A DNA stretch of 64,000 nucleotides from Rubrivirga marina (lineage in GTDB: Bacteria; Bacteroidota; Rhodothermia; Rhodothermales; Rubricoccaceae): positions 2,761,749 through 2,825,748 of the forward strand of contig NZ_MQWD01000001.1 in the NCBI RefSeq assembly GCF_002283365.1, in the 5' to 3' direction. Shown here piece by piece: positions 1 to 64,000 of the stretch. A model generated the notes under the pieces. That model was not told where the DNA came from. It searched no databases and was given only the letters and a program-made list of their open reading frames with translations. Every line of letters starts with the position of its first letter. Within the stretch, counting starts at the first letter, position 1. The position numbers were made by a program, and so were the translations under genes.

Positions 1-205
1 GTGGGGGCGGCGTGTGGACGGTCGGCGGGACGAACTCAACCTCGATGGGGGTGTCCGGGTTGGCGGCGACCTCGGGGGCGCCGAGGGGCGCCGTCGGCAT
101 GGTAAACGCGGCGATCACAAGGACGAGCGCGAGGATCATCCCGACCTCGGCGTAGAGCGGGCGCCGCCGGCGGAGGTCGGCCTCGGGCGTTTTGTGGACG
201 GGCAT
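1..205 (-). CDS. tonB: Energy transducer TonB, N-terminal part (cut by window edge)
   Basis: TonB carries proton-motive energy from the inner membrane to TonB-dependent outer-membrane receptors. Only the first 68 codons are in the window. They show a short basic cytoplasmic start (LRRRRPLYAEVG), one hydrophobic segment at about residues 18-33, and then a proline-rich periplasmic stretch ending EFVPPTVHTPPP, the usual TonB layout. The ATG at 205 follows a GGAGG-like stretch and lies 39 nt after the vanZ stop, so it probably belongs to the same minus-strand operon. The C-terminal domain is outside the window, so the call rests on N-terminal architecture. Confidence 0.7.
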   Translation of the reverse strand, partial: MPVHKTPEADLRRRRPLYAEVGMILALVLVIAAFTMPTAPLGAPEVAANPDTPIEVEFVPPTVHTPPP

Positions 206-244
206 GGCGGTAGGGAACGTGTCCTCCAGAGACACGGAGCCCCG

Positions 245-595
245 TCAGCCGTTGCTCTCGCCGCGCCGGGCGATCCACGCGCCGAGCGGGATCCCGACCA
301 TCAGGCCGACCACGTCGGCCGCGGCGTCGAGCGCGTCCGGCATCCGGTCGATGGGGAGCAGCCCCTGCCAGATCTCGATGCCGACGCCGAACGCCACGCC
401 CGCGGCGAATACGGCCCACGCCCGGTGCGGGGCCGCCTGCATCCACAGCACCCCGAACACGAGGAACATCCCCGCGTGGACCCACTTGTCGAACGCGAAC
501 GGGAGGTACTCCGGTGGCGTGAGCTCGGCGGCGGGGATCGAACAGGCCGCGAGGACGGCGATCGTCCAGATGATCGCGATGCGGGAGGAGGTCAC
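245..595 (-). CDS. VanZ-like family membrane protein
   Basis: This 116-residue protein has about four hydrophobic segments, two of them separated by FDKWVHAGMFLVFG. The conserved VanZ core is visible: DKxxH in the first half, and a glycine-rich GVGIEIWQ segment followed by the PDxxDxxAxxxG pattern (DALDAAADVVG). VanZ-family proteins are small integral membrane proteins named after a teicoplanin-resistance accessory gene; most chromosomal members have no known role. The start overlaps the nnr stop in an ATGA junction, which indicates translational coupling. Nothing else suggests glycopeptide resistance here. Confidence 0.8.
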   Translation of the reverse strand: MTSSRIAIIWTIAVLAACSIPAAELTPPEYLPFAFDKWVHAGMFLVFGVLWMQAAPHRAWAVFAAGVAFGVGIEIWQGLLPIDRMPDALDAAADVVGLMVGIPLGAWIARRGESNG

Positions 596-2139
596 GAGCG
601 GAGGGCGTGGGCAGCGGCGGGGAGCCGGTCAATGAGGTCGGACGCGACGAGGCCGGTGGCCCCGTGGTCGGCCGTCCAGAGCCGGGCGGCTTCGGCGCCG
701 AGCCAGAGCGCGCAGAGGGCGGCGACGTCGGGATCGAGGCCCTGCGCGAGGAGGCCGACGAGTGTGCCGGCGAGCGTGTCGCCGGTCCCGGCCGTCGCGA
801 GCGCGGGTTCGCCGGGCGGACCGATCAGCACGCGCCCGTCCGGCGTCCCGACGACGGTCGGCACCCCCTTGAACACGAGCGTGGCGTGCCATCGTTGGGC
901 GAGCCCGCGGACGGCCTCGATGCGGTCGATGGGATCGAACGAGTCGTCGTTCAGAAGGCGGCGGAGCTCGCCGAGATGGGGGGTGAGGACGAGCGGACCG
1001 GAGCGCTGGCGGAGCACATCGGCGTCGTCGGCGTAGGCGGCGAGCCCGTCGGCGTCGAGGACGAGTGGGGCCTCGACGGCCTCGACGAGGTCGCGGACGA
1101 GCGCGAGCGTGTCGTCGTCGCGCCCGAGGCCGCAGCCGACGAGCACGGCGTCGGCCGCCTCGGCACGGTCGAGGACGGCCTCGCGGGCGATCCGGGCGAG
1201 CGTCCCGGCCCCGGTCGCCGGTTGGGCGTCGACCATCACCTCGGCGTTCCGCGCGTCCACGATGGGCGCGGCCGGCTCAGGGACGGCGGCCACGACGGCG
1301 CCGGCGCCGGACCGGTACGCGGCGGCCGTCGACAGGACCGCCGCGCCGGTGAACGTGCGACTCCCGACGACGGCGAAGACGCGGCCGGCGGAGTACTTGT
1401 GGGCGTCGGCCGCGCGCTCGGGGAGGTGTGCGCCGGCCCACGCGCGCGGCGCCTGCCAGGCGGTGGCGTGCGCTCGGAGCTCGGCGTCCGGGATCCCGAT
1501 CTCGACCGTGACGACCTCGCCCGCGAGGGTCGGGCCGTCTCCCAGGAGGAGGCCGGTCTTGATCCCGCCGAACGCGACCGTCAGGTCGGCGCGGACGCTG
1601 TCCTCGGCGGCTCGGCCCGTCGTCGCGTCGAGGCCGGAGGGGACGTCGAGGGCGACGACGGGGGCGCCGGCCCGGTTCAGCCAGGCGCAGAGCGCGCGCG
1701 CGGGCTCCCTAAGCTCGCCCGTCACGCCGATGCCGAGAAGCGCGTCGACGACGAGGTCGGCGGGGGCGTTCGCGACCTGGCGGACGTCCTCGAACGGGAC
1801 GACCTCGACGCCCGTGTCGTGCTCAGCCATCCGGCTCAAGATGTGGAGGTTGGCGGTCCGGTCGGGGGTGCCCTCGCCGGGGAGGACGAGCGCGCGAACC
1901 CGGGCGCCGTGTGCCGCCAGCACGCGCACCACCACGAGCCCGTCGCCGCCGTTGTTGCCGGTGCCGACGAGGACGGTCACGTCTCGGCCCGCGACCTCGA
2001 ATCGGGCGACGATCTCCCGTGCCGCGGCGCGCCCGGCCGACTCCATCAGCACCCGTCCCGGCACGCCCCACGTCTCGATGGTGGCCTGGTCGGCCGCGCG
2101 CATGGCTTCGGCGCTGAGGACGGGGTCGAGCGGGGTCAT
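592..2139 (-). CDS. nnr: Bifunctional NAD(P)H-hydrate epimerase / ADP-dependent NAD(P)H-hydrate dehydratase
   Basis: Nnr repairs NADHX and NADPHX, the hydrated damage products of NADH and NADPH. In this 515-residue protein the N-terminal half is the YjeF epimerase domain, with the glycine-rich GTGNNGGDG loop at about residues 59-67. The C-terminal half is the ribokinase-like dehydratase, with KGVPTVV and the late GTGDTLAGT loop. Length and domain order match fused bacterial Nnr. The start chosen is the ATG at 2139, which overlaps the upstream lipoprotein stop (ATGA). The open frame runs much further upstream, but that part is low-complexity Arg/Pro antisense sequence. The stop overlaps vanZ. 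Confidence 0.93.
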   Translation of the reverse strand: MTPLDPVLSAEAMRAADQATIETWGVPGRVLMESAGRAAAREIVARFEVAGRDVTVLVGTGNNGGDGLVVVRVLAAHGARVRALVLPGEGTPDRTANLHILSRMAEHDTGVEVVPFEDVRQVANAPADLVVDALLGIGVTGELREPARALCAWLNRAGAPVVALDVPSGLDATTGRAAEDSVRADLTVAFGGIKTGLLLGDGPTLAGEVVTVEIGIPDAELRAHATAWQAPRAWAGAHLPERAADAHKYSAGRVFAVVGSRTFTGAAVLSTAAAYRSGAGAVVAAVPEPAAPIVDARNAEVMVDAQPATGAGTLARIAREAVLDRAEAADAVLVGCGLGRDDDTLALVRDLVEAVEAPLVLDADGLAAYADDADVLRQRSGPLVLTPHLGELRRLLNDDSFDPIDRIEAVRGLAQRWHATLVFKGVPTVVGTPDGRVLIGPPGEPALATAGTGDTLAGTLVGLLAQGLDPDVAALCALWLGAEAARLWTADHGATGLVASDLIDRLPAAAHALRS

Positions 2140-3752
2140 AGCGTGATGGGGTCGATCTCGGTCTCCCAGCGTGCGCGGACCTGCACGGGCTGGGCGAGGA
2201 ACACGAGCGGTTCGGGCGGCTCGTACGGCCAGAGCCGGCCGCCGCTCCATCTGCCGTCGCCGTCGCGGTCGACCCAGATGCGGAGCGTGTACGGGCCCGG
2301 CAGAAGACCATCGGCCACGAACGCCCCGGTCGAGTCGGCCGCGACGACGACGGGGGCGCCCGCCTCGGGGCGGACCTCGACCCGGACCGGCCCGTCGGCC
2401 TCGACCCGCCCGACGAGGGCGCCGAGGTCGCGGGCGTCGGGGACGACGAAGCGCTGCGACGCGGTCGAGTCGCCGACCGGCGCTACGACGGTGAAGCGGG
2501 CCGGGAGGGTGGCCGACGAGTCGGGGACGAACGTGACGCCGTCGGTGGTGACGAAGGGGACGTCGAGCGTCTCTCCAACTGCGCGGACCTCGACAGCGTC
2601 CAGCAACGCGCCGGGGGGCGACGTAAATCGGATGCCAGGACGGACGTCTCGGCCGAGGACGACGGAGTCCGGCGCGCTCGGGACGAAGGCGTCGAATCGG
2701 GCCGAGGCGGTGTCGGCACGAACGGGCGGAGTGGCGCTGAGTCGGAACGGTGGGGCGCCGAGGCCGGCCGAGTCGGCGAGGGCGTCGGTGCCCTCGGACG
2801 TGACGAGCAGTGGAGTCGAAGGGAAGGGCGGGGCTGCCTCCCCGTAGACCTCGAAGGCCGAAGCCGCCGGCTGGTACCACGACACCGCCCGACGATCTCC
2901 CGAGGCGGAGTCGGTCACGGCGACGGCCTCGCCGAACGCGGCGGTGTCGAGGAGGCGGACGGGCTCGTCGAAGCGGAGCGCGACCCGTCGGTCGGAGAGC
3001 GGCCGGAGGCGCTGGGCGACGGGCGGGACCGTGTCGAGCGTCGTGACGAAGAACGCAGCGGGCTCGGGCGCGGTCGAGTCGTCCCGGGCGAGGAGGGCGG
3101 GGGCCGGCGGGGCGGCGAAGCGCTCGCCGGCGTCGGCGCGGGCGTTCCGGTTCCGGTCCTCGATGGCGAGGACGAAGTAGGGGCCGGGGCGGAGGTACTC
3201 CAGCGTGAACGGCCCGTCGGCGCCCGTCTCCGTGCGGTAGTCGGGCGCGGCGACGCCGGGGTCGACGGTGCCGAGCGTGTCGTCGAGGGCGTAGGCCCAG
3301 ACGGCGACGCCGCCCACGCCGGCGCCCGTCTCGGGGCGCCGGACGGTCCCGGCGATCCGGCCGCGGTCGATGGCGTCGCCCGTCGCGAAGGCGAGCGTGA
3401 TCGGCGCCCGGAGCGCCACGTTCCGCTGGTCGGCCAGCGCCGTGCCGACGGTCACGACGTACGTCGTCGAGTCGCGGAGCTCGTGGAGCGTGATGCGCAG
3501 CTCGCGCGCGCTCACAGAGACGTCCGGTGGCGTCTCCGTCGGGGGCGTCACCGTCACGGCGGTGGCCGCATTCGTCGCCAGTCGCTCGGAGAACGTCAGC
3601 CGGAGCGTGCGGTCCGAGACGTTCGTGGAGCCGTCGGCCGGGCTCGACGCGACGAGCGTCGGCGGCGTCGTGTCGGCCGGGCCGCCAGTGGGGGCGACGG
3701 GCGTCGCGCAGCCGGCGAGCACCAGGAGGAGCAGGGCGGCGGACGGTCGCAT
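2136..3752 (-). CDS. Lipoprotein with N-terminal bacterial Ig-like (Big_5/SbsA) domain
   Basis: The 538-residue product starts with a lipoprotein signal (hydrophobic core, then LAGC at about residues 12-15) when the ATG at 3752 is used; an in-frame ATG at 3791 would add 13 basic residues. After a Thr/Pro linker there is an Ig-like fold of the Big_5 type (PPTLVASSPADGSTNV, then TFSERL) to about residue 130. A carboxypeptidase-regulatory-like beta segment (IAGTVRRP) and further beta-rich sequence follow. Such proteins are common cell-surface lipoproteins in Bacteroidota and Rhodothermota; function is unknown. It lies between an unidentified gene and nnr and overlaps nnr by 4 nt. Confidence 0.78.
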   Translation of the reverse strand: MRPSAALLLLVLAGCATPVAPTGGPADTTPPTLVASSPADGSTNVSDRTLRLTFSERLATNAATAVTVTPPTETPPDVSVSARELRITLHELRDSTTYVVTVGTALADQRNVALRAPITLAFATGDAIDRGRIAGTVRRPETGAGVGGVAVWAYALDDTLGTVDPGVAAPDYRTETGADGPFTLEYLRPGPYFVLAIEDRNRNARADAGERFAAPPAPALLARDDSTAPEPAAFFVTTLDTVPPVAQRLRPLSDRRVALRFDEPVRLLDTAAFGEAVAVTDSASGDRRAVSWYQPAASAFEVYGEAAPPFPSTPLLVTSEGTDALADSAGLGAPPFRLSATPPVRADTASARFDAFVPSAPDSVVLGRDVRPGIRFTSPPGALLDAVEVRAVGETLDVPFVTTDGVTFVPDSSATLPARFTVVAPVGDSTASQRFVVPDARDLGALVGRVEADGPVRVEVRPEAGAPVVVAADSTGAFVADGLLPGPYTLRIWVDRDGDGRWSGGRLWPYEPPEPLVFLAQPVQVRARWETEIDPITL

Positions 3753-3791
3753 GGGAGCCCGCCTCGGGGAGCGCGTGAGGCGGCCGGCCAC

Positions 3792-4610
3792 TCAGCCGGC
3801 GTGCTCCGGGAACAGCTCGCGGAACCGCTCGATCATGGTCCGGGCCTCGTCCGCAAGCCGCTTCGTCTCGTCGGCGTCCTGGGCGTGCTCGGCGGCGAAG
3901 GCGGCGGGGTCGCCGCCGTTGCGGGCGAGGTCCCAGTAGTCGTCGGCACGGGCGAGGGCGTCCTCGAAGGCGTCGGGGTCGGTCATGATCTCCGGCGACT
4001 CGAGGAGCGGCTGGGCAAAGCGGGCGCGGGCCTCGGTCTCCGAGAGCCCGTCGCTCCCGAACCCGGCGTGCGTCGCGTCGCCCTCCTCCGGGCCGACCCG
4101 GAACGCCGGGTGGTGGAGCAGGTCGTCGAACCCGACCACGGCGTGCCCGGTGCTCTGCGCCATCTCGATCTCTTCGGGGAGCATGGCCTGCCAGTGGATC
4201 TCGACCGTCTCCAAGAGCCCGTCGAGGCCGACCCAGTCGTCCTCGCTCGGGTCCTCTCCGACGAGTTGGGACGCCAGGGCCTGCCGCTTGTGGGCGCGCT
4301 CGGACGGCGGGAGGGAGAAGAAAGCCCACAGCACGCGGGCCGTCTCGAGGAGCGCGACCGTGTCGTCAGCGACGGAGTCGGGCTCGTCGCGGAGGCGGAA
4401 GGCGTCGGCCGCGTCGAGCTCGTAGAGCGAGAAGAGCGGCTCCGCGAACAGGGCCAGCGACTCGTACTGGACGCCGGTCTCGCCCTCGACGAGCGTGCGC
4501 GTCAGCCGCGCCTTCCGCTTGGCGAAGGCCTCGGCCGCGGCGCCGTCGAAGGCGGCCACGACCTCGGGGTCGAGGTCGCCGATGGAGTCGTCGAAGTCGT
4601 CGTCGAACAC
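3792..4610 (-). CDS. Conserved-looking acidic protein of unknown function
   Basis: I do not recognise this 272-residue protein. It is strongly acidic, with an Asp-rich start (FDDDFDDSIGDLDPE), and is predicted soluble and mostly helical with no signal peptide or membrane segment. Codon use matches its neighbours, and none of the overlapping frames gives a plausible protein. It sits 33 nt after the DUF3037 gene and 39 nt before the Ig-like lipoprotein on the same strand, so it is probably co-transcribed with them. Nothing in the sequence supports a specific role. Confidence 0.7.
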   Translation of the reverse strand: MFDDDFDDSIGDLDPEVVAAFDGAAAEAFAKRKARLTRTLVEGETGVQYESLALFAEPLFSLYELDAADAFRLRDEPDSVADDTVALLETARVLWAFFSLPPSERAHKRQALASQLVGEDPSEDDWVGLDGLLETVEIHWQAMLPEEIEMAQSTGHAVVGFDDLLHHPAFRVGPEEGDATHAGFGSDGLSETEARARFAQPLLESPEIMTDPDAFEDALARADDYWDLARNGGDPAAFAAEHAQDADETKRLADEARTMIERFRELFPEHAG

Positions 4611-4643
4611 AGGGGGTGCGGTAGAAGGGAAGGCCTGGAGGGG

Positions 4644-5063
4644 CTAGACGCGCGACGCGGGCGGGGATGTTCCGAGGCCCGACGCTTCTTCCGCGCGGGT
4701 TCCTAAGACCGAGTGTGCGATCCGGTCGAGCGCGGCGGCCGGGTCGTCGGTCACCCCCGTCCGAACGGCCGTCGTTTGGAGCGCCGTGGAGCGGACGGCC
4801 GTGAGGAAGTGGAACCGCTCGGACGGCGGCAGCCGCCCCACCGGTCCCGCCTCGGCACCGCCCTGGACGATCTGGCGGACCGATCCGAGCGACCGCCCCA
4901 AGAGCGCCGCGTCGAGCCCGAGGCGGGCGGCCGCGTCGGCGCCATCGGCCAGCCGGACATCGAGAAACCGGGCCTGCCGGCACTGGAGCAACACCCCGAC
5001 CGTCACGGCGTCGCCGGTCGGGACCCAGACCGCGCGGACGAGGGCGTAGTCGAACGCGGGCAT
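4644..5063 (-). CDS. DUF3037 family protein
   Basis: The 139-residue protein begins FDYALVRAVWVPTGDAVTVGVLLQ. This is the DUF3037 opening, a YxxVR strand followed by an N(V/I)GVLL-type motif. The family is small and without known activity, but it is repeatedly found beside HipA-like kinases. That is the case here: only 3 nt separate it from the kinase gene immediately upstream. The pairing supports the identification and suggests the two proteins work together. The C-terminal 20 residues are Ser/Pro-rich and probably disordered. Confidence 0.75.
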   Translation of the reverse strand: MPAFDYALVRAVWVPTGDAVTVGVLLQCRQARFLDVRLADGADAAARLGLDAALLGRSLGSVRQIVQGGAEAGPVGRLPPSERFHFLTAVRSTALQTTAVRTGVTDDPAAALDRIAHSVLGTRAEEASGLGTSPPASRV

Positions 5064-5066
5064 GGC

Positions 5067-5909
5067 CTAGCGACGGTAGGCGAGGGGCGTGTCGTCGGGC
5101 CGCTCGGCCTGGGCCCGAGCGGCTTCTTCTACCCAGAGGCGAGGCGGCTCGAGCCGCTCTCGGAAGAAGTCGGCGTAGGCGTCGCGGGCCGCCTGAGCGG
5201 TGTCGAAGGCCGGGTCGCGGCCCTCGGGCGCGTCCATCAGGAGGTCGTCCGGGATCGGGTCGAGGACGCCTCGGATCGCGTCGTCGTCGAGACGTGGGGT
5301 GAGGCGGGCGTCGGCGTCCGCGATGGGGCCGGCGACCGGGAGGAGCACGTGGTCCTTGATGGGCGGGAACGGCGCGCGCGCACGCTCAGCGTCGACGTGC
5401 GACCAGTCGTGGTGGAAGTAGAGCGCCGCGCCGTGGTCGATGAGCCAGAGCTTGGGCCCGTCATCGGCGCGGGCGATGAGGAGGTTCGGGTTCCGGGCCG
5501 TCCGGTCGATGTTGGTCGTGAGCGCGTCGAGCCAGACGACGTCGGCCGCCAGGGCCGGGTCGATGAGATCGGCGTGGGCGGCGGGCTCGTAGGCGAAGGC
5601 GCCCGGGACGAACCCGAGGCCGACGTTCAGCCCGCGGCTGCCCTTCAGGATGTCCTGGATCTCGGGGTCCGGCTCGGCCCGGCCGAACTCCGGCGCGAGG
5701 TCCACGAGCGCGAGGTCGGGGAGGGGGAGTCCCAGCCGCTCCGCGATGCCGCCCACGATGAGCTCGGCGAGGAGGGCCCGCGCGCCCTGTCCGGCCCCGC
5801 GGAACTTGACGACGTACATCCCGCCGTCGGTCTCGACGAGGGCAGGGAGCGAGCCGCCCTCGCGGAGCGGCGTGACGTACCGCTGGGCGGCGTGCGTGTC
5901 GATCGGCAT
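5067..5909 (-). CDS. HipA-like kinase family protein
   Basis: The 280-residue product keeps the HipA-like kinase core. It has an ATP-anchoring Lys in YVVKFRG with a nearby Glu (ALLAELIVG), a catalytic-loop region TTNIDRTARNPNLL, and a metal-binding segment LWLIDHGAAL. It lacks the N-terminal subdomain of classical HipA toxins and matches the shorter HipA_2-like group that pairs with DUF3037. The ATG at 5909 was chosen because it starts the conserved part and lies 7 nt after the thpR stop; upstream sequence in this frame is Arg/Pro-rich shadow. The substrate is unknown. It may be a toxin-like Ser/Thr kinase or a non-toxic relative. Confidence 0.8.
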   Translation of the reverse strand: MPIDTHAAQRYVTPLREGGSLPALVETDGGMYVVKFRGAGQGARALLAELIVGGIAERLGLPLPDLALVDLAPEFGRAEPDPEIQDILKGSRGLNVGLGFVPGAFAYEPAAHADLIDPALAADVVWLDALTTNIDRTARNPNLLIARADDGPKLWLIDHGAALYFHHDWSHVDAERARAPFPPIKDHVLLPVAGPIADADARLTPRLDDDAIRGVLDPIPDDLLMDAPEGRDPAFDTAQAARDAYADFFRERLEPPRLWVEEAARAQAERPDDTPLAYRR

Positions 5910-5916
5910 GGGGGGC

Positions 5917-6471
5917 TCACCCGCCGCTGGCCGTCGGGGTTTCCGCGAGCGGCACGCGGAGGAGGGTGACGTACTCGGGGCCGTCGGGCGTCTGCCGGCT
6001 CTCCACGAGCGAGAACGAGGTCGCGACTCCCTCCGCCTCGGGAGGGTCGAGGCCGCGGAGGGCCTTCCGAATCGCCGCCGGGTCGGGCTGGCGAACGCGC
6101 GCCAGGGTGACGTGAGGCAACAACTCGTGGTCGGCAGCCGGCGCGCCGGCACGGCCCAGCGCCTCGCCGAGGCGCGAGACCAGTGCGCCGAGCGGAGCCG
6201 TCTCGTTCACCCGGACCGCCAGCGCTCGGGGGCGCCGCGCAGAGGGCAGGCGGATCAGGTCGCCGGTCGCGATGGGGACGGGGCGGCGTCGGATTCGTTC
6301 GAGGTGGCCCGTTATTGCATTCGTCATGCCTTCCGACGTCTCCCCGAGGAACCGGAGCGTGAGGTGGAGCCGCTCCGCCGGTACCCACCGCGCGTCCGGC
6401 ACGTCGGCTCGCCATGCCGCCAGCGGCTCGCGCACGGCGTCAGGAAGGTCGAGGGCGACGAAGAGACGCAT
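5917..6471 (-). CDS. thpR: RNA 2',3'-cyclic phosphodiesterase (ThpR/LigT family)
   Basis: This 2H phosphoesterase opens 2',3'-cyclic phosphates on RNA ends. Both signature HxTx motifs are present at the expected spacing: HLTL at about residues 36-39 and HVTL at about 120-123. The length (184 aa) and the start MRLFVALDLP are typical. It is the first gene of the minus-strand directon that continues into the HipA-like kinase. Its leader (6472-6505) is pyrimidine-rich on the coding strand. The biological substrate of bacterial ThpR is uncertain; tRNA repair and nucleotide turnover have been proposed for the family. Confidence 0.92.
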   Translation of the reverse strand: MRLFVALDLPDAVREPLAAWRADVPDARWVPAERLHLTLRFLGETSEGMTNAITGHLERIRRRPVPIATGDLIRLPSARRPRALAVRVNETAPLGALVSRLGEALGRAGAPAADHELLPHVTLARVRQPDPAAIRKALRGLDPPEAEGVATSFSLVESRQTPDGPEYVTLLRVPLAETPTASGG

Positions 6472-6587
6472 GGGGATGAGGGGTGGGGGATGAGGGATTC
6501 GATAGGACGGGCCTGATGGGTTCCTACGCGTAGGGCGGCACTCTCTGCCCGTTCAGTTCCCCATTCGCGGCTCGCGGAACGAGCCCC

Positions 6588-7619
6588 CTACGCCAAGCCC
6601 GAGCCGAAGCGGCGGAGGATGGCGAGGAAGAAAGGCACGCCGCAGATCGCCGTGAGCACGCCGACGGGCACCTCCTGGCCGGGAAGGACCGTCCGCGCGG
6701 CGAGGTCGGCGAGGAGGAGGAAGAGGGCGCCGCCGGCGAAGGCGAACGGCACCAGCCGGCCGTGCGTCGCGCCGGCCACGAGGCGGACCGCGTGGGGCAC
6801 GATCAGCCCGACGAACCCGATCACGCCCGCCGACGCGACGAGCACGCCGGTCGCGACGGCGGCGATGGCGATGAGCGTTCGCTTCAGCGCCTCGACCGGG
6901 ACGCCAAGCCCGGCGGCCGGCTCCTCGCCCGTCGTCAGCAGGTCGAGCGGACGCGCCAGCGCCCACAGCCCACCGAGCGAAAGGAGCGACACGACGAGCG
7001 GGGCGAGCACGGTCTCCCACCGCGCCCGCGACAGCGACCCGAGCAACCAGAACAGGACCGCGCGCAGCTTGTCGGGCTCGGGCGAGGCGTAGGTCACGAA
7101 CGCCGTCACCGACCCGAGCAGGGCCGACATCGCGACGCCCGCGAGGAGGAGGCGCGTCGTCGAGAGCGTCGGGCCGCGGCGCGCGGCGGCGAAGACCGTC
7201 GCGACGGCCAGCCACGCACCCGCCGTCGCGGCGACCGGCATCGACACGGTGCGCGACACGATGGCCGGCAGGAAACCGAGGTAGAACAGCGCCGCGCCCG
7301 CGCTCGCGCCCGACGACGCGCCGAGGATGTACGGCTCCGCGAGCGGGTTCCGCACGAGCGCCTGCATCGCCACGCCCACGACCGCGAGCCCGCCACCGAC
7401 GGCGAGCGCCAGGACCACGCGCGGCACGCGGAGCTGCCACACGATGAGCCGGTCCACCTCGGGGCCGCCGCCGAGGAGGGCGGACCACACCCGGCCCGGC
7501 CCGAGGTCGGCGCTCCCCCACGTCAGGCTGGCGGCGACGGCGAGCCCGGTGGCGACGGCCAGCCCGATCCCGACGACGACGGGGCGCGCGCCGAGGCGGG
7601 ACGACTCGCCCCGGGCCAT
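6588..7619 (-). CDS. FecCD-family ABC transporter permease (iron-siderophore/cobalamin/heme type)
   Basis: The 343-residue protein has the multi-spanning FecCD/BtuC pattern. Family signatures are RVPRVVLALAVGGGLAVVG, NPLAEPYILGASSGA, and the late GFVGLIVPHAVR loop that contacts the ATPase. Its start overlaps the stop of the binding-protein gene by one base (TGATG), so the two are translationally coupled. It imports a metal chelate (siderophore, cobalamin or heme); the sequence does not decide which. No ATPase gene follows: the next genes downstream are thpR and the HipA-like kinase. Confidence 0.92.
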   Translation of the reverse strand: MARGESSRLGARPVVVGIGLAVATGLAVAASLTWGSADLGPGRVWSALLGGGPEVDRLIVWQLRVPRVVLALAVGGGLAVVGVAMQALVRNPLAEPYILGASSGASAGAALFYLGFLPAIVSRTVSMPVAATAGAWLAVATVFAAARRGPTLSTTRLLLAGVAMSALLGSVTAFVTYASPEPDKLRAVLFWLLGSLSRARWETVLAPLVVSLLSLGGLWALARPLDLLTTGEEPAAGLGVPVEALKRTLIAIAAVATGVLVASAGVIGFVGLIVPHAVRLVAGATHGRLVPFAFAGGALFLLLADLAARTVLPGQEVPVGVLTAICGVPFFLAILRRFGSGLA

Positions 7620-8506
7620 CAGGCGGCCCCCGCTGCGAACGCCTCGGGGTGGAGCAGCCGGGCCAACCGCTCCAGCCCCTCGATCAACCGCGGGCCGGGA
7701 CGGCTCACGAGGTCCGGGTCGATCCCGTAGACGCGGCTGTTCTGGACGGCCGGGAGCGAGAAGAACGTCGGGTGCTCCTCGAGGAGCTGCGAGGGGTCGT
7801 AGTCCTCAATGAGCACGACGATGACCTCGGGCGCCATCTCGAGCACGGCCTCGTCGCTGGGCTGCGACGCCTCGCCTGGGTACACGTCGGTCAGGTTCTG
7901 GCCGCCCGCGAGGCGGACGAGCTCGCTGGCGTACGAGTCGCGGCCGAACGCGTACAGCGTCTCGTCGCCGACCAGGAGCAGGACGCGCGGCGCGGTGTAC
8001 GGCTGGACGGCGTCCTGGACGGCCGAGACCCGGCGTTCGAAGGCGTCGGCAGCGGGGGCGCCGCCGCTCGTGGCGAGGAGCGTGTCGAGCGTCCGCAGCG
8101 CGCGCGGCACGTCGGCGACCTCGTCGAAGCGGAAGAGGTACGTCGGGACGCCGAGCGCGGCGAGCCCGTCGGCGGCCTCGGCCGCATTCACGTCCGTCGA
8201 CCCGATCGCGAGGCCCGGCTGGAGCGAGACGACCGTCTCGGTGTCGAGCGGGAGCGACTGGAACCGCGGGAGGCTCTGGATGCCCGGCGGGAAGCTGTCG
8301 CTCATCGAGACCCCCGCCAGCCGGTCGGCCCCGGCCGCCTCGGCGACGAGCTCGGTGATGTTGGGAGCGAGCGGGAGGACGGTCTCGGGTGCGCCGTCGA
8401 AGGGCACCGTCCGGCCCAGGTCGTCGCGGACCTCAGAGGGCGCGTCGGGGGCGCAGGCGGCGAGCGCCACGAGACCGGCGAGGAGGGCGAAACGGGAGGT
8501 GCGCAT
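7619..8506 (-). CDS. ABC transporter substrate-binding lipoprotein (BtuF/FepB-like)
   Basis: The 295-residue protein has a lipoprotein signal (hydrophobic run, then LAAC at about residues 15-18). It continues with the class III periplasmic binding fold: VRDDLGRTVPFDGAPETVLPLAPNITEL, then two lobes joined by a long helix around residues 145-165. The motif LAPNITELVAEAGA-like and the helical-backbone fold fit BtuF/FepB/FhuD proteins. It precedes and overlaps the permease gene. A divergent lipid-kinase gene begins 34 nt upstream, leaving no room for a cobalamin riboswitch, so the ligand stays open. Confidence 0.88.
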   Translation of the reverse strand: MRTSRFALLAGLVALAACAPDAPSEVRDDLGRTVPFDGAPETVLPLAPNITELVAEAAGADRLAGVSMSDSFPPGIQSLPRFQSLPLDTETVVSLQPGLAIGSTDVNAAEAADGLAALGVPTYLFRFDEVADVPRALRTLDTLLATSGGAPAADAFERRVSAVQDAVQPYTAPRVLLLVGDETLYAFGRDSYASELVRLAGGQNLTDVYPGEASQPSDEAVLEMAPEVIVVLIEDYDPSQLLEEHPTFFSLPAVQNSRVYGIDPDLVSRPGPRLIEGLERLARLLHPEAFAAGAA

Positions 8507-8540
8507 GGCGGGGGAGGGGCGACGGCTAAGTTACCCGGCC

Positions 8541-9488
8541 ATGACCGCCCACGTCCTCGTCAACCCCGCCGCTCGCGGTGGCCGGAACCAGGCCCTCCGG
8601 CCGGCGCTCGACGGCCACCTCGCGGCGGTCGGGATCGAGGCCGAGGTCTGGGAGACCGCCGCCCCGGGCGACGCCGAGCGGATGGCCCGGTGTCTCGGGG
8701 AGGAAGGGGTCCTCGTGATCGTGGCCGGTGGGGACGGGACGGTCCACGAGGTCGTGAACGGGCTCGTCGGGACGGGCGGGACGCTGGCGGTGCTCCCGGT
8801 CGGGACGGGCAACGACTACGCCCACGCGCTCGGCATGGCCGACGACCTCGCCGAGGCGGCCCGCCAGGTCGCGACGGCCGGGGTCCGCGCCGCCGACGTG
8901 GGCCGCGTGCGGTGGACCGACGCGGACGGCGTGTTCCACGAGCGCCTGTTCGCGAACGGCCTCGGCCTCGGGTTCGACGCACGGGTGGCGGCGCTGGCCT
9001 CGGAGACGAAGTGGCTCGGCGGGCAGGCGGCCTACCTCGCCGCCGTGTTCCGCACGCTCTGGGCGTGGCGCCGGCCGACGCTCCGCGCGCGCGTCCGCTC
9101 GGTGGTTCCGGCCGGCGGCGCGGACGAGATGCCGGCCCTCGACGTGGACGAGTCCCTGTTCCTGTGCGAGATCGGGAACGGCCACTCGGCCGGCGGCGGG
9201 TTCCTGCTCACGCCCGACGCCACGCCGTTCGACGGCCTCCTCGACGTCTGCTACGTCCGCCACGTCGCGACGGCGCGCGCCCTCCGGCTCCTCCCGACGA
9301 CGTTCTCCGGCGCGCACGTGACCGCGCCCGAGGTCACGATGGCACGCGTCTCCGGGCTGACGCTCGCCGTCGAGCCGTCGGTAGGGGTCCACGCCGATGG
9401 GGAGATCTTGACGGCCGGCGCCGTCGCGCTCGACGTGGAGGTGTTGCCGGGCGCGATCGCAGTGGTGGCGCCGGCGCGGACGGCGTAA
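8541..9488 (+). CDS. YegS/BmrU-family diacylglycerol/lipid kinase
   Basis: The 315-residue protein carries the catalytic signature of the diacylglycerol-kinase catalytic domain: VIVAGGDGTVHEVVNG at about residues 56-71 and the PVGTGNDYAHAL loop at about 80-91. The N-terminal VNPAARGG nucleotide-binding segment is also present. The C-terminal beta-sandwich of the YegS type follows, ending HADGEILTAG. Such enzymes phosphorylate diacylglycerol or related lipids at the membrane. The ATG at 8541 fits the family start; the longer open frame upstream is antisense to the binding-protein gene. Confidence 0.92.
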   Translation: MTAHVLVNPAARGGRNQALRPALDGHLAAVGIEAEVWETAAPGDAERMARCLGEEGVLVIVAGGDGTVHEVVNGLVGTGGTLAVLPVGTGNDYAHALGMADDLAEAARQVATAGVRAADVGRVRWTDADGVFHERLFANGLGLGFDARVAALASETKWLGGQAAYLAAVFRTLWAWRRPTLRARVRSVVPAGGADEMPALDVDESLFLCEIGNGHSAGGGFLLTPDATPFDGLLDVCYVRHVATARALRLLPTTFSGAHVTAPEVTMARVSGLTLAVEPSVGVHADGEILTAGAVALDVEVLPGAIAVVAPARTA

Positions 9489-9564
9489 CGTCTGGATTCG
9501 AAGGCGAAGCGGCGTTACGATTCGTACCATTCGGCCTCCCCTGGCCCCCTTTATCCCCCCGGAC

Positions 9565-10962
9565 ATGAGCCAGAAGCGCATCTACGTCGTCGACGACGAT
9601 CCCAAGATCGGCGAGCTCTTCGCCAAGGTCCTCGGCCGCGACGGCTACGCCACCCAGGGCTTCACCTCGGCCGAGCCGCTCCTGCAGGCCTGCGACGACG
9701 GCCGCCCGCCGGACCTTGTCCTGACCGACCTCATGATGCCCGACGTCTCGGGCATGGAACTCATCGAGGCCCTCCGCGAGCGTGGCCTGACGATCCCCGT
9801 CATCGTCATGACGGCCCACTCGTCGGTCCAGACGGCCGTCGAGGCCATGCGGCTCGGGGCGTTCCACTACCTCCAGAAGCCGGTCAACCTGGAGGAGATG
9901 CGCGCGCTGCTGGCGAAGGCGCTCGACCTCTACGAGGACAAGAAGGAGCTCCAGGAGATCAAGCAAACGCGCAAGAAGGAGCACTCGGTCGGCAAGATCA
10001 TCGGGACGAGCGACGAGGTCCAGGAGGTCCGCGACACGATCGAGACCCTGAAGGACATCCCGAACACGACGGTCCTCGTACGGGGCGAGACGGGGACGGG
10101 CAAGAACCTCGTGGCGCAGACGCTCCACTACGCGTCGAAGTGGTCGGGCGGCCGGTTCATGGAGATCAACTGCGCCGCGCTCCCCGACAACCTCCTCGAG
10201 TCGGAGCTGTTCGGCTACGAGAAGGGGGCCTTCACCGACGCCCGCGCGGCAAAGCCCGGCCTCCTCGAGGTCGCGGATGGAGGCACGCTGTTCCTTGACG
10301 AGATCGACTCGATGAGTCTGGGGCTCCAGTCCAAGCTCCTGAGCTTCCTGGAGAGCCGCCAGTTCCGCCGCCTCGGCGGGACCGACGAGATCAAGGTGAC
10401 CACGCGGATCGTCTGCGCGACGAACGCGAACCTCCAGGAGAAGGTCGCCGAGAAGGAGTTCCGCAAGGATCTCCTGTTTCGGATCAACGTGGTCGCGCTC
10501 CAGCTGCCGCCGCTCCGCCGGATGGGCGCGGACGCGCTCCAGATCGCCGAGAAGGTGGCGGCCGGGTTCGCCTCCGAGTTCGGGAAGCCGTTTGACGGGT
10601 TCACCGAGGCGGCCCAGGAGAAGCTGTTGTCGCACAACTGGCCCGGCAACGTCCGCGAGCTCCGGAACGTCCTCGAACGGGCCCTCATCTTCGCCAAGAC
10701 ACCGACGCTCGACGCCAGCGACCTCGTCCTCCTCCAGACCGACCTCTTCGACGGGGCGGCCTCGGACGCCGACACGTTCCGGTTCCGCGCGAGCGCGACG
10801 CTGGAGGACCTGGAGTACGAGTACATCAAGCACACGCTCGCCAACAACCGGAACTCGTCCTACGCGGACGTCGCCAAGCTCCTCGGCATCTCGAAGAAGA
10901 CGCTCTGGGAAAAGCGGAAGCGGTACAACCTGGACGAGGAAGTCGAGGAGATGACGGCGTGA
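9565..10962 (+). CDS. Sigma-54-dependent response regulator (NtrC family)
   Basis: The 465-residue activator has three domains. The receiver spans about residues 4-115 with acidic pocket D10-D12, phospho-acceptor D55, T83 and K105. The AAA+ sigma-54 interaction domain spans about 143-370, with Walker A GETGTGKN at 174-181 and Walker B LFLDEID at 242-248. A Fis-type helix-turn-helix lies at the C-terminus (YADVAKLLGISKKTLWEKRK). The sigma-54-contacting loop reads GAFTDA (221-226) instead of the textbook GAFTGA, a variant seen in other family members. No histidine kinase is adjacent, so the signal partner is elsewhere. It should activate promoters with -24/-12 elements. Confidence 0.93.
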   Translation: MSQKRIYVVDDDPKIGELFAKVLGRDGYATQGFTSAEPLLQACDDGRPPDLVLTDLMMPDVSGMELIEALRERGLTIPVIVMTAHSSVQTAVEAMRLGAFHYLQKPVNLEEMRALLAKALDLYEDKKELQEIKQTRKKEHSVGKIIGTSDEVQEVRDTIETLKDIPNTTVLVRGETGTGKNLVAQTLHYASKWSGGRFMEINCAALPDNLLESELFGYEKGAFTDARAAKPGLLEVADGGTLFLDEIDSMSLGLQSKLLSFLESRQFRRLGGTDEIKVTTRIVCATNANLQEKVAEKEFRKDLLFRINVVALQLPPLRRMGADALQIAEKVAAGFASEFGKPFDGFTEAAQEKLLSHNWPGNVRELRNVLERALIFAKTPTLDASDLVLLQTDLFDGAASDADTFRFRASATLEDLEYEYIKHTLANNRNSSYADVAKLLGISKKTLWEKRKRYNLDEEVEEMTA

Positions 10963-10963
10963 A

Positions 10964-11045
10964 CCGGTTCGGGGTTGAGCGGTTCGGAGTTCGGGGTTTC
11001 CTTCGGGAGACGCACCCTGACCTCTGAGCCCCGGACTCCGACCCC
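10964..11045. repeat. Degenerate GTTCGGGGTT-type intergenic repeat
   Basis: The gap between the sigma-54 activator and deoC contains three near copies of GTTCGGGGTT/GTTCGGAGTT in about 40 nt. A diverged, oppositely oriented version (CCCCGGACTCCGACCCC) follows just before the deoC start. Together they could form a long imperfect stem with a CCTTCGGG centre. It may be a small dispersed element or only low-complexity drift. Confidence 0.3.
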
Positions 11046-11885
11046 GTGACCGACGCTGAAAAGACTGCCCTCGCCGACCGGCTCACGGGCCGGGCCACCC
11101 TCGCCTCGGCGCTGAGGCCGGGGGACCTGTCGACCGCGCTCGAGCGGATGATCGGGGCCGGGGCCGCCCGCTTCGGCCTCCGCGCGGACAAGACCGGGCC
11201 GGCCGACGCCTGCGCCCTCGCCCCGCCGCTGGCCCGGCTCATCGACCACACGGTCCTCAAGCCGGACACCACCGAGGCCCAGATCCGCGAGCTCTGCGCC
11301 GAGGCGCGGGAGTACTGCTTCGCGAGTGTCTGCGTCAGCCCCGTCTGGGTGCCCGTGGCCGCCGCCGAACTGGCCGGCCAGACGCCGCTCGTCTGCACGG
11401 TCATCGGCTTCCCGCACGGCGCCAACCGGACCGCCGTCAAGGCCTTCGAGACCGAGCAGGCGGTGAGCGACGGGGCCGACGAGATCGACATGGTGATCGC
11501 CGTCGCGCTCCTCAAGAGCGAGCGCTACGCCGAGGTCGAGGCCGACATCAAGGCCGTCGTAGACGCCGCGCAGGGGCGGACGGTGAAGGTGATCCTCGAA
11601 ACCGCGCTGCTGACGGACGAGGAGAAGGTCATCGCGTGCGTCCTCTCCCAGAACGCCGGGGCCGACTTCGTCAAGACGTCGACCGGGTTCGCCTCGGGCG
11701 GCGCGAGCCCGCAGGATGTGGCTCTCATGCGCCGCGTCGTGGGCGACTCGATGGGCGTCAAGGCCTCGGGCGGGGTCCGCTCGGCCGAGGACGCCTACGC
11801 GATGGTCGAGGCCGGCGCCACGCGGCTCGGCGCGAGTGCCGGCGTCGCTATTTTGAAGGGGCTCACCTCCGACGCTTCGTACTAG
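11046..11885 (+). CDS. deoC: Deoxyribose-phosphate aldolase
   Basis: DeoC reversibly cleaves 2-deoxyribose 5-phosphate to glyceraldehyde 3-phosphate and acetaldehyde. The 279-residue protein shows the TIM-barrel class I aldolase signature: the Schiff-base lysine K210 in DFVKTSTGF, the proton-relay acid in EIDMVI (about 146-151), and [12 protein letters not shown] at the barrel start. About 60 extra N-terminal residues precede the barrel, as in the longer DeoC form. The start is a GTG at 11046. Members are either deoxynucleoside catabolic enzymes or microcompartment aldolases; no nucleoside-catabolism or shell gene is adjacent, so ordinary catabolism is the default reading. Confidence 0.93.
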
Positions 11886-11961
11886 AGGGAGCGAGGGATG
11901 CGGGAAGGAGGGATCGAACGGTCCCTCACGCCTCATGCCTCTTTCCCCATCCCTCCACCCC

Positions 11962-12519
11962 ATGCGCCTCCCGCTCCTCGTCGCGCTCGCCTCGGTCCTC
12001 ACGCTGTCGGCATGCTCCGGCCTCGGCCCGGTCACGCCGGACGACGGCCCCCTGGCTCCCGTCGACACGACGGGGCCGAGCTACCCCGCCTACGAGACGT
12101 TCGACCCCTCAGGCTACGACGCCGCGCCCGACGTGCCGGACGAAGTCGTCCACGACGTCCCGGCGGGCATCATGGCGGGCCGCGTCGTCGTGCCCGGAGG
12201 GGCTGGGGCACCGGCACCGGCGCCGCAGGAGCCGCAGCAACAGCAGGTCGACGGGTACCGCGTCCAGATCTTCTCGAGCGCGAGCCGGGACGCGGCGGAG
12301 AGCGTCCGCACGGAGGCCGTGGCGTGGTGGGGACGGGCGCAGTCGACGCCCGGGGCGCCGCGCGAGATGGAGGTCTTGGTGGCGTACCTCCAGCCGTACT
12401 ACCGCGTCCGGATGGGCGCCTTCGCCACGCGGGCCGAGGCCGAGCAGGCGCTGGCGCTCGTCCGCCAGCAGTACCCGGAGGCGTTCCTCGTGCCCGACCT
12501 CGTCACGGTCATGCGGTAG
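11962..12519 (+). CDS. SPOR-domain lipoprotein
   Basis: The 185-residue protein starts with a lipoprotein signal (LTLSAC, modified Cys at about residue 17) when the ATG at 11962 is used. A low-complexity Pro/Asp/Gln linker follows. The C-terminal ~80 residues form a SPOR domain: GYRVQIFSSASRDAAE opens it and YRVRMGAFATRAEAEQALA closes it. SPOR domains bind denuded peptidoglycan glycans, often at division sites, so this is probably an envelope protein. The gene stands alone between deoC and a convergent metallo-hydrolase. Confidence 0.88.
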   Translation: MRLPLLVALASVLTLSACSGLGPVTPDDGPLAPVDTTGPSYPAYETFDPSGYDAAPDVPDEVVHDVPAGIMAGRVVVPGGAGAPAPAPQEPQQQQVDGYRVQIFSSASRDAAESVRTEAVAWWGRAQSTPGAPREMEVLVAYLQPYYRVRMGAFATRAEAEQALALVRQQYPEAFLVPDLVTVMR

Positions 12520-12554
12520 CGCGTTGAGGCCGGCGGGCTGGGCCGGTCGTCGGG

Positions 12555-13295
12555 TCAGACCTCGATGCGGTCGCCGTCGTGGCCCCAGGCCGTCGCGGCG
12601 AACGTCGCGCGGGCCTGCGTGAGGTCGTCGTCGGTGGCCGCGACGGGCGCGTGGACGAGGACGAGCCGCTTGGCGCCCGCGCGGACGGCCACCTCGGCGG
12701 CCTCTTCGGGCGAACTGTGGACGCCGGGGAGCGAGCCCGTCCCCTCATGGATCAGCACGTCGGCGCCGGTCGCGAGGTCGACGACGGCGCCCGAGAGGGC
12801 CGTGTCGCACGAGTACGCGAGGCACCGGTCTCCGGCCTCGAACCGGAGGCCGATCGTCGGAACGGGATGCTCGACGGGCGACGCGGTGACGACGAGGTCG
12901 CCGAGGTCGACGACGGGCGCCTCGGGCCGCATCTCGACCGGGTGGTACATCCGCTCCGGCACGCCCGTCCACTTCAGCGTGTCGAAGATGGCGAACAGGG
13001 CGCGGGCTTTTTCCAGCGTCGCGGCCGGCCCGTAGATCGGGAGCGGGTCGCGCCGGCCCATCAGCCACAGCTTCTCGAGGAGCAGCGGGAAGCCCGAGAT
13101 GTGGTCGGGGTGCTCATGCGTCAGGACGACGGCGTCGAGGGCAAGCGGGTCGAGCCCGCAGGCCTCCATCCGCTGAACCGCATCGCCACCGCAGTCGATG
13201 AGGACGAGGTGGCCGCCGTGCTCGACCGCGAGCATCGTGGTGGTCCGGTCCGGGCCGGCATTCGCGGAGCCGGTACCGAGGAGATGAGCCGTCAT
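12555..13295 (-). CDS. MBL-fold metallo-hydrolase (RNase Z-like)
   Basis: The 246-residue protein has the metallo-beta-lactamase zinc motif THEHPDH at about residues 59-65, plus later ligands (EHPVP, SCDTA and LVHA regions). This layout is shared by RNase Z/arylsulfatase-like phosphodiesterases. The family start MTAHLLGTGSA (T/H-x-LGTG-x) supports the ATG at 13295; the 16 upstream residues in frame are not conserved in style. True RNase Z matures tRNA 3' ends, but this protein is shorter than most and the exosite arm is not obvious, so I leave it at family level. It follows the polyprenyl synthase gene with a hairpin between them. Confidence 0.85.
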   Translation of the reverse strand: MTAHLLGTGSANAGPDRTTTMLAVEHGGHLVLIDCGGDAVQRMEACGLDPLALDAVVLTHEHPDHISGFPLLLEKLWLMGRRDPLPIYGPAATLEKARALFAIFDTLKWTGVPERMYHPVEMRPEAPVVDLGDLVVTASPVEHPVPTIGLRFEAGDRCLAYSCDTALSGAVVDLATGADVLIHEGTGSLPGVHSSPEEAAEVAVRAGAKRLVLVHAPVAATDDDLTQARATFAATAWGHDGDRIEV

Positions 13296-13330
13296 AACGT
13301 GGGGGGATGCCACAACGTAGCGCCCCCCCG

Positions 13331-13357
13331 GGCACCGGCGCACGATGAATCGGTGCC
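13331..13357 (-). terminator. Candidate hairpin terminator after polyprenyl synthase gene
   Basis: GGCACCG and CGGTGCC form a 7-bp stem with a 13-nt loop in the gap between the polyprenyl synthase stop and the metallo-hydrolase start on the minus strand. No T-tract follows, so termination is uncertain. Confidence 0.35.
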
Positions 13358-13377
13358 GGGGCCCGTGAGGGACGCCC

Positions 13378-14391
13378 TCAGACCCTCCGGTCCACGACGT
13401 AGGCGCAGAGGCCGACGAGCGCGTCTCGGGCCTCCGACGGCGGGAACTGGCGGATCGCCTCAGCGGCCTCGTTTGCCAGCGCCTCCATCCGCGTGCGCGC
13501 GGCCGCCAGCCCCCCGGAGGCCGTCACGAACTGGACGACCTCCCGGACGTCGTCCCGGCTCTTCTTCCGCTTGCGGACGATCTTGCGGATCCGCTTGCGT
13601 GTCCCGTCGTCGGCGCGGTCGAGCGCGAGGATGAGCGGGAGCGTCATCTTGCGGTCCTGGAGGTCCAGCCCGACCGGCTTGCCCGCGGCCGCCTCGGGGT
13701 CGTAGTCGAAGAGGTCGTCGCGGATCTGGAACGCCAGCCCGATGGTCTCCCCGATGGACTTCGCCCGGGCGACCGTCTCGTCGTCGGCGCCCGCCGAGGC
13801 GGCCCCGGTCGCCATGCACGCGGCGATGAGCGAGCCGGTCTTGTCGCCGATGATCTGGAAGTAGCGATCCTCTGTGATGTCGAGCTTCCGGGCCGTCTCG
13901 ATCTGCTGGAGCTCGCCCTCCGACATCCGGCGGACCGCGTCGGACGTGATGCGGAGCAGGTCGTAGTCGCCCGCGTCGAGCGAAAGGAGGAGGCCGCGGC
14001 TGAGGAGGTAGTCGCCCAGGAGGACACCCACCTTGTTCTTCCAGAGCGCGTTGATCGACGCCACGCCGCGCCGCGTTTCGGCCTCGTCGATCACGTCATC
14101 ATGGACGAGCGTGGCCGTGTGGAGGAGCTCGACGAGCGCCGCGCCCCGGTAGCTCCGCTCGGTGATCCCGCCGGCCAGGTCGGCCGAGAGGAGGACGAGC
14201 GTCGGCCGGATCTGCTTCCCCTTCCGCCGGAGGAGGTACTGGACGACCGTATCGAGGAGACGGACCCGCGACCGCATCGCCTCGCGGAAGTGGCGGCGGA
14301 AGGCTTTGAGGTCGCCCGCGACCGGCGCCTGGATGGCCTTCAGCCCCTGGGGCGGGGCGTCGGAGAGCGGAGGGTCGAGCGTGGCGGTCAC
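13378..14391 (-). CDS. Polyprenyl (all-trans) diphosphate synthase
   Basis: This 337-residue class I prenyltransferase elongates farnesyl or geranyl diphosphate with isopentenyl diphosphate, giving the side chain of quinones. The first aspartate-rich motif DDVID is at about 98-102 and the second, DDLFD, at about 225-229, with GKQIRP and GDYLLSRG also in place. Length and motifs match hepta-/octaprenyl synthases; chain length cannot be read directly. The start is a GTG at 14391. A 20-bp palindrome ends 7 nt upstream, so a bound regulator would cover the ribosome-binding region. Confidence 0.93.
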   Translation of the reverse strand: MTATLDPPLSDAPPQGLKAIQAPVAGDLKAFRRHFREAMRSRVRLLDTVVQYLLRRKGKQIRPTLVLLSADLAGGITERSYRGAALVELLHTATLVHDDVIDEAETRRGVASINALWKNKVGVLLGDYLLSRGLLLSLDAGDYDLLRITSDAVRRMSEGELQQIETARKLDITEDRYFQIIGDKTGSLIAACMATGAASAGADDETVARAKSIGETIGLAFQIRDDLFDYDPEAAAGKPVGLDLQDRKMTLPLILALDRADDGTRKRIRKIVRKRKKSRDDVREVVQFVTASGGLAAARTRMEALANEAAEAIRQFPPSEARDALVGLCAYVVDRRV

Positions 14392-14397
14392 GGCGAA

Positions 14398-14417
14398 CTT
14401 TCAATCGTGGTTGAAAG
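14398..14417. promoter_or_regulatory. Palindromic operator candidate CTTTCA-N8-TGAAAG
   Basis: CTTTCAATCGTGGTTGAAAG lies directly upstream of the polyprenyl synthase GTG. The inner arms extend to CTTTCAA/TTGAAAG. An equally long site with the same outer arms and the same CGAA flank is found at 20871-20890 before an SDR gene. Two copies with identical spacing suggest a binding site for a dimeric regulator; the regulator is unknown. Confidence 0.5.
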
Positions 14418-14470
14418 CTCGTACCGAACGCCTGCCTCAGGGTTGCCGAATCGTCCCGTCCCCGTCGATT

Positions 14471-15784
14471 TCACACCCAGTCGAGCGCTGGGTAGAGCGC
14501 GCGGCCGATGGCACACCGCGCGCAACGGCCCTCCTCGCAGTACGCGCGAACGAGCTGGTGGACGCCCTGGGCCTCGGCGGCCGTGCGAGGCCGGAGGCCG
14601 AGCTCCGCGAACCGCCGCGTGATCCGGTCGGGCGAGGCGGGAAGTCGGTCGTAGGCGTCGAGGACGACGGCCTCCCGGGCCGGGTCCTCCCGTTGCTCGG
14701 CGTCGAGGAGGAGGACGGGCAGCACGGCGTCGACGAGGACGCGAACCGCCCGGGCGTCCCCCAACCGCGAGGACCCGTCGGGCGTCTCGGCCCGGAGGAG
14801 ATCGGTGGCCGTCTCGACGCCGTCTGCCAGCGCCTCCGTGAGCGTCTCGACGGGGTCGTGGCGGAGCGGGCCGCCGGGCGCGAGCCACGCCGCGGCCTGC
14901 GCGATCCGTCGGCGCGGCGCGTTCGCGGGACGCCCGCCCCGCCGCCACGCCTCCGGCCGCATCGGCGTGAGGTCGGCCACGGCGGTCTCGGTGAACAGCT
15001 CGGCTGGCTGGAGCGCCGAGGCGAACAGGAGGGCCGCGTGGAGGCCGGTGGCGGACCGCTGGCGGAGGTCGGCGAGAGGCAGCCGGGTCGCCAGCGTCTC
15101 GAAGGCGTCGGCGTTGGCCTCGTAGCCGAGCGCGCGGAACATCCGGCGGACGAGGAGCCGGTCGAGGTCGGGCTGGCGGCCGTACTCCCGGCCGAGGTCG
15201 CGGGCGCGTCGGCGGAGCCGCTCCGTCCCGAGGTGGCGGACCCACGACCGCGCGAGGGCGGGGTCGACCTCGTCCCACCGTGCCCCGCACCGCGGCGCAG
15301 TCCCGGGCTCGACGTGGAACGCCCGGAGGAGCGCGCGCAGCGACCGGTCGAGGTGGGGGAGGAGGACCAACTCCGGGAGCGCCGAGCCGTCCGCGCGGCG
15401 CAGCGTGCCCGTCCGCCGGTCGGCGGCGAGGACGACGTGGAGGACCACCCGGTCGTAGGCCGGATCGCGGTCGTGGCCGTGCGCCTCCCACGCCGCGCTC
15501 GTCGTGTGGATCTCGACGTCGCCGGCCCACAGCATCCCGCCGATCACGACGCGGGCGTCTCGGACGTCGGGCCCGGAGTCCCCGTTGAGCGTCCCGAGGT
15601 GGACGACCTCGACCCGTTGTCCGTCCGTGGTGCGGAGAGCGCGGGCGTCGAAGAGGCCGCGGACCCAGGCGTCCTGGATCGCGGCCTCGGGCACGCGGGC
15701 GATGCGGTCGGGAGGTTCGGCGACGAGAGGCTCCGCCACGAGCGGCTCCGCCACGTGCGGATCGCGGACCTGAGGGGTGGACAT
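14471..15784 (-). CDS. DUF2851 family protein
   Basis: The 437-residue protein matches the DUF2851 family of Bacteroidota-related bacteria. Typical segments are VVHLGTLNGDSGPDVRDARV, the DVEIHTTSAAWEAHGHDRDPAYDRVVLHVV core, and a helical C-terminal half. It ends in a cysteine cluster, C-x4-C-x2-C (YCEEGRCARC), which could bind zinc or an iron-sulfur cluster. The extreme N-terminus contains three VAEPx pentapeptides encoded by a 15-nt tandem repeat (15710-15754). Function is unknown. It lies between pgl and the polyprenyl synthase gene on the same strand. Confidence 0.83.
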   Translation of the reverse strand: MSTPQVRDPHVAEPLVAEPLVAEPPDRIARVPEAAIQDAWVRGLFDARALRTTDGQRVEVVHLGTLNGDSGPDVRDARVVIGGMLWAGDVEIHTTSAAWEAHGHDRDPAYDRVVLHVVLAADRRTGTLRRADGSALPELVLLPHLDRSLRALLRAFHVEPGTAPRCGARWDEVDPALARSWVRHLGTERLRRRARDLGREYGRQPDLDRLLVRRMFRALGYEANADAFETLATRLPLADLRQRSATGLHAALLFASALQPAELFTETAVADLTPMRPEAWRRGGRPANAPRRRIAQAAAWLAPGGPLRHDPVETLTEALADGVETATDLLRAETPDGSSRLGDARAVRVLVDAVLPVLLLDAEQREDPAREAVVLDAYDRLPASPDRITRRFAELGLRPRTAAEAQGVHQLVRAYCEEGRCARCAIGRALYPALDWV

Positions 15785-15838
15785 GGGGACCGGGGGTGCC
15801 AGGCCCCCTTAGACCGCCACGCCCGAGCGATCTAACCG

Positions 15839-16579
15839 TCAGCCATCGTCTTCGTCGTCCGTGAGCCCCTGCGCCAGCGCGGCGTCGACCAGCCAGATCA
15901 GGTCGCCCTCGACGCGGACGTGAGCCACTGGCGGCCCGTCGCCCTCGCCGTCGTAGGCGTCGAGGACGTCTGAGAACGCCTCCCGCTTGTCGGCCCCGGC
16001 GGCGGCCACGAGGCACAGGCCGGCCTGCATGAGCGTCGGGAACGTGAGCGTGAGCCGTTCACGGACGTTGGCGGAGGGAGGCGCGAGGCCGGGCGTGACC
16101 CGACGATCGGTCACGCCGAGCGCGTCGGTGCCGGGGAAGAGCGAGGCCGTGTGGCCGTCGTCGCCCATGCCGAGGTGGAGGACGTCGAACCAGAGGTCGT
16201 CGCCGAAAAACTGCTCGAGGGCTTGTTCGTAGACGGCCGCGCCCTCGTCCTGCGGGCAGACCCCCGGCATCTTGTGGACGTTCGTCTCGGGCACCTCGGC
16301 GGGCGCGAGCAGCGTCCGCGCGGCCATCGCGAAGTTGCTCTCCTCGTGGTCGGGTGGGACGCACCGCTCGTCGCCCCAGAACACGTGGACGCGGCCCCAG
16401 TCGATGCCCTCGGCTTGGGCCAGTCGCTCGTAGGCGGGGACGGGCGTCGAGCCGCCCGTGAGGCAGAGCGTGACGCGGTTCTTCTGCTCCAGCGCGGCTC
16501 GGAGCGCCGTCGCCGTGCGGTCCGCGAGGGCCTCGGCGACCGCCTGTTTGGTGGGGAGGACGACGATCTCGGCGTTCAT
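15839..16579 (-). CDS. pgl: 6-phosphogluconolactonase (DevB type)
   Basis: Pgl hydrolyses 6-phosphogluconolactone, the second step of the oxidative pentose phosphate pathway. The 246-residue protein shows the SOL/DevB signatures LTGGSTPVPAYERL, VFWGDERCVPPDHEESN and LGMGDDGHTASLFPG. It lies 81 nt after zwf on the same strand, the expected partner. The C-terminus is an acidic tail (DDEDDG). No gnd (6-phosphogluconate dehydrogenase) is present in the window, so the rest of the route is elsewhere or replaced. Confidence 0.95.
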   Translation of the reverse strand: MNAEIVVLPTKQAVAEALADRTATALRAALEQKNRVTLCLTGGSTPVPAYERLAQAEGIDWGRVHVFWGDERCVPPDHEESNFAMAARTLLAPAEVPETNVHKMPGVCPQDEGAAVYEQALEQFFGDDLWFDVLHLGMGDDGHTASLFPGTDALGVTDRRVTPGLAPPSANVRERLTLTFPTLMQAGLCLVAAAGADKREAFSDVLDAYDGEGDGPPVAHVRVEGDLIWLVDAALAQGLTDDEDDG

Positions 16580-16660
16580 ACCAGTTCGAGGATCAAGGGG
16601 GGTGTTCGCGACGGGGGCGTCCGCCTCGGGAGGCCCGTCGGGTGATCGAGGTGGACGAGG

Positions 16661-18127
16661 TCAGCAGTCCGCGACGGGCTCGCCGGACTCCTCTGGCGGC
16701 GGCGCCTCGACGAGCCGGCCGGCCGCATCCGGTCCCCAGCCGCCGGACTCGTAGGGGTGGACCTCGATGTCGGTGTTGTCGAGGACCGCGTGGTAGATCC
16801 GCCACGCCTCCTCGGCCTCCTCGGCGTGGACGAACAGGGTCGGGTCGCCCTCGGCGACGTCGCGGAGGAGCGTCTCGTAGGCGTCGGGGAAGGGGCCGAA
16901 GGTGTCCTCGTACCGGAACGAGAGCTCGCGCGTCGAGACGCCGAACCCGTCGCCGGGCGTCTTGACGTCGAACGAGAGCGTGAACCCCTCGTTCGGCTGG
17001 AGCCGGAGGCGGAGCACGTTCCGCTCGGGGTCGCAGCCGCCCGAGGCCTGGAACAGCGTGATCGGCGGGCGACGGAAGACGACGGCGATCTCGGTGAGCC
17101 GCTCGGCCATCCGCTTGCCCGTGCGGAGGACGAAGGGGACGCCCTGCCAGCGCCAGTTGTCGAGGTGGAGCCGGACGGCCGCGAACGTGTCGGTCCGGGA
17201 GTCTTCCGGGACACCCTCGTGGTCACGGTAGCCCTCGTCGTGGCCCGCGCCGGGGCCGTACTGGCCGAGGACGGTCTCGTTGGAGCGTGCCGTCCGCGTC
17301 GAGCGGAGGACCTTGATCTTCTCGCGGCGGATGCCCTCCGCGTCGAGCCGGGCCGGCGGCTCCATCGCCGTCAGCGAGAACAGCTGCGTGAGGTGGTTCT
17401 GGATCATGTCCCGCATCGTCCCGACGCCGTCGAAGTAGCCGGCCCGCCCGGCCGCGTCGTTCGTCTCGGCGACCGTGATCTCGACTCGCTCCACGTCGCG
17501 CCGGCTCCAGGCCGACTCGAAGAACGCGTTGGCGAACCGGAAGACGAGCAGGTTCTGGACCGTCTCTTTGCCCAGGAAGTGGTCGATCCGGTAGACCGCG
17601 TTCTCGGGGAAGTGCTCGTGGACGATCCGGTTGAGCTCCTGCGCGCTCGCGAGGTCGTGCCCGAACGGCTTCTCGATCACGAGTCGGACCCACGGCGCGT
17701 CGTCGGGGACGTGCTCGCCGACCGTGCCACGGTCCTCCTCGTATTCGCCGAGCGCCGTGATGGTGCCGGGGAACGTCGAGGGAGGAAGGGCGAGGTAGTA
17801 GACGCGGTTGCCGTCGAGGCCGCGCTCGGCCTCCAACGCCTCGGCCGTCTCGAAGACCGGCCCGAGCTGGTCGTAGGCCTCGACGCGGGCGTAGCGGAGG
17901 GCGCTCTCGGCCCACTCGCGCGCCTCGCCCTCGTCCACGTCCGCCTCGGTGAGCGCGTCGACGGCGGCGTCCTGGAGCGTGGTGTCGTCCCAGTCCGACC
18001 GGCCGACGCCGATGACGGCGGGCGGCGGGGCACCGTCGCGCTGCGAGACGCGGTAGAGCGCGGGGAACAGCTTGAGCGCCGCCAGGTCGCCGGTGGCGCC
18101 GAAGAGGACGAAGACGTGCGGGTCCAT
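16661..18127 (-). CDS. zwf: Glucose-6-phosphate 1-dehydrogenase
   Basis: Zwf oxidises glucose 6-phosphate with NADP+ or NAD+. In the 488-residue protein, the nucleotide-binding GATGDLA is at about 10-16, EKPFG at about 152-156, and the active-site RIDHFLGKE at about 180-188, with the catalytic His inside RIDHFLG-K. The ATG at 18127 gives the normal family start (DPHVFVLFGATGDLA); the 56 residues upstream in frame lack conservation features. It is followed by pgl and preceded by a GMC oxidoreductase, all on the minus strand. Confidence 0.96.
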   Translation of the reverse strand: MDPHVFVLFGATGDLAALKLFPALYRVSQRDGAPPPAVIGVGRSDWDDTTLQDAAVDALTEADVDEGEAREWAESALRYARVEAYDQLGPVFETAEALEAERGLDGNRVYYLALPPSTFPGTITALGEYEEDRGTVGEHVPDDAPWVRLVIEKPFGHDLASAQELNRIVHEHFPENAVYRIDHFLGKETVQNLLVFRFANAFFESAWSRRDVERVEITVAETNDAAGRAGYFDGVGTMRDMIQNHLTQLFSLTAMEPPARLDAEGIRREKIKVLRSTRTARSNETVLGQYGPGAGHDEGYRDHEGVPEDSRTDTFAAVRLHLDNWRWQGVPFVLRTGKRMAERLTEIAVVFRRPPITLFQASGGCDPERNVLRLRLQPNEGFTLSFDVKTPGDGFGVSTRELSFRYEDTFGPFPDAYETLLRDVAEGDPTLFVHAEEAEEAWRIYHAVLDNTDIEVHPYESGGWGPDAAGRLVEAPPPEESGEPVADC

Positions 18128-18260
18128 CGGGTCGGGGAGAGGGGCCGGGTGAATGACGGAGCCCCACCGCGGGTTCGCCGCGGCGAGGTTCGCCCTCCGT
18201 CGAATTCGCCCGGCCCGCCTCGACGCGGCCCCGAGGCCGACCGGGCTGGCGATCGCCGAG

Positions 18261-19820
18261 TCACAAGACGTCGCTCGTGAGATGCTCCGCGACACGGAGC
18301 GCGTTGGCCGCGATCGTGAGCGTGGGGTTCGTCGCGGCCGACGAGGGGAAGACGCTCGCGTCGGCGACGTACAGGTTCGTGACCTCGTGGGCCCGCCCGG
18401 AGACGTCGACGACGCTCGCGGCCGGGTCCCTCCCCATCCGGCACGTCCCGCACTGGTGGTTGACGACGCCCAGCGGCATCGCCACCCGCACGAAGCGGTC
18501 GAATCCCAGCGGACGGAGCGCGGCCTCGAGCCGGTCCATGAGGTGCTCCTGCGCCCGCCGGTTCGTCTCGGTGTAGCGAACGCGGAGGCCGCCGTCGGGC
18601 CCGAGCGTGACCCGGTTGTCCCTCAGCGGGAGGTCCTCCGTCTGCACCCACCAGTCGACGGAGTGGGCGGCGAGGGCGTCGGCCTCGGCGGGCGTCATGG
18701 CTCCCTTGCCGAGATCCTGGAGGATCTGCCAGCCCGCGTGCTTCCCCATGAGGTGGATGTGCCCGAGCGGGACGTCTTCCCATTCGGGGTCGCCCGGGAC
18801 GCCGAAATAGAAGTCGTTGACGGCGAGGGTCTTCTGAAAGCGCGTCGGGTTCGGCGTGTCGCTGGCAGCCGTGTAGAACTTCGACGTCACGTGCCGCATG
18901 AAGTGGCGGCCGACGGCGCCGGAGCCGTTCGCCAGCCCATCCGGGTGGGCGTCCGAGGCGGACCGGAGCAGGAGCGCGGCCGAGTTGACGGCCCCCGCGC
19001 ACAGGGCGAACACGTCGGCCCGAAACGTCGTGGGCTCGCCGTCGACCGTCGCCTCGACGTGCGTGACGGTCCGGCCGGTCGCGTCGGTCCCGATCCGCGT
19101 GACGTCGGCGACGACCAGGTCCACGTTGTCGTAGTGGAGGGCGGGCGTGACGGTCGCCGTCTCCGCGTCGGCCTTGAGGTGGAGGAGGTCCGGGTAGCCG
19201 TCGAACGCAGCGCGGCCCATGGCCTCGAACGTCTCGCGGAGCACGAACGCCCCGCCGCCGGGGTCCTCGTGGCTGTACTTGACGCCCATCGGGAGCTCGA
19301 ACGCCTGGACGCCCTGACGGCGCAGCCCCTCGGCCACCTCCTCGATTCGAGGGTCGTGCGGGATCGCGGGGTGGGGGTACGGCCCGCTGGCCGGCGGATC
19401 AAACGGGTCGGCTCCGCGGGCGCCATGGACGTCGTAGATCCGCTCGGCCCGGTCATAGAACGGCGCGAGGTCGTCGTACGAGATTGGCCAGGCGGGGGAG
19501 AGGCCATCCAGGGTCTGGAGCGGGCCGAAGTCCTTGGGGTGGAGGCGGAGGAGCGCCGATCCGTAGACCTTGGTATTACCACCGAGCCAGTAGTACATCC
19601 CTGGCCGAAAGGGGGCGCCGGTGGCGTCGTCGGTCCACCGCTCGTCGGACTTGTAGCGGTCCTCCGTGAAGAGCTTCTTTGGGTCCCAGTTCTCGGACTC
19701 CCGCGGGAGCGAGCCAAGACGGTTCAGGAGGAGGATCCGCTTGCCGGTCGGGGCGAGAGCGCGGGCGAGGGCGCCACCCCCGACGCCGGCGCCGATGATG
19801 CAGAGGTCGTAGGTGAGCAA
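18261..19820 (-). CDS. GMC-family FAD oxidoreductase
   Basis: The 519-residue flavoprotein belongs to the glucose-methanol-choline oxidoreductases. It has the N-terminal Rossmann motif IIGAGVGGGALARAL, the GGNTKVYG flavin segment, and a C-terminal HQCGTCRMG with the later NPTLTIAANALR, which carry the His and Asn of the family active site. The start is uncertain. A TTG at 19820 gives the compact start LTYDLCIIGAG, and a TTG at 19892 would add 24 unconserved residues; no ATG is suitable. Neighbouring SDR, zwf and pgl genes suggest a role in sugar or alcohol oxidation, but the substrate cannot be told from sequence. Confidence 0.85.
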   Translation of the reverse strand: MLTYDLCIIGAGVGGGALARALAPTGKRILLLNRLGSLPRESENWDPKKLFTEDRYKSDERWTDDATGAPFRPGMYYWLGGNTKVYGSALLRLHPKDFGPLQTLDGLSPAWPISYDDLAPFYDRAERIYDVHGARGADPFDPPASGPYPHPAIPHDPRIEEVAEGLRRQGVQAFELPMGVKYSHEDPGGGAFVLRETFEAMGRAAFDGYPDLLHLKADAETATVTPALHYDNVDLVVADVTRIGTDATGRTVTHVEATVDGEPTTFRADVFALCAGAVNSAALLLRSASDAHPDGLANGSGAVGRHFMRHVTSKFYTAASDTPNPTRFQKTLAVNDFYFGVPGDPEWEDVPLGHIHLMGKHAGWQILQDLGKGAMTPAEADALAAHSVDWWVQTEDLPLRDNRVTLGPDGGLRVRYTETNRRAQEHLMDRLEAALRPLGFDRFVRVAMPLGVVNHQCGTCRMGRDPAASVVDVSGRAHEVTNLYVADASVFPSSAATNPTLTIAANALRVAEHLTSDVL

Positions 19821-19969
19821 CGGGACCTGGGAAGTGGGAACGGGCAAAAACGTCGGCGTCCGATTATCGACGACGCGGTACGACGTGGTCAACGGACGCG
19901 TGGGGGCACCCCGCAGTCATCTGAACGAGGCCTGCTGTTCCCGCCTCTCGACTCCTCGTTTCCCCACGA

Positions 19970-20833
19970 TCACCCGCTCCACGGCTCTTGGAAGTCGCCG
20001 TACAGGGTGAGTCCGCCGTCGGCGAAGAGGGTCTGGCCAGTCACGTAGGCGGCGTCGTCGGAGGCGAGGAACGCGGCGAGACGGGCGATCTCGTCGGGCT
20101 CGGCGATCCGCCCCATCGGGATGTGGTCCTCCACGACCCGGGTCGCCTCGGGGTCGCCGAGCCAGCTCTGGATGGGTGTCCGCGTCGCGCCCGGGGCGAT
20201 GTTGTTGACGCGGATGCCGCGGTCGGCATACTCGAGCGCGAGCGTCTGCGTGAGCCCGTCGAGCCCGAACTTCGAGATGGCGTAGGCGAGGTAGTGCGGC
20301 CGCGGGATCCGCTGGTGGACGCTCGACACGTTGACGATGACGCCCTGGTTGGGCCCGTCCGTGCGGCGCGAGAGGAAGCCGCGGATCGCCTCGCGCGAGC
20401 ACAGGAACGCGCCGCGGAGGTTGACGGCGAGCACCTCGTCGAAGTGGGCCGCCGTCGTCTCGTGGCTGGCCGGCTCCTCGATCTGGATCCCCGCGTTGTT
20501 GACGAGGATGTCGACGGTCCCGCAGCTCCCGGCGACCTGTTCGAACATGGCCTCGACCTCGTTCTCGCGGGACACGTCGGCCTTGACGAGGGTGCAGGTG
20601 CCGGCGTCGGACGCGGCGAGCGCGACTCCGCCCGCCTCGGCGTCGAGGTGGACGGCCTCGTGGACCGCGGCTTCGACGCGCCGGCGGGTCTCCTCGGCGT
20701 TGGCGCGTTCGCGCTCGAAGGGGTAGTTGATGGCGACGGAGGCGCCGCGGCGGGCGAGCTCGACGGCGATCGCGCGGCCGATGCCCGTGGAGGCGCCCGT
20801 TATGAGGGCGGTCCGGTTCGTGAGGTCCGGCAT
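19970..20833 (-). CDS. SDR-family oxidoreductase
   Basis: This 287-residue classical short-chain dehydrogenase has the cofactor motif TGASTGIG at about residues 14-21, NNAG in the middle, and the catalytic YAISK (Tyr-x3-Lys) with an upstream VSS serine. It ends in the usual AAYVTGQTLFADGGLTLYGD. An unusually long insert of about 30 residues separates the second strand from the DV segment. It resembles glucose 1-dehydrogenase/3-oxoacyl-ACP-reductase-like SDRs, whose substrate is hard to predict. It leads the minus-strand run into the GMC gene and has the palindromic operator candidate 38 nt upstream. Confidence 0.9.
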   Translation of the reverse strand: MPDLTNRTALITGASTGIGRAIAVELARRGASVAINYPFERERANAEETRRRVEAAVHEAVHLDAEAGGVALAASDAGTCTLVKADVSRENEVEAMFEQVAGSCGTVDILVNNAGIQIEEPASHETTAAHFDEVLAVNLRGAFLCSREAIRGFLSRRTDGPNQGVIVNVSSVHQRIPRPHYLAYAISKFGLDGLTQTLALEYADRGIRVNNIAPGATRTPIQSWLGDPEATRVVEDHIPMGRIAEPDEIARLAAFLASDDAAYVTGQTLFADGGLTLYGDFQEPWSG

Positions 20834-20870
20834 GGAAGCGGGGGGAGGAGGCGGGCCAACAGGCTCCGAA

Positions 20871-20890
20871 CTTTCAGTGTTTCCTGAAAG
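20871..20890. promoter_or_regulatory. Palindromic operator candidate CTTTCA-N8-TGAAAG
   Basis: CTTTCAGTGTTTCCTGAAAG lies 38 nt upstream of the SDR gene start. It shares outer arms, spacing and the CGAA flank with the site at 14398-14417; only the central eight bases differ. Confidence 0.5.
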
Positions 20891-20936
20891 CGCTCCCGTC
20901 TGGCGCCGTCCGACGCGGACGGGGAGATTCCTGACC

Positions 20937-21707
20937 TCAGGGCACCGGCAGCACGACGACGAGCCCGTTCTCGATCCGGAAGTCGACCTCCTCGACGCCC
21001 GGCGGCGGCCGGCTGTCGACCCGCAGGTCGGCCCGGACGCGGAGGTGGACGGCGCGCGTCAGCGCGACCTCGACGGCGAGCTGGCTCAGGAGGCGGGCGT
21101 CCTCGGGCCGGTCGACGCGCGGCTGGATGTAGGTCACGGTCGAGAGCGACGCGCCGGTCGACACGGCGATCCGCCCGGAGAGGTACGTGCTCAGGCGGCC
21201 GACCACGTCCTGCTGGCCGCCGAGCGCCTCGTCGAGCACCTCGTACTCCAGCATCGGCGTGAGCCCGATCGCGAGGCCGATCGAGTCGGTGTTGACGACC
21301 TCGAACCGGACCCCGGCCCCGCCGAGGAGCCGGGTCTCCAGACCTTCCTGTCGGTTCTGCTGGACCTGCGTGAACACCTCGCCGACGAGCGCCGGCAGGA
21401 GGTAGCGGTTGTAGCGGAGGTGCGCGAACGACTGGTTCACGTACTCCTCCTCGTCGGTCTCGGCGAGGTCGTACCGGCCGACGAGGAACGCGATGTGGGG
21501 CCCCCGGCGGACGTCGAACCGGCCTCCGAGGCCGACCTGGAGGTAGTCCGTGTTGCCGGCGGCGAGGGCGGCCGAGGCGTCGAACGAGAGCGCCGCGGCG
21601 TCGTCGGCCAGCCGCTTCCGCATCCGTTCGGTGTTGACCTGGGCGACGGCGCTCGACGCGACGGCCGCAGCGCAGAGGATCGGCAGGAGTCGGAACGGCA
21701 CGGGCAC
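20937..21707 (-). CDS. DUF481-type outer-membrane beta-barrel protein
   Basis: The 256-residue protein begins with a cleavable signal peptide (hydrophobic to about residue 20, then AVAQ). It continues as alternating amphipathic strands (LSFDASAALAAGNTDYLQVGLGGRF, HLRYNRYLLP), typical of small outer-membrane barrels. The GN(T/S)D...GxxRxD style and size fit DUF481/YdiY-like proteins. These are sometimes induced by osmotic stress, but no function is established. It lies between mscS and the SDR gene with gaps of about 80-100 nt, so it is probably a separate unit. Confidence 0.75.
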   Translation of the reverse strand: MPVPFRLLPILCAAAVASSAVAQVNTERMRKRLADDAAALSFDASAALAAGNTDYLQVGLGGRFDVRRGPHIAFLVGRYDLAETDEEEYVNQSFAHLRYNRYLLPALVGEVFTQVQQNRQEGLETRLLGGAGVRFEVVNTDSIGLAIGLTPMLEYEVLDEALGGQQDVVGRLSTYLSGRIAVSTGASLSTVTYIQPRVDRPEDARLLSQLAVEVALTRAVHLRVRADLRVDSRPPPGVEEVDFRIENGLVVVLPVP

Positions 21708-21789
21708 GATCGAGAGAGGTCCGGAGGATAGAACGGCCTGCTCGAACGGGCCGCACGCCTCTACATACCCCGTGGCACGGCTGTGCGTG

Positions 21790-22866
21790 TCACGAGGGGT
21801 CGCGGCGGTCCTCGCCTCGGTCGTCCGCCGGGCGAGGCCGCGGCGGGGCCAGAAGGCGCGTGCCCTCGAACGCCTTGGCCTCGTCGATAAACAGCTGGAG
21901 GTGCGGGAACGGGATCTCGATGCCGGCCGCGCGGAGCGCTTCGAACACCTTCTCCTGGTACTCCAGCCGGACCGGCACCTCGATCGACGGGTCCTTGAGG
22001 TGGATCCGCAGCGCCATGTTGACCGACGAGTCGCCGAGGTCGGTGACGACGGCGGCCGGCGGGAAGTCCGGGTGGAGCCGCTCGTCGCCCTCGGTGATGG
22101 CGAGGACGGCCTCGCGCGCCGCCTGCGGGCTCTCCTTGTACGCGATCCCGAACGGCACCACGATCCGCAGCGCCCGGAGCATCGAGTGGTTGATGATCTT
22201 CTCCGTGATGACGTTCGCGTTGGGCAGGATCGCCATCTGGTTGTCGAGCGTCCGGACGCGCGTCGTGCGGAGCGTGATCTCCTCGACCGTCCCGAAGATG
22301 TCGTGGAGCTCGATGTTGTCGCCGACCTGGAACGGCCGGTCGAGGATGATGGTCACGCCGGCGATGAGGTTCTGGACCGTGTCCTGCGCCGCGAACCCGA
22401 TCGCGATGCCGGCGATGCCGAGGCCGGCCACGAACGGCGCGACCGCCACGCCCAACTCGTCGAGCACCACGATCCCGGCGATCGACAGGATCACGACGCG
22501 CGCGAACCGGAGGATGAGCTGCTGGACGCCGGTGTCGACGCGGCTCGCCCGGCCGAGCGCCCGGTCGAGGAGCCCCACGACGACCCGAAGCACGACCCAG
22601 AAGAGGACCGCGAGGAGGACCGCCGGCAGGAGGTTCTCGATGGCGAACGCCAGCAGGCCGTCGGCGATGCGCTCGAACGCCTCGTCGAACCGTCCCTGGC
22701 TGGCGGCCTCGGCGGCCTCGCCGAGGTCGCGCCCGAGGCGGCCGACGCCGCCTGTCGTGTCGACGAGGGCCTGCGACGTGTCGGCCGCGGCGGAGTCGGC
22801 CGCGAGCGTGTCGGGGAGGAGGGAGTCGGCCTCCGCGGCGAGCGAGTCGACGGCGGCGGGCTGCAT
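21790..22866 (-). CDS. Small-conductance mechanosensitive channel (MscS family)
   Basis: The 358-residue protein has an N-terminal Ala/Asp/Ser-rich region, two or three membrane segments (about 85-185), and the MscS pore helix and beta-domain: GIAGIAIGFAAQDTVQNLIAGVTIILDRPFQVGDNI, then FGTVEEITLRTTRVRTLDN. The cytoplasmic vestibule domain ends in a Pro/Arg tail. Such channels release osmolytes on hypo-osmotic shock. The start ATG at 22866 shares one base with the folD stop (TGATG), so the two genes are coupled. Confidence 0.93.
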   Translation of the reverse strand: MQPAAVDSLAAEADSLLPDTLAADSAAADTSQALVDTTGGVGRLGRDLGEAAEAASQGRFDEAFERIADGLLAFAIENLLPAVLLAVLFWVVLRVVVGLLDRALGRASRVDTGVQQLILRFARVVILSIAGIVVLDELGVAVAPFVAGLGIAGIAIGFAAQDTVQNLIAGVTIILDRPFQVGDNIELHDIFGTVEEITLRTTRVRTLDNQMAILPNANVITEKIINHSMLRALRIVVPFGIAYKESPQAAREAVLAITEGDERLHPDFPPAAVVTDLGDSSVNMALRIHLKDPSIEVPVRLEYQEKVFEALRAAGIEIPFPHLQLFIDEAKAFEGTRLLAPPRPRPADDRGEDRRDPS

Positions 22867-23753
22867 CAGCCGGCGGGCCGGGTCGCGCGGCGGCGCGCGG
22901 CCTCGAGCGTGTTGGCGAGGAGCATCGCGATCGTCATCGGCCCGACGCCGCCGGGCACGGGCGTGAGGGCGCCGGCGACCTCGGAGACGGCCTCGAAGTC
23001 GACGTCGCCCGTGAGCCGGTAGCCGCGCTCGCGCGTGGCGTCCTCGACGCGGTTGATGCCGACGTCGATGACCGTCGCGCCGGGCTTGACCATGTCGGCC
23101 GTGACGAACTCGGCCCGGCCGATGGCGGCCACGAGGATGTCGGCCTGGCGGGTGACCTGGGCGAGGTCGCGCGTCCGGCTGTGGCAGACGGTCACGGTGC
23201 AGTCGAGCCCGCGCCGGAGCAGGAGCGACGCCATCGGCTTGCCCACGATGTTGCTCCGCCCGAGGACCACGGCGTGGGCGCCGGAGGTCTCGACGTTCGT
23301 CCGCCGGAGCATCTCGACGATCCCGGCCGGCGTGCACGGCTCGAGCGTCTCCTCGCCGAGCACCAGCTTCCCGACGTTCTCGGGGTGGAACCCGTCGACG
23401 TCCTTGGCCGGGTCGATGGCGCGGATGACGGCGGCCTCGTCGATGTGGTCCGGGAGGGGGAGCTGGACGAGGATCCCGTCGACGGCCGGGTCGGCGTTGA
23501 GCTGGTCGATCAGTGCCAGCAGGTCCGCCTCGGGGAGCGTGTCGGGGTGGAGGAGGGTGTCGGCGTCGATGCCGGCCGCGTCGGCCGCGCGCGCCTTGGC
23601 CCGGACGTACGACTGGCTCGCGGCGTTGTCGCCGAGGAGGACCACGCGGAGGCCGGGCCGCCGGCCGTGCGCCGCCTCGAACGCGGCCGCGCCCTCGGCG
23701 ACCTCGTCGCGGACGGCGGCGGCGACGGCCTTGCCGTCGATGAGATGGGCCAT
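22866..23753 (-). CDS. folD: Bifunctional methylenetetrahydrofolate dehydrogenase / methenyltetrahydrofolate cyclohydrolase
   Basis: FolD interconverts 5,10-methylene-, 5,10-methenyl- and 10-formyl-tetrahydrofolate in the cytosol, supplying one-carbon units. The 295-residue protein has [15 protein letters not shown] with the catalytic Lys, QLPLP, the NADP-binding [14 protein letters not shown], and the terminal [14 protein letters not shown]. The ATG at 23753 gives the normal start ([10 protein letters not shown]). It is the first gene of the unit with mscS. The region upstream is the long intergenic stretch with the inverted repeat. Confidence 0.96.
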
Positions 23754-23844
23754 GGAGAGATGACGGTGGGGCGTGTCGAAAGCTACCGAGGGATGGGATC
23801 GAGGGGTGGGCCGCGTTCCGTCGCAGTTCCTTCTGCGGGAGTCC

Positions 23845-23864
23845 CCGCCTCGGCGCCGAGGCGG
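23845..23864. repeat. 20-bp perfect palindrome of the CCGCCTCGG family
   Basis: CCGCCTCGGCGCCGAGGCGG is a perfect palindrome in the divergent folD-asd gap. Related copies lie at 27037, 41058, 42716, 44914, 46595 and 51471. Unlike most of those, this copy is upstream of genes on both sides, so it cannot act simply as a terminator. Confidence 0.55.
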
Positions 23865-23906
23865 ACAGACCGGGGGCCTCCGCATGATTACTCGTCTCGT
23901 CCCTCT

Positions 23907-24058
23907 GTCGTCCTGAGCGGAGCCGCACAGCGGCGTAGTCGATGATCTCTGCCGCGACGAGGTCTCAAGCTGGCAACGAGAGCAATACCGAGCGTGCTAC
24001 TTGCCAGAGATCCTTCGACTGCGCGTCAGGCTTTGCCCTTCGCCATGCTCAGGATGAC
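23907..24058. repeat. Large imperfect inverted repeat (GTCxTCCTGAGC...GATCTCT element)
   Basis: The left arm (23907-23950) begins GTCGTCCTGAGCGGAGC and ends GTCGATGATCTCT. The right arm (24006-24058), read on the other strand, begins GTCATCCTGAGCATGGC and ends GTCGAAGGATCTCT. The arms share both ends but differ in the middle, and 55 nt separate them. Similar GTCATCCTGAGCGAAG...GAAGGATCTC sequences recur as dispersed intergenic repeats in many bacterial genomes. This may be a non-autonomous mobile element or a structured RNA segment. Confidence 0.6.
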
Positions 24059-24209
24059 ACGGTCGAGGTGGCGGCGGCCTGCGAAGGCGCTGGGTCCCCA
24101 CCGATTGAAGGCATCCCGGCAGCTTTGGTCCCCTGACCTCCCCCAATCAAACCTTCACGTGAGGGCTCCGGTGGACGGGCCATCTTGCGGATTCCCTTTC
24201 GGTTCTCCC

Positions 24210-25271
24210 ATGCTCCGCGCAGCCGTCCTGGGCGCCACCGGCGCCGTCGGACAGACGTTCGTCCGCCTCCTCACCCGGCACCCTCTCTTCGAGATCGTCT
24301 CGCTCGTCGCCTCCGAACGATCGGCTGGGAAGCCGTACCGCGAGGCCGCCCGGTGGCTCCAGAGCGAGCCGCTGGACGGGCGGATCGGTGACCTCGTGGT
24401 CGAGGGTGTCGACGCCGCGCCCGAGGCCGACGTGGTGTTCTCCGGGCTCGACGCGAGCGTGGCCGGCGACGTCGAGGCCGACTGGGCCCGCCGCGGCTAC
24501 GCCGTCGTCTCGAACGCCCGCAACTACCGGATGGACCCGACGGTCCCGCTCCTCGTCCCGGAGGTCAACCCGGACCACCTCGCCCTCGTCGACCGGCAGG
24601 ACTGGGGCTCGGGCGGGTTCATCGTGACGAACCCGAACTGCTCGACGGTCGGCCTCGTGATGGCGCTCGCGCCGCTTCACCAGGCCTACGGCGTCCAGGC
24701 CGTCCACGTCGTCACGATGCAGGCGCTCAGCGGGGCCGGCTACCCCGGCGTCGCGTCGCTCGACGCGCTCGGCAACGTCGTCCCGTTCATCGGGGGCGAG
24801 GAAGAGAAGATGGCCACGGAGACCAAGAAGCTCCTCGGCACGCTTACCGAGGCCGGCGTGGAGGGCGCCGACGTGACGGTCTCGGCGCAGTGCAACCGCG
24901 TGCCGGTCATGGACGGCCACCTCGAGGCCGTCTCCGTCCGCCTCGGCGGTTCGCCGAGTGCCGCCGACGTCGCCGAGACGCTGCGGAGCTGGACGAGCCC
25001 CCTCGCGGGCCGCGGCCTCCCGACGGCCCCCGAGGCCCCGCTCCTCGTCACCGACGATCCGACTGCTCCGCAGCCGCGGACGCACGTCCACCTCGGCGGC
25101 GGGATGACCGTCACCGTCGGACGGATCCAGGACTGCCCGGTGCTCGGCGTCAAGTTCGTCGTCCTCAGCCACAACACGGTCCGCGGCGCGGCCGGCGGCG
25201 CCATCCTCAACGCCGAGCTGCTCCATGCGGAGGGGCGGATCGGAGCCGGCGCCCGGGCCCAGGCCGCGTGA
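24210..25271 (+). CDS. asd: Aspartate-semialdehyde dehydrogenase (archaeal/fungal-type)
   Basis: Asd makes aspartate semialdehyde from aspartyl phosphate with NADPH, the branch point to lysine/diaminopimelate, threonine and methionine. The 353-residue protein has the Rossmann start AAVLGATGAVGQ, the catalytic cysteine C144 in NPNCST, and QCNRVPVMDGHLE with substrate-binding residues near its middle. The sequence style (SERSAGKPYREAARW, SGAGYPG) fits the archaeal/fungal-like branch of the family more than the E. coli branch. The ATG at 24210 is the only start that gives the N-terminal strand. The stop overlaps the GNAT gene (GTGA). Confidence 0.93.
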   Translation: MLRAAVLGATGAVGQTFVRLLTRHPLFEIVSLVASERSAGKPYREAARWLQSEPLDGRIGDLVVEGVDAAPEADVVFSGLDASVAGDVEADWARRGYAVVSNARNYRMDPTVPLLVPEVNPDHLALVDRQDWGSGGFIVTNPNCSTVGLVMALAPLHQAYGVQAVHVVTMQALSGAGYPGVASLDALGNVVPFIGGEEEKMATETKKLLGTLTEAGVEGADVTVSAQCNRVPVMDGHLEAVSVRLGGSPSAADVAETLRSWTSPLAGRGLPTAPEAPLLVTDDPTAPQPRTHVHLGGGMTVTVGRIQDCPVLGVKFVVLSHNTVRGAAGGAILNAELLHAEGRIGAGARAQAA

Positions 25272-25747
25272 GCGTCGCGATCCGCGAGGCCCGGCCGTCG
25301 GACCTCGCCGTGGCGCTCCCGCTGTGGGAGGCGCTCCATCGGGAGCACGAGGCCCGCGACCCGCGCTACCGCCTCTCCGACGACGCGTCGCGTCGGTGGG
25401 CCACCGACTTCCGCGACTGGGCCCGCTCCGACGGCAGCCGGATCTGGCTCGTCTTCGACGCCGGGCGCCCCGTCGGCCTCCTCACGGCCCACCTCTACCA
25501 GCCGGCGCCGACGTACCGCCCGCGCCTGTTCGTCCACGTCGACGACCTCTACGTGGCACCCGAGGCGCGCGGATCGGGCATCGCCCGTCGGCTGCTCGAC
25601 GCGGCGCGGGCGTGGGGGCGAGCGGAGGGCGCCGAGCACCTCCAGGCCGGCATCCTCGCCTCGAATCCCGCCGGCCGGGCCTTCTGGAGTCGCGAGGGGG
25701 GCGAGGACTTTTCGGTCACCGTGACGCTTCCGATCGGAGACCCGTAA
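25268..25747 (+). CDS. GNAT-family N-acetyltransferase
   Basis: The 159-residue protein has the GNAT fold. Its acetyl-CoA pyrophosphate loop reads RGSGIARRLLDAAR (motif Q/RxxGxG/A) after the VDDLYVAPEAR strand, and it ends with ASNPAGRAFWSREG, typical of the last helix. The start is a GTG at 25268 overlapping the asd stop, so translation is coupled to asd. The acceptor substrate is unknown; coupling to asd alone does not make it an amino-acid enzyme. Confidence 0.87.
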   Translation: MSVAIREARPSDLAVALPLWEALHREHEARDPRYRLSDDASRRWATDFRDWARSDGSRIWLVFDAGRPVGLLTAHLYQPAPTYRPRLFVHVDDLYVAPEARGSGIARRLLDAARAWGRAEGAEHLQAGILASNPAGRAFWSREGGEDFSVTVTLPIGDP

Positions 25748-25830
25748 GGGATCGGAGAAGGACGCGCGTGCGATGTGGCACGGGCACCAGACGCTCGTAC
25801 CCTTCCCCCGTCACACCCCACGCATGATCC

Positions 25831-27024
25831 ATGTGGAGCCGAGTCATCGGCCAGCGCCGGGCCGTCGGCGTGCTCGAACAGGCGCTCGCGCACGACCGCG
25901 TCGCCGGCACGTACCTCTTCCACGGGCCGACCGGCTCGGGGCCGCGGGCGGCGGCGCTCGCCTTCGCCCAGGCCCTCCTCTGTGAGCGCCGAGGCCGGCC
26001 GGGCGGGCCCGAGAGTGACGCCTGCGGCACGTGCCTCGCGTGCACCAAGGCCGCACGGCTCATCCACCCCGACCTCCACGTCTACCTCCCGTTCCCGAAG
26101 GTCTCGAAGCAGGCTGACAAGGACGACCGGCCGGACGACTACGCCGAGCGCCTCGCCCGGCTGGCCGCCGAGCCCTACGCGCCGGTCGACTACCGCCAGC
26201 GGGGCGCGCTCGACGGCGACGGGCCGAGCAACAAGCAGGTCGAGCATCGGAAGCGCCCACTCGACACGCTCCTCCGCCACGAGATGACGTTCGTCCCGGT
26301 CGAGGGGCGCCACGTCGTCGGCATCCTCACCGACGCGGACCGGGTGCGGACGGAGGCGGCCAACTCGCTGCTCAAGCTCCTCGAGGAGCCCGGGCCGGAT
26401 GTCGTCCTGATCTTGACGGCCGAGCGGGTCGAGAACGTCCTCCCGACGATCCTCTCGCGCTGCCAGCGCGTCCGGTTCGACCCGCTGCCGCCGGAGACGA
26501 TCGAGGAGGCGCTCGTGTCGCGGTCGGGTGTGGCGCCGGGCGAGGCCGGCGTGATCGCGCGGATGGCCGACGGCTCCTACACGCGCGCCCTCGAAGTGTG
26601 GGGCAGCGAGTCGGTGCAGGAGCAGCGGGCGCTGGCGCTCGAGTTCGTCCGGAAGGCGTACACGGGCCGGGCCGATCAGGTGGCGCCGGTCGTCGAGCGG
26701 GCGGCGAAGCTGGGCCGCGAGTCGATCAAGTCGTGGCTCGACCTCGTCGCGCTGTGGGTCCGGGACCTCGTGCTGGCGCGGGCAGCCGGGCGCGAGGCGG
26801 CGCTCGTCAACGTGGACCAGGCCGAGGCCGTCCACAAGTTCGTCGCCGCGTTGCCCGACGCCGACCTCGACGCCATGGCCGTGATCGTCGCCGAGGCGAC
26901 CGACGCCATCGAGGCCAACGGCAACGCCAGCCTCGTCTTGACGACGCTGTCGTTTGCCCTCCGCGACGCGATGCACGGCCGGTCCGCCGGCCGTCTCCTC
27001 GCCCCGCTCGACGTCGCCGCGTGA
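25831..27024 (+). CDS. holB: DNA polymerase III subunit delta' (clamp loader)
   Basis: The 397-residue protein is a clamp-loader AAA+ subunit that helps load the sliding clamp. It has a zinc-binding cysteine set (C51, C65, C68, C71), the LLKLLEEPGPDVVLILTAE segment and the SRC motif (ILSRCQ). The Walker A loop reads GPTGSGPR, with Pro where the nucleotide-binding Lys is expected, consistent with an ATPase-inactive delta'. An insertion rich in charged residues (about 85-145) lengthens it beyond the usual ~330 residues. The gene starts 83 nt after the GNAT gene. Confidence 0.9.
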   Translation: MWSRVIGQRRAVGVLEQALAHDRVAGTYLFHGPTGSGPRAAALAFAQALLCERRGRPGGPESDACGTCLACTKAARLIHPDLHVYLPFPKVSKQADKDDRPDDYAERLARLAAEPYAPVDYRQRGALDGDGPSNKQVEHRKRPLDTLLRHEMTFVPVEGRHVVGILTDADRVRTEAANSLLKLLEEPGPDVVLILTAERVENVLPTILSRCQRVRFDPLPPETIEEALVSRSGVAPGEAGVIARMADGSYTRALEVWGSESVQEQRALALEFVRKAYTGRADQVAPVVERAAKLGRESIKSWLDLVALWVRDLVLARAAGREAALVNVDQAEAVHKFVAALPDADLDAMAVIVAEATDAIEANGNASLVLTTLSFALRDAMHGRSAGRLLAPLDVAA

Positions 27025-27036
27025 CGGCCCAGCTCC

Positions 27037-27060
27037 GTCCGCCTCGACGCCGAGGCGGAC
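27037..27060. terminator. Palindromic hairpin between convergent holB and TraB-like gene
   Basis: GTCCGCCTCG and CGAGGCGGAC form a perfect 10-bp stem around ACGC, 12 nt after the holB stop and 12 nt from the stop of the convergent gene. It could end transcription from both sides, although no T-tract is present. It belongs to the CCGCCTCGG palindrome family. Confidence 0.5.
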
Positions 27061-27072
27061 GCACCGGGGCCG

Positions 27073-27930
27073 TTAGAGTCGCTGGGGCTTGTGGCCGGCC
27101 TCGCGGAGAAGCTCGACGAGGCTCCCGCGGCCGACGAGGTGGCCGGCTCCGACCACCACGAGCGAGACGGTGCCCGGGCGGCCCAGCAGCGAGTCGAGCG
27201 CCGGCATCCACGACCGGTTGCGGCGGACGAGCAGGGACTCGTAGACCTCGGGGTGGGCGAGTTCGTCGCTGAGGACGCCCGACAGGCGGCCCTCGTCGCC
27301 GGAGGCCCAGGCGTCGAGGAGCAGGCTGAACGCAGCCTCCGCGCCCTCCGCGTTGGCGACGAGGCCCATGAGGTACGCCACCTGGCTCTCGTCCGAGAGG
27401 TCGTCGAACGCCGAGATCTGGTCGGTCAGCGTTTCGAGCGCGATCACCTCCTTTCCGTCGAGCCACGCACGCTCGTAGAGGTAGGCGTCGACGCCCTGAC
27501 CGTAGGCCTCGGCGCTGCCGCGGAGCGTGAGCATCCCGAAGCTCATCCCCCCGAACCACGGCTCGACCTCGTCGAACGTCGGGCCGGGGAGGCCGAACGA
27601 GCGGACCGAGGTGTGGAGCGCGTGGCGCTGCTCGTCGTCCAGCAGATCGCCGATGAGGGCCTCGTCGGTGGCCGCCCCGATCAACTCGAAGGCCCGCTCC
27701 TCGGCCTCGGCGAGGTCGATCTCGAAGGCGACGACCGACGCGGCGGCGTACACGTCTTCGACGTGGGAGGGGAGGGGGAGCGCGTCGACGGGGAGGACGT
27801 GGACCGAGCCTAGGACGTACACCTTGGCCCCCTCGTGGCTGACGAGGTAGAGCGGCGGGCGGCGCGGGTCGTCCTGGGCGGACGCGGGCGCGAGGAGGCC
27901 GAGGAGGAGCGCGAGGGGGAGGAGGCGCAT
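27073..27930 (-). CDS. TraB/GumN-family secreted protein
   Basis: The 285-residue product has a signal peptide (MRLLPLALLLGLLAPASA, cleavage before QDD) and the TraB/GumN arrangement. This comprises YLVSHEGAKVYVLGSVHVLP near the N-terminus with its GS-x-H motif, a conserved Glu (VAFEIDLAEA), and the C-terminal VVVGAGHLVGRGSLVELL. The family is related to TIKI-type metalloproteases, but activity is unproven for most bacterial members. The ATG at 27930 was chosen because it begins the signal peptide; the 20 upstream residues are Arg/Pro-rich. Confidence 0.87.
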   Translation of the reverse strand: MRLLPLALLLGLLAPASAQDDPRRPPLYLVSHEGAKVYVLGSVHVLPVDALPLPSHVEDVYAAASVVAFEIDLAEAEERAFELIGAATDEALIGDLLDDEQRHALHTSVRSFGLPGPTFDEVEPWFGGMSFGMLTLRGSAEAYGQGVDAYLYERAWLDGKEVIALETLTDQISAFDDLSDESQVAYLMGLVANAEGAEAAFSLLLDAWASGDEGRLSGVLSDELAHPEVYESLLVRRNRSWMPALDSLLGRPGTVSLVVVGAGHLVGRGSLVELLREAGHKPQRL

Positions 27931-28035
27931 GGGGGGCGGGGGACGCCGCAATATGCGGCGCCGCGGGCGGGCGGGATTCACGCGCTCCAACCAACGGCCG
28001 GAATGGAGACCGCGTGTGCCGTCCTATCTTCCGTT

Positions 28036-29742
28036 ATGGAGCTCCCGCCCCTCACCCCCGCCGGTCTCCGCGCCCAGACGCTCGGCGCCGACGCCGTCGT
28101 GCAGACGCCGTTCGGCGAGCGCCCGCTGGTCTACGCCGACTTCACGGCGAGCGGCCGCCAACTGGCGTTCGTCGAAGACTACCTCCGGTCGCTGGCCCCG
28201 CTCTACGCCAACAGCCACACCGAGGACAGCCTCACCGGGCGGGCGGCCACGACGCTCCTGCACGAGGCGGAGCGGGCGATCAAGCGCGCCGTGAACGCTG
28301 GGCCAACGGGGAAGGTCGTGTGCTGCGGGGCCGGGTCGACGGCCGCCATCCACAAGCTCCAGGAGATCCTCGGGATCGCGATCCCGCCGGCGACGCTCCG
28401 CGACCTCGGGATCCGTCTCACCGACGCGCTCGGGGAGGACGCCGCGGGGAGCCTGATGTACGACCTCCGCGAGCGCGGCCCGGTCGTCTTCGTCGGCCCG
28501 TACGAGCACCACTCCAACGAGGTCACGTGGCGCGAGGGGCTCTGCACCGTGGTCGAGGTGGGCCTCGACGAGCGCGGCCAGGTCTGCCTCGACGACCTGG
28601 AGCGGCAACTCACCGACCCGCAGTGGGAGGGGCGGACGCTCTACGGCTCCTTCTCGGCCGGCTCGAACGTGACGGGGGTGCTCGCTCCCGTCCACGACAT
28701 CGCCCGCGTGCTCCACCGCTACGGCGCCCTCGCGTTCTTCGACTACGCCGCGGCCGGCCCGTACATCGAGATCGACATGCGGCCGGAGGGCGACCCGGAG
28801 GGCCGGCTCGACGCCGTCTTCCTCTCGCCCCACAAGTTCCTCGGCGGCCCCGGCGCCGCGGGCCTCCTCGTGTTCGACGAGGCCCTCTATCCCGACGGCC
28901 TCGCGCCGACGGTCGGCGGCGGGGGCACGGTTGTCTACGTCAACTCGATCCACCACGACTACGTCGACGACGTCGAGGCGCGCGAGACGGCCGGGACGCC
29001 GGGCCTCTACCAGACGCTCCGCGCGGCGATCGCGCTGGAGGTCCAGCGGGCAGTGGGGGAGGAAGCCATCCGCGAGCGCGAGCACGCCCACCTCGACCGC
29101 GTCCTCGACCGTTGGGGCCGCGACGAGCGGATCGAGATCCTCGGGCCGACCGACCTCGACCGGCTCTCGATCGTCTCGTTCAACGTCCGCGACGGGCTAG
29201 GCGGCGTGCTCCACCCACGGTTCGTGACGGTCCTCCTCTGCGACCTGTTCGGCATCCAGAGCCGGGCCGGGTGCTCGTGCGCCGGCCCGTACGGCCACCG
29301 GCTGCTCGACATCGGGCCGCAGCGGAGCGCGCGCTACCGCCAGTGCCTCGTCGACGGGATCCACGGGCTGAAGCCCGGCTGGGCCCGCGTCGGCTTCCAC
29401 TACTCCCACGACGACGCCGAGGTGGAGTACCTGCTCCGCGCCGTCGAGCTCGTGGCCGAGTACGGCGCCCGTTTCCTGGCGCTCTACGACTTCGACGTGG
29501 CCTCGGGCGACTGGACGATCCGACGCGAGCGGCCGGCCGCGCCGACGCTCGACCTGGGGGAGCTGGTGGCCGGGGCCGCCTCGGGCGTGGGGCGGACCGC
29601 CTCGGGCGAAGAGCGGGAGCGCCTGTACACGGCGGCGCTTCGGCAAGCGGAGGCGTTGGCGCAGAGCCTGCCGCCCCTCGACGTGAGCCGCCGCCTCGCC
29701 GACGACCTCGTGGACCTCCAGTTTTTCGCTCTGCCCGCGTGA
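28036..29742 (+). CDS. Class V aminotransferase-fold PLP enzyme (cysteine-desulfurase-like, long form)
   Basis: The 568-residue protein has the fold-type I PLP enzyme layout: YADFTASGRQL at the start, the PLP-stacking GSTAAIHKL, the Asp of FFDYAAAGPY, and the Schiff-base Lys in LSPHKFLGGPGAAG. A cysteine-rich loop SRAGCSCAGPYG lies where cysteine desulfurases carry their active-site Cys. It is about 150 residues longer than IscS/SufS, mainly at the C-terminus. The assignment to class V is firm; desulfurase activity is not. The M28 peptidase gene overlaps its stop (GTGA). Confidence 0.85.
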   Translation: MELPPLTPAGLRAQTLGADAVVQTPFGERPLVYADFTASGRQLAFVEDYLRSLAPLYANSHTEDSLTGRAATTLLHEAERAIKRAVNAGPTGKVVCCGAGSTAAIHKLQEILGIAIPPATLRDLGIRLTDALGEDAAGSLMYDLRERGPVVFVGPYEHHSNEVTWREGLCTVVEVGLDERGQVCLDDLERQLTDPQWEGRTLYGSFSAGSNVTGVLAPVHDIARVLHRYGALAFFDYAAAGPYIEIDMRPEGDPEGRLDAVFLSPHKFLGGPGAAGLLVFDEALYPDGLAPTVGGGGTVVYVNSIHHDYVDDVEARETAGTPGLYQTLRAAIALEVQRAVGEEAIREREHAHLDRVLDRWGRDERIEILGPTDLDRLSIVSFNVRDGLGGVLHPRFVTVLLCDLFGIQSRAGCSCAGPYGHRLLDIGPQRSARYRQCLVDGIHGLKPGWARVGFHYSHDDAEVEYLLRAVELVAEYGARFLALYDFDVASGDWTIRRERPAAPTLDLGELVAGAASGVGRTASGEERERLYTAALRQAEALAQSLPPLDVSRRLADDLVDLQFFALPA

Positions 29743-30695
29743 GCCGTCGTCTGATCGTCGGGGGCGTCGTCCTCGCCCTCGTCGCCGTCGCTGCCCTCGT
29801 CTGGTGGCTCCGCCAGCCCGAGCCCATGCCCGAGTTCCAGGGCTCGCGCGCCTATGCGCTCGTCGAGGCCCAGACCGACTTCGGTCCGCGCGTGCCGGGC
29901 ACGCCGGCGCACGACTCGACCCGCGTCTGGCTCGTCGAGCGTCTCCAGGTCTACGCCGATCAGGTCGTCGAGCAGCAACTCCGCATCCCGGACCCGCGCG
30001 ACACGACGCGGGCGTTCACGGGCTCCAACATCATCGCGTCGTGGCAGCCCGACCTCCGGCGCCGCATCCTCCTCGCGGCCCACTGGGACACGCGGCCCGT
30101 CGCCGACAACGACCCGGACTCGACGAAGCGCCTCCAGCCCGTCCTCGGAGCCAACGACGGCGCCTCCGGCGTCGCGGTGCTCCTCGAGGTCGCGCGGCTC
30201 CTGGACCTCCACCCGCTCACGCGGGGCGTCGGCGTCGACGTCGTGTTGTTCGACCTCGAAGACCTCGGCACCATCGACCCCTCGGTGCCGGCGCCGCAGC
30301 GAGTCCCGTTCGCGATGGGGTCCGAGATGTTCGTCCTCCACAACCCGACGTACCGGCCCGAGTGGGGGATCCTGCTCGACATGGTCGGTGACACCAACCT
30401 CCGAATTCCGAAGGAGGGCTACTCCGTCCGCTACGCGCCCGAGGTCGTGGACCGCGTCTGGGCCGCCGCTCGGCGCGTCGGGGCGACGGCGTTCGTGGAC
30501 GAGGCAGGCGCGGCGATCCAGGACGACCACGTCCCGTTCCTCCGCAACGGCATCCCGGTCGTCGATCTCATCCATACGCCGTTCCCGGACACGTGGCACA
30601 CGACGTCGGATACCCCGGCGCGCGTAAGCCCCGAGAGCCTCGAGCAGGTGGGGCGCGTCGTCGTGGCGATGGTCTGGGGGCCGGAATCCGAGTAG
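29739..30695 (+). CDS. M28-family zinc peptidase / glutaminyl cyclase-like, membrane-anchored
   Basis: The 318-residue protein begins with one uncleaved N-terminal membrane segment (about residues 6-24) and continues as an M28 fold facing the periplasm. Metal-binding and catalytic segments are AAHWDTRP (H115, D117), GANDGASG (D140), FDLEDLG (E174, D175) and HTPFPDTWHT near the end. The shape resembles glutaminyl-peptide cyclotransferases as much as aminopeptidases. The GTG at 29739 overlaps the stop of the PLP-enzyme gene, so the two are coupled. Confidence 0.88.
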   Translation: MSRRLIVGGVVLALVAVAALVWWLRQPEPMPEFQGSRAYALVEAQTDFGPRVPGTPAHDSTRVWLVERLQVYADQVVEQQLRIPDPRDTTRAFTGSNIIASWQPDLRRRILLAAHWDTRPVADNDPDSTKRLQPVLGANDGASGVAVLLEVARLLDLHPLTRGVGVDVVLFDLEDLGTIDPSVPAPQRVPFAMGSEMFVLHNPTYRPEWGILLDMVGDTNLRIPKEGYSVRYAPEVVDRVWAAARRVGATAFVDEAGAAIQDDHVPFLRNGIPVVDLIHTPFPDTWHTTSDTPARVSPESLEQVGRVVVAMVWGPESE

Positions 30696-30702
30696 CAGGC
30701 GG

Positions 30703-31479
30703 TTACAGCGCGGACTGGCCGAGGCGGGGCGTGAGGTCCGTGAACTCGGTCTCGTCGATGTCGAGGAGTGGCGTCGGCTCCGTGAGGATGACGCCGCCGT
30801 CGTCGGACACCTTCATGCGCGAGAGCGTGATCTGTCCGCCAGGCGTGTCGAGGGTGACGGGCTCGACCCATTGGAACCGGCCCTCATTGCCGCTCTCCAA
30901 GAGAAACGACCACCCCGTCATCGCGCCCGACACTTCGTCGACCTCGATCCAGTAGCGGTCGCCCGGCGTCAGGCCGACGCCGTCGAACGAGAGCGCGAGC
31001 CGGTCCGCGCCGTCGCGCGCCTCGACCGCGCGGCGGACCCCGGGGTCGAGCACCTTGAGGGGCGCCAGCAGCCAGTAGCCGTCGTTGACGAACCGTCCGT
31101 TCGCTTCGACCAGCCTCTCGGCCACCTCAGGCCCGACGAGGGCGACGCCGTTCAGCGCCACCTCGCCCTCCGGCGCGTCCTCATCAAACCGGGAGGGCTG
31201 GAAGACGGCCACGAATACGCTGTCGCCGCCGCCCGGCCACTCCGACCGGACCCGGTCGCCTTGTTTGTCCCAGACGTGGCGAGTCCGAACGACCTCGGAG
31301 GAGTCGCGGACCACGGCCCACTCGAAGGCGATGCCGGGAAGCTCGTTCCATGCCGCGAGCCCGCCGGAGGACTCGGTCACGCGAAAGGCGAGGCTGTCGG
31401 CGGCCGTCTCGAGGCGGGGACTCGACGGGTCGGTGCACGCGGCGAGCAGGAGTCCGAGGCTAAGAAAGAAGATGCGCAT
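30703..31479 (-). CDS. DUF6503-type lipoprotein
   Basis: The 258-residue product has a short lipoprotein signal (LLLAAC at about residues 10-15). A beta-rich body follows: GGLAAWNELPGIAFEWAV, VWDKQGDRVRSEW, YWLLAPLKVLDPG. This pattern of a heme/lipid-handling-like fold occurs in DUF6503 proteins of Bacteroidota relatives. Function is unknown. It is convergent with the M28 peptidase gene, with stops 8 nt apart. The ATG at 31479 starts the signal; an in-frame upstream ATG at 31569 would bury it. Confidence 0.75.
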   Translation of the reverse strand: MRIFFLSLGLLLAACTDPSSPRLETAADSLAFRVTESSGGLAAWNELPGIAFEWAVVRDSSEVVRTRHVWDKQGDRVRSEWPGGGDSVFVAVFQPSRFDEDAPEGEVALNGVALVGPEVAERLVEANGRFVNDGYWLLAPLKVLDPGVRRAVEARDGADRLALSFDGVGLTPGDRYWIEVDEVSGAMTGWSFLLESGNEGRFQWVEPVTLDTPGGQITLSRMKVSDDGGVILTEPTPLLDIDETEFTDLTPRLGQSAL

Positions 31480-31614
31480 CGAGGGGTGAGGCCGTTGGGC
31501 GGGAAAGAGATCGGAGGAGTGGGCTCGGGTGACCATCGGGACGACGGCCCCAAACGGGCAGGGCTCCATGTGGATGAGTGTGGAGATGTGGGCAACTTAA
31601 CGGTCCGTTCATCT

Positions 31615-31643
31615 TGACTCCCCCTGATCTCCACGGTACCATG
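31615..31643 (+). promoter_or_regulatory. Promoter-like element for the candidate RNA
   Basis: TTGACT at 31615-31620 is followed after exactly 17 nt by TACCAT at 31638-31643. This is a good -35/-10 pair, and the TACC start also resembles the TAnnTTnG box seen at the tRNA genes. The first strong hairpin begins 7 nt further on, so transcription would start at about 31650. Confidence 0.5.
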
Positions 31644-31649
31644 GGTCAC

Positions 31650-32305
31650 TGCCTTCGGGCAGACGGCCGCACACGCGGCCACGTTCCTTGAGCTAGTGCG
31701 TCATACGCTGCACGAGGGCTTCCTCGCGGAATGCCCTGCGCGCACCGGCGTCGGCCTTGCCGACGCAGCGGGCTCGTCGCCCTCCGGCCGCCTTCGGGCG
31801 GCCTCCCCAAACGGTCAGTTTTATCGCAGACCCGAGGGGCGACTTGGCGAGCCGGCCGTGCCTCAGATGAAGTGCTCCGGATTTCTCGAGACCCCTGTGA
31901 AACGGGTGACCGACCCGGAGGTGGCATCTGATCCGCACCGCGCGCCCCGCCGGGCTTCGGCCTGGCGGGACGGCACCGACCGCTTCGGCGGTGGGCTGCC
32001 GTGGGTGAGACGTCGCAACGAGGCTTCGGCCCGACCGCGACGCCCCGATTGTTCCGTACAGGAGGTGTCAGCACGAGCGGCGGGAGCCCGGGGATTCGTC
32101 CCCGACGTGACCCGTCGCCCCGTGGTGGCCATTCATGTCGTCGCCAGCCGAGCCCGCGGTTCACCGCGGTCCTCGGACGGTCCACGACGGCCGCCATCGG
32201 CCGACGCACACGGGACGCCAGACCGGAGCTACGGCTTGCGGAACGGCGAACCACTCAGAGGAGCCCGAACGGGGGCCCATCTCTTGCGGTGGGCCCCCGT
32301 TCACT
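31650..32305 (+). ncRNA. Candidate structured non-coding RNA of about 650 nt, family not recognised
   Basis: Perfect hairpins follow one another. CTGCC-TTCG-GGCAG is at 31650-31663, GGCCGC-ACAC-GCGGCC at 31666-31681, and GCGTCGGC-CTT-GCCGACGC at 31749-31767. GGCCGCC-TTCG-GGCGGCC is at 31787-31804, and a 10-bp stem with a TTCG loop is at 31947-31970. CGGGGA-TTCG-TCCCCG is at 32090-32105, and a CCGCGG/CCGCGG stem inside CCGAG/CTCGG lies at 32149-32177. A longer domain is closed by TCAGATG/CATCTGA (31864-31932) with CTCCGG/CCGGAG inside. At least six loops are C(UUCG)G or UUCG, which is stable only in plus-strand RNA. I find neither RNase P (GAGGAAAGUC) nor tmRNA signatures. The call is an inference from structure. 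Confidence 0.5.
32268..32303 (+). terminator. 13-bp perfect hairpin ending the candidate RNA
   Basis: GAACGGGGGCCCA (32268-32280) pairs completely with TGGGCCCCCGTTC (32291-32303) around a 10-nt loop, followed by ACTGTTTCGG. It is the strongest hairpin of the region. The T-run is short, so it may also be the closing 3' stem of the RNA. Confidence 0.55.
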
Positions 32306-32527
32306 GTTTCGGGCGCCCGGCGGGTCGGCCTCGGTCGCGCCATCGCCGAGGCGGGCGGAACGCGGGGCCCCGCACGCGGCGTTTAGGACGTCGATGCTCC
32401 CCGACCCCGTGCCTCCTCCCGACGACCTCACGCTCCGGCCGCTCGCCCCGGCCCACCTGATCAGCCGAGGGGCGCCCTCCGGAATCAGCCGTCGGTACCG
32501 TCGGCTGGCGAACGCGGAGGGGGCGTG

Positions 32528-33388
32528 ATGGAGACCCCAACGACGACGAGTGAGAGCTCCAGAGGTGTCGGGCGCCGCCGCCGGCGGGGGCCCGTGCTCC
32601 GTGCCCGTCGAGCGTCGGACGGGAGGTCCGGCCAGCGCGCGCGCGCTGCGGTGCCCAACTTCTTCACGCTGATGAACTTGCTGGCCGGGTTCTTCTCGCT
32701 GATCCAGACGGCCGCCGGCAACCTCGAGGCCGCCGCGTGGCTCGTCGTGCTGGCGGCGTTCTTCGACCTGCTCGACGGCCTCATGGCCCGTCTCGTGGGC
32801 GTGTCGGGCGAGTTCGGGGTCGAGCTCGACTCTCTCAGTGACGTCGTCTCGTTCGGCGTCGCGCCGAGCTTCTTGCTGTACGTCTTCGGGCTCCACCAAC
32901 TCGGGTCGATGTGGGGCGGCCTGCTCGCCAGCCTGCCGGCTCTGTTCGGGGCCGTCCGCCTCGCGCGGTTCAACTCGCTCGCTGAGGCCGGCGTGAAGAC
33001 CACTGAGTTCACGGGCCTCCCGATCCCGGCCCAGGCGGGGACCGTCGTGGTTTTCATTCTCACGTTCATCGAGCGGCCGTGGTTCGACGTGCTCGCGCGG
33101 CCCCAGCTCTCGGTCCTCATCACGCTCGTAGTCGGCCTCTCGGCGCTCATGGTGTCGCCGATCTCGTTCCCGGCGCTCCCGCAGCCGAACCCCGCCAACC
33201 TCCGGGCCTACCGCTACCGGTTCCTCCTCTTCCTGCTGGCGATGCTGCTCGGCGTGGTGTTCCAGGAGGAAGGCCTGCTGGCGGCGGCCATCATCTACCT
33301 CGGGTGGGGCCTGGGGCGGGCGCTCATGTGGGCGATCCGCGTCGCGACGGTCGAGGATCCGGACGCGGAGCCCGTGGAGGAACCGTAG
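32528..33388 (+). CDS. pssA: CDP-diacylglycerol--serine O-phosphatidyltransferase
   Basis: PssA makes phosphatidylserine, the precursor of phosphatidylethanolamine, at the membrane. The 286-residue protein has about 40 basic N-terminal residues, the CDP-alcohol phosphotransferase motif from D80 to D105 (D-x2-DG-x2-AR-x8-G-x3-D-x3-D) and seven or eight membrane segments. The ATG at 32528 is preceded by an in-frame GTG at 32525, and either could start. No phosphatidylserine decarboxylase gene is adjacent. It begins about 220 nt after the candidate RNA. Confidence 0.92.
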   Translation: METPTTTSESSRGVGRRRRRGPVLRARRASDGRSGQRARAAVPNFFTLMNLLAGFFSLIQTAAGNLEAAAWLVVLAAFFDLLDGLMARLVGVSGEFGVELDSLSDVVSFGVAPSFLLYVFGLHQLGSMWGGLLASLPALFGAVRLARFNSLAEAGVKTTEFTGLPIPAQAGTVVVFILTFIERPWFDVLARPQLSVLITLVVGLSALMVSPISFPALPQPNPANLRAYRYRFLLFLLAMLLGVVFQEEGLLAAAIIYLGWGLGRALMWAIRVATVEDPDAEPVEEP

Positions 33389-33414
33389 CTTTTGGCCCCG
33401 CCCTCCCCCCGCCG

Positions 33415-33681
33415 ATGTACACCGCCCACGTTCGCGTCACGCTCCGCCCGTCCATCCTCGACCCCCAGGGGAAGGCGATTCGCGCCGCCGTCCGCGACCT
33501 CGGGATGCCGTCGGTTCAGGACGTCCGGACCGGGAAGTTCTTCGAGATGAAGGTGGAGGCCGAGAGCGCCGAGCTGGCCGAGGCGACCGTCCGCCAGGCG
33601 TGCGAGAAGCTCCTCGCCAACCCGGTCACGGAGGACTTCACCATCCTCGCCCTCGTCCCGACGGAGACCGAGGCGGCCTAG
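33415..33681 (+). CDS. purS: Phosphoribosylformylglycinamidine synthase subunit PurS
   Basis: PurS is the small bridging subunit that joins PurL and PurQ in the fourth step of purine synthesis. The 88-residue protein has the family opening of an AHVRVTLRPSILDPQGKAI-like strand and helix and ends VTEDFTILAL. The ATG at 33415 lies 26 nt after pssA. The larger purL and purQ genes are not in the window; only clpS follows. A separate PurS implies that the genome uses the small multi-subunit FGAM synthase. Confidence 0.9.
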   Translation: MYTAHVRVTLRPSILDPQGKAIRAAVRDLGMPSVQDVRTGKFFEMKVEAESAELAEATVRQACEKLLANPVTEDFTILALVPTETEAA

Positions 33682-33683
33682 GC

Positions 33684-33995
33684 ATGTACCCGGCGGACCC
33701 GCTGGCGGCCGAGCCGGCGACCCCCGGGGTCGCCCCGGTCGTCGAGGAAGAGACGGACGTCGCGGTCGAGACCCCGTGGCGTGTGATCCTGTACGATGAC
33801 GACATCCACACCTTCGAGGAGGTCATCCTCCAGCTCATGAAGGCCATCGGTTGCACGGCCGAGCAGGGCGAGCGCCACGCCTGGACCGTCCACACCCGAG
33901 GCAAGGACTGCGTCTACCAGGGCGACTTCTTCGACTGCTTCCGCGTCCAGGGCGTCCTCCGCGAGATCCAACTCGTGACAGAGATCGAGGGGTAG
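33684..33995 (+). CDS. clpS: ATP-dependent Clp protease adaptor ClpS
   Basis: ClpS delivers N-degron substrates to ClpA/ClpC-ClpP. The 103-residue protein has a disordered Pro/Glu N-terminal extension of about 30 residues, then the ClpS core. WRVILYDDDIHTFEEVILQL corresponds to the canonical W-x-V-I-L-x-N-D-D motif (YDDD instead of NDD), followed by ERHAWTVHTRGKDCVYQGD. The Asn-to-Asp change in the N-degron pocket is unusual for classical ClpS but known from related ClpS-like adaptors. The gene starts 2 nt after purS and is probably co-transcribed with it. Confidence 0.87.
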   Translation: MYPADPLAAEPATPGVAPVVEEETDVAVETPWRVILYDDDIHTFEEVILQLMKAIGCTAEQGERHAWTVHTRGKDCVYQGDFFDCFRVQGVLREIQLVTEIEG

Positions 33996-34061
33996 GACTC
34001 GCGCCGCTCCCGGGAAGTGGAAACGGGCAGAACGGACCTTACCTCGTTCGGCACGCCCCTG

Positions 34062-36548
34062 TCACCGCATCAACAGGTAGCTCAGCTTGATGAGGACCGT
34101 GTCGTCGGGGAAGGCGCCGAAGGTGTCCCGGAACTGACGGGGTGTCGAGACGCCGAACGGGGACGTCCGCCCCCCGTCGTCGTCGACGAGGACGTCCTCG
34201 AACGCCGAGTCGCCGCGGGACTGGGCCCAGACGACGTAGAGCGACGAGCCCGGCCGGTACTCCCACCGGAGGACGGCGTTGAGGTTGAAGTCCGAGAACG
34301 CGAAGTCGCGGCGGCGCGGGTACGCATCGAACGGCCGGAGGTCGTCGGGGGCGGCGAGGAGGCGGAAGTCGTCGTAGCGGCCCCGGGCTGAAAACAGCTG
34401 ACCGTAGAGCTGGAGTGAGAGGTCGGCGCTGAAGAGGAGGTTGGCGCGCGTGGTCAGGCTCGCCGAGCGCGTGTCGCGCGCGCCGAAGATGGGCCGGTAG
34501 AACCCGATCGGAGCGCCGTCGTCGCCGAGGACCGGCGGGACGCCGTCGAACAGGGCCGCGCCCGCCTCGGGCGACAGGTCGAGGGGGACGAGCGTCGACG
34601 GGTCGAGCTGCCCCGGCAGGTCCGCCTTGGGGCCGACCGCGAGGCCGTCGGCGGTCTCGACGAATCCCTCGTTCGTGACCCACGCCCGGACGTCGGCGCC
34701 GGTCTCGAGGTAGCCGCCGAGCGACAGCGTGAGCCGGTCGCTCGCGATCCAGTCGACGCCGACCTCCTGCGAGTGGTTGGTCCCGCCGTCCTCGTAGACC
34801 GCGGCGCCGAGGCCGGCGTAGGCCCGGAACTGGCGCCGGCTGTCGGTGCCGAAGTCGACGTTGGCGGCGATCCCGGTCACGTGGGCGACGGGGTCGAGCC
34901 CGCGCGTCTCCCGGACGTCGTAGCCGCCGAGACCGAACGCCTGGAGCTGCGCCCCGACCTCTTGGAAGCCGAGGAGCTGCCCGCCGGTCCGCACGGTCCC
35001 GCTGAAGCCGCGGTTCGTGCCGTCGGTGTAGCGCCACTCCTGCGTGCCGAAGGCGAACGACTCGAGCCGCCGGAACGGGCCCACGGGCTCGCCGCGGTTC
35101 CAGAGGAGGCTGGTGCCGCCCCGGAGCGAGACGAGGTCGGCCTGGCGGAAGCGGCCGACGTCGTTGAGGTCGAACCGGTCGGAGTAGACGCGGGCGCCGA
35201 AGCCGGGCTTGACGTAGCCCTGGACCTTGTCGAGGCCGAGGTAGACGGCGTAGCCGAGGTCGGCGTTGACGTCGTCGGCGTCGCGGGCCGTCGTGGCGGC
35301 CGTGCCCTCGAAGAGCCAGTCGCGCGACTCGAACAGGCGGAAGCCCCAGTCGGCCGCGAGGGCCGCGCTGCGGGGCGCCTGCGACTCGTCCCACGACGAG
35401 AAGGCCGTGGCGCCGAGCCCGACGAAGCTCTGCCGCGGGAGCTCCTGCTTGAGCCGCGCGGCGGCGTAGGCCCGCGACGGGTCGAGGTCGAACCCGGTGG
35501 CGGCGCCGAGGGCGCCGAACGAGAGGCCGCCGTCGGTCCGCCCCGTCAGCTTGGCCGCGCCGATGATGGGCCCGGAGCCGCCGATCCGCCGGGTGTAGAG
35601 GAGCGCGCCGTCGCCGGACGCGTAGTCGAGGTCGAAGATCTGGGTGCCCTCCAGGAAGAACGGCCGTCGCTCCGAAAAGAACTGCTCGAACGTCGTGAGG
35701 TTGAGCTGGGCTGGGTCGGCCTCGACCTGCCCGAAGTCCGGGTTGACCGTTACGTCGAGGACGACGTTCGAGGCGAGGCCCACCTTGAGGTCGGCGCCGA
35801 TCTCGGAGCCGATGTCGACCTGGGCCGTGCCGGGAGCCTCGGCCTCCGACCGGTTCGTCCTCGCCAGGGAGTACGGGAGGGCCTGGAGGATCCGCTTCGG
35901 ATCGACGTCCGCGACATTCTCGAGCCGGCCGAAGTCCTCCAGGAAGTTGGCCTCGCGCTCGCGGGTCAGCGGCACCCAGAACGTCTGCTCCTCCAGCCGG
36001 CGGACCATCCGGACGAAGTTGACCCCCCATGTGGGCTCGGAGCCCGTAAACCGGAGCTGCGAGTAGGGGATCGACAGCTCGGCCGTCCAGCCCTCTGGCG
36101 TCACGCGCGTCTCCGAGGCCCAGACGGCGTCCCACGACGCGTCCTCGTTCTGCCCCGTGTTGACGGCGTCGAACTGGACGTTCGAGGCCGTGACGGCGAA
36201 CTCGTAGGCCGAGCGCCCGTCGCCGTAAGCGTCGATGGCGACGAGGAAGAAGTCGCCCTGGGGGTTGTCGCGGCGGCTGAGCGTCGTCCGGATCCCAGCG
36301 GGATTGTCGTCGTGCATCACCGCCCCGACGTAGAGCGCGTCGGGGCCGCGGAGGATCCGGACCTCCGTCCGCTGGGTGGCGGCCGCGCCCTCGTCGGGGC
36401 GGAACTGGGTGAACCCGTCGGCGACCTCGGCCGTGGCCCAGGAGGGCTCGTCGAGCACGCCGTCGACGGCGACGGCGTCGGCGGTGCCGGCCCGGAGGGA
36501 GGGCGGGGCGAGGGCGAGGAGGGCGGCGAGAACGGTGGCGAGGGCCAT
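34062..36548 (-). CDS. DUF5916 outer-membrane beta-barrel protein with CBM9-like N-terminal domain
   Basis: The 828-residue protein has a signal peptide (to about residue 20) and a carbohydrate-binding family 9-like domain: VDGVLDEPSWATAEVADGFTQFRPDEG and a DALYVGAVMHDD strand, to about residue 200. The DUF5916 barrel follows, with its hallmark VNPDFGQVEADPAQLN and SERRPFFLEG. These proteins are typical of Bacteroidota and relatives. A role in uptake or binding at the outer membrane is likely but not shown. The final residues form the terminal strand. It is convergent with clpS. Confidence 0.9.
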   Translation of the reverse strand: MALATVLAALLALAPPSLRAGTADAVAVDGVLDEPSWATAEVADGFTQFRPDEGAAATQRTEVRILRGPDALYVGAVMHDDNPAGIRTTLSRRDNPQGDFFLVAIDAYGDGRSAYEFAVTASNVQFDAVNTGQNEDASWDAVWASETRVTPEGWTAELSIPYSQLRFTGSEPTWGVNFVRMVRRLEEQTFWVPLTREREANFLEDFGRLENVADVDPKRILQALPYSLARTNRSEAEAPGTAQVDIGSEIGADLKVGLASNVVLDVTVNPDFGQVEADPAQLNLTTFEQFFSERRPFFLEGTQIFDLDYASGDGALLYTRRIGGSGPIIGAAKLTGRTDGGLSFGALGAATGFDLDPSRAYAAARLKQELPRQSFVGLGATAFSSWDESQAPRSAALAADWGFRLFESRDWLFEGTAATTARDADDVNADLGYAVYLGLDKVQGYVKPGFGARVYSDRFDLNDVGRFRQADLVSLRGGTSLLWNRGEPVGPFRRLESFAFGTQEWRYTDGTNRGFSGTVRTGGQLLGFQEVGAQLQAFGLGGYDVRETRGLDPVAHVTGIAANVDFGTDSRRQFRAYAGLGAAVYEDGGTNHSQEVGVDWIASDRLTLSLGGYLETGADVRAWVTNEGFVETADGLAVGPKADLPGQLDPSTLVPLDLSPEAGAALFDGVPPVLGDDGAPIGFYRPIFGARDTRSASLTTRANLLFSADLSLQLYGQLFSARGRYDDFRLLAAPDDLRPFDAYPRRRDFAFSDFNLNAVLRWEYRPGSSLYVVWAQSRGDSAFEDVLVDDDGGRTSPFGVSTPRQFRDTFGAFPDDTVLIKLSYLLMR

Positions 36549-36613
36549 AGCTTGGGGGCGAACGCACGACGCGGACGGGGCGCCCGGCCGGCGAGTTGCA
36601 CTGGCCGAGACCC

Positions 36614-37225
36614 ATGACCGATACGTTCCGAACGCTGGCCGCCGCCGCCCGTGCAGAGCCCCCCAAAACGAAGGGCTCCCGGTTCATCGGCGCGGCGTTC
36701 CCGGCGGCCACGGCGGCGGAGGCCCTCGCGCACGTCGAGACCGTCCGCCAGCAGGAGCACGCGGCACGCCACCACGGGTGGGCCTACCGTCTCGGGCCGG
36801 ACGCCCCGGCGCCCCGCTCCTCCGACGACGGTGAGCCCTCGGGCTCGACCGGCCCGCCGATCCTCCGCGAGATCGAGGGCCGCGGCCTGTTCCACGCGGT
36901 CGTCGTGGTCACGCGCTACTACGGCGGGACGAAGCTGGGCGTCGGCGGGCTGGCCCGGGCCTACGCCGAGGCGGCCGGCCTCGCGCTCGACGCCGCCCGC
37001 CTCCGGACGGTTACGATCCGCGTCCCCGTCCGCCTCGGGTTCGCCTTCGACGACACCGCGCCGGCCATGCGCCTGCTCGACCGGTTCGACGCCGAGGTGG
37101 CCGACCAGACGTACTCACCCGACGGAACCGAGTTGGTCCTCCGCGTTCGCCGTTCGGAGGCGGACGCGCTCAAGGCCGCCTTCGTCGAGGCGACCGCCGG
37201 CCGAGGAGAGGTCCGCGACCCCTAG
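36614..37225 (+). CDS. YigZ/IMPACT-family protein
   Basis: The 203-residue protein has the IMPACT (UPF0029) N-terminal domain. SRFIGAAFPAATAAEALAHV and HHGWAYRLG are followed by SDDGEPSGSTGPPIL and VVVVTRYYGGTKLGVGGLARAY, all strongly conserved in YigZ. A small C-terminal ferredoxin-like domain follows. YigZ proteins bind nucleic acid or the ribosome, but their role is unclear; the eukaryotic relative regulates Gcn2. The ATG at 36614 opens MTDTFRTL, and the stop overlaps the convergent lipoprotein gene by 4 nt. Confidence 0.92.
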   Translation: MTDTFRTLAAAARAEPPKTKGSRFIGAAFPAATAAEALAHVETVRQQEHAARHHGWAYRLGPDAPAPRSSDDGEPSGSTGPPILREIEGRGLFHAVVVVTRYYGGTKLGVGGLARAYAEAAGLALDAARLRTVTIRVPVRLGFAFDDTAPAMRLLDRFDAEVADQTYSPDGTELVLRVRRSEADALKAAFVEATAGRGEVRDP

Positions 37226-37830
37226 AGGCCGTCGCTCTCGACGACCCGGACGGGCACGATCAGCCGCTGCGGCACGAACCGTGTCGTGCTCACCGTCACC
37301 GACCCGTCGCCCAGACCGGTGGGGAAGATCGAGAGGAGCGAGCCGCCGGAGATGGACGCCGACACGGGCCCCGACGTCCCGAGCACGACGTACTCCGTCC
37401 CCGAGACCGGCCGGAAGAGGGGGGCCACGTCGAGATCGATGCGCCCGTCGCGGGCGACGACCGCGCGCTCGGGCGACGGGAGCGGCCCGGGGTCCTCGAC
37501 GTCGAACTGGAAGGTGGCCGCGCCCTCCGCCGAGCCGCCGAGCAGGGCCTGCACAGTGACGGTCCCCAAGCCGACGGCGATCGGGGTGACCACGAGGGCG
37601 TCGGGGAACTGGACGTCGGCCGTGACGCTGCCGCCTTCGCTCTCGACGCGGAACGACAACGACGACTCCCTCTCGATGCCGAGCTCGCTGGCGAGGTCGA
37701 GCGTCGTCCGCTCGAAGGGCGGGATCGTGTAGACCTGCGTCGGGCTCACGACGTCGAGGCCCCCGAACAGATCGCAGGACGAGAGCCCGAGGGCGAGAAC
37801 GAGGACGGCGAGCGAGCGGAGACCGGACAT
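37222..37830 (-). CDS. Lipoprotein of unknown function
   Basis: The 202-residue product has a clear lipoprotein signal (hydrophobic core, LSSC with the modified Cys at about residue 19) when started at the ATG at 37830. The rest is beta-rich with repeated Val/Thr/Gly strands and no motif that I recognise. It may be an Ig-like or beta-sandwich surface protein. It is convergent with the YigZ gene and divergent from the TRAP binding-protein gene. Confidence 0.68.
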   Translation of the reverse strand: MSGLRSLAVLVLALGLSSCDLFGGLDVVSPTQVYTIPPFERTTLDLASELGIERESSLSFRVESEGGSVTADVQFPDALVVTPIAVGLGTVTVQALLGGSAEGAATFQFDVEDPGPLPSPERAVVARDGRIDLDVAPLFRPVSGTEYVVLGTSGPVSASISGGSLLSIFPTGLGDGSVTVSTTRFVPQRLIVPVRVVESDGL

Positions 37831-37963
37831 GGGGTGATCGATTCGAGGGGCCACAGATTACGGACTGCCAGAACGGGGGAGGGGGCCGAACGGCGTCACC
37901 CGGGAGGAGGAGATGGACGCCTCGCACACCGTGCGTACCCTTCCAGCCCCTCCGTCCGAACGC

Positions 37964-39106
37964 ATGGACCGCCGCCGCTTCGTCTCCGCCGCTGCCCTCG
38001 GGGCGGGCGCCACCCTCGCCGGGTGCGGCCCCGGTCCTGGGCATGGCCGCCGCGAGACGGGCGCCGCCGCCGGCGGCCCGGCCATCGTCACCCGCCCGCG
38101 CGTCCGCTGGCGGCTCGCGTCGAGCTTCCCGCGCTCAACGGAGATCCTGTACCGCGCCGCGGAGCACCTCGCCCAGCGCGTCGCGGCGCTCACCGACGGC
38201 CGGTTCGAGATCGAGCCGAACGAAGGCGGCGCGCTCGTTCCGCCGCTCCAGGTGCTCGACGCCGTCCAGGCCGGCTCGGTCCCCATCGGCCACACGGCCG
38301 GCTACTACTACCTCGGCAAGACGGCCGCGCTAACGTTCGACACGGCCGTCCCGTTCGGCATGCAGGCCCGCCAGCACGACGCGTGGATGCGGCACGGCGG
38401 CGGCCGCGAGCTCACGCAGCGGACGCTCGACGCGTTCGGCGTCGTCGGCCTGCTCGGCGGCAACACGGGCACGCAGATGGGCGGCTGGTTCCGTCGCCCC
38501 GTCCGCTCTCTTTCCGACCTCCGCGCGCTCACCATGCGGATCCCCGGCCTCGGCGGGCGGGCCATGGAGCAGCTCGGTGTCATCGCGCAGACGTTGCCGG
38601 GCGGCGAGATCTATGGGGCCCTCGAACGGGGTGCCATCGACGCGACAGAGTGGGTCGGGCCCTACGACGACGAGAAGATGGGCTTCTACCGCGTCGTGAA
38701 GACGTACCACTACCCGGGCTGGTGGGAGCCGTCGGCCGGGCTCTCGTTCTACGTCAACCGGTCCGAGTGGGACCGGCTGCCGCCGAGCTATCGGGAGGCC
38801 CTGCAGACGGCCTCGGGCGAGGTCAACGCGATCATGCTCAGCGAGTACGACGCGCTCAACGCGCCGGCGCTGGCGTCGCTCCTCGACCGCGGCGTGGAGG
38901 CCGTCCCGTTTCCGCCCGACGTGATGGCCGCCGCCGCCCAAGCCTCGCGCGCCCTCATGGACAACGCCGCCGACGACGCACACTCCCGCGAGCTGCTGCA
39001 GAGCTACCGCGACTTCCAGGCCGCGACCGACCGCTGGTTCAACCTCGCCGAGCGGACGATGGCGCAGGCCTACGGGTCGGGGGGACGCGGGCCGCGCGTT
39101 GCCTGA
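37964..39106 (+). CDS. dctP: TRAP transporter substrate-binding protein (DctP family)
   Basis: The 380-residue protein binds the substrate of a tripartite ATP-independent periplasmic transporter. It starts RRRFVSAAALGAGATLAGC, a twin-arginine-like signal ending in a lipobox, so export by Tat and lipid anchoring are both possible. The body shows DctP features: VRWRLASSFPRSTEI, TMRIPGLGGRAMEQLG, and ATEWVGPYDDEKMGFYRVVKTYHYPGW. It resembles the branch that binds 2-oxo-carboxylates or related anions. The start chosen is the ATG at 37964, since upstream residues lack signal character. The permease genes lie downstream in convergent orientation. Confidence 0.9.
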   Translation: MDRRRFVSAAALGAGATLAGCGPGPGHGRRETGAAAGGPAIVTRPRVRWRLASSFPRSTEILYRAAEHLAQRVAALTDGRFEIEPNEGGALVPPLQVLDAVQAGSVPIGHTAGYYYLGKTAALTFDTAVPFGMQARQHDAWMRHGGGRELTQRTLDAFGVVGLLGGNTGTQMGGWFRRPVRSLSDLRALTMRIPGLGGRAMEQLGVIAQTLPGGEIYGALERGAIDATEWVGPYDDEKMGFYRVVKTYHYPGWWEPSAGLSFYVNRSEWDRLPPSYREALQTASGEVNAIMLSEYDALNAPALASLLDRGVEAVPFPPDVMAAAAQASRALMDNAADDAHSRELLQSYRDFQAATDRWFNLAERTMAQAYGSGGRGPRVA

Positions 39107-39118
39107 GCCCCCCGCCGC

Positions 39119-39145
39119 GCGCCCGAGGCGGCCGGCCTCGGGCGC
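39119..39145. terminator. Bidirectional hairpin between convergent dctP and dctM
   Basis: GCGCCCGAGG (39119-39128) pairs perfectly with CCTCGGGCGC (39136-39145) around CGGCCGG, in the 59-nt gap between the two stop codons. It carries the CCGAGGC core but is in a different arrangement from the 20-bp palindromes. A near twin is at 60190-60208. Confidence 0.55.
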
Positions 39146-39165
39146 GTCCCGAGCCGAGTCGGCCG

Positions 39166-40509
39166 TCAGTCTCCCGAGAACGCCAGCACGAGCTCCGGGA
39201 ATGTGATCACGAGCGCGAGCGCGATGAGCTGGAGCGCGACGAATGGGAGGGCCCCACGGTAGATCTGGCCCGTCGACAGCTCGGGCGGCGCGACGCCGCG
39301 GAGGTAGAACAGCGAGAACCCGAACGGCGGCGTGAGGAACGACGTCTGGAGGTTCATCCCGAGGACCACGCCGAACCACACGAGGTCGATGCCGAGCGCC
39401 GCCGCGGCCGGCGCGAGCAGCGGGACCACGATGAAGGCGATCTCGAAGAAGTCGATGAAGAACCCCAGCGCGAACACGAGCACGTTCGCGACGACGAGCA
39501 GGCCCACGCGCCCGCCCGGCAGCCCGACGAGGGCCTCCTCGATCCAGACGTCGCCGTAGAGCCCGCGGAAGACGAGCGCGAACGCGGTCGACCCGATCAG
39601 GAGGACGACGACCATCGTCGTCAGCGAGGCTGTCGACCGGGCGGCGTCCCAGATCATCGGCCGGGAGAGGCGTCGGTTGATCGCGGTGAGCCCGAGCGCG
39701 CCGACGGCCCCGAGGGCGCCCGCCTCGGTCGGCGTGGCGACCCCCGCGAAGATGCTCCCGAGGACGACGAGGATCAGGACGAGCGGGGGCAGGAGCGCCG
39801 TCGCCACGCGCCGCGCGAGCGCCCAGCCCGGCTCGGACCGCTCCTCGGGTGGCAGGGCGGGCGCCGCCTCGGGGTTCCGCCACGCCACGAACGCCGCGTA
39901 GCCGGCGAACAGGACCGCCAGCATCAGCCCGGGGACGAGCGCGCCCGCGAAGAGAGAGCCGACGCTGACGCCGAGCTGGTCGCCGAGCACGATGAGCACG
40001 ATCGACGGCGGCACGATCTGCCCGAGCGTGCCTGAGGCGGCCACGGTCCCGGCCGCGAATGACGGCCGGTAGCCGTGGCGGAGCATGACCGGAAGCGCGA
40101 TCGCCCCCATCGCCACGACACTCGCGCCGACCACGCCCGTCGCCGCCGCGAGCAGCGCGCCGACCACCACGACGGCTAGCGCCAGCCCGCCCCGCACGCG
40201 GCCGAAGAGGGCGCCGACGGTCGTCAGGAGATCCTCCGCCAGCCGGCTCTTCTCGAGCACGACGCCCATGAAGATGAAGTACGGGACCGCCAGCAGCACC
40301 GGGTTCTGCATGATCCCGAAGACCCGATCTGCGAGCGCGAGCAAAAAGGGCGGGTCGAAGTAGCCGGTCGCCAGCCCGAGGAGCGCGAACAGCACCGACG
40401 CCCCGCCGATGGCGAACGCGACGGGGTAGCCCGAGAAGACGAGGGCGAGCACGACGCCGACCATGATCGGCCCGAGCCAGTCGGCGAGGTGGCTGAGGAG
40501 CGCGTCCAC
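39166..40509 (-). CDS. dctM: TRAP transporter large permease (DctM family)
   Basis: This 447-residue, roughly 12-spanning membrane protein carries the transport path of the TRAP system, driven by sodium or proton gradients. DctM features are the LPVMLRHGYRPSFAAGTVAASGTLGQIVPPSIVLIVLGDQ segment in the middle and the PTEAGALGAVGAL region. The start is a GTG at 40509 directly abutting the dctQ stop. It is the last gene of the dctQM unit on the minus strand. Confidence 0.94.
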   Translation of the reverse strand: MDALLSHLADWLGPIMVGVVLALVFSGYPVAFAIGGASVLFALLGLATGYFDPPFLLALADRVFGIMQNPVLLAVPYFIFMGVVLEKSRLAEDLLTTVGALFGRVRGGLALAVVVVGALLAAATGVVGASVVAMGAIALPVMLRHGYRPSFAAGTVAASGTLGQIVPPSIVLIVLGDQLGVSVGSLFAGALVPGLMLAVLFAGYAAFVAWRNPEAAPALPPEERSEPGWALARRVATALLPPLVLILVVLGSIFAGVATPTEAGALGAVGALGLTAINRRLSRPMIWDAARSTASLTTMVVVLLIGSTAFALVFRGLYGDVWIEEALVGLPGGRVGLLVVANVLVFALGFFIDFFEIAFIVVPLLAPAAAALGIDLVWFGVVLGMNLQTSFLTPPFGFSLFYLRGVAPPELSTGQIYRGALPFVALQLIALALVITFPELVLAFSGD

Positions 40510-41028
40510 CTAGGCGTCGGGCGGGCGGAGCGCGGCCGCGGCCTTGACGGCCTGCGCGACGCCCTGGAGCGCGAGGAGCCCCACGCCGAGCGGGACGAGC
40601 AGCTTGACGGGCCACCGCGGCAGCCCTCCCGCGTCGAGGGCGCCCTCGCGGATCGCGACCGACTCCATGACGCCTGGCCACGACGCCCACAGGAGGAGGC
40701 CGCAGAAGGGGAGGAGCAGGCCCAGCGTCCCGATCAAGTCGACGAGCGCGCGGCGTCGCGGCGACAGCCGGGCGTAGAGCACGTCGACGCGGACGTGGGC
40801 GTCCTCGGCCAGTGCCCACGCGGCGCCGAGCAAGAACACTGCGCTGAATACCATCCACTGGACGTCGCCGATGGCGTTCAGAGCGGGCGTGATCCCGAGA
40901 AGCGGGGCGACGTACCGAAGCAGCGCCCCCAGCGCGCCGGCCGCGACCATGACGACCACGAGGCGGGCCGAGACCCACCCGACGGCGGCGCTCAGTCGAT
41001 CGGCCCAGAGGAGGAGGCGATTCCGCAT
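40510..41028 (-). CDS. dctQ: TRAP transporter small permease (DctQ family)
   Basis: This 172-residue protein with four predicted membrane segments is the small TRAP permease subunit. Typical are the DVQWMVFSAVFLLGAAWALAEDAHVRVDVLYARLSPRRRALVD segment (VDxxxxxLxxxxR pattern) and the basic N-terminus. It directly precedes dctM without a gap (TAG then GTG). A perfect 24-bp palindrome lies just upstream of its start. Confidence 0.92.
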   Translation of the reverse strand: MRNRLLLWADRLSAAVGWVSARLVVVMVAAGALGALLRYVAPLLGITPALNAIGDVQWMVFSAVFLLGAAWALAEDAHVRVDVLYARLSPRRRALVDLIGTLGLLLPFCGLLLWASWPGVMESVAIREGALDAGGLPRWPVKLLVPLGVGLLALQGVAQAVKAAAALRPPDA

Positions 41029-41057
41029 CCCCCGAACCTACCGCACGGCGCGGTCTC

Positions 41058-41081
41058 CTCCGCCTCGGCGCCGAGGCGGAG
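41058..41081. terminator. 24-bp perfect palindrome after rnhA
   Basis: CTCCGCCTCGG followed by its mirror image gives a perfect 24-bp palindrome. It lies between the stop of rnhA and the start of dctQ, both on the minus strand, so it is placed as an rnhA terminator. No T-tract follows. Confidence 0.5.
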
Positions 41082-41089
41082 CGACCCGG

Positions 41090-41572
41090 CTAGAGGCCCG
41101 CCTCGGCCATCATCGTTCGCATCGCGCCGACGGCCAGCCCGTCGACGTGCTCGTTGAGCGGGACGCCCGCGTGGCCCTTCACCTTGACCCACTCGATCGC
41201 GTGCCGCTGCTCCTGCGCGATCAGCCGCTCCCAGAGGTCGCGGTTGAGGACAGGCGACTTGTCGGACTTTTTCCAGCCCCGCTTGATCCACCCGTCCATC
41301 CAGCGGTCCTTGAACGCGTTGATGAGGTAGGCGCTGTCCGAGTGGAGCCGGACGTGGCACGGTTCGCGGAGCGCCTCGAGGGCCTCGGCGGCGGCCGTCA
41401 GCTCCATCCGGTTGTTGGTGGTCTCCGGCTCGGCCCCTTTCAGGTCGCGCGTGACCTCGTCGGGCGGCGTGCCGTAGATCAGCGTCGCGCCCCAACCTCC
41501 CGGCCCGGGGTTGCCGGAGCACGCGCCGTCGGTGTAGATGGTGACGGTCTTGAGGGAGGCGGGATCGGACAT
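41090..41572 (-). CDS. rnhA: Ribonuclease HI
   Basis: RNase HI cuts the RNA strand of RNA-DNA hybrids. The 160-residue protein carries the four acidic residues of the active site: D15 in [14 protein letters not shown]57 in NNRMEL, D79 in SDSAYL, and D144 in NEHVDGLA, plus the catalytic His (H134 in KGHAG). Length and basic handle region ([14 protein letters not shown]) match the E. coli type. It is the first gene before dctQM on this strand but probably an independent unit. Confidence 0.95.
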
Positions 41573-41699
41573 GCCGGATGGAGGGGCGGAGAGCAGAAGC
41601 TAGCGGGGGCCTCACGGTCGCCTCGTGCAAGTCGGGCTAAGCTTCCGCGGCCGGGGACTGCTCCCGGATCCATCCACTCCCTCCATCCCCGATCCCCCG

Positions 41700-42713
41700 A
41701 TGAAGTTCGTCGACTACGTCACCATCACCGTGCGGAGCGGGAAGGGCGGGGCGGGGAGCGTCCACTTCCGGCGCGAGAAGTTCGAGCCCAAGGGCGGGCC
41801 CGACGGCGGCGACGGCGGCCCGGGCGGGTCGGTGATCGTCCAGGGCGACCCGTCGCTCTACACGCTCCTCGACCTCCGCTACAACCGCCACCACTTTGCC
41901 GATAGCGGCGAGCCGGGCGGCGGATCCGGCAAGTCGGGCAAGGCCGGCGACGACATCGTGCTCCGCGTGCCGCTGGGGTCCGTCGTGAAGGACGCCGAGA
42001 CGGGCGAGGTGCTGGGCGACGTGGTGAACGAGGGCGACCGCGTGGTGCTGGCGCAGGGCGGCCGTGGCGGCCTCGGCAACACGCACTTCAAGAGCTCGAC
42101 GAACCAGGCGCCCCGTTACGCCCAGCCCGGCGAGCCGGGCGAGGAGCGGGACGTGATCCTCGAGCTCAAGCTGCTCGCCGACGTCGGCCTCGTCGGCTTC
42201 CCGAATGCGGGCAAGAGCACGCTCGTCAGCTCCCTCTCGGCGGCGAAGCCCAAGATCGCCGACTACCCGTTCACGACGCTCGAGCCGAACCTCGGGATGG
42301 TCTACCTCGGCGACTGGCGCTCGTTCGTTGTGGCCGACATCCCCGGCCTCATCGAGGGCGCCTCGGAGGGTCGCGGGCTCGGCCACCAGTTCCTCAAGCA
42401 CGTCGAGCGCAACGCCGTCCTCCTGTTCTGCGTCGCCGCCGACTCCGAGGAGCCGGGCGCCCGGTATCAGACGCTCCTCGATGAGCTGGAGGCATTCAGC
42501 CCGCACCTCATGGCGAAGCCGCGGCTCGTGGCGCTGACGAAGATGGACATCGTCGGGCCGGACCTCGCGGCGGAGTGGGTCGAGCAGGCGCGTGCCACGT
42601 TCCCGGACGGCGTCGAGGTGATCCCGGTCTCGGCCGTCGCGCGCACGGGCCTCGACCGGCTCAAGGAGCGGCTGTGGACGTTCGTCGAGCAGGAGCGCGC
42701 CGAGGCCGAGTAG
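41700..42713 (+). CDS. obg: Obg-family GTPase (ObgE/CgtA)
   Basis: Obg is a ribosome-associated GTPase acting in 50S assembly and stress control. In the 337-residue protein the glycine-rich Obg fold occupies residues 1-158 (GKGGAGSVHFRREKF, GGRGGLGN). The G domain follows with G1 GFPNAGKST (166-174), a DIPG G3 motif and a TKMD G4 motif, and it ends without the OCT domain. The start is the ATG at 41700. A palindrome separates its stop from the convergent methyltransferase gene. Confidence 0.96.
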   Translation: MKFVDYVTITVRSGKGGAGSVHFRREKFEPKGGPDGGDGGPGGSVIVQGDPSLYTLLDLRYNRHHFADSGEPGGGSGKSGKAGDDIVLRVPLGSVVKDAETGEVLGDVVNEGDRVVLAQGGRGGLGNTHFKSSTNQAPRYAQPGEPGEERDVILELKLLADVGLVGFPNAGKSTLVSSLSAAKPKIADYPFTTLEPNLGMVYLGDWRSFVVADIPGLIEGASEGRGLGHQFLKHVERNAVLLFCVAADSEEPGARYQTLLDELEAFSPHLMAKPRLVALTKMDIVGPDLAAEWVEQARATFPDGVEVIPVSAVARTGLDRLKERLWTFVEQERAEAE

Positions 42714-42715
42714 CG

Positions 42716-42735
42716 CCGCCTCGGCGCCGAGGCGG
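42716..42735. terminator. 20-bp perfect palindrome between convergent obg and methyltransferase
   Basis: CCGCCTCGGCGCCGAGGCGG begins 2 nt after the obg stop and ends 6 nt before the convergent stop, an ideal place for a bidirectional terminator. The sequence is identical to the copy at 23845-23864. Confidence 0.55.
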
Positions 42736-42741
42736 GGAGGG

Positions 42742-43413
42742 TCAGCGTGGCTCGGCGACGAGGATCAGCGACAGCGGGTGGCCGGTGTCGGGGTCCGTCG
42801 GCTCCACGACCTCGGTGAGCCCGAGTCCCGCCGTGCCGAGTGCTCGGACCCACGAGCCTAGGGTCCGGAAGTACCACGGCATCGGTTCGAAGCCCTCGGC
42901 CATCGACGCGAACGACTCCTGCCGCCACCCGTCGGCGTAGGGCGGGTCGACGGCGATGGGATGGACGGTCTGGACGATCACGCGCCCCCCGGCGTCGAGC
43001 CGGGACGCGGCGGCGCGAAGGGTCCCGGCGACCGACTCGTCGAGGAGCGCGAAGTTGAACACGGCCGCGTCGTACGGTCCGCCGAGGCGGGCGGGGTCGG
43101 CTTCGGCGGCCCCGTAGGAAACCACGTCGAACGAGCCCCCGCCCTCGCGGGCCGACTCGATCAGACCGGCGCTTCCGTCGACTCCATGGACTGTCGCGCC
43201 GAGCGCCGCGAGCGCCCGGCTCAGCCAGCCCTCGCCGCAGCCGACGTCGAGGACGCGCCCGCCGGGCGGCAGGCCCTTCAGCGTGGCCTCGACGACGGCC
43301 GCGTCGGTCCCGGCCCGGCGGCTCGGGATCGCGCCATCACGGACGACCCGGGTCCAGGCATCCGCGTTGGCGTCCCACGACTGGCAGAGACGGATGTGCA
43401 GGGCGTCGCTCAT
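42742..43413 (-). CDS. Class I SAM-dependent methyltransferase
   Basis: The 223-residue protein has the SAM-binding motif I VLDVGCGEGWLSRAL, the acidic motif II (VHGVDGSAGLIESA) and the FNFALLDE segment of class I methyltransferases. The length fits a small-molecule methyltransferase. The substrate is unknown, and a quinone-like or metabolite target is only a guess. The ATG at 43413 begins SDALHIRLCQSWD; an in-frame ATG at 43443 would add ten residues. Confidence 0.85.
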   Translation of the reverse strand: MSDALHIRLCQSWDANADAWTRVVRDGAIPSRRAGTDAAVVEATLKGLPPGGRVLDVGCGEGWLSRALAALGATVHGVDGSAGLIESAREGGGSFDVVSYGAAEADPARLGGPYDAAVFNFALLDESVAGTLRAAASRLDAGGRVIVQTVHPIAVDPPYADGWRQESFASMAEGFEPMPWYFRTLGSWVRALGTAGLGLTEVVEPTDPDTGHPLSLILVAEPR

Positions 43414-43489
43414 GCCTCGGACGGTGGCGTCGCCCGTCACCATTGGCAGGACAAGGGATCCTGAGCGCTGAGGGTTCGTGCCGCCGAGG

Positions 43490-44002
43490 CTACTCGAGGT
43501 CGACCTTCTCGTTCTCGCCGATGTCACGGGCCGGCTTGCCCGTGATCTTGGACTTGACGAACCCGAGGGCGTAGACGACCGGGCTCGACGGGGAGTCCCA
43601 GTACTCGGCCCGCTCGACCTGGACCTTCAGGAGTCGGAGGTGCGGGTCGTCGAGGCCCTTCGGGAACCACGCCTCAAGCGGCTTCGACCACATCTCCTCG
43701 GCCTTCGCCTTGTCCTTGACGATGAGCGCGGTGCCGGCCATCGTCACGTAATCCTGGCGACCGGGGTGGGCGAAGGTCACGCCGACCTTCCGGTTCCGCT
43801 CGACGTGCTCGACCTTCTCGGAGTCGTCGCGAGTAAAAAACCAGAGGTCGCCGCCGAACGCGACTTCCTGGACGGCCATCGGCCGGGACCACGGCTTCCC
43901 GTCGGTGTCGACGGTCGTGAGCATGCAGATCCGGATGTCGTCGATGAGGTCGGCGAGTTTCTCGATGCGCTCTTGGCGCTCTTCGGGGGAGACGGCAGAC
44001 AT
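43490..44002 (-). CDS. Pyridoxamine 5'-phosphate oxidase-family protein (general stress protein 26-like)
   Basis: The 170-residue flavin-binding split-barrel protein shows ICMLTTVDTDGKPWSRPMAVQEVAFGGDLWFFTRDDSEKV and EYWDSPSSPVVY. This is the pattern of the general-stress-protein-26-like branch, which binds FMN or F420 and is not the vitamin B6 enzyme. Function in the cell is unknown. The ATG at 44002 was chosen over a much longer upstream frame that is antisense-like. Confidence 0.87.
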   Translation of the reverse strand: MSAVSPEERQERIEKLADLIDDIRICMLTTVDTDGKPWSRPMAVQEVAFGGDLWFFTRDDSEKVEHVERNRKVGVTFAHPGRQDYVTMAGTALIVKDKAKAEEMWSKPLEAWFPKGLDDPHLRLLKVQVERAEYWDSPSSPVVYALGFVKSKITGKPARDIGENEKVDLE

Positions 44003-44099
44003 GGGAGAGGGGGGAGGTAGAGGGGAGGCGTCAAACGTGCGGGGTCGGCCGGAGTTCGGTCGGGGCGTGGTAGTCTCTGGTTCCATTCTCTGCGTTCCC

Positions 44100-44906
44100 A
44101 TGTCTCGTGTTGGCCTGGCCCTCGCTCTCCTCGTCGTCGGCTGTGCCGGGCCGCCGGCTGTGGGGGGCAGGGGGGGCGGCGACGCGCTCATCGACCTGTG
44201 GGCGGCGGTCGACGAGGGAGTTCCGACGGTCGGCGGTGGCGTCGACACCTGCCTCGAACGCTTCGGGACGTACAACCCGGACTTCGGCGTCCGCGGCCTG
44301 GCGTGCGCCGCGTCGCCCGTTCTCCCGCTCGCCCAGGTCGTCGAGCGGGCCCCGGTGACCCCATTCCGCAGCGGCCCGCACACGGTCACGGCCGACGTCG
44401 TCGCGTTCGATTTCGAGTCGACGGCGGAGCCACGGTTCGGTCGCTACGACCCGGCATTCGTCCGGTGGGCCGTCGCCCACGCGGTTCCGGAGGGCGCGTC
44501 CCGGACGCTGGCGCAGCCCGTCTACGACCACCACGTCCGGCAGATCGCCCGGATGTACTGGCTGGCGCACCGCGACCTGGTCGAACAGGGCTACCCCGCG
44601 TCGCTGCCTGCCGGCCCGCTCGCCGACTACGCGGCGTACCTCCGCGGCGCCCCGCCGTCTGCGGCCGCGTCGGTGCCGGCCTACGGACCGGGGTTCTCCG
44701 TGACCGCGTTCAACGACGAGAGCCGGGCGCTTCTGTCCGAGCTCGGCCTCCCACTCGCCAACGAGTACACGGCGATCTACGAGGGCAACGCGGCCTACGC
44801 CTTTTGGATGCGCCGCGAAGTCGACGGCACGCGCGGGCTGTGGCACGGCGGCCTCCGCGACCTCCTCGCGGCCTTCGACGCCGACTGGCTCGCCGCGAAC
44901 GGCTGA
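44100..44906 (+). CDS. Putative lipoprotein of unknown function
   Basis: The 268-residue product begins with a short lipoprotein signal (LALALLVVGC, Cys at about residue 15). A region with four Cys and several conserved-looking aromatic patches follows (RFGRYDPAFVRWAVAHAVP, QIARMYWLAHRDLVEQGYPA, GLWHGGLRDLL). I do not recognise the family. Codon use is normal. It is flanked by a divergent flavin protein and a convergent lpd. Confidence 0.68.
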   Translation: MSRVGLALALLVVGCAGPPAVGGRGGGDALIDLWAAVDEGVPTVGGGVDTCLERFGTYNPDFGVRGLACAASPVLPLAQVVERAPVTPFRSGPHTVTADVVAFDFESTAEPRFGRYDPAFVRWAVAHAVPEGASRTLAQPVYDHHVRQIARMYWLAHRDLVEQGYPASLPAGPLADYAAYLRGAPPSAAASVPAYGPGFSVTAFNDESRALLSELGLPLANEYTAIYEGNAAYAFWMRREVDGTRGLWHGGLRDLLAAFDADWLAANG

Positions 44907-44913
44907 CCGCCCC

Positions 44914-44945
44914 CGCCCGCCTCGACGCCGTCGCCGAGGTGGGCG
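44914..44945. terminator. Hairpin between the convergent lipoprotein and lpd genes
   Basis: CGCCCGCCTCG pairs with CGAGGTGGGCG (11 bp, one G-T) around a 10-nt loop. It follows the lipoprotein stop and faces the lpd stop, and it is a diverged member of the CCGCCTCGG family. Confidence 0.45.
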
Positions 44946-45007
44946 GAGACGGAACCGCCCCGCCGACGACGAGCGCCAGCGGGGCGGAGGAGCCGGTGAC
45001 CGGAGAC

Positions 45008-46450
<1,443 letters not shown>

Positions 46451-46594
46451 GGTCAGAGGGGAGTAGAGGGGGGAGGGGAGAATACCCTGGCCTGCCGCAC
46501 GGGGTCTCCCGGAGGCGTTGAAGAGGGGGTGAGTCAGGAGCGGGGGGCCGGGGATGGGTTCCTCCGTTCGGCGGAGGGCCTCCAGCCGCCTCGT

Positions 46595-46616
46595 CCCACC
46601 TCGGCGCCGAGGCGGG
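46595..46616. terminator. Near-perfect palindrome downstream of the EutN-type gene
   Basis: CCCACCTCGGC and GCCGAGGCGGG form a 22-nt palindrome with one mismatch, 9 nt beyond the stop of the EutN/CcmL gene on the minus strand. It is a member of the CCGCCTCGG family. Confidence 0.5.
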
Positions 46617-46625
46617 CCCCCGGAC

Positions 46626-46934
46626 TCACCCGCCGGCCGGCTCCCCAGCGATGGACCACTCGTCTACGATCGCGACGATGACGACGTTGGCGGGCGTCGG
46701 GAGGCCCTCGGTCCGGTCCGCGTCGAGGAGCGTGGCGATGACGGCGCCCTCCTTGGCCACGAGCACGACGTCGTCGAGGCCGGCGTCGAGGCCGGGGTCG
46801 AGGGCCACGTCCTCGGTCGCCCCCAGAGGCTCGCCGTCGAGTCCGATCTTGCGGACCACGAGCAGGCGCTTCCCCGTCAGCGGCGACAGCTTCTGGGTTG
46901 CGACGACGGTTCCGGTGACTCGGGCGAGGTACAT
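46626..46934 (-). CDS. EutN/CcmL-family bacterial microcompartment vertex protein
   Basis: The 102-residue protein has the BMC-P (pentamer) pattern. MYLARVTGTVVATQKLSPLTGKRLLVV opens it, GLDDVVLVAKEGAVIATLL is the central pore-facing part, and the end is VVIVAIVDEWSI. In microcompartments such pentamers cap the vertices of the protein shell. No BMC hexamer (BMC-H/T), signature enzyme or encapsulation peptide is visible in the 64 kb, so it is an isolated member. A solitary gene of this family could serve a distant shell locus or have another role. Confidence 0.82.
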   Translation of the reverse strand: MYLARVTGTVVATQKLSPLTGKRLLVVRKIGLDGEPLGATEDVALDPGLDAGLDDVVLVAKEGAVIATLLDADRTEGLPTPANVVIVAIVDEWSIAGEPAGG

Positions 46935-47040
46935 GAGGGCGAAGGGAGCCGGTCGAACTGCGGCTTTTCAGTATTTTATGACGGCGGCGCCCACCACACT
47001 TGCGTCGCGCACATACCTACCACCTTTCCCCCCCACCCGG

Positions 47041-47232
47041 ATGTACAGCACCCAGGGCATCGAGGCGATCGCCACGGTCACCGAGCTCCGCTCCAAGACG
47101 TCGGCCCTTATCGAGCAGGCCAAAGGCCTGAAGACCGGCATCATGATCCAGAAGAACAACGAGCCTGAGGCCGTCCTCATCTCGTACGACCTCTATCAGA
47201 AGATGCATAAGGTGTACAACACCAAGAAGTAG
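47041..47232 (+). CDS. Phd/YefM-family antitoxin-like protein
   Basis: The 63-residue protein has the Phd/YefM fold: ATVTELRSKTSALIEQAKG, the central K-x-GIMIQKNNEPEAVLISYDLYQKM (NGxPxAVLxSxxxY-like), and a Lys-rich tail. Such proteins are DNA-binding antitoxins that pair with a RelE/Doc/PIN toxin. No toxin gene is adjacent; the next gene is the convergent AAA protein. It may be a solitary regulator, or its toxin may be lost or placed elsewhere. Confidence 0.78.
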   Translation: MYSTQGIEAIATVTELRSKTSALIEQAKGLKTGIMIQKNNEPEAVLISYDLYQKMHKVYNTKK

Positions 47233-47238
47233 AGCGGG

Positions 47239-49098
47239 TCACCGGTCGCCCACCAGCCGCTTGAGCTCCCCGACCCGTCGCACGGTCGCCTCGCGGTCGA
47301 GCGAGCGGAACCGCTCCGGGAGCATCGAGCGGCTGGTGCATTCCATGACGGCCACGAGGGTCTGAAGCTCCACCTGGAGCGGGTAGGAGGGGGGCACGAA
47401 GTCGTCGACGACCGCCTGGAGGGTCTCGCGGTCGATCCGGGCTCCGTCGGAGTGGTCTTCGGCCGCCTCCGGCGGGGCCGGCGCCTCCGTCGCGACGCCG
47501 TCCCCGGAGGGGGCGGCCTCGGCCGGCGCGGGCTCCTCGTCGAACGCGTGCGTGGCGGCGCGGAACTTGGCCCGGGTCAGAAGCGCCTCCATGTCCGCGC
47601 CCGAGTAGGTCCGCTCGCCATCGAGTAGCGCGTCGGGGACGTCCGACATGTCGACCTCGACGCCCGTCTTCCGCATCATCACGCGGAGGAGCTCCTCGCG
47701 GTCCTCCCTGGTTGAGGGGTAGAACAGGCCGAGGTGCTCCTCGGCGCGGCCCTGCCGCTTGAGGTCGACCGGCATGAGGTCGGGCCGGGCGGTCACGAGG
47801 AACCAGATGATCTTGCCGCGGAAGCGCGTGTCGGACATGGCCTGCGCGATCTGGCCGAACACGCGGCTGGAGACGCCGCTGTCGCCCTGCGCGTTGCGGT
47901 CGCCGAGCGCGGCGTCGGCCTCGTCGATCATGACGGCGACGGGGTTCATGGCCCGGAGAAGGGTCAGGATCTTCTCGAGGTTGCCCTCGGTCACGCCCTG
48001 CCACTGCGAGCGGAAGTTCTTGAGCTTGACCATCGGGATGCCGATCTCGCCCGCGAACGTCGTCACGAGGAACGTCTTCCCGGTCCCGACCGGGCCGCTC
48101 ACGAGGTAGCCCATCGGCATGACGTCGGGGCGGCCGGCCTTGATGGCCTCGGCGGCGCCGCGGAGGTGCTGCTTCGCCTCGGCGTGACCCGCGACCATGT
48201 CGAGCGTGTAGTCGGTCTCGACGAACTCGAGGAGCCCGTAGGCCTCGGCCTCGATGAGCTCCTTCTTCTTCTCGCTGAGCGACTCGAAGGTGAGCGGGCG
48301 CTCGTTCTCGAGGACGTCGGCGAGGATCGTCCGGAGCTGGACGTACCCCAGCCCGGCCGTGTTCTGGGCGAGCGTGAGGTCCTCGACGGACGACAACTTC
48401 TTGAACCGGGCGCGGCCGTCGCGCTGCTGGCCGAGGAACCACGCCACGAACCCCTGGCGCTCGTCCATCTCCGGGAATGTGATCTCGAGCTCGGCGTTGT
48501 ACGGGCTCTGGATGAACGCCCGCGAGAGGTCGTTGAGGTTCTCCGCGATGAGGGCCAGCGTGAAGTCGGCCCGGAGCAGGAGCGGGTCGTGCGCCCACTT
48601 CTGGAGCGTCACGAGCGCGGCCCGGTCCTCCGACGAGTAGCTCGCGGCCTCCGACATCGGGATCACCGTCTCGGCGTAGTCGACGACGCAGGCGATCCGC
48701 TTGCCGTCGGCGAGGCGCAGGCGGAAGTAGTTGTCAAGGAGCGCGAAGACGCGCGCCGGGTCCTTCGGGAGCTTCTTGGCATACTCCGTGCCGAAGATGG
48801 TGTCGTAGCCCGAGAGCGCCCGGTTGAAGTCCTTCCGGCTCTCCGGGTCCTCGAAGTGGATCCCGTCGGAGCGGTCGTAGAACACGACGACGTCGCGGCC
48901 GGCGAAGAGGTCCTCGGCCAGGAACTCGCGGAGCGGGACGTAGGCCCGCTGGCCGCGCTCGTCCAGCGTCGGGACGAGGTCGCGGACGTTCCCGTGCAGG
49001 ATGAACTGGTTGAGCGTCTTGGTGAAGTAGCGGCGGGCGAGCTCGCGGGCCCACGAGGGGTAGTGGGCGAGCGGGTCGGCGGCGGTCGTGTCGGGCAT
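47239..49098 (-). CDS. Two-domain AAA-family ATPase
   Basis: The 619-residue protein has an N-terminal AAA-like region (about 1-280) without Walker motifs (ILHGNVRDLVP, AETVIPMSEA). A complete C-terminal AAA domain follows, with Walker A GPVGTGKT at 335-342, Walker B VMIDEAD at 389-395 and the arginine-containing DLKRQGR. The order of an inactive then an active AAA module recalls Ycf46-like proteins. A Pro/Ala/Glu linker (about 518-545) precedes a helical tail. The function is unknown; the family is often linked to protein quality or complex remodelling. It is convergent with the antitoxin gene (6-nt gap). Confidence 0.85.
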   Translation of the reverse strand: MPDTTAADPLAHYPSWARELARRYFTKTLNQFILHGNVRDLVPTLDERGQRAYVPLREFLAEDLFAGRDVVVFYDRSDGIHFEDPESRKDFNRALSGYDTIFGTEYAKKLPKDPARVFALLDNYFRLRLADGKRIACVVDYAETVIPMSEAASYSSEDRAALVTLQKWAHDPLLLRADFTLALIAENLNDLSRAFIQSPYNAELEITFPEMDERQGFVAWFLGQQRDGRARFKKLSSVEDLTLAQNTAGLGYVQLRTILADVLENERPLTFESLSEKKKELIEAEAYGLLEFVETDYTLDMVAGHAEAKQHLRGAAEAIKAGRPDVMPMGYLVSGPVGTGKTFLVTTFAGEIGIPMVKLKNFRSQWQGVTEGNLEKILTLLRAMNPVAVMIDEADAALGDRNAQGDSGVSSRVFGQIAQAMSDTRFRGKIIWFLVTARPDLMPVDLKRQGRAEEHLGLFYPSTREDREELLRVMMRKTGVEVDMSDVPDALLDGERTYSGADMEALLTRAKFRAATHAFDEEPAPAEAAPSGDGVATEAPAPPEAAEDHSDGARIDRETLQAVVDDFVPPSYPLQVELQTLVAVMECTSRSMLPERFRSLDREATVRRVGELKRLVGDR

Positions 49099-49283
49099 CG
49101 ACGGGAGGGGTTCGGCTCAGGCGGGGAAGGTACCGAGGCGGGACGCGCCGACCGCCCCCGAGGTTGCCGGCCTCGACGGGACGTTGGCCGATCCTCGGGG
49201 CGCGTCTTTCGCAAGCGGAGCTACACTTCGTGGAACCGGTCGGCGCCCGTCCGCCGTCCTAGCCGCTCCTCACCCGCCCGCAC

Positions 49284-50087
49284 ATGTTCGACTGGATCGC
49301 CTCGCCCGAAGCATGGGTTGCCCTCGGCACCCTGACCGCGCTGGAGGTCGTTCTCGGGATCGACAACGTCGTCTTCATCTCCATCCTCGCCGGGCGCCTC
49401 CCGGAGAGCCAGCAGGCCAAGGCCCGGACCATCGGGCTCGGGCTGGCCATGTTCGGCAGGATCGCGTTGCTCCTCGCCATCGGCTGGGTGATGGGGCTGA
49501 CGGCGGAGCTGTTCCATCTTCCGTTCGGGGGCGAGGAGATGGCCGAGGTCACCGGACGCGACCTCATCCTCCTCCTTGGCGGGGCGTTCCTGATCTATAA
49601 GAGCACCCACGAGATCCACAACAAGCTAGAGGGCGAGGGGGACCACCACGCGTCGGGGGGCAAGGCGGCCACGTTCGGCAGCGTCATCTTCCAGATCCTC
49701 ATCCTCGACCTCGTCTTCTCGCTCGATTCCGTCATCACGGCCGTCGGCATGGCCGACGAGATCGGGGTCATGATCGTGGCCGTGGTCGTCGCGATCGCGA
49801 TCATGATGGCCTCGGCTCGGGCCATCTCTGAGTTCATCCAGAAGCATCCCACGGTGAAGATGCTCGCGCTCTCGTTCCTGCTCATGGTCGGGTTCGTCCT
49901 CGTGGCCGAGGGCTTCGGGCGCGAGATCCCGAAGGGCTACATCTACGGGGCCATGGCGTTCTCGCTGCTCGTCGAGTTCCTCAACCTCCGGGCGGCCAAG
50001 ACCAAGCAGACGCCTCCGGTCAAGCTCCGAGGCCCCGGCCCCGGCGTCGGGCCGGGGATCCCGTCGCCCGAGTTCCCGAACGCATGA
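49284..50087 (+). CDS. TerC-family integral membrane protein
   Basis: The 267-residue membrane protein has the TerC pattern: LTALEVVLGIDNVVFISILA with the acidic IDNxVF motif in the first helices, the repeated LDLVFSLDSVITAVGMA in the second half, and about seven membrane segments. TerC/YkoY/Alx proteins export manganese or act in metal and tellurite homeostasis. The C-terminal tail is Pro/Gly-rich. No yybP-ykoY (Mn2+) riboswitch is seen in the 185-nt gap upstream. Confidence 0.92.
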   Translation: MFDWIASPEAWVALGTLTALEVVLGIDNVVFISILAGRLPESQQAKARTIGLGLAMFGRIALLLAIGWVMGLTAELFHLPFGGEEMAEVTGRDLILLLGGAFLIYKSTHEIHNKLEGEGDHHASGGKAATFGSVIFQILILDLVFSLDSVITAVGMADEIGVMIVAVVVAIAIMMASARAISEFIQKHPTVKMLALSFLLMVGFVLVAEGFGREIPKGYIYGAMAFSLLVEFLNLRAAKTKQTPPVKLRGPGPGVGPGIPSPEFPNA

Positions 50088-50179
50088 GCCCCGCCGATCC
50101 CAACGAGCCGTCGGCGGTGCCCGCGCGTGACCCCGACCGACCTGGGCGCGGCTGGACGTCTGCACTCACCGTCCCCCCC

Positions 50180-51013
50180 ATGCGCGTCCTCGCGCTCCTG
50201 GCCCTCGCCGTCGCCGTCGCGGTGGGGTGCCGCGCCCAGACCCCCGAGCCGTCCCGCGAGGCGGACGCGGTCGCTGTGCCGCGGTCGCTGGCGCCCCAGG
50301 ACGCCCGCGCGGGCTCGCTCGAGACGGAGGCGGGCCGGCTCGCGATCCGCGGGTTCTCGCAGGACGACGCTGTGGCCTACGAGGACGGGCCGGCGTCGGC
50401 CGACGGGACGGGCCGCTACTTCATGGGCCGCGAGATCGCGCGCGTGATGAGCCACCGCGGCGCGGCGTGGCTCGAACGGCCCGACCGCGAGCGCGAGGAG
50501 CGCCCGGCCGTCCTCATCCGCGCCCTCGACCTCAAGCCCGACGACGTCGTGGCCGACCTCGGCGCTGGCACGGGCTACTTCACCTTCCGGCTGGCCCCCC
50601 TGGTGCCCGATGGCCGCGTCTACGCCGTCGACATCCAGCCCGAGATGCTCCGCATCATCGAGGAGCGCGCGACGACGGAGGGGTTCGACAACGTGGCGCC
50701 CGTGCTCGGGTCGGTGACCAGCCCGGGCCTCCGCCCGCAGTCGACCGACCTCACGCTCATCGTCGACGCGTACCACGAGTTCTCGAATCCGAGCGAGATG
50801 CTGGCCTCCATCTTCGAGGCCACGCGGCCGGGCGGCCGACTCGTGCTCGTGGAGTACCGGGCCGAGGACCCCGACGTCCCGATCCGCCGGCTCCACAAGA
50901 TGACTGAGGCGCAGGCGCGGCGCGAGGTCGAGGCCGCCGGGTTCGTGTTCGTCGAGAACCGCGACGACCTCCCTCAGCAGCACCTCCTGGTCTTCCGGCG
51001 CCCGGCGGAGTAG
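50180..51013 (+). CDS. SAM-dependent methyltransferase with lipoprotein-like signal
   Basis: The 277-residue protein has class I methyltransferase motifs (VVADLGAGTGYFTFRLAPLV, YAVDIQPEM, VDAYHEF). With the ATG at 50180 it also has an N-terminal hydrophobic signal ending VAVGC. An upstream ATG at 50084 overlaps the terC stop (ATGA), but would place 32 polar residues before the signal. Exported or membrane-attached members of this family occur in Bacteroidota relatives. The substrate is unknown. Confidence 0.8.
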   Translation: MRVLALLALAVAVAVGCRAQTPEPSREADAVAVPRSLAPQDARAGSLETEAGRLAIRGFSQDDAVAYEDGPASADGTGRYFMGREIARVMSHRGAAWLERPDREREERPAVLIRALDLKPDDVVADLGAGTGYFTFRLAPLVPDGRVYAVDIQPEMLRIIEERATTEGFDNVAPVLGSVTSPGLRPQSTDLTLIVDAYHEFSNPSEMLASIFEATRPGGRLVLVEYRAEDPDVPIRRLHKMTEAQARREVEAAGFVFVENRDDLPQQHLLVFRRPAE

Positions 51014-51014
51014 C

Positions 51015-51401
51015 TCAGGCCACGCCGTTGCGGGTGTGCCCCCGGGCGGCCTCCCCCGCCTCAGGGGCGTCGGCGGCGGGGCCCGAGACCTGGCCGCTGG
51101 CGACGAGGGCTCGCCATTTCGCGGCGTCGGCGGCGTCGCCGTAGGCCCGTTCGAGCGCCTCGAGCCGGGCGTCGAGGTCGAGCACGTGGCGCGCGTCCAG
51201 TTCGTCGGCCTCGGGGAGTCGGGGCATGGGAGCGGGGCGCCGGCCCCGACGGAGCAGCGCGCCGCCGTTGACGATCGTCGTCACGAGCGTGAGGGCCAGC
51301 GCCATCCCCATCGGGTCGACGTGCTGGGCCGTCAGGCCGACGACGGCCATCAGCAGCGTGACGAGGTTGAGGGCGAGGAGGCCGACGTCGGACTTCGACA
51401 T
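51015..51401 (-). CDS. Small membrane protein of unknown function
   Basis: The 128-residue protein has two hydrophobic segments near the N-terminus (about residues 8-25 and 30-48). A soluble Ala/Glu-rich helical tail follows (DARHVLDLDARLEALERAYGDAADAAKW), which could form a short coiled coil. No family was recognised. Its stop is 1 nt from the convergent methyltransferase gene, and its start faces the fructose-bisphosphate aldolase gene. Confidence 0.6.
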   Translation of the reverse strand: MSKSDVGLLALNLVTLLMAVVGLTAQHVDPMGMALALTLVTTIVNGGALLRRGRRPAPMPRLPEADELDARHVLDLDARLEALERAYGDAADAAKWRALVASGQVSGPAADAPEAGEAARGHTRNGVA

Positions 51402-51418
51402 GGGGGCGGGGGGGTACG

Positions 51419-51455
51419 AAAAGCGGGCGGGGGCCCGCTACGGAGCCCCCGCCCG
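51419..51455 (-). terminator. Rho-independent terminator of the aldolase gene
   Basis: CGGGCGGGGGC and GCCCCCGCCCG form a perfect 11-bp stem. On the minus strand this is followed by CTTTTCG. It lies about 50 nt after the aldolase stop and is the clearest intrinsic terminator outside the tRNAs. Confidence 0.7.
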
Positions 51456-51470
51456 AAAGGTGCGGGTCCG

Positions 51471-51492
51471 CCCGCCTCGGCGTCGAGGCGGG
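51471..51492. terminator. CCCGCCTCG palindrome just after the aldolase stop
   Basis: CCCGCCTCG and CGAGGCGGG form a 9-bp stem around GCGT, 11 nt after the aldolase stop and before the T-tailed terminator. It is a member of the CCGCCTCGG family, so this gene end has two tandem hairpins. Confidence 0.5.
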
Positions 51493-51503
51493 ACAGGCCA
51501 GCG

Positions 51504-52574
51504 CTAGGCGACCGTCACCGCGTCGTCGAGGTAGACGTCCTGGATCGTGTTGAGCAGCCGGATGCCCTCCGAGCGCTCGCGCTGGAACGCCTTGCGGCCC
51601 GAGATCAGGCCCATCCCGCCCGCGCGCTTGTTGACGACCGCCGTGCGGACGGCCTGCGCGAAGTCGTTGGCGCCCGAGCCGCCGCCCGAGTTGATCAGCC
51701 CGGCCCGGCCCATGTAGCCGTTGGCCACCTGGTACCGCGTGAGGTCGATCGGGAGGTCCGAGGAGAGGTCGGAGTACATCCGCTCGTCGAGCTTGCCGTA
51801 CGAGCTGTCGCCCGAGTTGAGGGCCGTGAACCCGCCGTTTGTGGTCGGCTGCTTCTGCTTGAGGATGTCCGCCTCGAGCGTCGCGCCGAGGTGGTTGGCC
51901 TGGCCCGTGAGGTCGGCCGACGTCTCGTGGTTCGTCCCCTCGATGGTGAACGCCTCGTTGCGGACGTAGCACCAGAGGATCGTGCCGAGCCCGAGCTCGT
52001 GGGCCATCGCGAATGCCTGCGAGACCTCCTGGATCTGCCGGCTCGACTCGTCGCTGCCGAAGTAGATGGTCGCGCCGATGGCCACGCACCCCATGTTCCA
52101 CGCCTCCTCGACGCGGGCGAACATCACCTGGTCGTAGGTGTTGGGGTAGGTGAGGAGCTCGTTGTGGTTGATCTTGAGGATGAACGGGATCTTGTGGGCG
52201 TACTTCCGTGCCACCATCCCGAGCGCCCCGTACGTGGTGGCGACGCCGTTGCACCCGCCCTCGATCGCGAGCTCGATGATGTTCTCGGGGTCGAAGTAGT
52301 CCGGGTTCTTGGCGAACGACGCGCCGCCCGAGTGCTCGATGCCCTGGTCGATGGGGAGGATCGAGAGGTAGCCGGTCCCGCCGAGGCGGCCGTGGTCGTA
52401 GAGCTGCTGGAGCGAGCGGAGGACGGGGATCGGCCGGTCCGACGGCCCGAACGCGCGGTCGACCCAGTCGGGGCCGGGGAGGTGAAGGCGGTCCTTCGAG
52501 ATCTTCGGGTCGGAGAAGCCGAGGAGCGAGTCGGCCTCGTCGCCGAGGTACTCTTCGATCGTGGGCTGAGACAT
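51504..52574 (-). CDS. fbaB: Class I fructose-bisphosphate aldolase (DhnA type)
   Basis: This 356-residue Schiff-base aldolase interconverts fructose 1,6-bisphosphate with the triose phosphates. Recognisable parts are [42 protein letters not shown] (probable active-site Lys region) and the phosphate-binding LINSGGGSG-like loop with [14 protein letters not shown]. The length fits the DhnA-like bacterial group. The ATG at 52574 begins [17 protein letters not shown]; the 38 residues upstream are unsupported. It probably works in glycolysis and gluconeogenesis. Confidence 0.93.
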
Positions 52575-52666
52575 GAGTCGAGCGTGTGAGGGGAGGACGT
52601 GAAGATAGGCGGGAGGCCCAGGTCGCCGCCCCGCAGCGACAAGTGGAAGCGGTTCCTGTGCGGGAT

Positions 52667-53737
52667 CTACATGCTCGCGAGGGGCCACAGTTCCGCGGGG
52701 AGCGGCCGGACGCCGTCGAGCGCGGCCGGGAGCCGCCGGGCGAGGAGGGGCGCCGTCAGCAGGCCCTTGGCGCCGAGCCCGGTGACGACCCAGACGCCGG
52801 GGTGGCCCCGCAGCGGCCCCGCGAGCGGGAGGCGCCGGGGGGAGACGGTCGACGGGACGGTCACTCGGACGCCCGCCCGCCGGTCGAGAACGGGGGCGCC
52901 ATCGAGGGCCGGGAGCAGCGCAGCGCCTTTCGCCACCAGCCCGGCGTCGAGGGCTGGGTCGGGCGCGAGCGCGTCGAAGTCGTGCTCGAACGTGGAGCCC
53001 ACGACCACGCCCGCCTCGGTGGGCACGGCGTAGCCCGCCCCAGCGACGGCGGGGTGATCTGCCGGGAGGCCCTCCGGCCGACCGAGGCGGACCGTCTGGC
53101 CCTTGACGCGGTGGAGGGGGAGCCCGGCCAGCGGCGCGAGGCGCCGGGCGCCGTCGCCCACCGTGAGGAGGAGGTGCGAGGTGCGGATCTCACATTGATC
53201 CGTTATTGCAATCGTTCGACTCCCTTCGGAGCTCCAGCCACGGAGCCGAGCGCGGACCACCTCGGCACCGCGGGCTTCCGCAGTCGCGAGCGCGGCTTCG
53301 ACGAAGGCCGGGATGTCGACCGACGCGCCGCGCCGGACGGCCAGCGTCCCGTGCTCGGCCCTCACGAGCGGCCACCGTTCGGAGCTGGCAGCCGGGGGGA
53401 GCCAGGTCAGGTCGGCGTGCGCGTCGGCTCGCTCGCGGAACTGCTCGGCCTGCCGGTCCGACGACGCCGGCCGGAGGACGCCGGTCTGACGGACGAGCCC
53501 GTCGCCGGCCTCGGCTGCGAGCTCCGCGAGGGCATCGAGCGCCTCCTCGTGGCGCCACGCCGGTTTCGCGGCGCGGCCCATGAACGGGTTGGCGAGCCCG
53601 GCTGCCGCGCCGCTGGCGCCCGAGGCCGGCTCGTCAGCCTCGACCACCACGACGTGCCGGTCCCGGCTCAGCACGAGCGCGGTGCACGCCCCGGCAAGCC
53701 CGGCGCCGACGACCACGACGTCCGCGCGGTCGGTCAT
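52667..53737 (-). CDS. FAD-dependent oxidoreductase (DAO family)
   Basis: The 356-residue flavoprotein has the dinucleotide-binding [19 protein letters not shown] start, [13 protein letters not shown], and the C-terminal [20 protein letters not shown] that holds the flavin. The [19 protein letters not shown] segment resembles the oxidase domain of MnmC, a tRNA-modification enzyme, as well as D-amino-acid or glycine oxidases. The substrate is uncertain. It faces thiO head-to-head, the two starts being 70 nt apart. Confidence 0.85.
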
Positions 53738-53781
53738 GCGGAGGGAGCAGAGGGAAGGGGAGTCACGGTGCCGAAGGCGGG

Positions 53782-53789
53782 TAGCTTTG
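53782..53789 (+). promoter_or_regulatory. TAnnTTTG -7 box before thiO
   Basis: TAGCTTTG, a full match to the Bacteroidota-type -7 consensus TAnnTTTG, lies 18 nt before the thiO start. No matching TTG is found at the expected -33 position, so the promoter call is partial. Confidence 0.45.
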
Positions 53790-53807
53790 CGAATCCAAGA
53801 TCCGCCC

Positions 53808-54953
53808 ATGCCCGAGCCGTTGCCATCGCCCGAAGTCGTCGTCGTCGGAGGCGGTATCGCCGGGCTCGGGGTGGCGTGGGAGCTCGCCGCGCGCGGGAGG
53901 CGCGTCGTCGTGCTGGAGCGTGACCGCTTGGGGCGAGGCACATCGTGGGCCGCGGCCGGGATGCTCGCGCCGTCGGCCGAGCTCGGCTTCGAGGAGCTCG
54001 ACCTCTACGCGCTCGGCCGCGAGAGCCTCGCCCGGTGGCGCGCCTTCGCCCGCCGCCTCGAAGCCGCCAGCGGCGCCGAGGTCGGGTACCGCGAGGAGGG
54101 AACCCTCGTCGTCGCTGACGACCGGGACAGTCTCCATGCCCTCCGCCGGCTCTTCCGGTTCCAGGAAGAGCACGGGGCGCCGGTCGAGTGGCTGTCGGGC
54201 GAGGAGGCCGTCGACCTCGAACCGCTGCTGTCGCCTCGTCTACCGGGCGCCGTGTTCTCACCCGAGGACCACCAGGTGGACCACCGCGCCGTCGTGGCGG
54301 CGCTGGCCGTCGCGGCCCGACGGGCCGGGGCAGAGCTCCGCGAGGGCACGGCGGTCGTCCACATCGGGCCGGACGTCGAGGCGCCCACCGTCCGCCTCGG
54401 GGACGGCACCGAGGTGGTCGCACGCGTCGTCGTGCTGGCGGCGGGGGCATGGAGTCCTTCGATCGGCGGGCTGGACCCCGCGCCGCCGGTCCGCGGGGTG
54501 AAAGGGCAGGCGCTCGCGCTGCGGCTCGACCCCGAGCGCGGCCTCGACCTCGGGCACGTCGTCCGAGGTCCCGATGCGTACCTCGTCCCGAAGGCCGACG
54601 GCCGGCTCATCGTCGGCGCCACGAGCGAGGAGGGCGTGACGGATCGTCGGGTGACGGCCGGCGGCGTGTACCGATTGCTGGAGGGGGCCGTCGAGATCGT
54701 CCCGGGCGTCGAGGAGATGGAACTCGTCGAGACGTGGGCCGCGCACCGGCCGGCGTCGCGCGACCACGCGCCCCTCCTCGGGCGGAGCCCGCACCCGGGT
54801 GTCGTCTACGCGACCGGCCACTACCGGCACGGCGTGTTGCTGGCGCCCGTCACCGCCGAGGAAGTCGCCGCCGAAGTAGACCGGCTCCTCGACGGCGCGG
54901 CCGAAACAGCGCCCGTCCTCGCCCCGTTCTCGCCCCTCCGGTTCCCGGACTGA
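53808..54953 (+). CDS. thiO: Glycine oxidase ThiO
   Basis: ThiO oxidises glycine to the imine (dehydroglycine) needed for the thiazole ring of thiamine, using O2. The 381-residue flavoprotein has [18 protein letters not shown] at the N-terminus, [28 protein letters not shown]-like [12 protein letters not shown] and the C-terminal [18 protein letters not shown]. It leads a run into thiS-thiG-thiE-thiD with short gaps. Choosing the ATG at 53808 removes about 76 upstream residues that are antisense to the neighbouring flavoprotein. Confidence 0.93.
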
Positions 54954-54967
54954 TCCCCCCGCACCCC

Positions 54968-55177
54968 GTGCCCACGCTCCGCATCAACGGCGAGCCCCGC
55001 GACGTGCCCGTGCCGCTCGCCCTCGACGCCCTCCTCGACCACCTCGGCCGCGACCCCGGCCAGCCCGGCGTCGCCGTCGCCGTCGGCGACCGCGTCGTCC
55101 CACGCTCGCGGTGGGCCGAGACCACCGTCGACGACGGCGACCGCGTCGAGATCATCACGGCCTCGCAAGGGGGATGA
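54968..55177 (+). CDS. thiS: Sulfur carrier protein ThiS
   Basis: The 69-residue ubiquitin-like protein carries sulfur to the thiazole as a C-terminal thiocarboxylate. The start is a GTG at 54968 ([13 protein letters not shown]). [12 protein letters not shown] ends in the essential Gly-Gly. The stop overlaps the thiG ATG (ATGA). The gene is too short to stand out by itself, but the position between thiO and thiG and the GG tail settle it. Confidence 0.93.
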
Positions 55178-56001
55178 CGACGATGAACGCCGAGTCTCCC
55201 CAGGTCGACGCCCCCGCGGACCTGTGGACCGTCGGTGGCGCCGACCTGGGGAGCCGCGTGCTCCTCGGTACGAGCCGCTACCCGAGTCTCCAGACGCTCC
55301 TCGACTCCGTCGACGCCTCGGGCGCCGAGGTCGTCACCGTGTCCGTACGCCGCGTCGACCTCGACGCGAGCGGGGACGGGCAGACGCTCCTCGGCGCGCT
55401 CCGCCAGCGCGGCCTCCGGCTCCTCCCGAACACGGCCGGGTGCTACACCGCCCGCGAGGCCGTCTTCACGGCGCAGCTCGCCCGCGAGGCCCTCGAGACC
55501 GACTGGGTCAAGCTCGAGGTCATCGGCGACGACGAGACGCTCTACCCCGACGCCGTCCAACTCCTCAAGGCCGCCTCGGAACTCGTCGCCGACGGCTTCC
55601 AGGTGTTCGCGTACTGCGGCGACGACCCGATCACGGCGCGGAAGCTGGCCGACCTCGGCTGCGCGGCCGTCATGCCCCTCGCGGCGCCGATCGGGAGCGG
55701 GATGGGGCTCGTCAATCCGTACGCGCTCCGGATCATCCGCGAGCTCCTGCCCGACGTCCCGCTCGTCGTCGACGCCGGCATCGGGACGGCGTCGGACGCC
55801 GCGCGGGCGATGGAACTCGGCTACGACGGCGTCCTCCTCAACACGGCGGTCTCGGGGGCGCAGCACCCGGCCCAGATGGCCGCCGCGATCCGCCACGCGG
55901 TGACGGGCGGACGTCTCGCCCGCAGCGCCGGCCGGATCCCGCGCCGCCTCTACGCCCAGGCCTCGACCCCCGACGCCGGCCGCGTCGAGGTGGACGAGTA
56001 G
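55174..56001 (+). CDS. thiG: Thiazole synthase ThiG
   Basis: ThiG condenses 1-deoxyxylulose 5-phosphate, dehydroglycine and ThiS thiocarboxylate into the thiazole moiety. The 275-residue TIM-barrel protein has [19 protein letters not shown] and the Schiff-base Lys K113 in [11 protein letters not shown], and it ends with [30 protein letters not shown]. The ATG at 55174 is coupled to the thiS stop. Confidence 0.96.
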
Positions 56002-56006
56002 GAGGG

Positions 56007-56666
56007 GTGGGGGACGAGGGAGCGGCCAGGGGGCGGACCGTCCCGCGTCTCTTGCTGATCGCGGACGGGTTCGCGACGGGCCGCGTCGAGCTTCCGGCCG
56101 ACGAGATTCGGAGTCGGGTCGTGGAGCTGGTGGAGGCCGGCGTGCCGTGGGTCTCGCTCCGCGACCAGAAGGCCGATGACGGGACGTTCGCCGAGGCCGC
56201 CCACGATGTCGCCGAGGCGGTGCGGGCCGTCCGGTCCGACGTGACCCTGTCGGTCCACGGCCGGCTGGACGTGGCCCAGTCTCTCGACGCCGGGCTCCAC
56301 GTCGGCCGCCTCGGGGCGTCGCTGGAGGAGGCCGTCGCGGCGGGGGTGGCGGGGCCGGTCGGCGTCTCGGCGCACTCGGCCAGCGCCGCGCTCGCGGCCC
56401 GCAAAGGCGGAGCCGACTACGTCACGTTCTCGCCCGTCTTCGCCACGCGGACTCACCCCGACACGGTGCCGACTGGTATCGACCCGCTCCGGCTCGCGGC
56501 GGAGCGCTCTGGACTGCCCGTCCTCGCCCTCGGCGGGATGACGCCGCCCCGAGCCCGCATCGCTCGCCTCGTCGGCGCGCACGGCGCGGCGGCCATCTCA
56601 TCGCTCCTCTTTGCCTGGGACGCCGCCCGCACCGTCGGCCAGTTTTTGGACGCGGTCGCGGAGTGA
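56007..56666 (+). CDS. thiE: Thiamine-phosphate synthase (ThiE-like)
   Basis: ThiE joins hydroxymethylpyrimidine diphosphate with thiazole phosphate. The protein of about 219 residues has the TIM-barrel signatures VSLRDQKAD, LSVHGRLDVAQSLDAGLHVGRL, ADYVTFSPVFATRTHPDTVPTGIDPL and VLALGGMTPPRA. Some catalytic positions differ from E. coli ThiE, as in TenI-like relatives. The start is uncertain: a GTG at 56007 sits only 1-2 nt after GGAGG, and a TTG at 56052 is an alternative. The position in the operon favours a true ThiE. Confidence 0.87.
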   Translation: MGDEGAARGRTVPRLLLIADGFATGRVELPADEIRSRVVELVEAGVPWVSLRDQKADDGTFAEAAHDVAEAVRAVRSDVTLSVHGRLDVAQSLDAGLHVGRLGASLEEAVAAGVAGPVGVSAHSASAALAARKGGADYVTFSPVFATRTHPDTVPTGIDPLRLAAERSGLPVLALGGMTPPRARIARLVGAHGAAAISSLLFAWDAARTVGQFLDAVAE

Positions 56667-56727
56667 ACAAGTCACCGGGGGAGTGAGTGTTCACCCCCGA
56701 AGACTTCGCCCGCCTCCCGACTCGTCC

Positions 56728-57552
56728 GTGACCTCGTCCCCCCCGATCCCCACTGCTCTTACGATTGCCGGCTCGGACTCGGGTGGCGGCGCCGGGGTCC
56801 AGGCCGATCTGAAAACGTTCGAGGCACACGCCGTCTTCGGCATGTCGGTCCTCACCGCGATCACGGCGCAGAACACCCGGTCCGTCACCGCGGTCCACGC
56901 GGTCCCGACCGACGTGATCGCCGCGCAGATCGACGCCGTGGCTGACGACCTGCCCATCGGCGCGGTCAAGACGGGAATGCTCGCCTCGGTGGAGATCGTC
57001 GAGGCCGTCGCCGACGGGATCGCGCGGCACGCGCTGGCGCCCGTCGTGGTCGACCCCGTGATGATCTCGAAGAGCGGCCACGCCCTCCTCGATCCCGACG
57101 CCGTCGCGTCCGTGATCCGGCGGATGCTCCCGCTCGCGGCGCTCGCCACCCCGAACGCCCACGAGGCCGCCCGGCTCGTCGGCTTCGACGTCCGCTCGCT
57201 CGCCGACGCCCGGCGCGCCGCCGACGCGATCCTCCGCCTCGGTCCCGCCGCCGTCCTCGTCAAGGGCGGCCACCTCGATGACGAGACCGAGGCGGTCGAC
57301 CTCCTGGTCTGGGGCGACGGCGAGGCCGTGTTCCGCGAGGAGCGCGTCGACACGCCGCACACGCACGGGACGGGCTGCACCTACGCGAGCGCGATCGCGG
57401 CGAACCTCGCGAGGGGCCTCGACCTGGAGGAGGCGGTCGGCCGGGCCCGAGGCTACGTCCAGCAGGCCATCCGGAACGCGCTCCCGCTCGGCGGCGGCCA
57501 CGGCCCGACCCGCCATTTGTGGTTTCTGAGTGGCGCCGAGGCCTGGGGATGA
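56728..57552 (+). CDS. thiD: Hydroxymethylpyrimidine/phosphomethylpyrimidine kinase
   Basis: ThiD phosphorylates hydroxymethylpyrimidine twice before its joining with thiazole. The 274-residue ribokinase-fold protein has [59 protein letters not shown] and [18 protein letters not shown], the last being the anion hole and catalytic Asp region in modified form. The GTG at 56728 is chosen because it gives the normal N-terminus; a GTG at 56689 would also be in frame. It ends the thi unit. Confidence 0.93.
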
Positions 57553-57594
57553 GGGCCCCGGTCGACAGCCCCGCCGCGTTCCGCGGCTCTTCAC

Positions 57595-57626
57595 TTGAGG
57601 CCGCTCCCGCGCGCGGTCTATCTTCG
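57595..57626 (+). promoter_or_regulatory. Promoter of tRNA-Arg (TTGAGG-N18-TATCTTCG)
   Basis: TTGAGG (57595-57600) and TATCTTCG (57619-57626) are separated by 18 nt, 27 nt before the tRNA. The arrangement fits a Bacteroidota-type -33 TTG / -7 TAnnTTTG promoter and recurs with the same spacing at tRNA-Asn. Confidence 0.55.
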
Positions 57627-57653
57627 ACGCGCTGACGGGGTGACCCGTTCGCT

Positions 57654-57727
57654 GCGCCGGTAGCTCAGCTGGATAGAGCGTCGCACTACGGATGCGAAGG
57701 TCGGGGGTTCGAATCCTCCCCGGCGCG
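57654..57727 (+). tRNA. tRNA-Arg (anticodon ACG)
   Basis: A full cloverleaf of 74 nt is present. The acceptor GCGCCGG pairs with CCGGCGC, and a D arm follows. The anticodon stem TCGCA/TGCGA carries loop CTACGGA, so the anticodon is ACG (reads CGU/CGC/CGA after deamination). The T arm is GGGGG-TTCGAAT-CCTCC. CCA is not encoded. Confidence 0.95.
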
Positions 57728-57729
57728 CA

Positions 57730-57765
57730 GCGCCCTCCGCCACCCGCGGGGGGCGCTTTTCGTTT
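57730..57765 (+). terminator. Rho-independent terminator after tRNA-Arg
   Basis: GCGCCC pairs with GGGCGC and is followed by TTTTCGTTT, starting 3 nt after the tRNA. Confidence 0.75.
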
Positions 57766-57775
57766 CAGGCCGCCC

Positions 57776-58738
57776 GTGGACTTCGACCCGCCCCCGTACC
57801 GCCCACCGCTGGCGCTCCGCAGCGGCCACCTCCAGACGGTCCTCCCGACGCTCTTCCGTCGCGTCAACGGCGTGTCCTACCGGCGCCAGCGGCTGGAGCT
57901 CGACGACGGCGACTTTCTGGACCTCGACTGGGTCGGCCGACCGGAGGGCGCGTCCGTCGCCGTGATCGCGCACGGGCTGGAGGGCAGCAGCGACCGGGCC
58001 TACGTCCGCGGGATGGCGCGCGACCTCGCTTGGCGGGGCTGGACGGTGTGTGCGTGGAACCTCCGAGGGTGCTCGGGCGAGCCGAACCGGCTCCTCAGCG
58101 CCTACCACAGCGGGATGACCGGCGACCTCGGCGCCGTCGTGGACCACGTCCTGGCCGAGGGCGCCGCCGAGGTGGCCGTGGTCGGGTTCAGCCTCGGCGG
58201 CAACCTCACGTTGAAGTGGCTCGGCGAGCAGGGCGAAGACGTCGACCCGCGCGTGGTGGCGGGGGCCGGCGTGTCGGTGCCGGTCGACCTCGCGGGCTCG
58301 TCGGAGACGATGGAGGCGTGGAGCCGGAGGATCTACATGCTCCGGTTCATGCGGTCGCTGACGGGGAAGGTGGCCGAGAAGGCCGACCGCTTCGAGGGCG
58401 CCCCCGACCCCGAGGTCGTCCGCCAGGCCCGCACGTTCCGCGAGTTCGACGGGCTGTTCACGGCCCCCGTCCACGGGTTCGAGAGCGCCGAGGACTACTG
58501 GGCGAGGGCCTCGTCCCTCCCCGTCCTCCCCGAGATCCGCGTGCCGACGCTCCTCGTGAACGCACTCGACGACCCGTTACTCGCGCCGTCGTGCTTTCCC
58601 ACTGCGTCGGCTGCGGCCAACCCGTACCTCACGCTTCTCACTCCACGATACGGTGGGCACGTCGGGTTCATCCGACGCTCCGGTCCCTACTGGTCCGAGG
58701 AGGTCGTGGGGCGATTCGTCGACGCCGTGAGACGGTGA
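57776..58738 (+). CDS. YheT-family alpha/beta hydrolase
   Basis: The 320-residue protein matches the YheT branch of alpha/beta hydrolases. It begins [15 protein letters not shown] and has [19 protein letters not shown], the nucleophile S139 in VVGFSLGGN, the acid in [10 protein letters not shown] and the catalytic His in GGHVGFIRR. The GTG at 57776 begins just after the tRNA terminator. The substrate is unknown; YheT-like proteins are thought to be esterases. The 3' end overlaps the convergent GATase gene by 52 nt. Confidence 0.88.
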
Positions 58739-59520
58739 GCCTCCCCACCCACGGCGGGGTCGGACGCCGCGCGGTCGGCGTCATCTTCCGTCGCGTAGAG
58801 GAGGAGAAACCGCCGGAGGAGGTCGTCGGCCTCGGGCGACGGGCGGAGGGTGTCGAGCACGGACTGGAACGCGGCCTCGTCGGCCATCTCGGCGTAGTGG
58901 TCGCGGTAGGCCAGGAGCCGCTGGCGCTCGGTCTCCTCGTCGAGCTCGGTGTGGAACTGGGTCCCGTAGATCGGCGCGTCGCCGAGGCGGAAGGCCTGAT
59001 GCGGCGCTCGGTCGTTGGTCGCCAGTTCGACGGCGCCGGCCGGCAGCCGCGCCACGCGGTCCTGGTGGCCCATCTGTGTCGCGAAGCGGTTCGGCAGCGT
59101 CCCGAACAGGGGGTCCGCGTGGCCGGCGTCGGTGAGCACCACCTCATGTGTCCCCATCTCGGTCCGGTCGGGGTCGTGAACGACCTCGCCCCCGAAGGCC
59201 CGCGCGATGAACTGGTGGCCCCAGCACGACCCGAAGAGCGGGACCCCGCCGTCGGCGCAGGCGTGGCACAGGTCGATCAGGGCCGGCGTCCAGTCGTACG
59301 TCATCGTGACCGAGTACGCGCCGGCGCCGCCGATCATGACGGCATCGACGCCGTCGAGCAGGGCGGGGGAAAGGTCGTCTCGGAGCGCGTTCGTGAGGAG
59401 GAACGCGTCGGGCCCGAGGCCGCAGCGAGCGCGGAAGCTCTCCTGCTCCTCGCGGAGCACGGCGGCGTTCGTCCGGATCTGGACGAGGCGGACACGGACG
59501 GCGGAGAGGTCAGGGGCCAT
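58687..59520 (-). CDS. Class I glutamine amidotransferase-like protein
   Basis: The 277-residue protein has the GATase class I triad: C99 in FGSCWGHQ, H190 and E192 in YGTQFHTEL, with the oxyanion region [10 protein letters not shown]. It resembles stand-alone GMP-synthase-like amidotransferases of unknown partner. A C-terminal extension of about 80 residues follows the domain. No synthase gene is adjacent, so it may act as a peptidase-like or self-standing amidase. The ATG at 59520 opens [13 protein letters not shown]. Confidence 0.85.
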
Positions 59521-59628
59521 GTGGCGGGCGGGGCGGCGACGTGGGAAGATCGCCAGAGTACGGACCCCGCTCGGAGCCACGTCGAGGCGGCGACGTTGGA
59601 CGCTTCGATCCACCTCTCGAACTTCCTC

Positions 59629-60168
59629 ATGGCACAGACCGAATCCATCGTTCTCGGGGGCGGCTGCTTCTGGTGCGTCGAGGCCGTGATGACGCCGCTC
59701 CGCGGCGTCGAGCGCGTCGTCTCCGGCTACGCGAATGGCCACGTCAACAACCCGACGTACCGCGAGGTCTGCTCCGGCCGGACCGGCCACGCCGAGGTCG
59801 TCGAGGTCACGTTCGACCCCGATGTGATCTCGCTCCACGACCTCCTGACCGTCTTCTTTACGACTCACGACCCGACGACGCTCAACCGCCAGGGCGCCGA
59901 CGTGGGGACGCAATACCGATCGGGCGTCTACGTCTCCAGTGACGCGCAGCGCGAGCAGGCCGAGGCCGTCGTCCGCGAGATCACCAACGCCGGGATCTAT
60001 GACGACCCGATCGTGACGGAGATCGAGCCGCTCGACACGTTCTACGCGGCCGAGGCCTACCACCAGGACTACTTCGCCCGGAACCCGGCCCAGCCCTACT
60101 GCCAGGCCGTCATCGCGCCCAAGGTGTCGAAGTTGCGGAAGCTGTACCTCGACAAGCTGGCTGCCTGA
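59629..60168 (+). CDS. msrA: Peptide-methionine (S)-S-oxide reductase MsrA
   Basis: MsrA repairs oxidised methionine. The 179-residue protein has the catalytic GCFWCVEA (nucleophile C13, C16 nearby), [39 protein letters not shown] and [15 protein letters not shown]. The late Cys in YCQ may resolve the disulfide. It is monofunctional without an MsrB domain. The ATG at 59629 fits the family start. Confidence 0.96.
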
Positions 60169-60189
60169 CGGGTCCCGCCCGCCCTCGTA

Positions 60190-60208
60190 CCGAGGCGGCC
60201 GGCCTCGG
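60190..60208. terminator. CCGAGG/CCTCGG hairpin after msrA
   Basis: CCGAGG-CGGCCGG-CCTCGG lies 22 nt after the msrA stop and has the same core as the dctP-dctM hairpin at 39119-39145. Confidence 0.45.
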
Positions 60209-60268
60209 GGGGGCGGCGCATACGCTGGCGAAGCGGACGTGAAAGGGGCCCGCACCCGACCGGGCCGA

Positions 60269-60300
60269 TTGCGCGGCGCCCCGCCGCGGCTCTACCTTCG
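60269..60300 (+). promoter_or_regulatory. Promoter of tRNA-Asn (TTGCGC-N18-TACCTTCG)
   Basis: TTGCGC (60269-60274) is followed after 18 nt by TACCTTCG (60293-60300), 29 nt before the tRNA, with the same spacing as at tRNA-Arg. Confidence 0.55.
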
Positions 60301-60329
60301 AGCCGCTTCCCGCCCGGCGGGACGGCCTT

Positions 60330-60401
60330 GGGTCAGTAGCTCAGTGGTAGAGCATCCGGCTGTTAACCGGACGGTCGTAGGTTCAAATCCTACCTGGCCC
60401 G
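60330..60401 (+). tRNA. tRNA-Asn (anticodon GTT)
   Basis: A 72-nt cloverleaf is present. The acceptor GGGTCAG pairs with CTGGCCC (one G-T). The anticodon stem TCCGG/CCGGA carries loop CTGTTAA, anticodon GTT. The T arm is GTAGG-TTCAAAT-CCTAC. CCA is not encoded. Confidence 0.95.
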
Positions 60402-60408
60402 CCCAGCA

Positions 60409-60446
60409 CGCCCCCTCCGACTCGGAGGGGGCGTTCGTTCATTTTA
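60409..60446 (+). terminator. Rho-independent terminator after tRNA-Asn
   Basis: CGCCCCCTCCG pairs with CGGAGGGGGCG (11 bp, loop ACT) and is followed by TTCGTTCATTTT. Confidence 0.8.
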
Positions 60447-60814
60447 GGGGGCGACGCCTGGTGGAAAATCAGGTGTCTGTAGGCCAATCCCGGATCCTCC
60501 GCCCACCCAGGAACGGCTCGCCCTGCTGCTCGATCAGTGGGAGCCACTCCTCCCGTACCTCCTGTGTCGTCGCCTCCGGCCAATGCCCCGTCCCGCCGCC
60601 ATCCAGCGCCGTGGGTCCGGTCGGTCGTCGGCGGGCGCCTTTCGGCACGGAGCGAGTTGCGAGGGATGCCGCTTTCGGGGCATGCCAGCCTGATGTGGTG
60701 GGCGCTCGGGTTGACGCAGACGGCTCGGCGCCGCGGCGACCTGTTTCGTGAGGCCATCCGGGACAGCCGGGGTCTCCGGTTCGCGCTGAGCCGGGCGCGA
60801 GGCTACGCGGAGAT
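60447..60814. other. 368-nt stretch between tRNA-Asn and M1 peptidase, possible gene remnant
   Basis: No complete gene is evident. A minus-strand frame ending at 60469 has protein-like character only in its last ~38 residues (REEWLPLIEQQGEPFLGG, then RIRDWPTDT). A plus-strand frame from an ATG at 60666 gives 50 residues (MPLSGHASLMWWALGLTQTA...) and ends inside the stop of the M1 gene. Neither has a recognisable domain. Decayed foreign DNA beside the tRNA is one reading; chance is another. Confidence 0.35.
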
Positions 60815-62860
60815 CTAGCGCTCGCCGCCGCCCTCGCCCGGGCTCGCCTCGGTCGCGGGTGAGGGCGCCTCCCACGTGTCGTTGGTCGGGTTGGCGTCGA
60901 ACACGTAGCCGTCGGGGTCGAGCTCGACGCGGAGGACCTCCCCGGCAGGGAACGTGAGGGTCGCCTCATCCGCGCCGCCGAGCCACGTCTCGACCGGCAC
61001 GCGCTGCTCCGCCGTCTGCCCGTCGGCGTAGGTCACGCGGACCGGCGCCGGCATCGGCGCCATCCCGAGGTCGACGATCCTCACCTCGACTGCGCCACCG
61101 GCCGACGCGAGGACGGACCCGATTCCGTGATCGACCGTCCAGGTGTCGAAGAACGTCGGTGTCCAGAACCAGTCGAGGTCCTCGCCGAGGCCGTCCTCGA
61201 TGGTGCTGAAAAAGTCGTAGGGGTAGGGGTGGGCGCCCCGCCAGCGTCGGCCGTACTCGCGGTAGGCCTCAAAGAAGGCGTCGCGGCCGTAGAGCCCGGC
61301 GAGCGCGTGGAGCGCGACGGCCGGCGTGGAATAGGACGCCACCCCCCGCGCGTTCCCGCCGACGGGGTCGACCTGCCGCGTCCCGCCGCCGACGGGGTAC
61401 CGGTCGTTGTGGCGCATCGGCGGGACGGCGTAGCCCGTGCCGGCGAGGAGGTAGTGCGACTGGCGGCGCCGGTCCCATGCGTCGATCCGCTCGCGATCCG
61501 GCGCCGAGCCGTCCCAGAAGGCGTCGATCCCCTCGTTCGTGTTGAACGACGTCAGGCCCTCGTCCATCCAGGTAAACGCCGTCTCGTTCGAGCCGACCAT
61601 CATGGGGTACCACATGTGAGCGATCTCGTGGTACGTCACAGAGAACAGCGAGGCGTCGGTCCGGTCACCGCCGATGAGCGTCATCATGGGGTACTCCATT
61701 CCGCCGGCGATGACACCTTCGACGGCGGTCATGTGGGGCCAGGGGTACGGCCAGAGCGTTTCCGAGAGGTGCTCGATGGAGAAGGCCGCGAACTCGGCGG
61801 AGCGCCCCCAGGCGGCGGTGCCGGGTCGGTAGAAGCTGTTGATGAGGACGGCGTCATCGGCCGTCCCGTCCTCGTCCTGGTCGACAAGCGCCCGGGTCGC
61901 GTCCCACACGTACGCCGCCGAGGCGGAGAGGGCCACGTCGCGGACCTCGTTGGCCTCGAAGCGCCACACGCGGCGCCCCTCGGGGGCGGGCGCGAGGGCG
62001 TCCGCCCGGTCCGCCTCGGTCACGACGTGGACGACCTCGTCGCCGCCGAGCGCGTCGGCGAGGCGCCGGCGGGTCCGGTCGGCGTAGACCTCCTCCTCGT
62101 TGACCAGGCGGCCGGTGCCGTAGACGAGCATGTCGGCGGGCGCGTCGAACGCGACCAGGAAGTCGCCGACCTCGAGGTAGTGTTCGCCCATCCCGAGGTA
62201 GGGGTCGGTGTGCCAGCCGTAGACGTCGTCGTAGACGGCGACGGTGGGGTACCAGTAGCCGAGGTAGAACACCTCGCCGTCGGTTCCCTGGCGGAACGTG
62301 CCGGTCGCGGGCGGGACGGTGTAGCTCCAGGCGACGTCGATCGCCGCCGTCTCTCCCGGCCCGAGCGGGTCCTCGAGGCCGACGGTCATGACGGTCCCGA
62401 AGATGGCGTACTGGCCCGGCTCGACGGTTCCCTGGTAGGAGCCGGGCGTCGCCCCGACGGTCACGTCCTCGTAGTCCGTCCCGTTGACGGCGAAGGTGCT
62501 CAGGGTCATCCCCCCCGTGACGGCGACGGGCCGATTCCGCTGAACGCCGGGGGCGTGGACGTTCTGCCGGAGCTTGAGGACGAGGAACGCCAGCTCGTCG
62601 GGCGACTCGTTGGTGTATGTGATCGTTCCGGCCCCGGTGATCTGTGCGGCCTCGGCGTCGAGGCGGGCGGTGAGGTCGTAGTCCGCGCGGTTCTGCCAGT
62701 GATTGGGCCCGGGGCTGCCCGTGAGCGTCCGCGTCCCCTCGGCGATGGCGTGCTGGTACTGCGGGGGCGGAATCACCGGGTAGGGGAGCACGCGCTGCGC
62801 GGCGGGCGCGACGGCGAGGCCGACCGCGACGGCGGCCAGCACGAGGGGACGGGGCGGCAT
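60815..62860 (-). CDS. M1-family metallopeptidase (aminopeptidase-like), secreted
   Basis: The 681-residue protein has a signal-peptide-like N-terminus and the gluzincin active site. HEIAH (411-415) and the third zinc ligand E434 in WMDEGL are spaced as HExxH-x18-E, with a GGMEYP exopeptidase-type motif at 386-391. N-terminal beta domains precede it and a helical plus beta C-terminal part follows. It belongs to the M1-like proteins of Bacteroidota relatives that act in the periplasm or outside the cell. The start is taken as the ATG at 62860; the longer frame runs into the tRNA-Leu region. Confidence 0.92.
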   Translation of the reverse strand: MPPRPLVLAAVAVGLAVAPAAQRVLPYPVIPPPQYQHAIAEGTRTLTGSPGPNHWQNRADYDLTARLDAEAAQITGAGTITYTNESPDELAFLVLKLRQNVHAPGVQRNRPVAVTGGMTLSTFAVNGTDYEDVTVGATPGSYQGTVEPGQYAIFGTVMTVGLEDPLGPGETAAIDVAWSYTVPPATGTFRQGTDGEVFYLGYWYPTVAVYDDVYGWHTDPYLGMGEHYLEVGDFLVAFDAPADMLVYGTGRLVNEEEVYADRTRRRLADALGGDEVVHVVTEADRADALAPAPEGRRVWRFEANEVRDVALSASAAYVWDATRALVDQDEDGTADDAVLINSFYRPGTAAWGRSAEFAAFSIEHLSETLWPYPWPHMTAVEGVIAGGMEYPMMTLIGGDRTDASLFSVTYHEIAHMWYPMMVGSNETAFTWMDEGLTSFNTNEGIDAFWDGSAPDRERIDAWDRRRQSHYLLAGTGYAVPPMRHNDRYPVGGGTRQVDPVGGNARGVASYSTPAVALHALAGLYGRDAFFEAYREYGRRWRGAHPYPYDFFSTIEDGLGEDLDWFWTPTFFDTWTVDHGIGSVLASAGGAVEVRIVDLGMAPMPAPVRVTYADGQTAEQRVPVETWLGGADEATLTFPAGEVLRVELDPDGYVFDANPTNDTWEAPSPATEASPGEGGGER

Positions 62861-62971
62861 CGGCAACGGAGCGGTTTGAGCGTCGAACGAGGCGGGCGCG
62901 CAAGTTCGCGCCACGTCGGCGGCCACGACGGCGCCGAGGCGAGTGGAGAGACGGTGGAGACCGCGCCCCCC

Positions 62972-63003
62972 GTGGTGACCGTGCCCGCCTCGGGCTACCT
63001 TTG
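62972..63003 (+). promoter_or_regulatory. Promoter of tRNA-Leu (weak -33, TACCTTTG -7 box)
   Basis: TACCTTTG (62996-63003) exactly matches TAnnTTTG and lies 10 nt before the tRNA. At the -33 position, 18 nt upstream of the box, the sequence reads GTGGTG instead of TTG. Confidence 0.45.
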
Positions 63004-63013
63004 GCGTCCCTGA

Positions 63014-63097
63014 GCCCGAGTGGCGGAATTGGTAGACGCGCACGATTCAGGGTCGTGTTCCCTTACGGGAGTGCTGGTTCGATTCCAGTCTCGGGCA
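63014..63097 (+). tRNA. tRNA-Leu (anticodon CAG)
   Basis: An 84-nt type II tRNA is present. The acceptor GCCCGAG pairs with CTCGGGC. The anticodon stem CACGA/TCGTG carries loop TTCAGGG, anticodon CAG. A variable arm follows (TTCCCTTACGGGAG) and then the T arm CTGG-TTCGATT-CCAG. CCA is not encoded. The last codons and stop of a serine recombinase gene on the opposite strand lie inside this tRNA. Confidence 0.95.
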
Positions 63098-64000
63098 CCT
63101 TAGAGGACCGGTTGCTAGTCTCGGCGGCCGGTCCTCTGTCGTTTGCTGGTTTTCCGTCCCGTTTGCCCCGAAGTAGGCGGATGGACTCGGCCAACTCAGG
63201 AGTTCGATACGCGCCGTCCTCGAAGACGAGATTGCCGGGGAAGATCGAACTCAGGATGCGGTCCTTCGCCTCGATCCCGGCGGCGGCGTAGTAGCGCGGG
63301 AGGTCCGCCAGCAGGGACAGGCCGTAGCGCGCGTTGTGGAGCAGGTCGCTCGTGTCGTCGCCTAGCGCCTTGCGCCGGTCCTCTAACTCCCGCTTCTGCG
63401 TCTCGTAGCGCTCCACCAATCGGATGAAAGCATCGTGCGGGATGGAGCCCTCCACCAGCTTCTCAGCAGCGTCCGTCAGCTTCTCGTCTAGCGCGTCGAT
63501 CTCCGCCTCCACTTTGGCGCTGGCGGCCTCTCGGCTGCCCTCCCGTTCGTCCTGCACGTCCTTGAGGACGGCGAGGTAGAGCCGCGCTATCTCGGGAGCC
63601 ACATGGATGCTTCCGAACAGTGCCAAGAGTGCCCCATGTGCGTCTTCGGCTCGGAACCGCACTGAGCACGGATGCTGGCAGTGGTAGTAGTGGTAACGGC
63701 CTCCCTTCGCGGAACTGGCGGTCAGGTTGCCGCCACACTCTGGACATGTGAGGTGCCCCCGCAGCGGGTACTCCGCACGTCGGCGGGGGCGAGGGCCGCC
63801 GGTCTTCTGATTCCCGTCGAGGATTTCCTGCACACGCCAGAACGTCTGCTCCGAGATCAGCGCCTCGTGCAGCGACGGCACCAGTCGTTCTGGTTCGTCG
63901 CCGTAGGCGTCGACGCGGATCAGCCCAGCGTAGGCCGGGTTATGAAGGAAGTTGTAGAGTTGGCTCTTTCCGCAGCGTACGCCGCGCTTGCGGATGTGCA
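63063..64000 (-). CDS. Large serine recombinase, C-terminal part (cut by window edge)
   Basis: The visible ~312 codons begin within the Recombinase domain (RKRGVRCGKSQLYNFLHNPAY, then LHEALISEQTFWRVQEIL). They continue with a zinc-ribbon (CPECGG ... YHYYHCQHPC), a long charged coiled-coil helix (about the middle third) and a C-terminal tail. The catalytic serine domain must lie beyond 64000. The stop codon TAA is at 63063-63065, inside the variable arm of tRNA-Leu, and the last residues (KVPETGIEPALP) are encoded by the tRNA. Such proteins integrate or excise phages and islands, so a mobile element probably extends to the right. Confidence 0.9.
   Translation of the reverse strand, partial: HIRKRGVRCGKSQLYNFLHNPAYAGLIRVDAYGDEPERLVPSLHEALISEQTFWRVQEILDGNQKTGGPRPRRRAEYPLRGHLTCPECGGNLTASSAKGGRYHYYHCQHPCSVRFRAEDAHGALLALFGSIHVAPEIARLYLAVLKDVQDEREGSREAASAKVEAEIDALDEKLTDAAEKLVEGSIPHDAFIRLVERYETQKRELEDRRKALGDDTSDLLHNARYGLSLLADLPRYYAAAGIEAKDRILSSIFPGNLVFEDGAYRTPELAESIRLLRGKRDGKPANDRGPAAETSNRSSKVPETGIEPALP

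Follow-up and report, generated by a model that had tools for sequence, protein, structure and literature searches.

A predicted large structured RNA of the order Rhodothermales and its putative antisense-type small RNA partner

Large structured RNAs are rare in bacteria, and their functions are poorly understood. OLE, GOLLD and ROOL are described as large ornate bacterial RNAs of several hundred nucleotides, highly structured and with poorly understood function (PMC12286853). The RNA presented here, encoded in a stretch of 64,000 nucleotides from Rubrivirga marina (the window), resembles them in being predicted to stand alone, to span several hundred nucleotides and to be highly structured. 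It is unlike them in belonging to a new family without an Rfam match, and in that most of its relatives have a complementary small RNA and DnaA-box-like repeats. The raiA motif, or ModT RNA, is another conserved structured RNA of chromosomal location, with a reportedly broad distribution (PMC11706538). It has been described from other phyla, and differs in this respect from the window RNA, which is without an Rfam match. RNA I and RNA II of ColE1 form a plasmid antisense pair. Like them, the Rhodothermales RNAs would comprise a transcript of ~100 nt with a terminator, complementary to the 5′ part and to a loop of a long structured RNA, whose folding it would steer. Unlike them, the new pair is chromosomal, lies away from the origin in the two genomes tested and shows no primer role; the gene for its small RNA is upstream, in the same orientation and without overlap, and no match came from the plasmid, phage or viral collections searched.

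The reading that we favor, with a probability of roughly 0.6, is that the window encodes a stand-alone, trans-acting large RNA of an undescribed Rhodothermales family, whose folding would be controlled in most relatives by an antisense-type small RNA; transcription, pairing and function are all inferred. Judging from genome comparisons, some half of the genomes sampled from one order encode this uncatalogued RNA, usually with an adjacent small RNA. Two handles on it become available, the RNA partner predicted in most relatives, whose contact sites covary, and a set of upstream repeats resembling replication-protein sites, so that its role is directly testable. Roseithermus sacchariphilus (CP030158.1, complete genome, labeled G015), which has both RNAs, offers a named strain as a starting point. 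The DnaA-box-like repeats, the small RNA of the relatives and the recognition of the window copy as a divergent family member go beyond what the initial annotation had proposed.

Searches of the open PMC literature returned nothing on Rhodothermus structured noncoding RNA, Rhodothermota noncoding RNA or Rhodothermales sRNA, most subscription papers being outside their scope, and in broader searches of it none of the papers listed dealt, by title or abstract, with an RNA of this kind. The main texts of two genome-wide structured-RNA surveys, supplements excluded, contain in a word search no term beginning with Rhodotherm and no Salinibacter. A small-RNA survey of a community containing Salinibacter has been published (PMC7002113). 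Absence from print is not proven. The proposal that the RNA is new agrees with Rfam 15, in which none of 4227 families matches at or above the gathering score; under relaxed settings, all the matches in the region are far below threshold. In ten loci of relatives there was no Rfam match either, and two of these gave none at E values up to 1. The lack of an RNase P or tmRNA signature, which the first reading had pointed out, finds its counterpart in the location of both genes elsewhere in the genome, and a divergent RNase P RNA or tmRNA is rejected on this ground (RNase P at C1:3205368, 190.5 bits; tmRNA at C1:1711132, 152.1 bits). 6S RNA (RF00013) has no match anywhere in the genome that harbors the window (G000), and since the same model misses 9 of 14 control genomes, its absence is not proven; the window RNA departs from 6S RNA in size and branching.

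The RNA is located between a lipoprotein-like gene (30703–31479, minus strand) and pssA (32525–33388, plus strand), both named by the initial annotation and by eye. The promoter assigned to it in that annotation, TTGACT-N17-TACCAT, is confirmed at 31614–31642 of the plus strand; it is the sole promoter-like site in 31480–32524 (shuffle mean 0.0) and is retained in G002 and G001, two genomes of the same genus. The plus-strand RNA of ~655 nt, at 31649–32303, has a 5′ end inferred from this promoter and a 3′ end inferred from the last stem. UUCG loops had been claimed to be concentrated on the plus strand, and indeed the 64-kb window has four perfect TTCG-capped hairpins with a stem of at least 4 bp, all four inside the region, and a single minus-strand equivalent (CGAA-capped), outside it; shuffles of the region contain 0.03 TTCG hairpins on average, and 0 of 1000 reach four. 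The folding energy is below that of all 20 shuffles (z −4.96), and the opposite strand behaves likewise (z −5.00), so that energy alone cannot assign the strand. The region had been judged to lack a credible protein, and a protein gene is in fact ruled out: none of the five indels between G000 and G002, and 2 of 16 between G000 and G001, are multiples of three, substitutions are about evenly spread over codon positions in three long ORFs, and in-frame stops appear in five of the six comparisons of these ORFs with the two relatives. As far as such features can establish it, 31649–32303 is confirmed as a non-coding, strongly structured plus-strand RNA with its own promoter, the transcription of which is inferred.

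At the DNA level, only G002 (89% identity) and G001 (70%) match the RNA over almost its full length in a search of 99 genomes, its own included, and in both it adjoins the same two genes as in the window. G003, of the same genus, has no detectable copy, and its two neighbor genes are on different contigs. A model of the window genus (R3), searched in nine genomes of the family, is convincing only in G000, G001 and G002. The alignment of these three sequences (A1) has a consensus fold of 31 helices and 228 pairs, with 95.0% of 675 cells paired, a percentage that is favored by the derivation of the structure from the same alignment. Compensatory changes, which the initial annotation had proposed to look for in relatives, were found: 30 pairs are changed on both sides, where shuffles give 10.8 (0/500) and sliding of the 3′ partners gives 2–6. 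Compared with column-shuffled alignments (25 for each strand), the A1 fold has a z of −10.5 on this strand and of −12.7 on the other.

According to this fold, two 5′ hairpins, CUGCC-UUCG-GGCAG and GGCCGC-ACAC-GCGGCC (31649–31680, plus strand as all that follow; A1 helices 2 and 3), stand ahead of the closing helix P1. The 5′ strand of P1, GUUCCUUGAG (GUUCCUUGACGCGAC in the relatives, where it is the core motif), is at 31683–31692 and pairs with the 3′ end in folds of six copies; its 3′ strand, CUCAGAGGAGC, is at 32254–32264, in A1 as well as in single-copy folds. P2, also supported by both, joins GUGCGUC (31696–31702, helix 5) to GACGCAC (32203–32209). It is followed on its inner side by a central multi-branched domain (31707–32199, helices 6–28, several with both-side changes), which includes the nested TCAGATG/CATCTGA domain already recognized in the single sequence; its helix (15) has 94.7% of cells paired and both-side changes at three pairs. 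The P3 hairpin domain (32212–32251, helices 29 and 30) is placed between the 3′ strands of P2 and P1. The final stem (32267–32302, helix 31) had been taken as a terminator; the stem itself is there, with 97.9% of cells paired and one both-side pair, while its terminator-like form has no U tract here and a scan finds no terminator, which leaves this as the weaker part of the claim.

In the neighboring genus, G004 has, at the same place, ~450–490 nt of RNA-like sequence together with a promoter-like start. Comparison by blastn of the window intergenic region with that of G004 gave no match, and CGTTCCTTGA plus a few motifs were recognized by eye as common to the two copies. At E ≤0.001, the G004 copy as query retrieved a core of ~40 nt from 25 of 60 genomes, G004 itself included. 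A sequence model of this core (R1, built from 21 copies including those of G000 and G001; threshold E 0.01) has matches in 62 of 114 genomes of the order, reduced to 59 by removal of three weak ones (G052, G064 and G046) that by eye resemble protein-coding sequence and were considered false. The sequence was inspected in 45 of these 59 genomes, and the other 14 are supported by score only. There is one copy per genome, except for a weak second match in G005. A sample of 395 genomes of the phylum gave 23 with a match, 22 of them from the order; a weak core match outside it is at G425:C66:24760-24792 (E 3.4e-4). A pattern scan of GTDB detected 33 loci, labeled Rhodothermales, Rhodothermia, Rubricoccaceae, Bacteroidetes/Bacteroidota or unnamed bacteria, one of which is in the Roseithermus sacchariphilus genome. 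The exact pattern had 0 matches in a viral contig collection, and no match was obtained in phage and plasmid records with the G051 copy as the only query; cargo of a mobile element was discarded for lack of matches in these collections.

In the relatives, GUUCCUUGACGCGAC near the 5′ end pairs with the 3′ end to form P1, and a three-way junction is completed by P2 (GUCUC/GAGAC) and the P3 hairpin, which appears as GGCCUCCC/GGGAGGCC, AACCUCCC/GGGAGGUU or in other forms. In a sequence-only alignment of the core from 46 genomes, 814 of 962 cells are paired, where shuffles give 766; both-side changes number 71, compared with 20 in the shuffles (0/1000). Nine copies (G000, G001, G002, G004, G005, G008, G017, G029 and G039) were omitted from this count because their P2 and P3 could not be aligned by sequence. 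Two loci, L111 and L117, end before the 3′ end, the fuller duplicate of the latter (G068) having been dropped as a duplicate. P1 and P2 occur at corresponding places in the folds of the trimmed G000, G001, G002 and G004 copies; in those of G005 and G017, P1 forms and P2 is absent from the corresponding place. Most copies have a TTGAC...TATAAT-like promoter shortly 5′ of the P1 region. In 26 of 45, by hand count, a hairpin-plus-T-run search detected an end resembling a terminator close to the 3′ strand of P1. In L049 (G005) and L050 (G008), about ten GCUUCGGC-type hairpins are found up to ~380 nt before the core, a row that lengthens the 5′ side in that genus and takes the large RNA to ~1 kb.

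The core sequence of the window genus is altered (CCUUGAGCUAGUGCGUCAUACGCUGCACGAGG). A profile of the 5′ core made without this genus scores E 1.7 in the window and, when G002 and G001 are searched as 2-kb pieces, 0.03, and a better-scoring match at window position 10287 was rejected, as it is inside a response-regulator gene. Because the core sequence has diverged and the profile is not significant, the placement in the family is made through position, promoter context and fold: the window RNA has the P1-P2-P3 core and a promoter with DnaA-box-like repeats upstream. By these traits it is assigned, as a matter of prediction, to an undescribed family of RNAs of ~450–1000 nt of the order Rhodothermales.

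The relatives have, ~170–490 nt upstream of the large RNA and on the same strand, an element of ~100 nt that would encode a small RNA. Its layout is (A)CCUCAUGCCGCCUGG, a hairpin, ACUCAGUCGCG, AUGGGCACC and a terminator, and it is preceded by a TTG...TATnTT-like sequence. CCGTTATTG is found before this small-RNA promoter (e.g., in G015, G019 and G028), twice in some genomes, and is possibly a regulator site; in the window, AACGGTCCGTT is at 31599–31609, immediately 5′ of the −35 element. Strong matches to a covariance model of the small RNA (R2, 26 copies), comprising 48 rows with E 7.3e-7 or better, are confined to genomes with the large RNA. By a hand count that includes several weak scores, at least 53 of 59 genomes have the small RNA within ~500 nt upstream of the large RNA, with contig and strand shared. 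In G091 it is on another contig, and the contig of the large RNA starts 136 nt before the core. The R2 search gave no small RNA, among the matches listed, in G000, G001, G002 and G059. The taxonomic family of the window retains it in other genera (G004:C1:1679333-1679419, G005:C101:6412-6503 and G008:C174:2866-2957), and since it is kept in two other genera of the same family, its absence from the window genus is attributed to loss or strong divergence.

The comparison of the two RNAs, with site tables that cover 45 of 57 non-redundant copies, establishes that the predicted small RNA is complementary to the large one at up to three sites, two of them in the 5′ core and one in a hairpin loop. 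At site A, ACCUCAUGCnGCC of the small RNA faces GGCnGCAUGAGGU of the large RNA; 491 of 585 cells are paired over 45 genomes, with 13 both-side changes against 5.4 in shuffles (0/2000), a count that includes an out-of-register G057 row, which lowers the pairing. Site B, formed by ACUCAGUCGC of the small RNA and GCGACUGAGU of the large one, has 420 of 450 cells paired and nine both-side changes against 3.0 in shuffles (1/2000). Examples of matched pairs are GCAUGAAGC with GCUUCAUGC in G100 and G063, GCGAUGGAG with CUCCGUCGC in G019 and GACUGAAG with CUUCAGUC in G009; the small-RNA variant of G028 misfits site B. Site C is a hairpin 130–240 nt from the 3′ end of the large RNA, with GCCCAU in the loop region, facing AUGGGC of the small RNA, and has matched double changes in G016 and G028 (GCUCAU/AUGAGC) and in G099 (GUCCAU/AUGGAC). 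In the 34 of 45 genomes used, pairing is found at 202 of 204 cells, a value reached by 0 of 5000 permutations, under a loop rule that admitted only G[CU][CU]C[AG]U; in an earlier, less tuned count, 68 of 2000 shuffles were as good. The site is missing or unmatched in the other 11 genomes, four without the small-RNA site and seven without a loop that meets the rule. The window copy has no site C hairpin. The stem of this hairpin carries 26 both-side changes, against 6.7 in shuffles, when the best-paired loop per genome is taken (38 of 55 genomes). A GCUCUGC/GCAGAG match in G063 was dropped as a compensatory case for site C, as conservation of the loop is lacking in that family.

The longest perfect complement between the two RNAs averages 10.1 nt, against 7.7 nt for shuffled small RNAs, and falls within the 5′ core in 40 of 45 genomes. 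Complements of at least 7 nt are present at both A and B in 29 of 45, and at C in 26 of 45. Whole-duplex energies beat all 60 shuffles in just 7 of 45 genomes, with a median z of −0.9. The shuffles are uncorrected for relatedness, and sites A to C were noticed through their complementarity. The matched double changes appear to be the strongest part of the pairing evidence, which comes from sequence comparison alone.

Three DnaA-box-like repeats, TGTGGATGAG, TGTGGAGA and TGTGGGCAAC, are located upstream of the window RNA at 31569–31596 of the plus strand, starting at 31569, 31579 and 31587; TGTGGANNNNTGTGGA occurs once in the window, 0.05 times being expected. Among 57 copies, the 240 nt upstream of the core contain 64 occurrences of TTATCCACA with up to one mismatch (4.7 per kb); the flanks, 145,650 nt in all, contain 15 (0.10 per kb), a density ~45-fold lower. 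The exact TTATNCACA is found 26 times upstream versus once in the flanks. In 12 of the 57 copies no such site was found in these 240 nt. By eye, the repeats are often two to four units of TGTGGAnnnn spaced by ~10–12 nt. They suggest that transcription is tuned by DnaA or a relative of it, binding being inferred from the consensus only.

The mechanism proposed is an antisense-type one, in which the small RNA would base-pair with the large RNA, either nascent or finished. Sites A and B would be contacted in antiparallel orientation and nearly continuously along the 5′ core, with the small-RNA hairpin bulging out, and site C would add a contact with an apical loop. Since the 5′ strands of P1 and P2 fall within sites A and B, pairing there and the folded core are mutually exclusive; for this reason, the small RNA would act during synthesis of the large RNA or during its refolding. 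It would set the share of large RNA that reaches the active fold, DnaA or a DnaA-box-binding protein would tune transcription, and the end function would be exerted by a structured RNA, or by an RNP particle, linked to growth or to the replication state. In the window genus, the small RNA may have been lost or changed beyond recognition, the large RNA being kept with a diverged 5′ core. Such a core without a partner is what would be expected if the partner holds the core sequence constant, which is an inference. The wider proposal, that of a chromosomal two-RNA device inherited as a unit across the order, in which a DnaA-regulated large RNA responsive to growth or replication state would be switched by a dedicated antisense small RNA through a bipartite duplex and a loop contact, is possible but tentative, and we would not give it even odds. 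To our knowledge, regulators of this two-RNA type occur in plasmids only, and not in bacterial chromosomes.

Several other explanations have to be weighed against the stand-alone large RNA. That the hairpins arose by chance in GC-rich DNA, or are the remains of a decaying gene, would fit the high GC and the equally stable fold of the other strand, but it leaves without explanation the covariation in the window genus and in the family, the codon-position-even substitutions, the frame-breaking indels and the conserved promoter, and can be given practically no weight. A cis-regulatory leader or attenuator of pssA or psd is very improbable. It is invited by the position of the RNA, which in the window's family and in f10 is beside psd or pssA: upstream of pssA in the window, G001, G002, G004, G017 and G039, and before a psd-like gene in G005 and G029. 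In a survey of 32 copies, with gene names given by eye from translations and no database search, several other families have a rhomboid-type gene upstream on the same strand and, as the next gene downstream, a convergent HAD-type hydrolase gene on the opposite strand. As the neighbors differ between families while the RNA persists, the RNA is regarded as independent of them, and a pssA riboswitch or leader is rejected, the downstream gene not being constant; the terminator-like ends after the RNA in many copies and the ~220 nt between its 3′ end and pssA also speak against it. The stand-alone large RNA that the initial annotation had put forward is, on the other hand, supported by the conserved fold with compensatory changes, the lack of an Rfam family, its own promoter and the changing neighbors.

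The direction of control between the two RNAs cannot be read from complementarity, which is equally compatible with the small RNA as the effector and the large RNA as a sponge or anti-small-RNA regulator; however, a sponge does not need 400–900 nt of conserved structure, and the window genus retains the large RNA without a detectable small RNA, so this arrangement is unlikely. We are similarly doubtful that both RNAs belong as subunits to a single stable complex, of RNA or RNP type, rather than being regulator and target: up to three pairing sites with a kissing-type loop and the co-occurrence in most genomes would agree with it, but a different core fold would be needed, given that two of the sites, A and B, share nucleotides with the strands of P1 and P2. 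The presence at one locus of DnaA-box-like repeats, a large RNA and an antisense-like small RNA also recalls a replication origin at oriC with a plasmid-type primer RNA and antisense RNA, as in ColE1. This is scarcely credible, in view of the lack of matches in the viral, phage and plasmid collections searched, and it was ruled out by sampled GC skew in the only two genomes tested. In G015, which has the RNA at 0.19 Mb, the skew flips at 1.0–1.2 Mb, near dnaA (0.92 Mb); in G032, with the RNA at 1.12 Mb, the flip is near 0.5 Mb and dnaA is close by (0.42 and 0.61 Mb). As the flip and dnaA are far from the RNA, the locus is not the origin in either. Two genes with a Bac_DnaA domain are present in 6 of 10 genomes (G012, G026, G032, G041, G062 and G063), and G000, G015, G017 and G019 have one.
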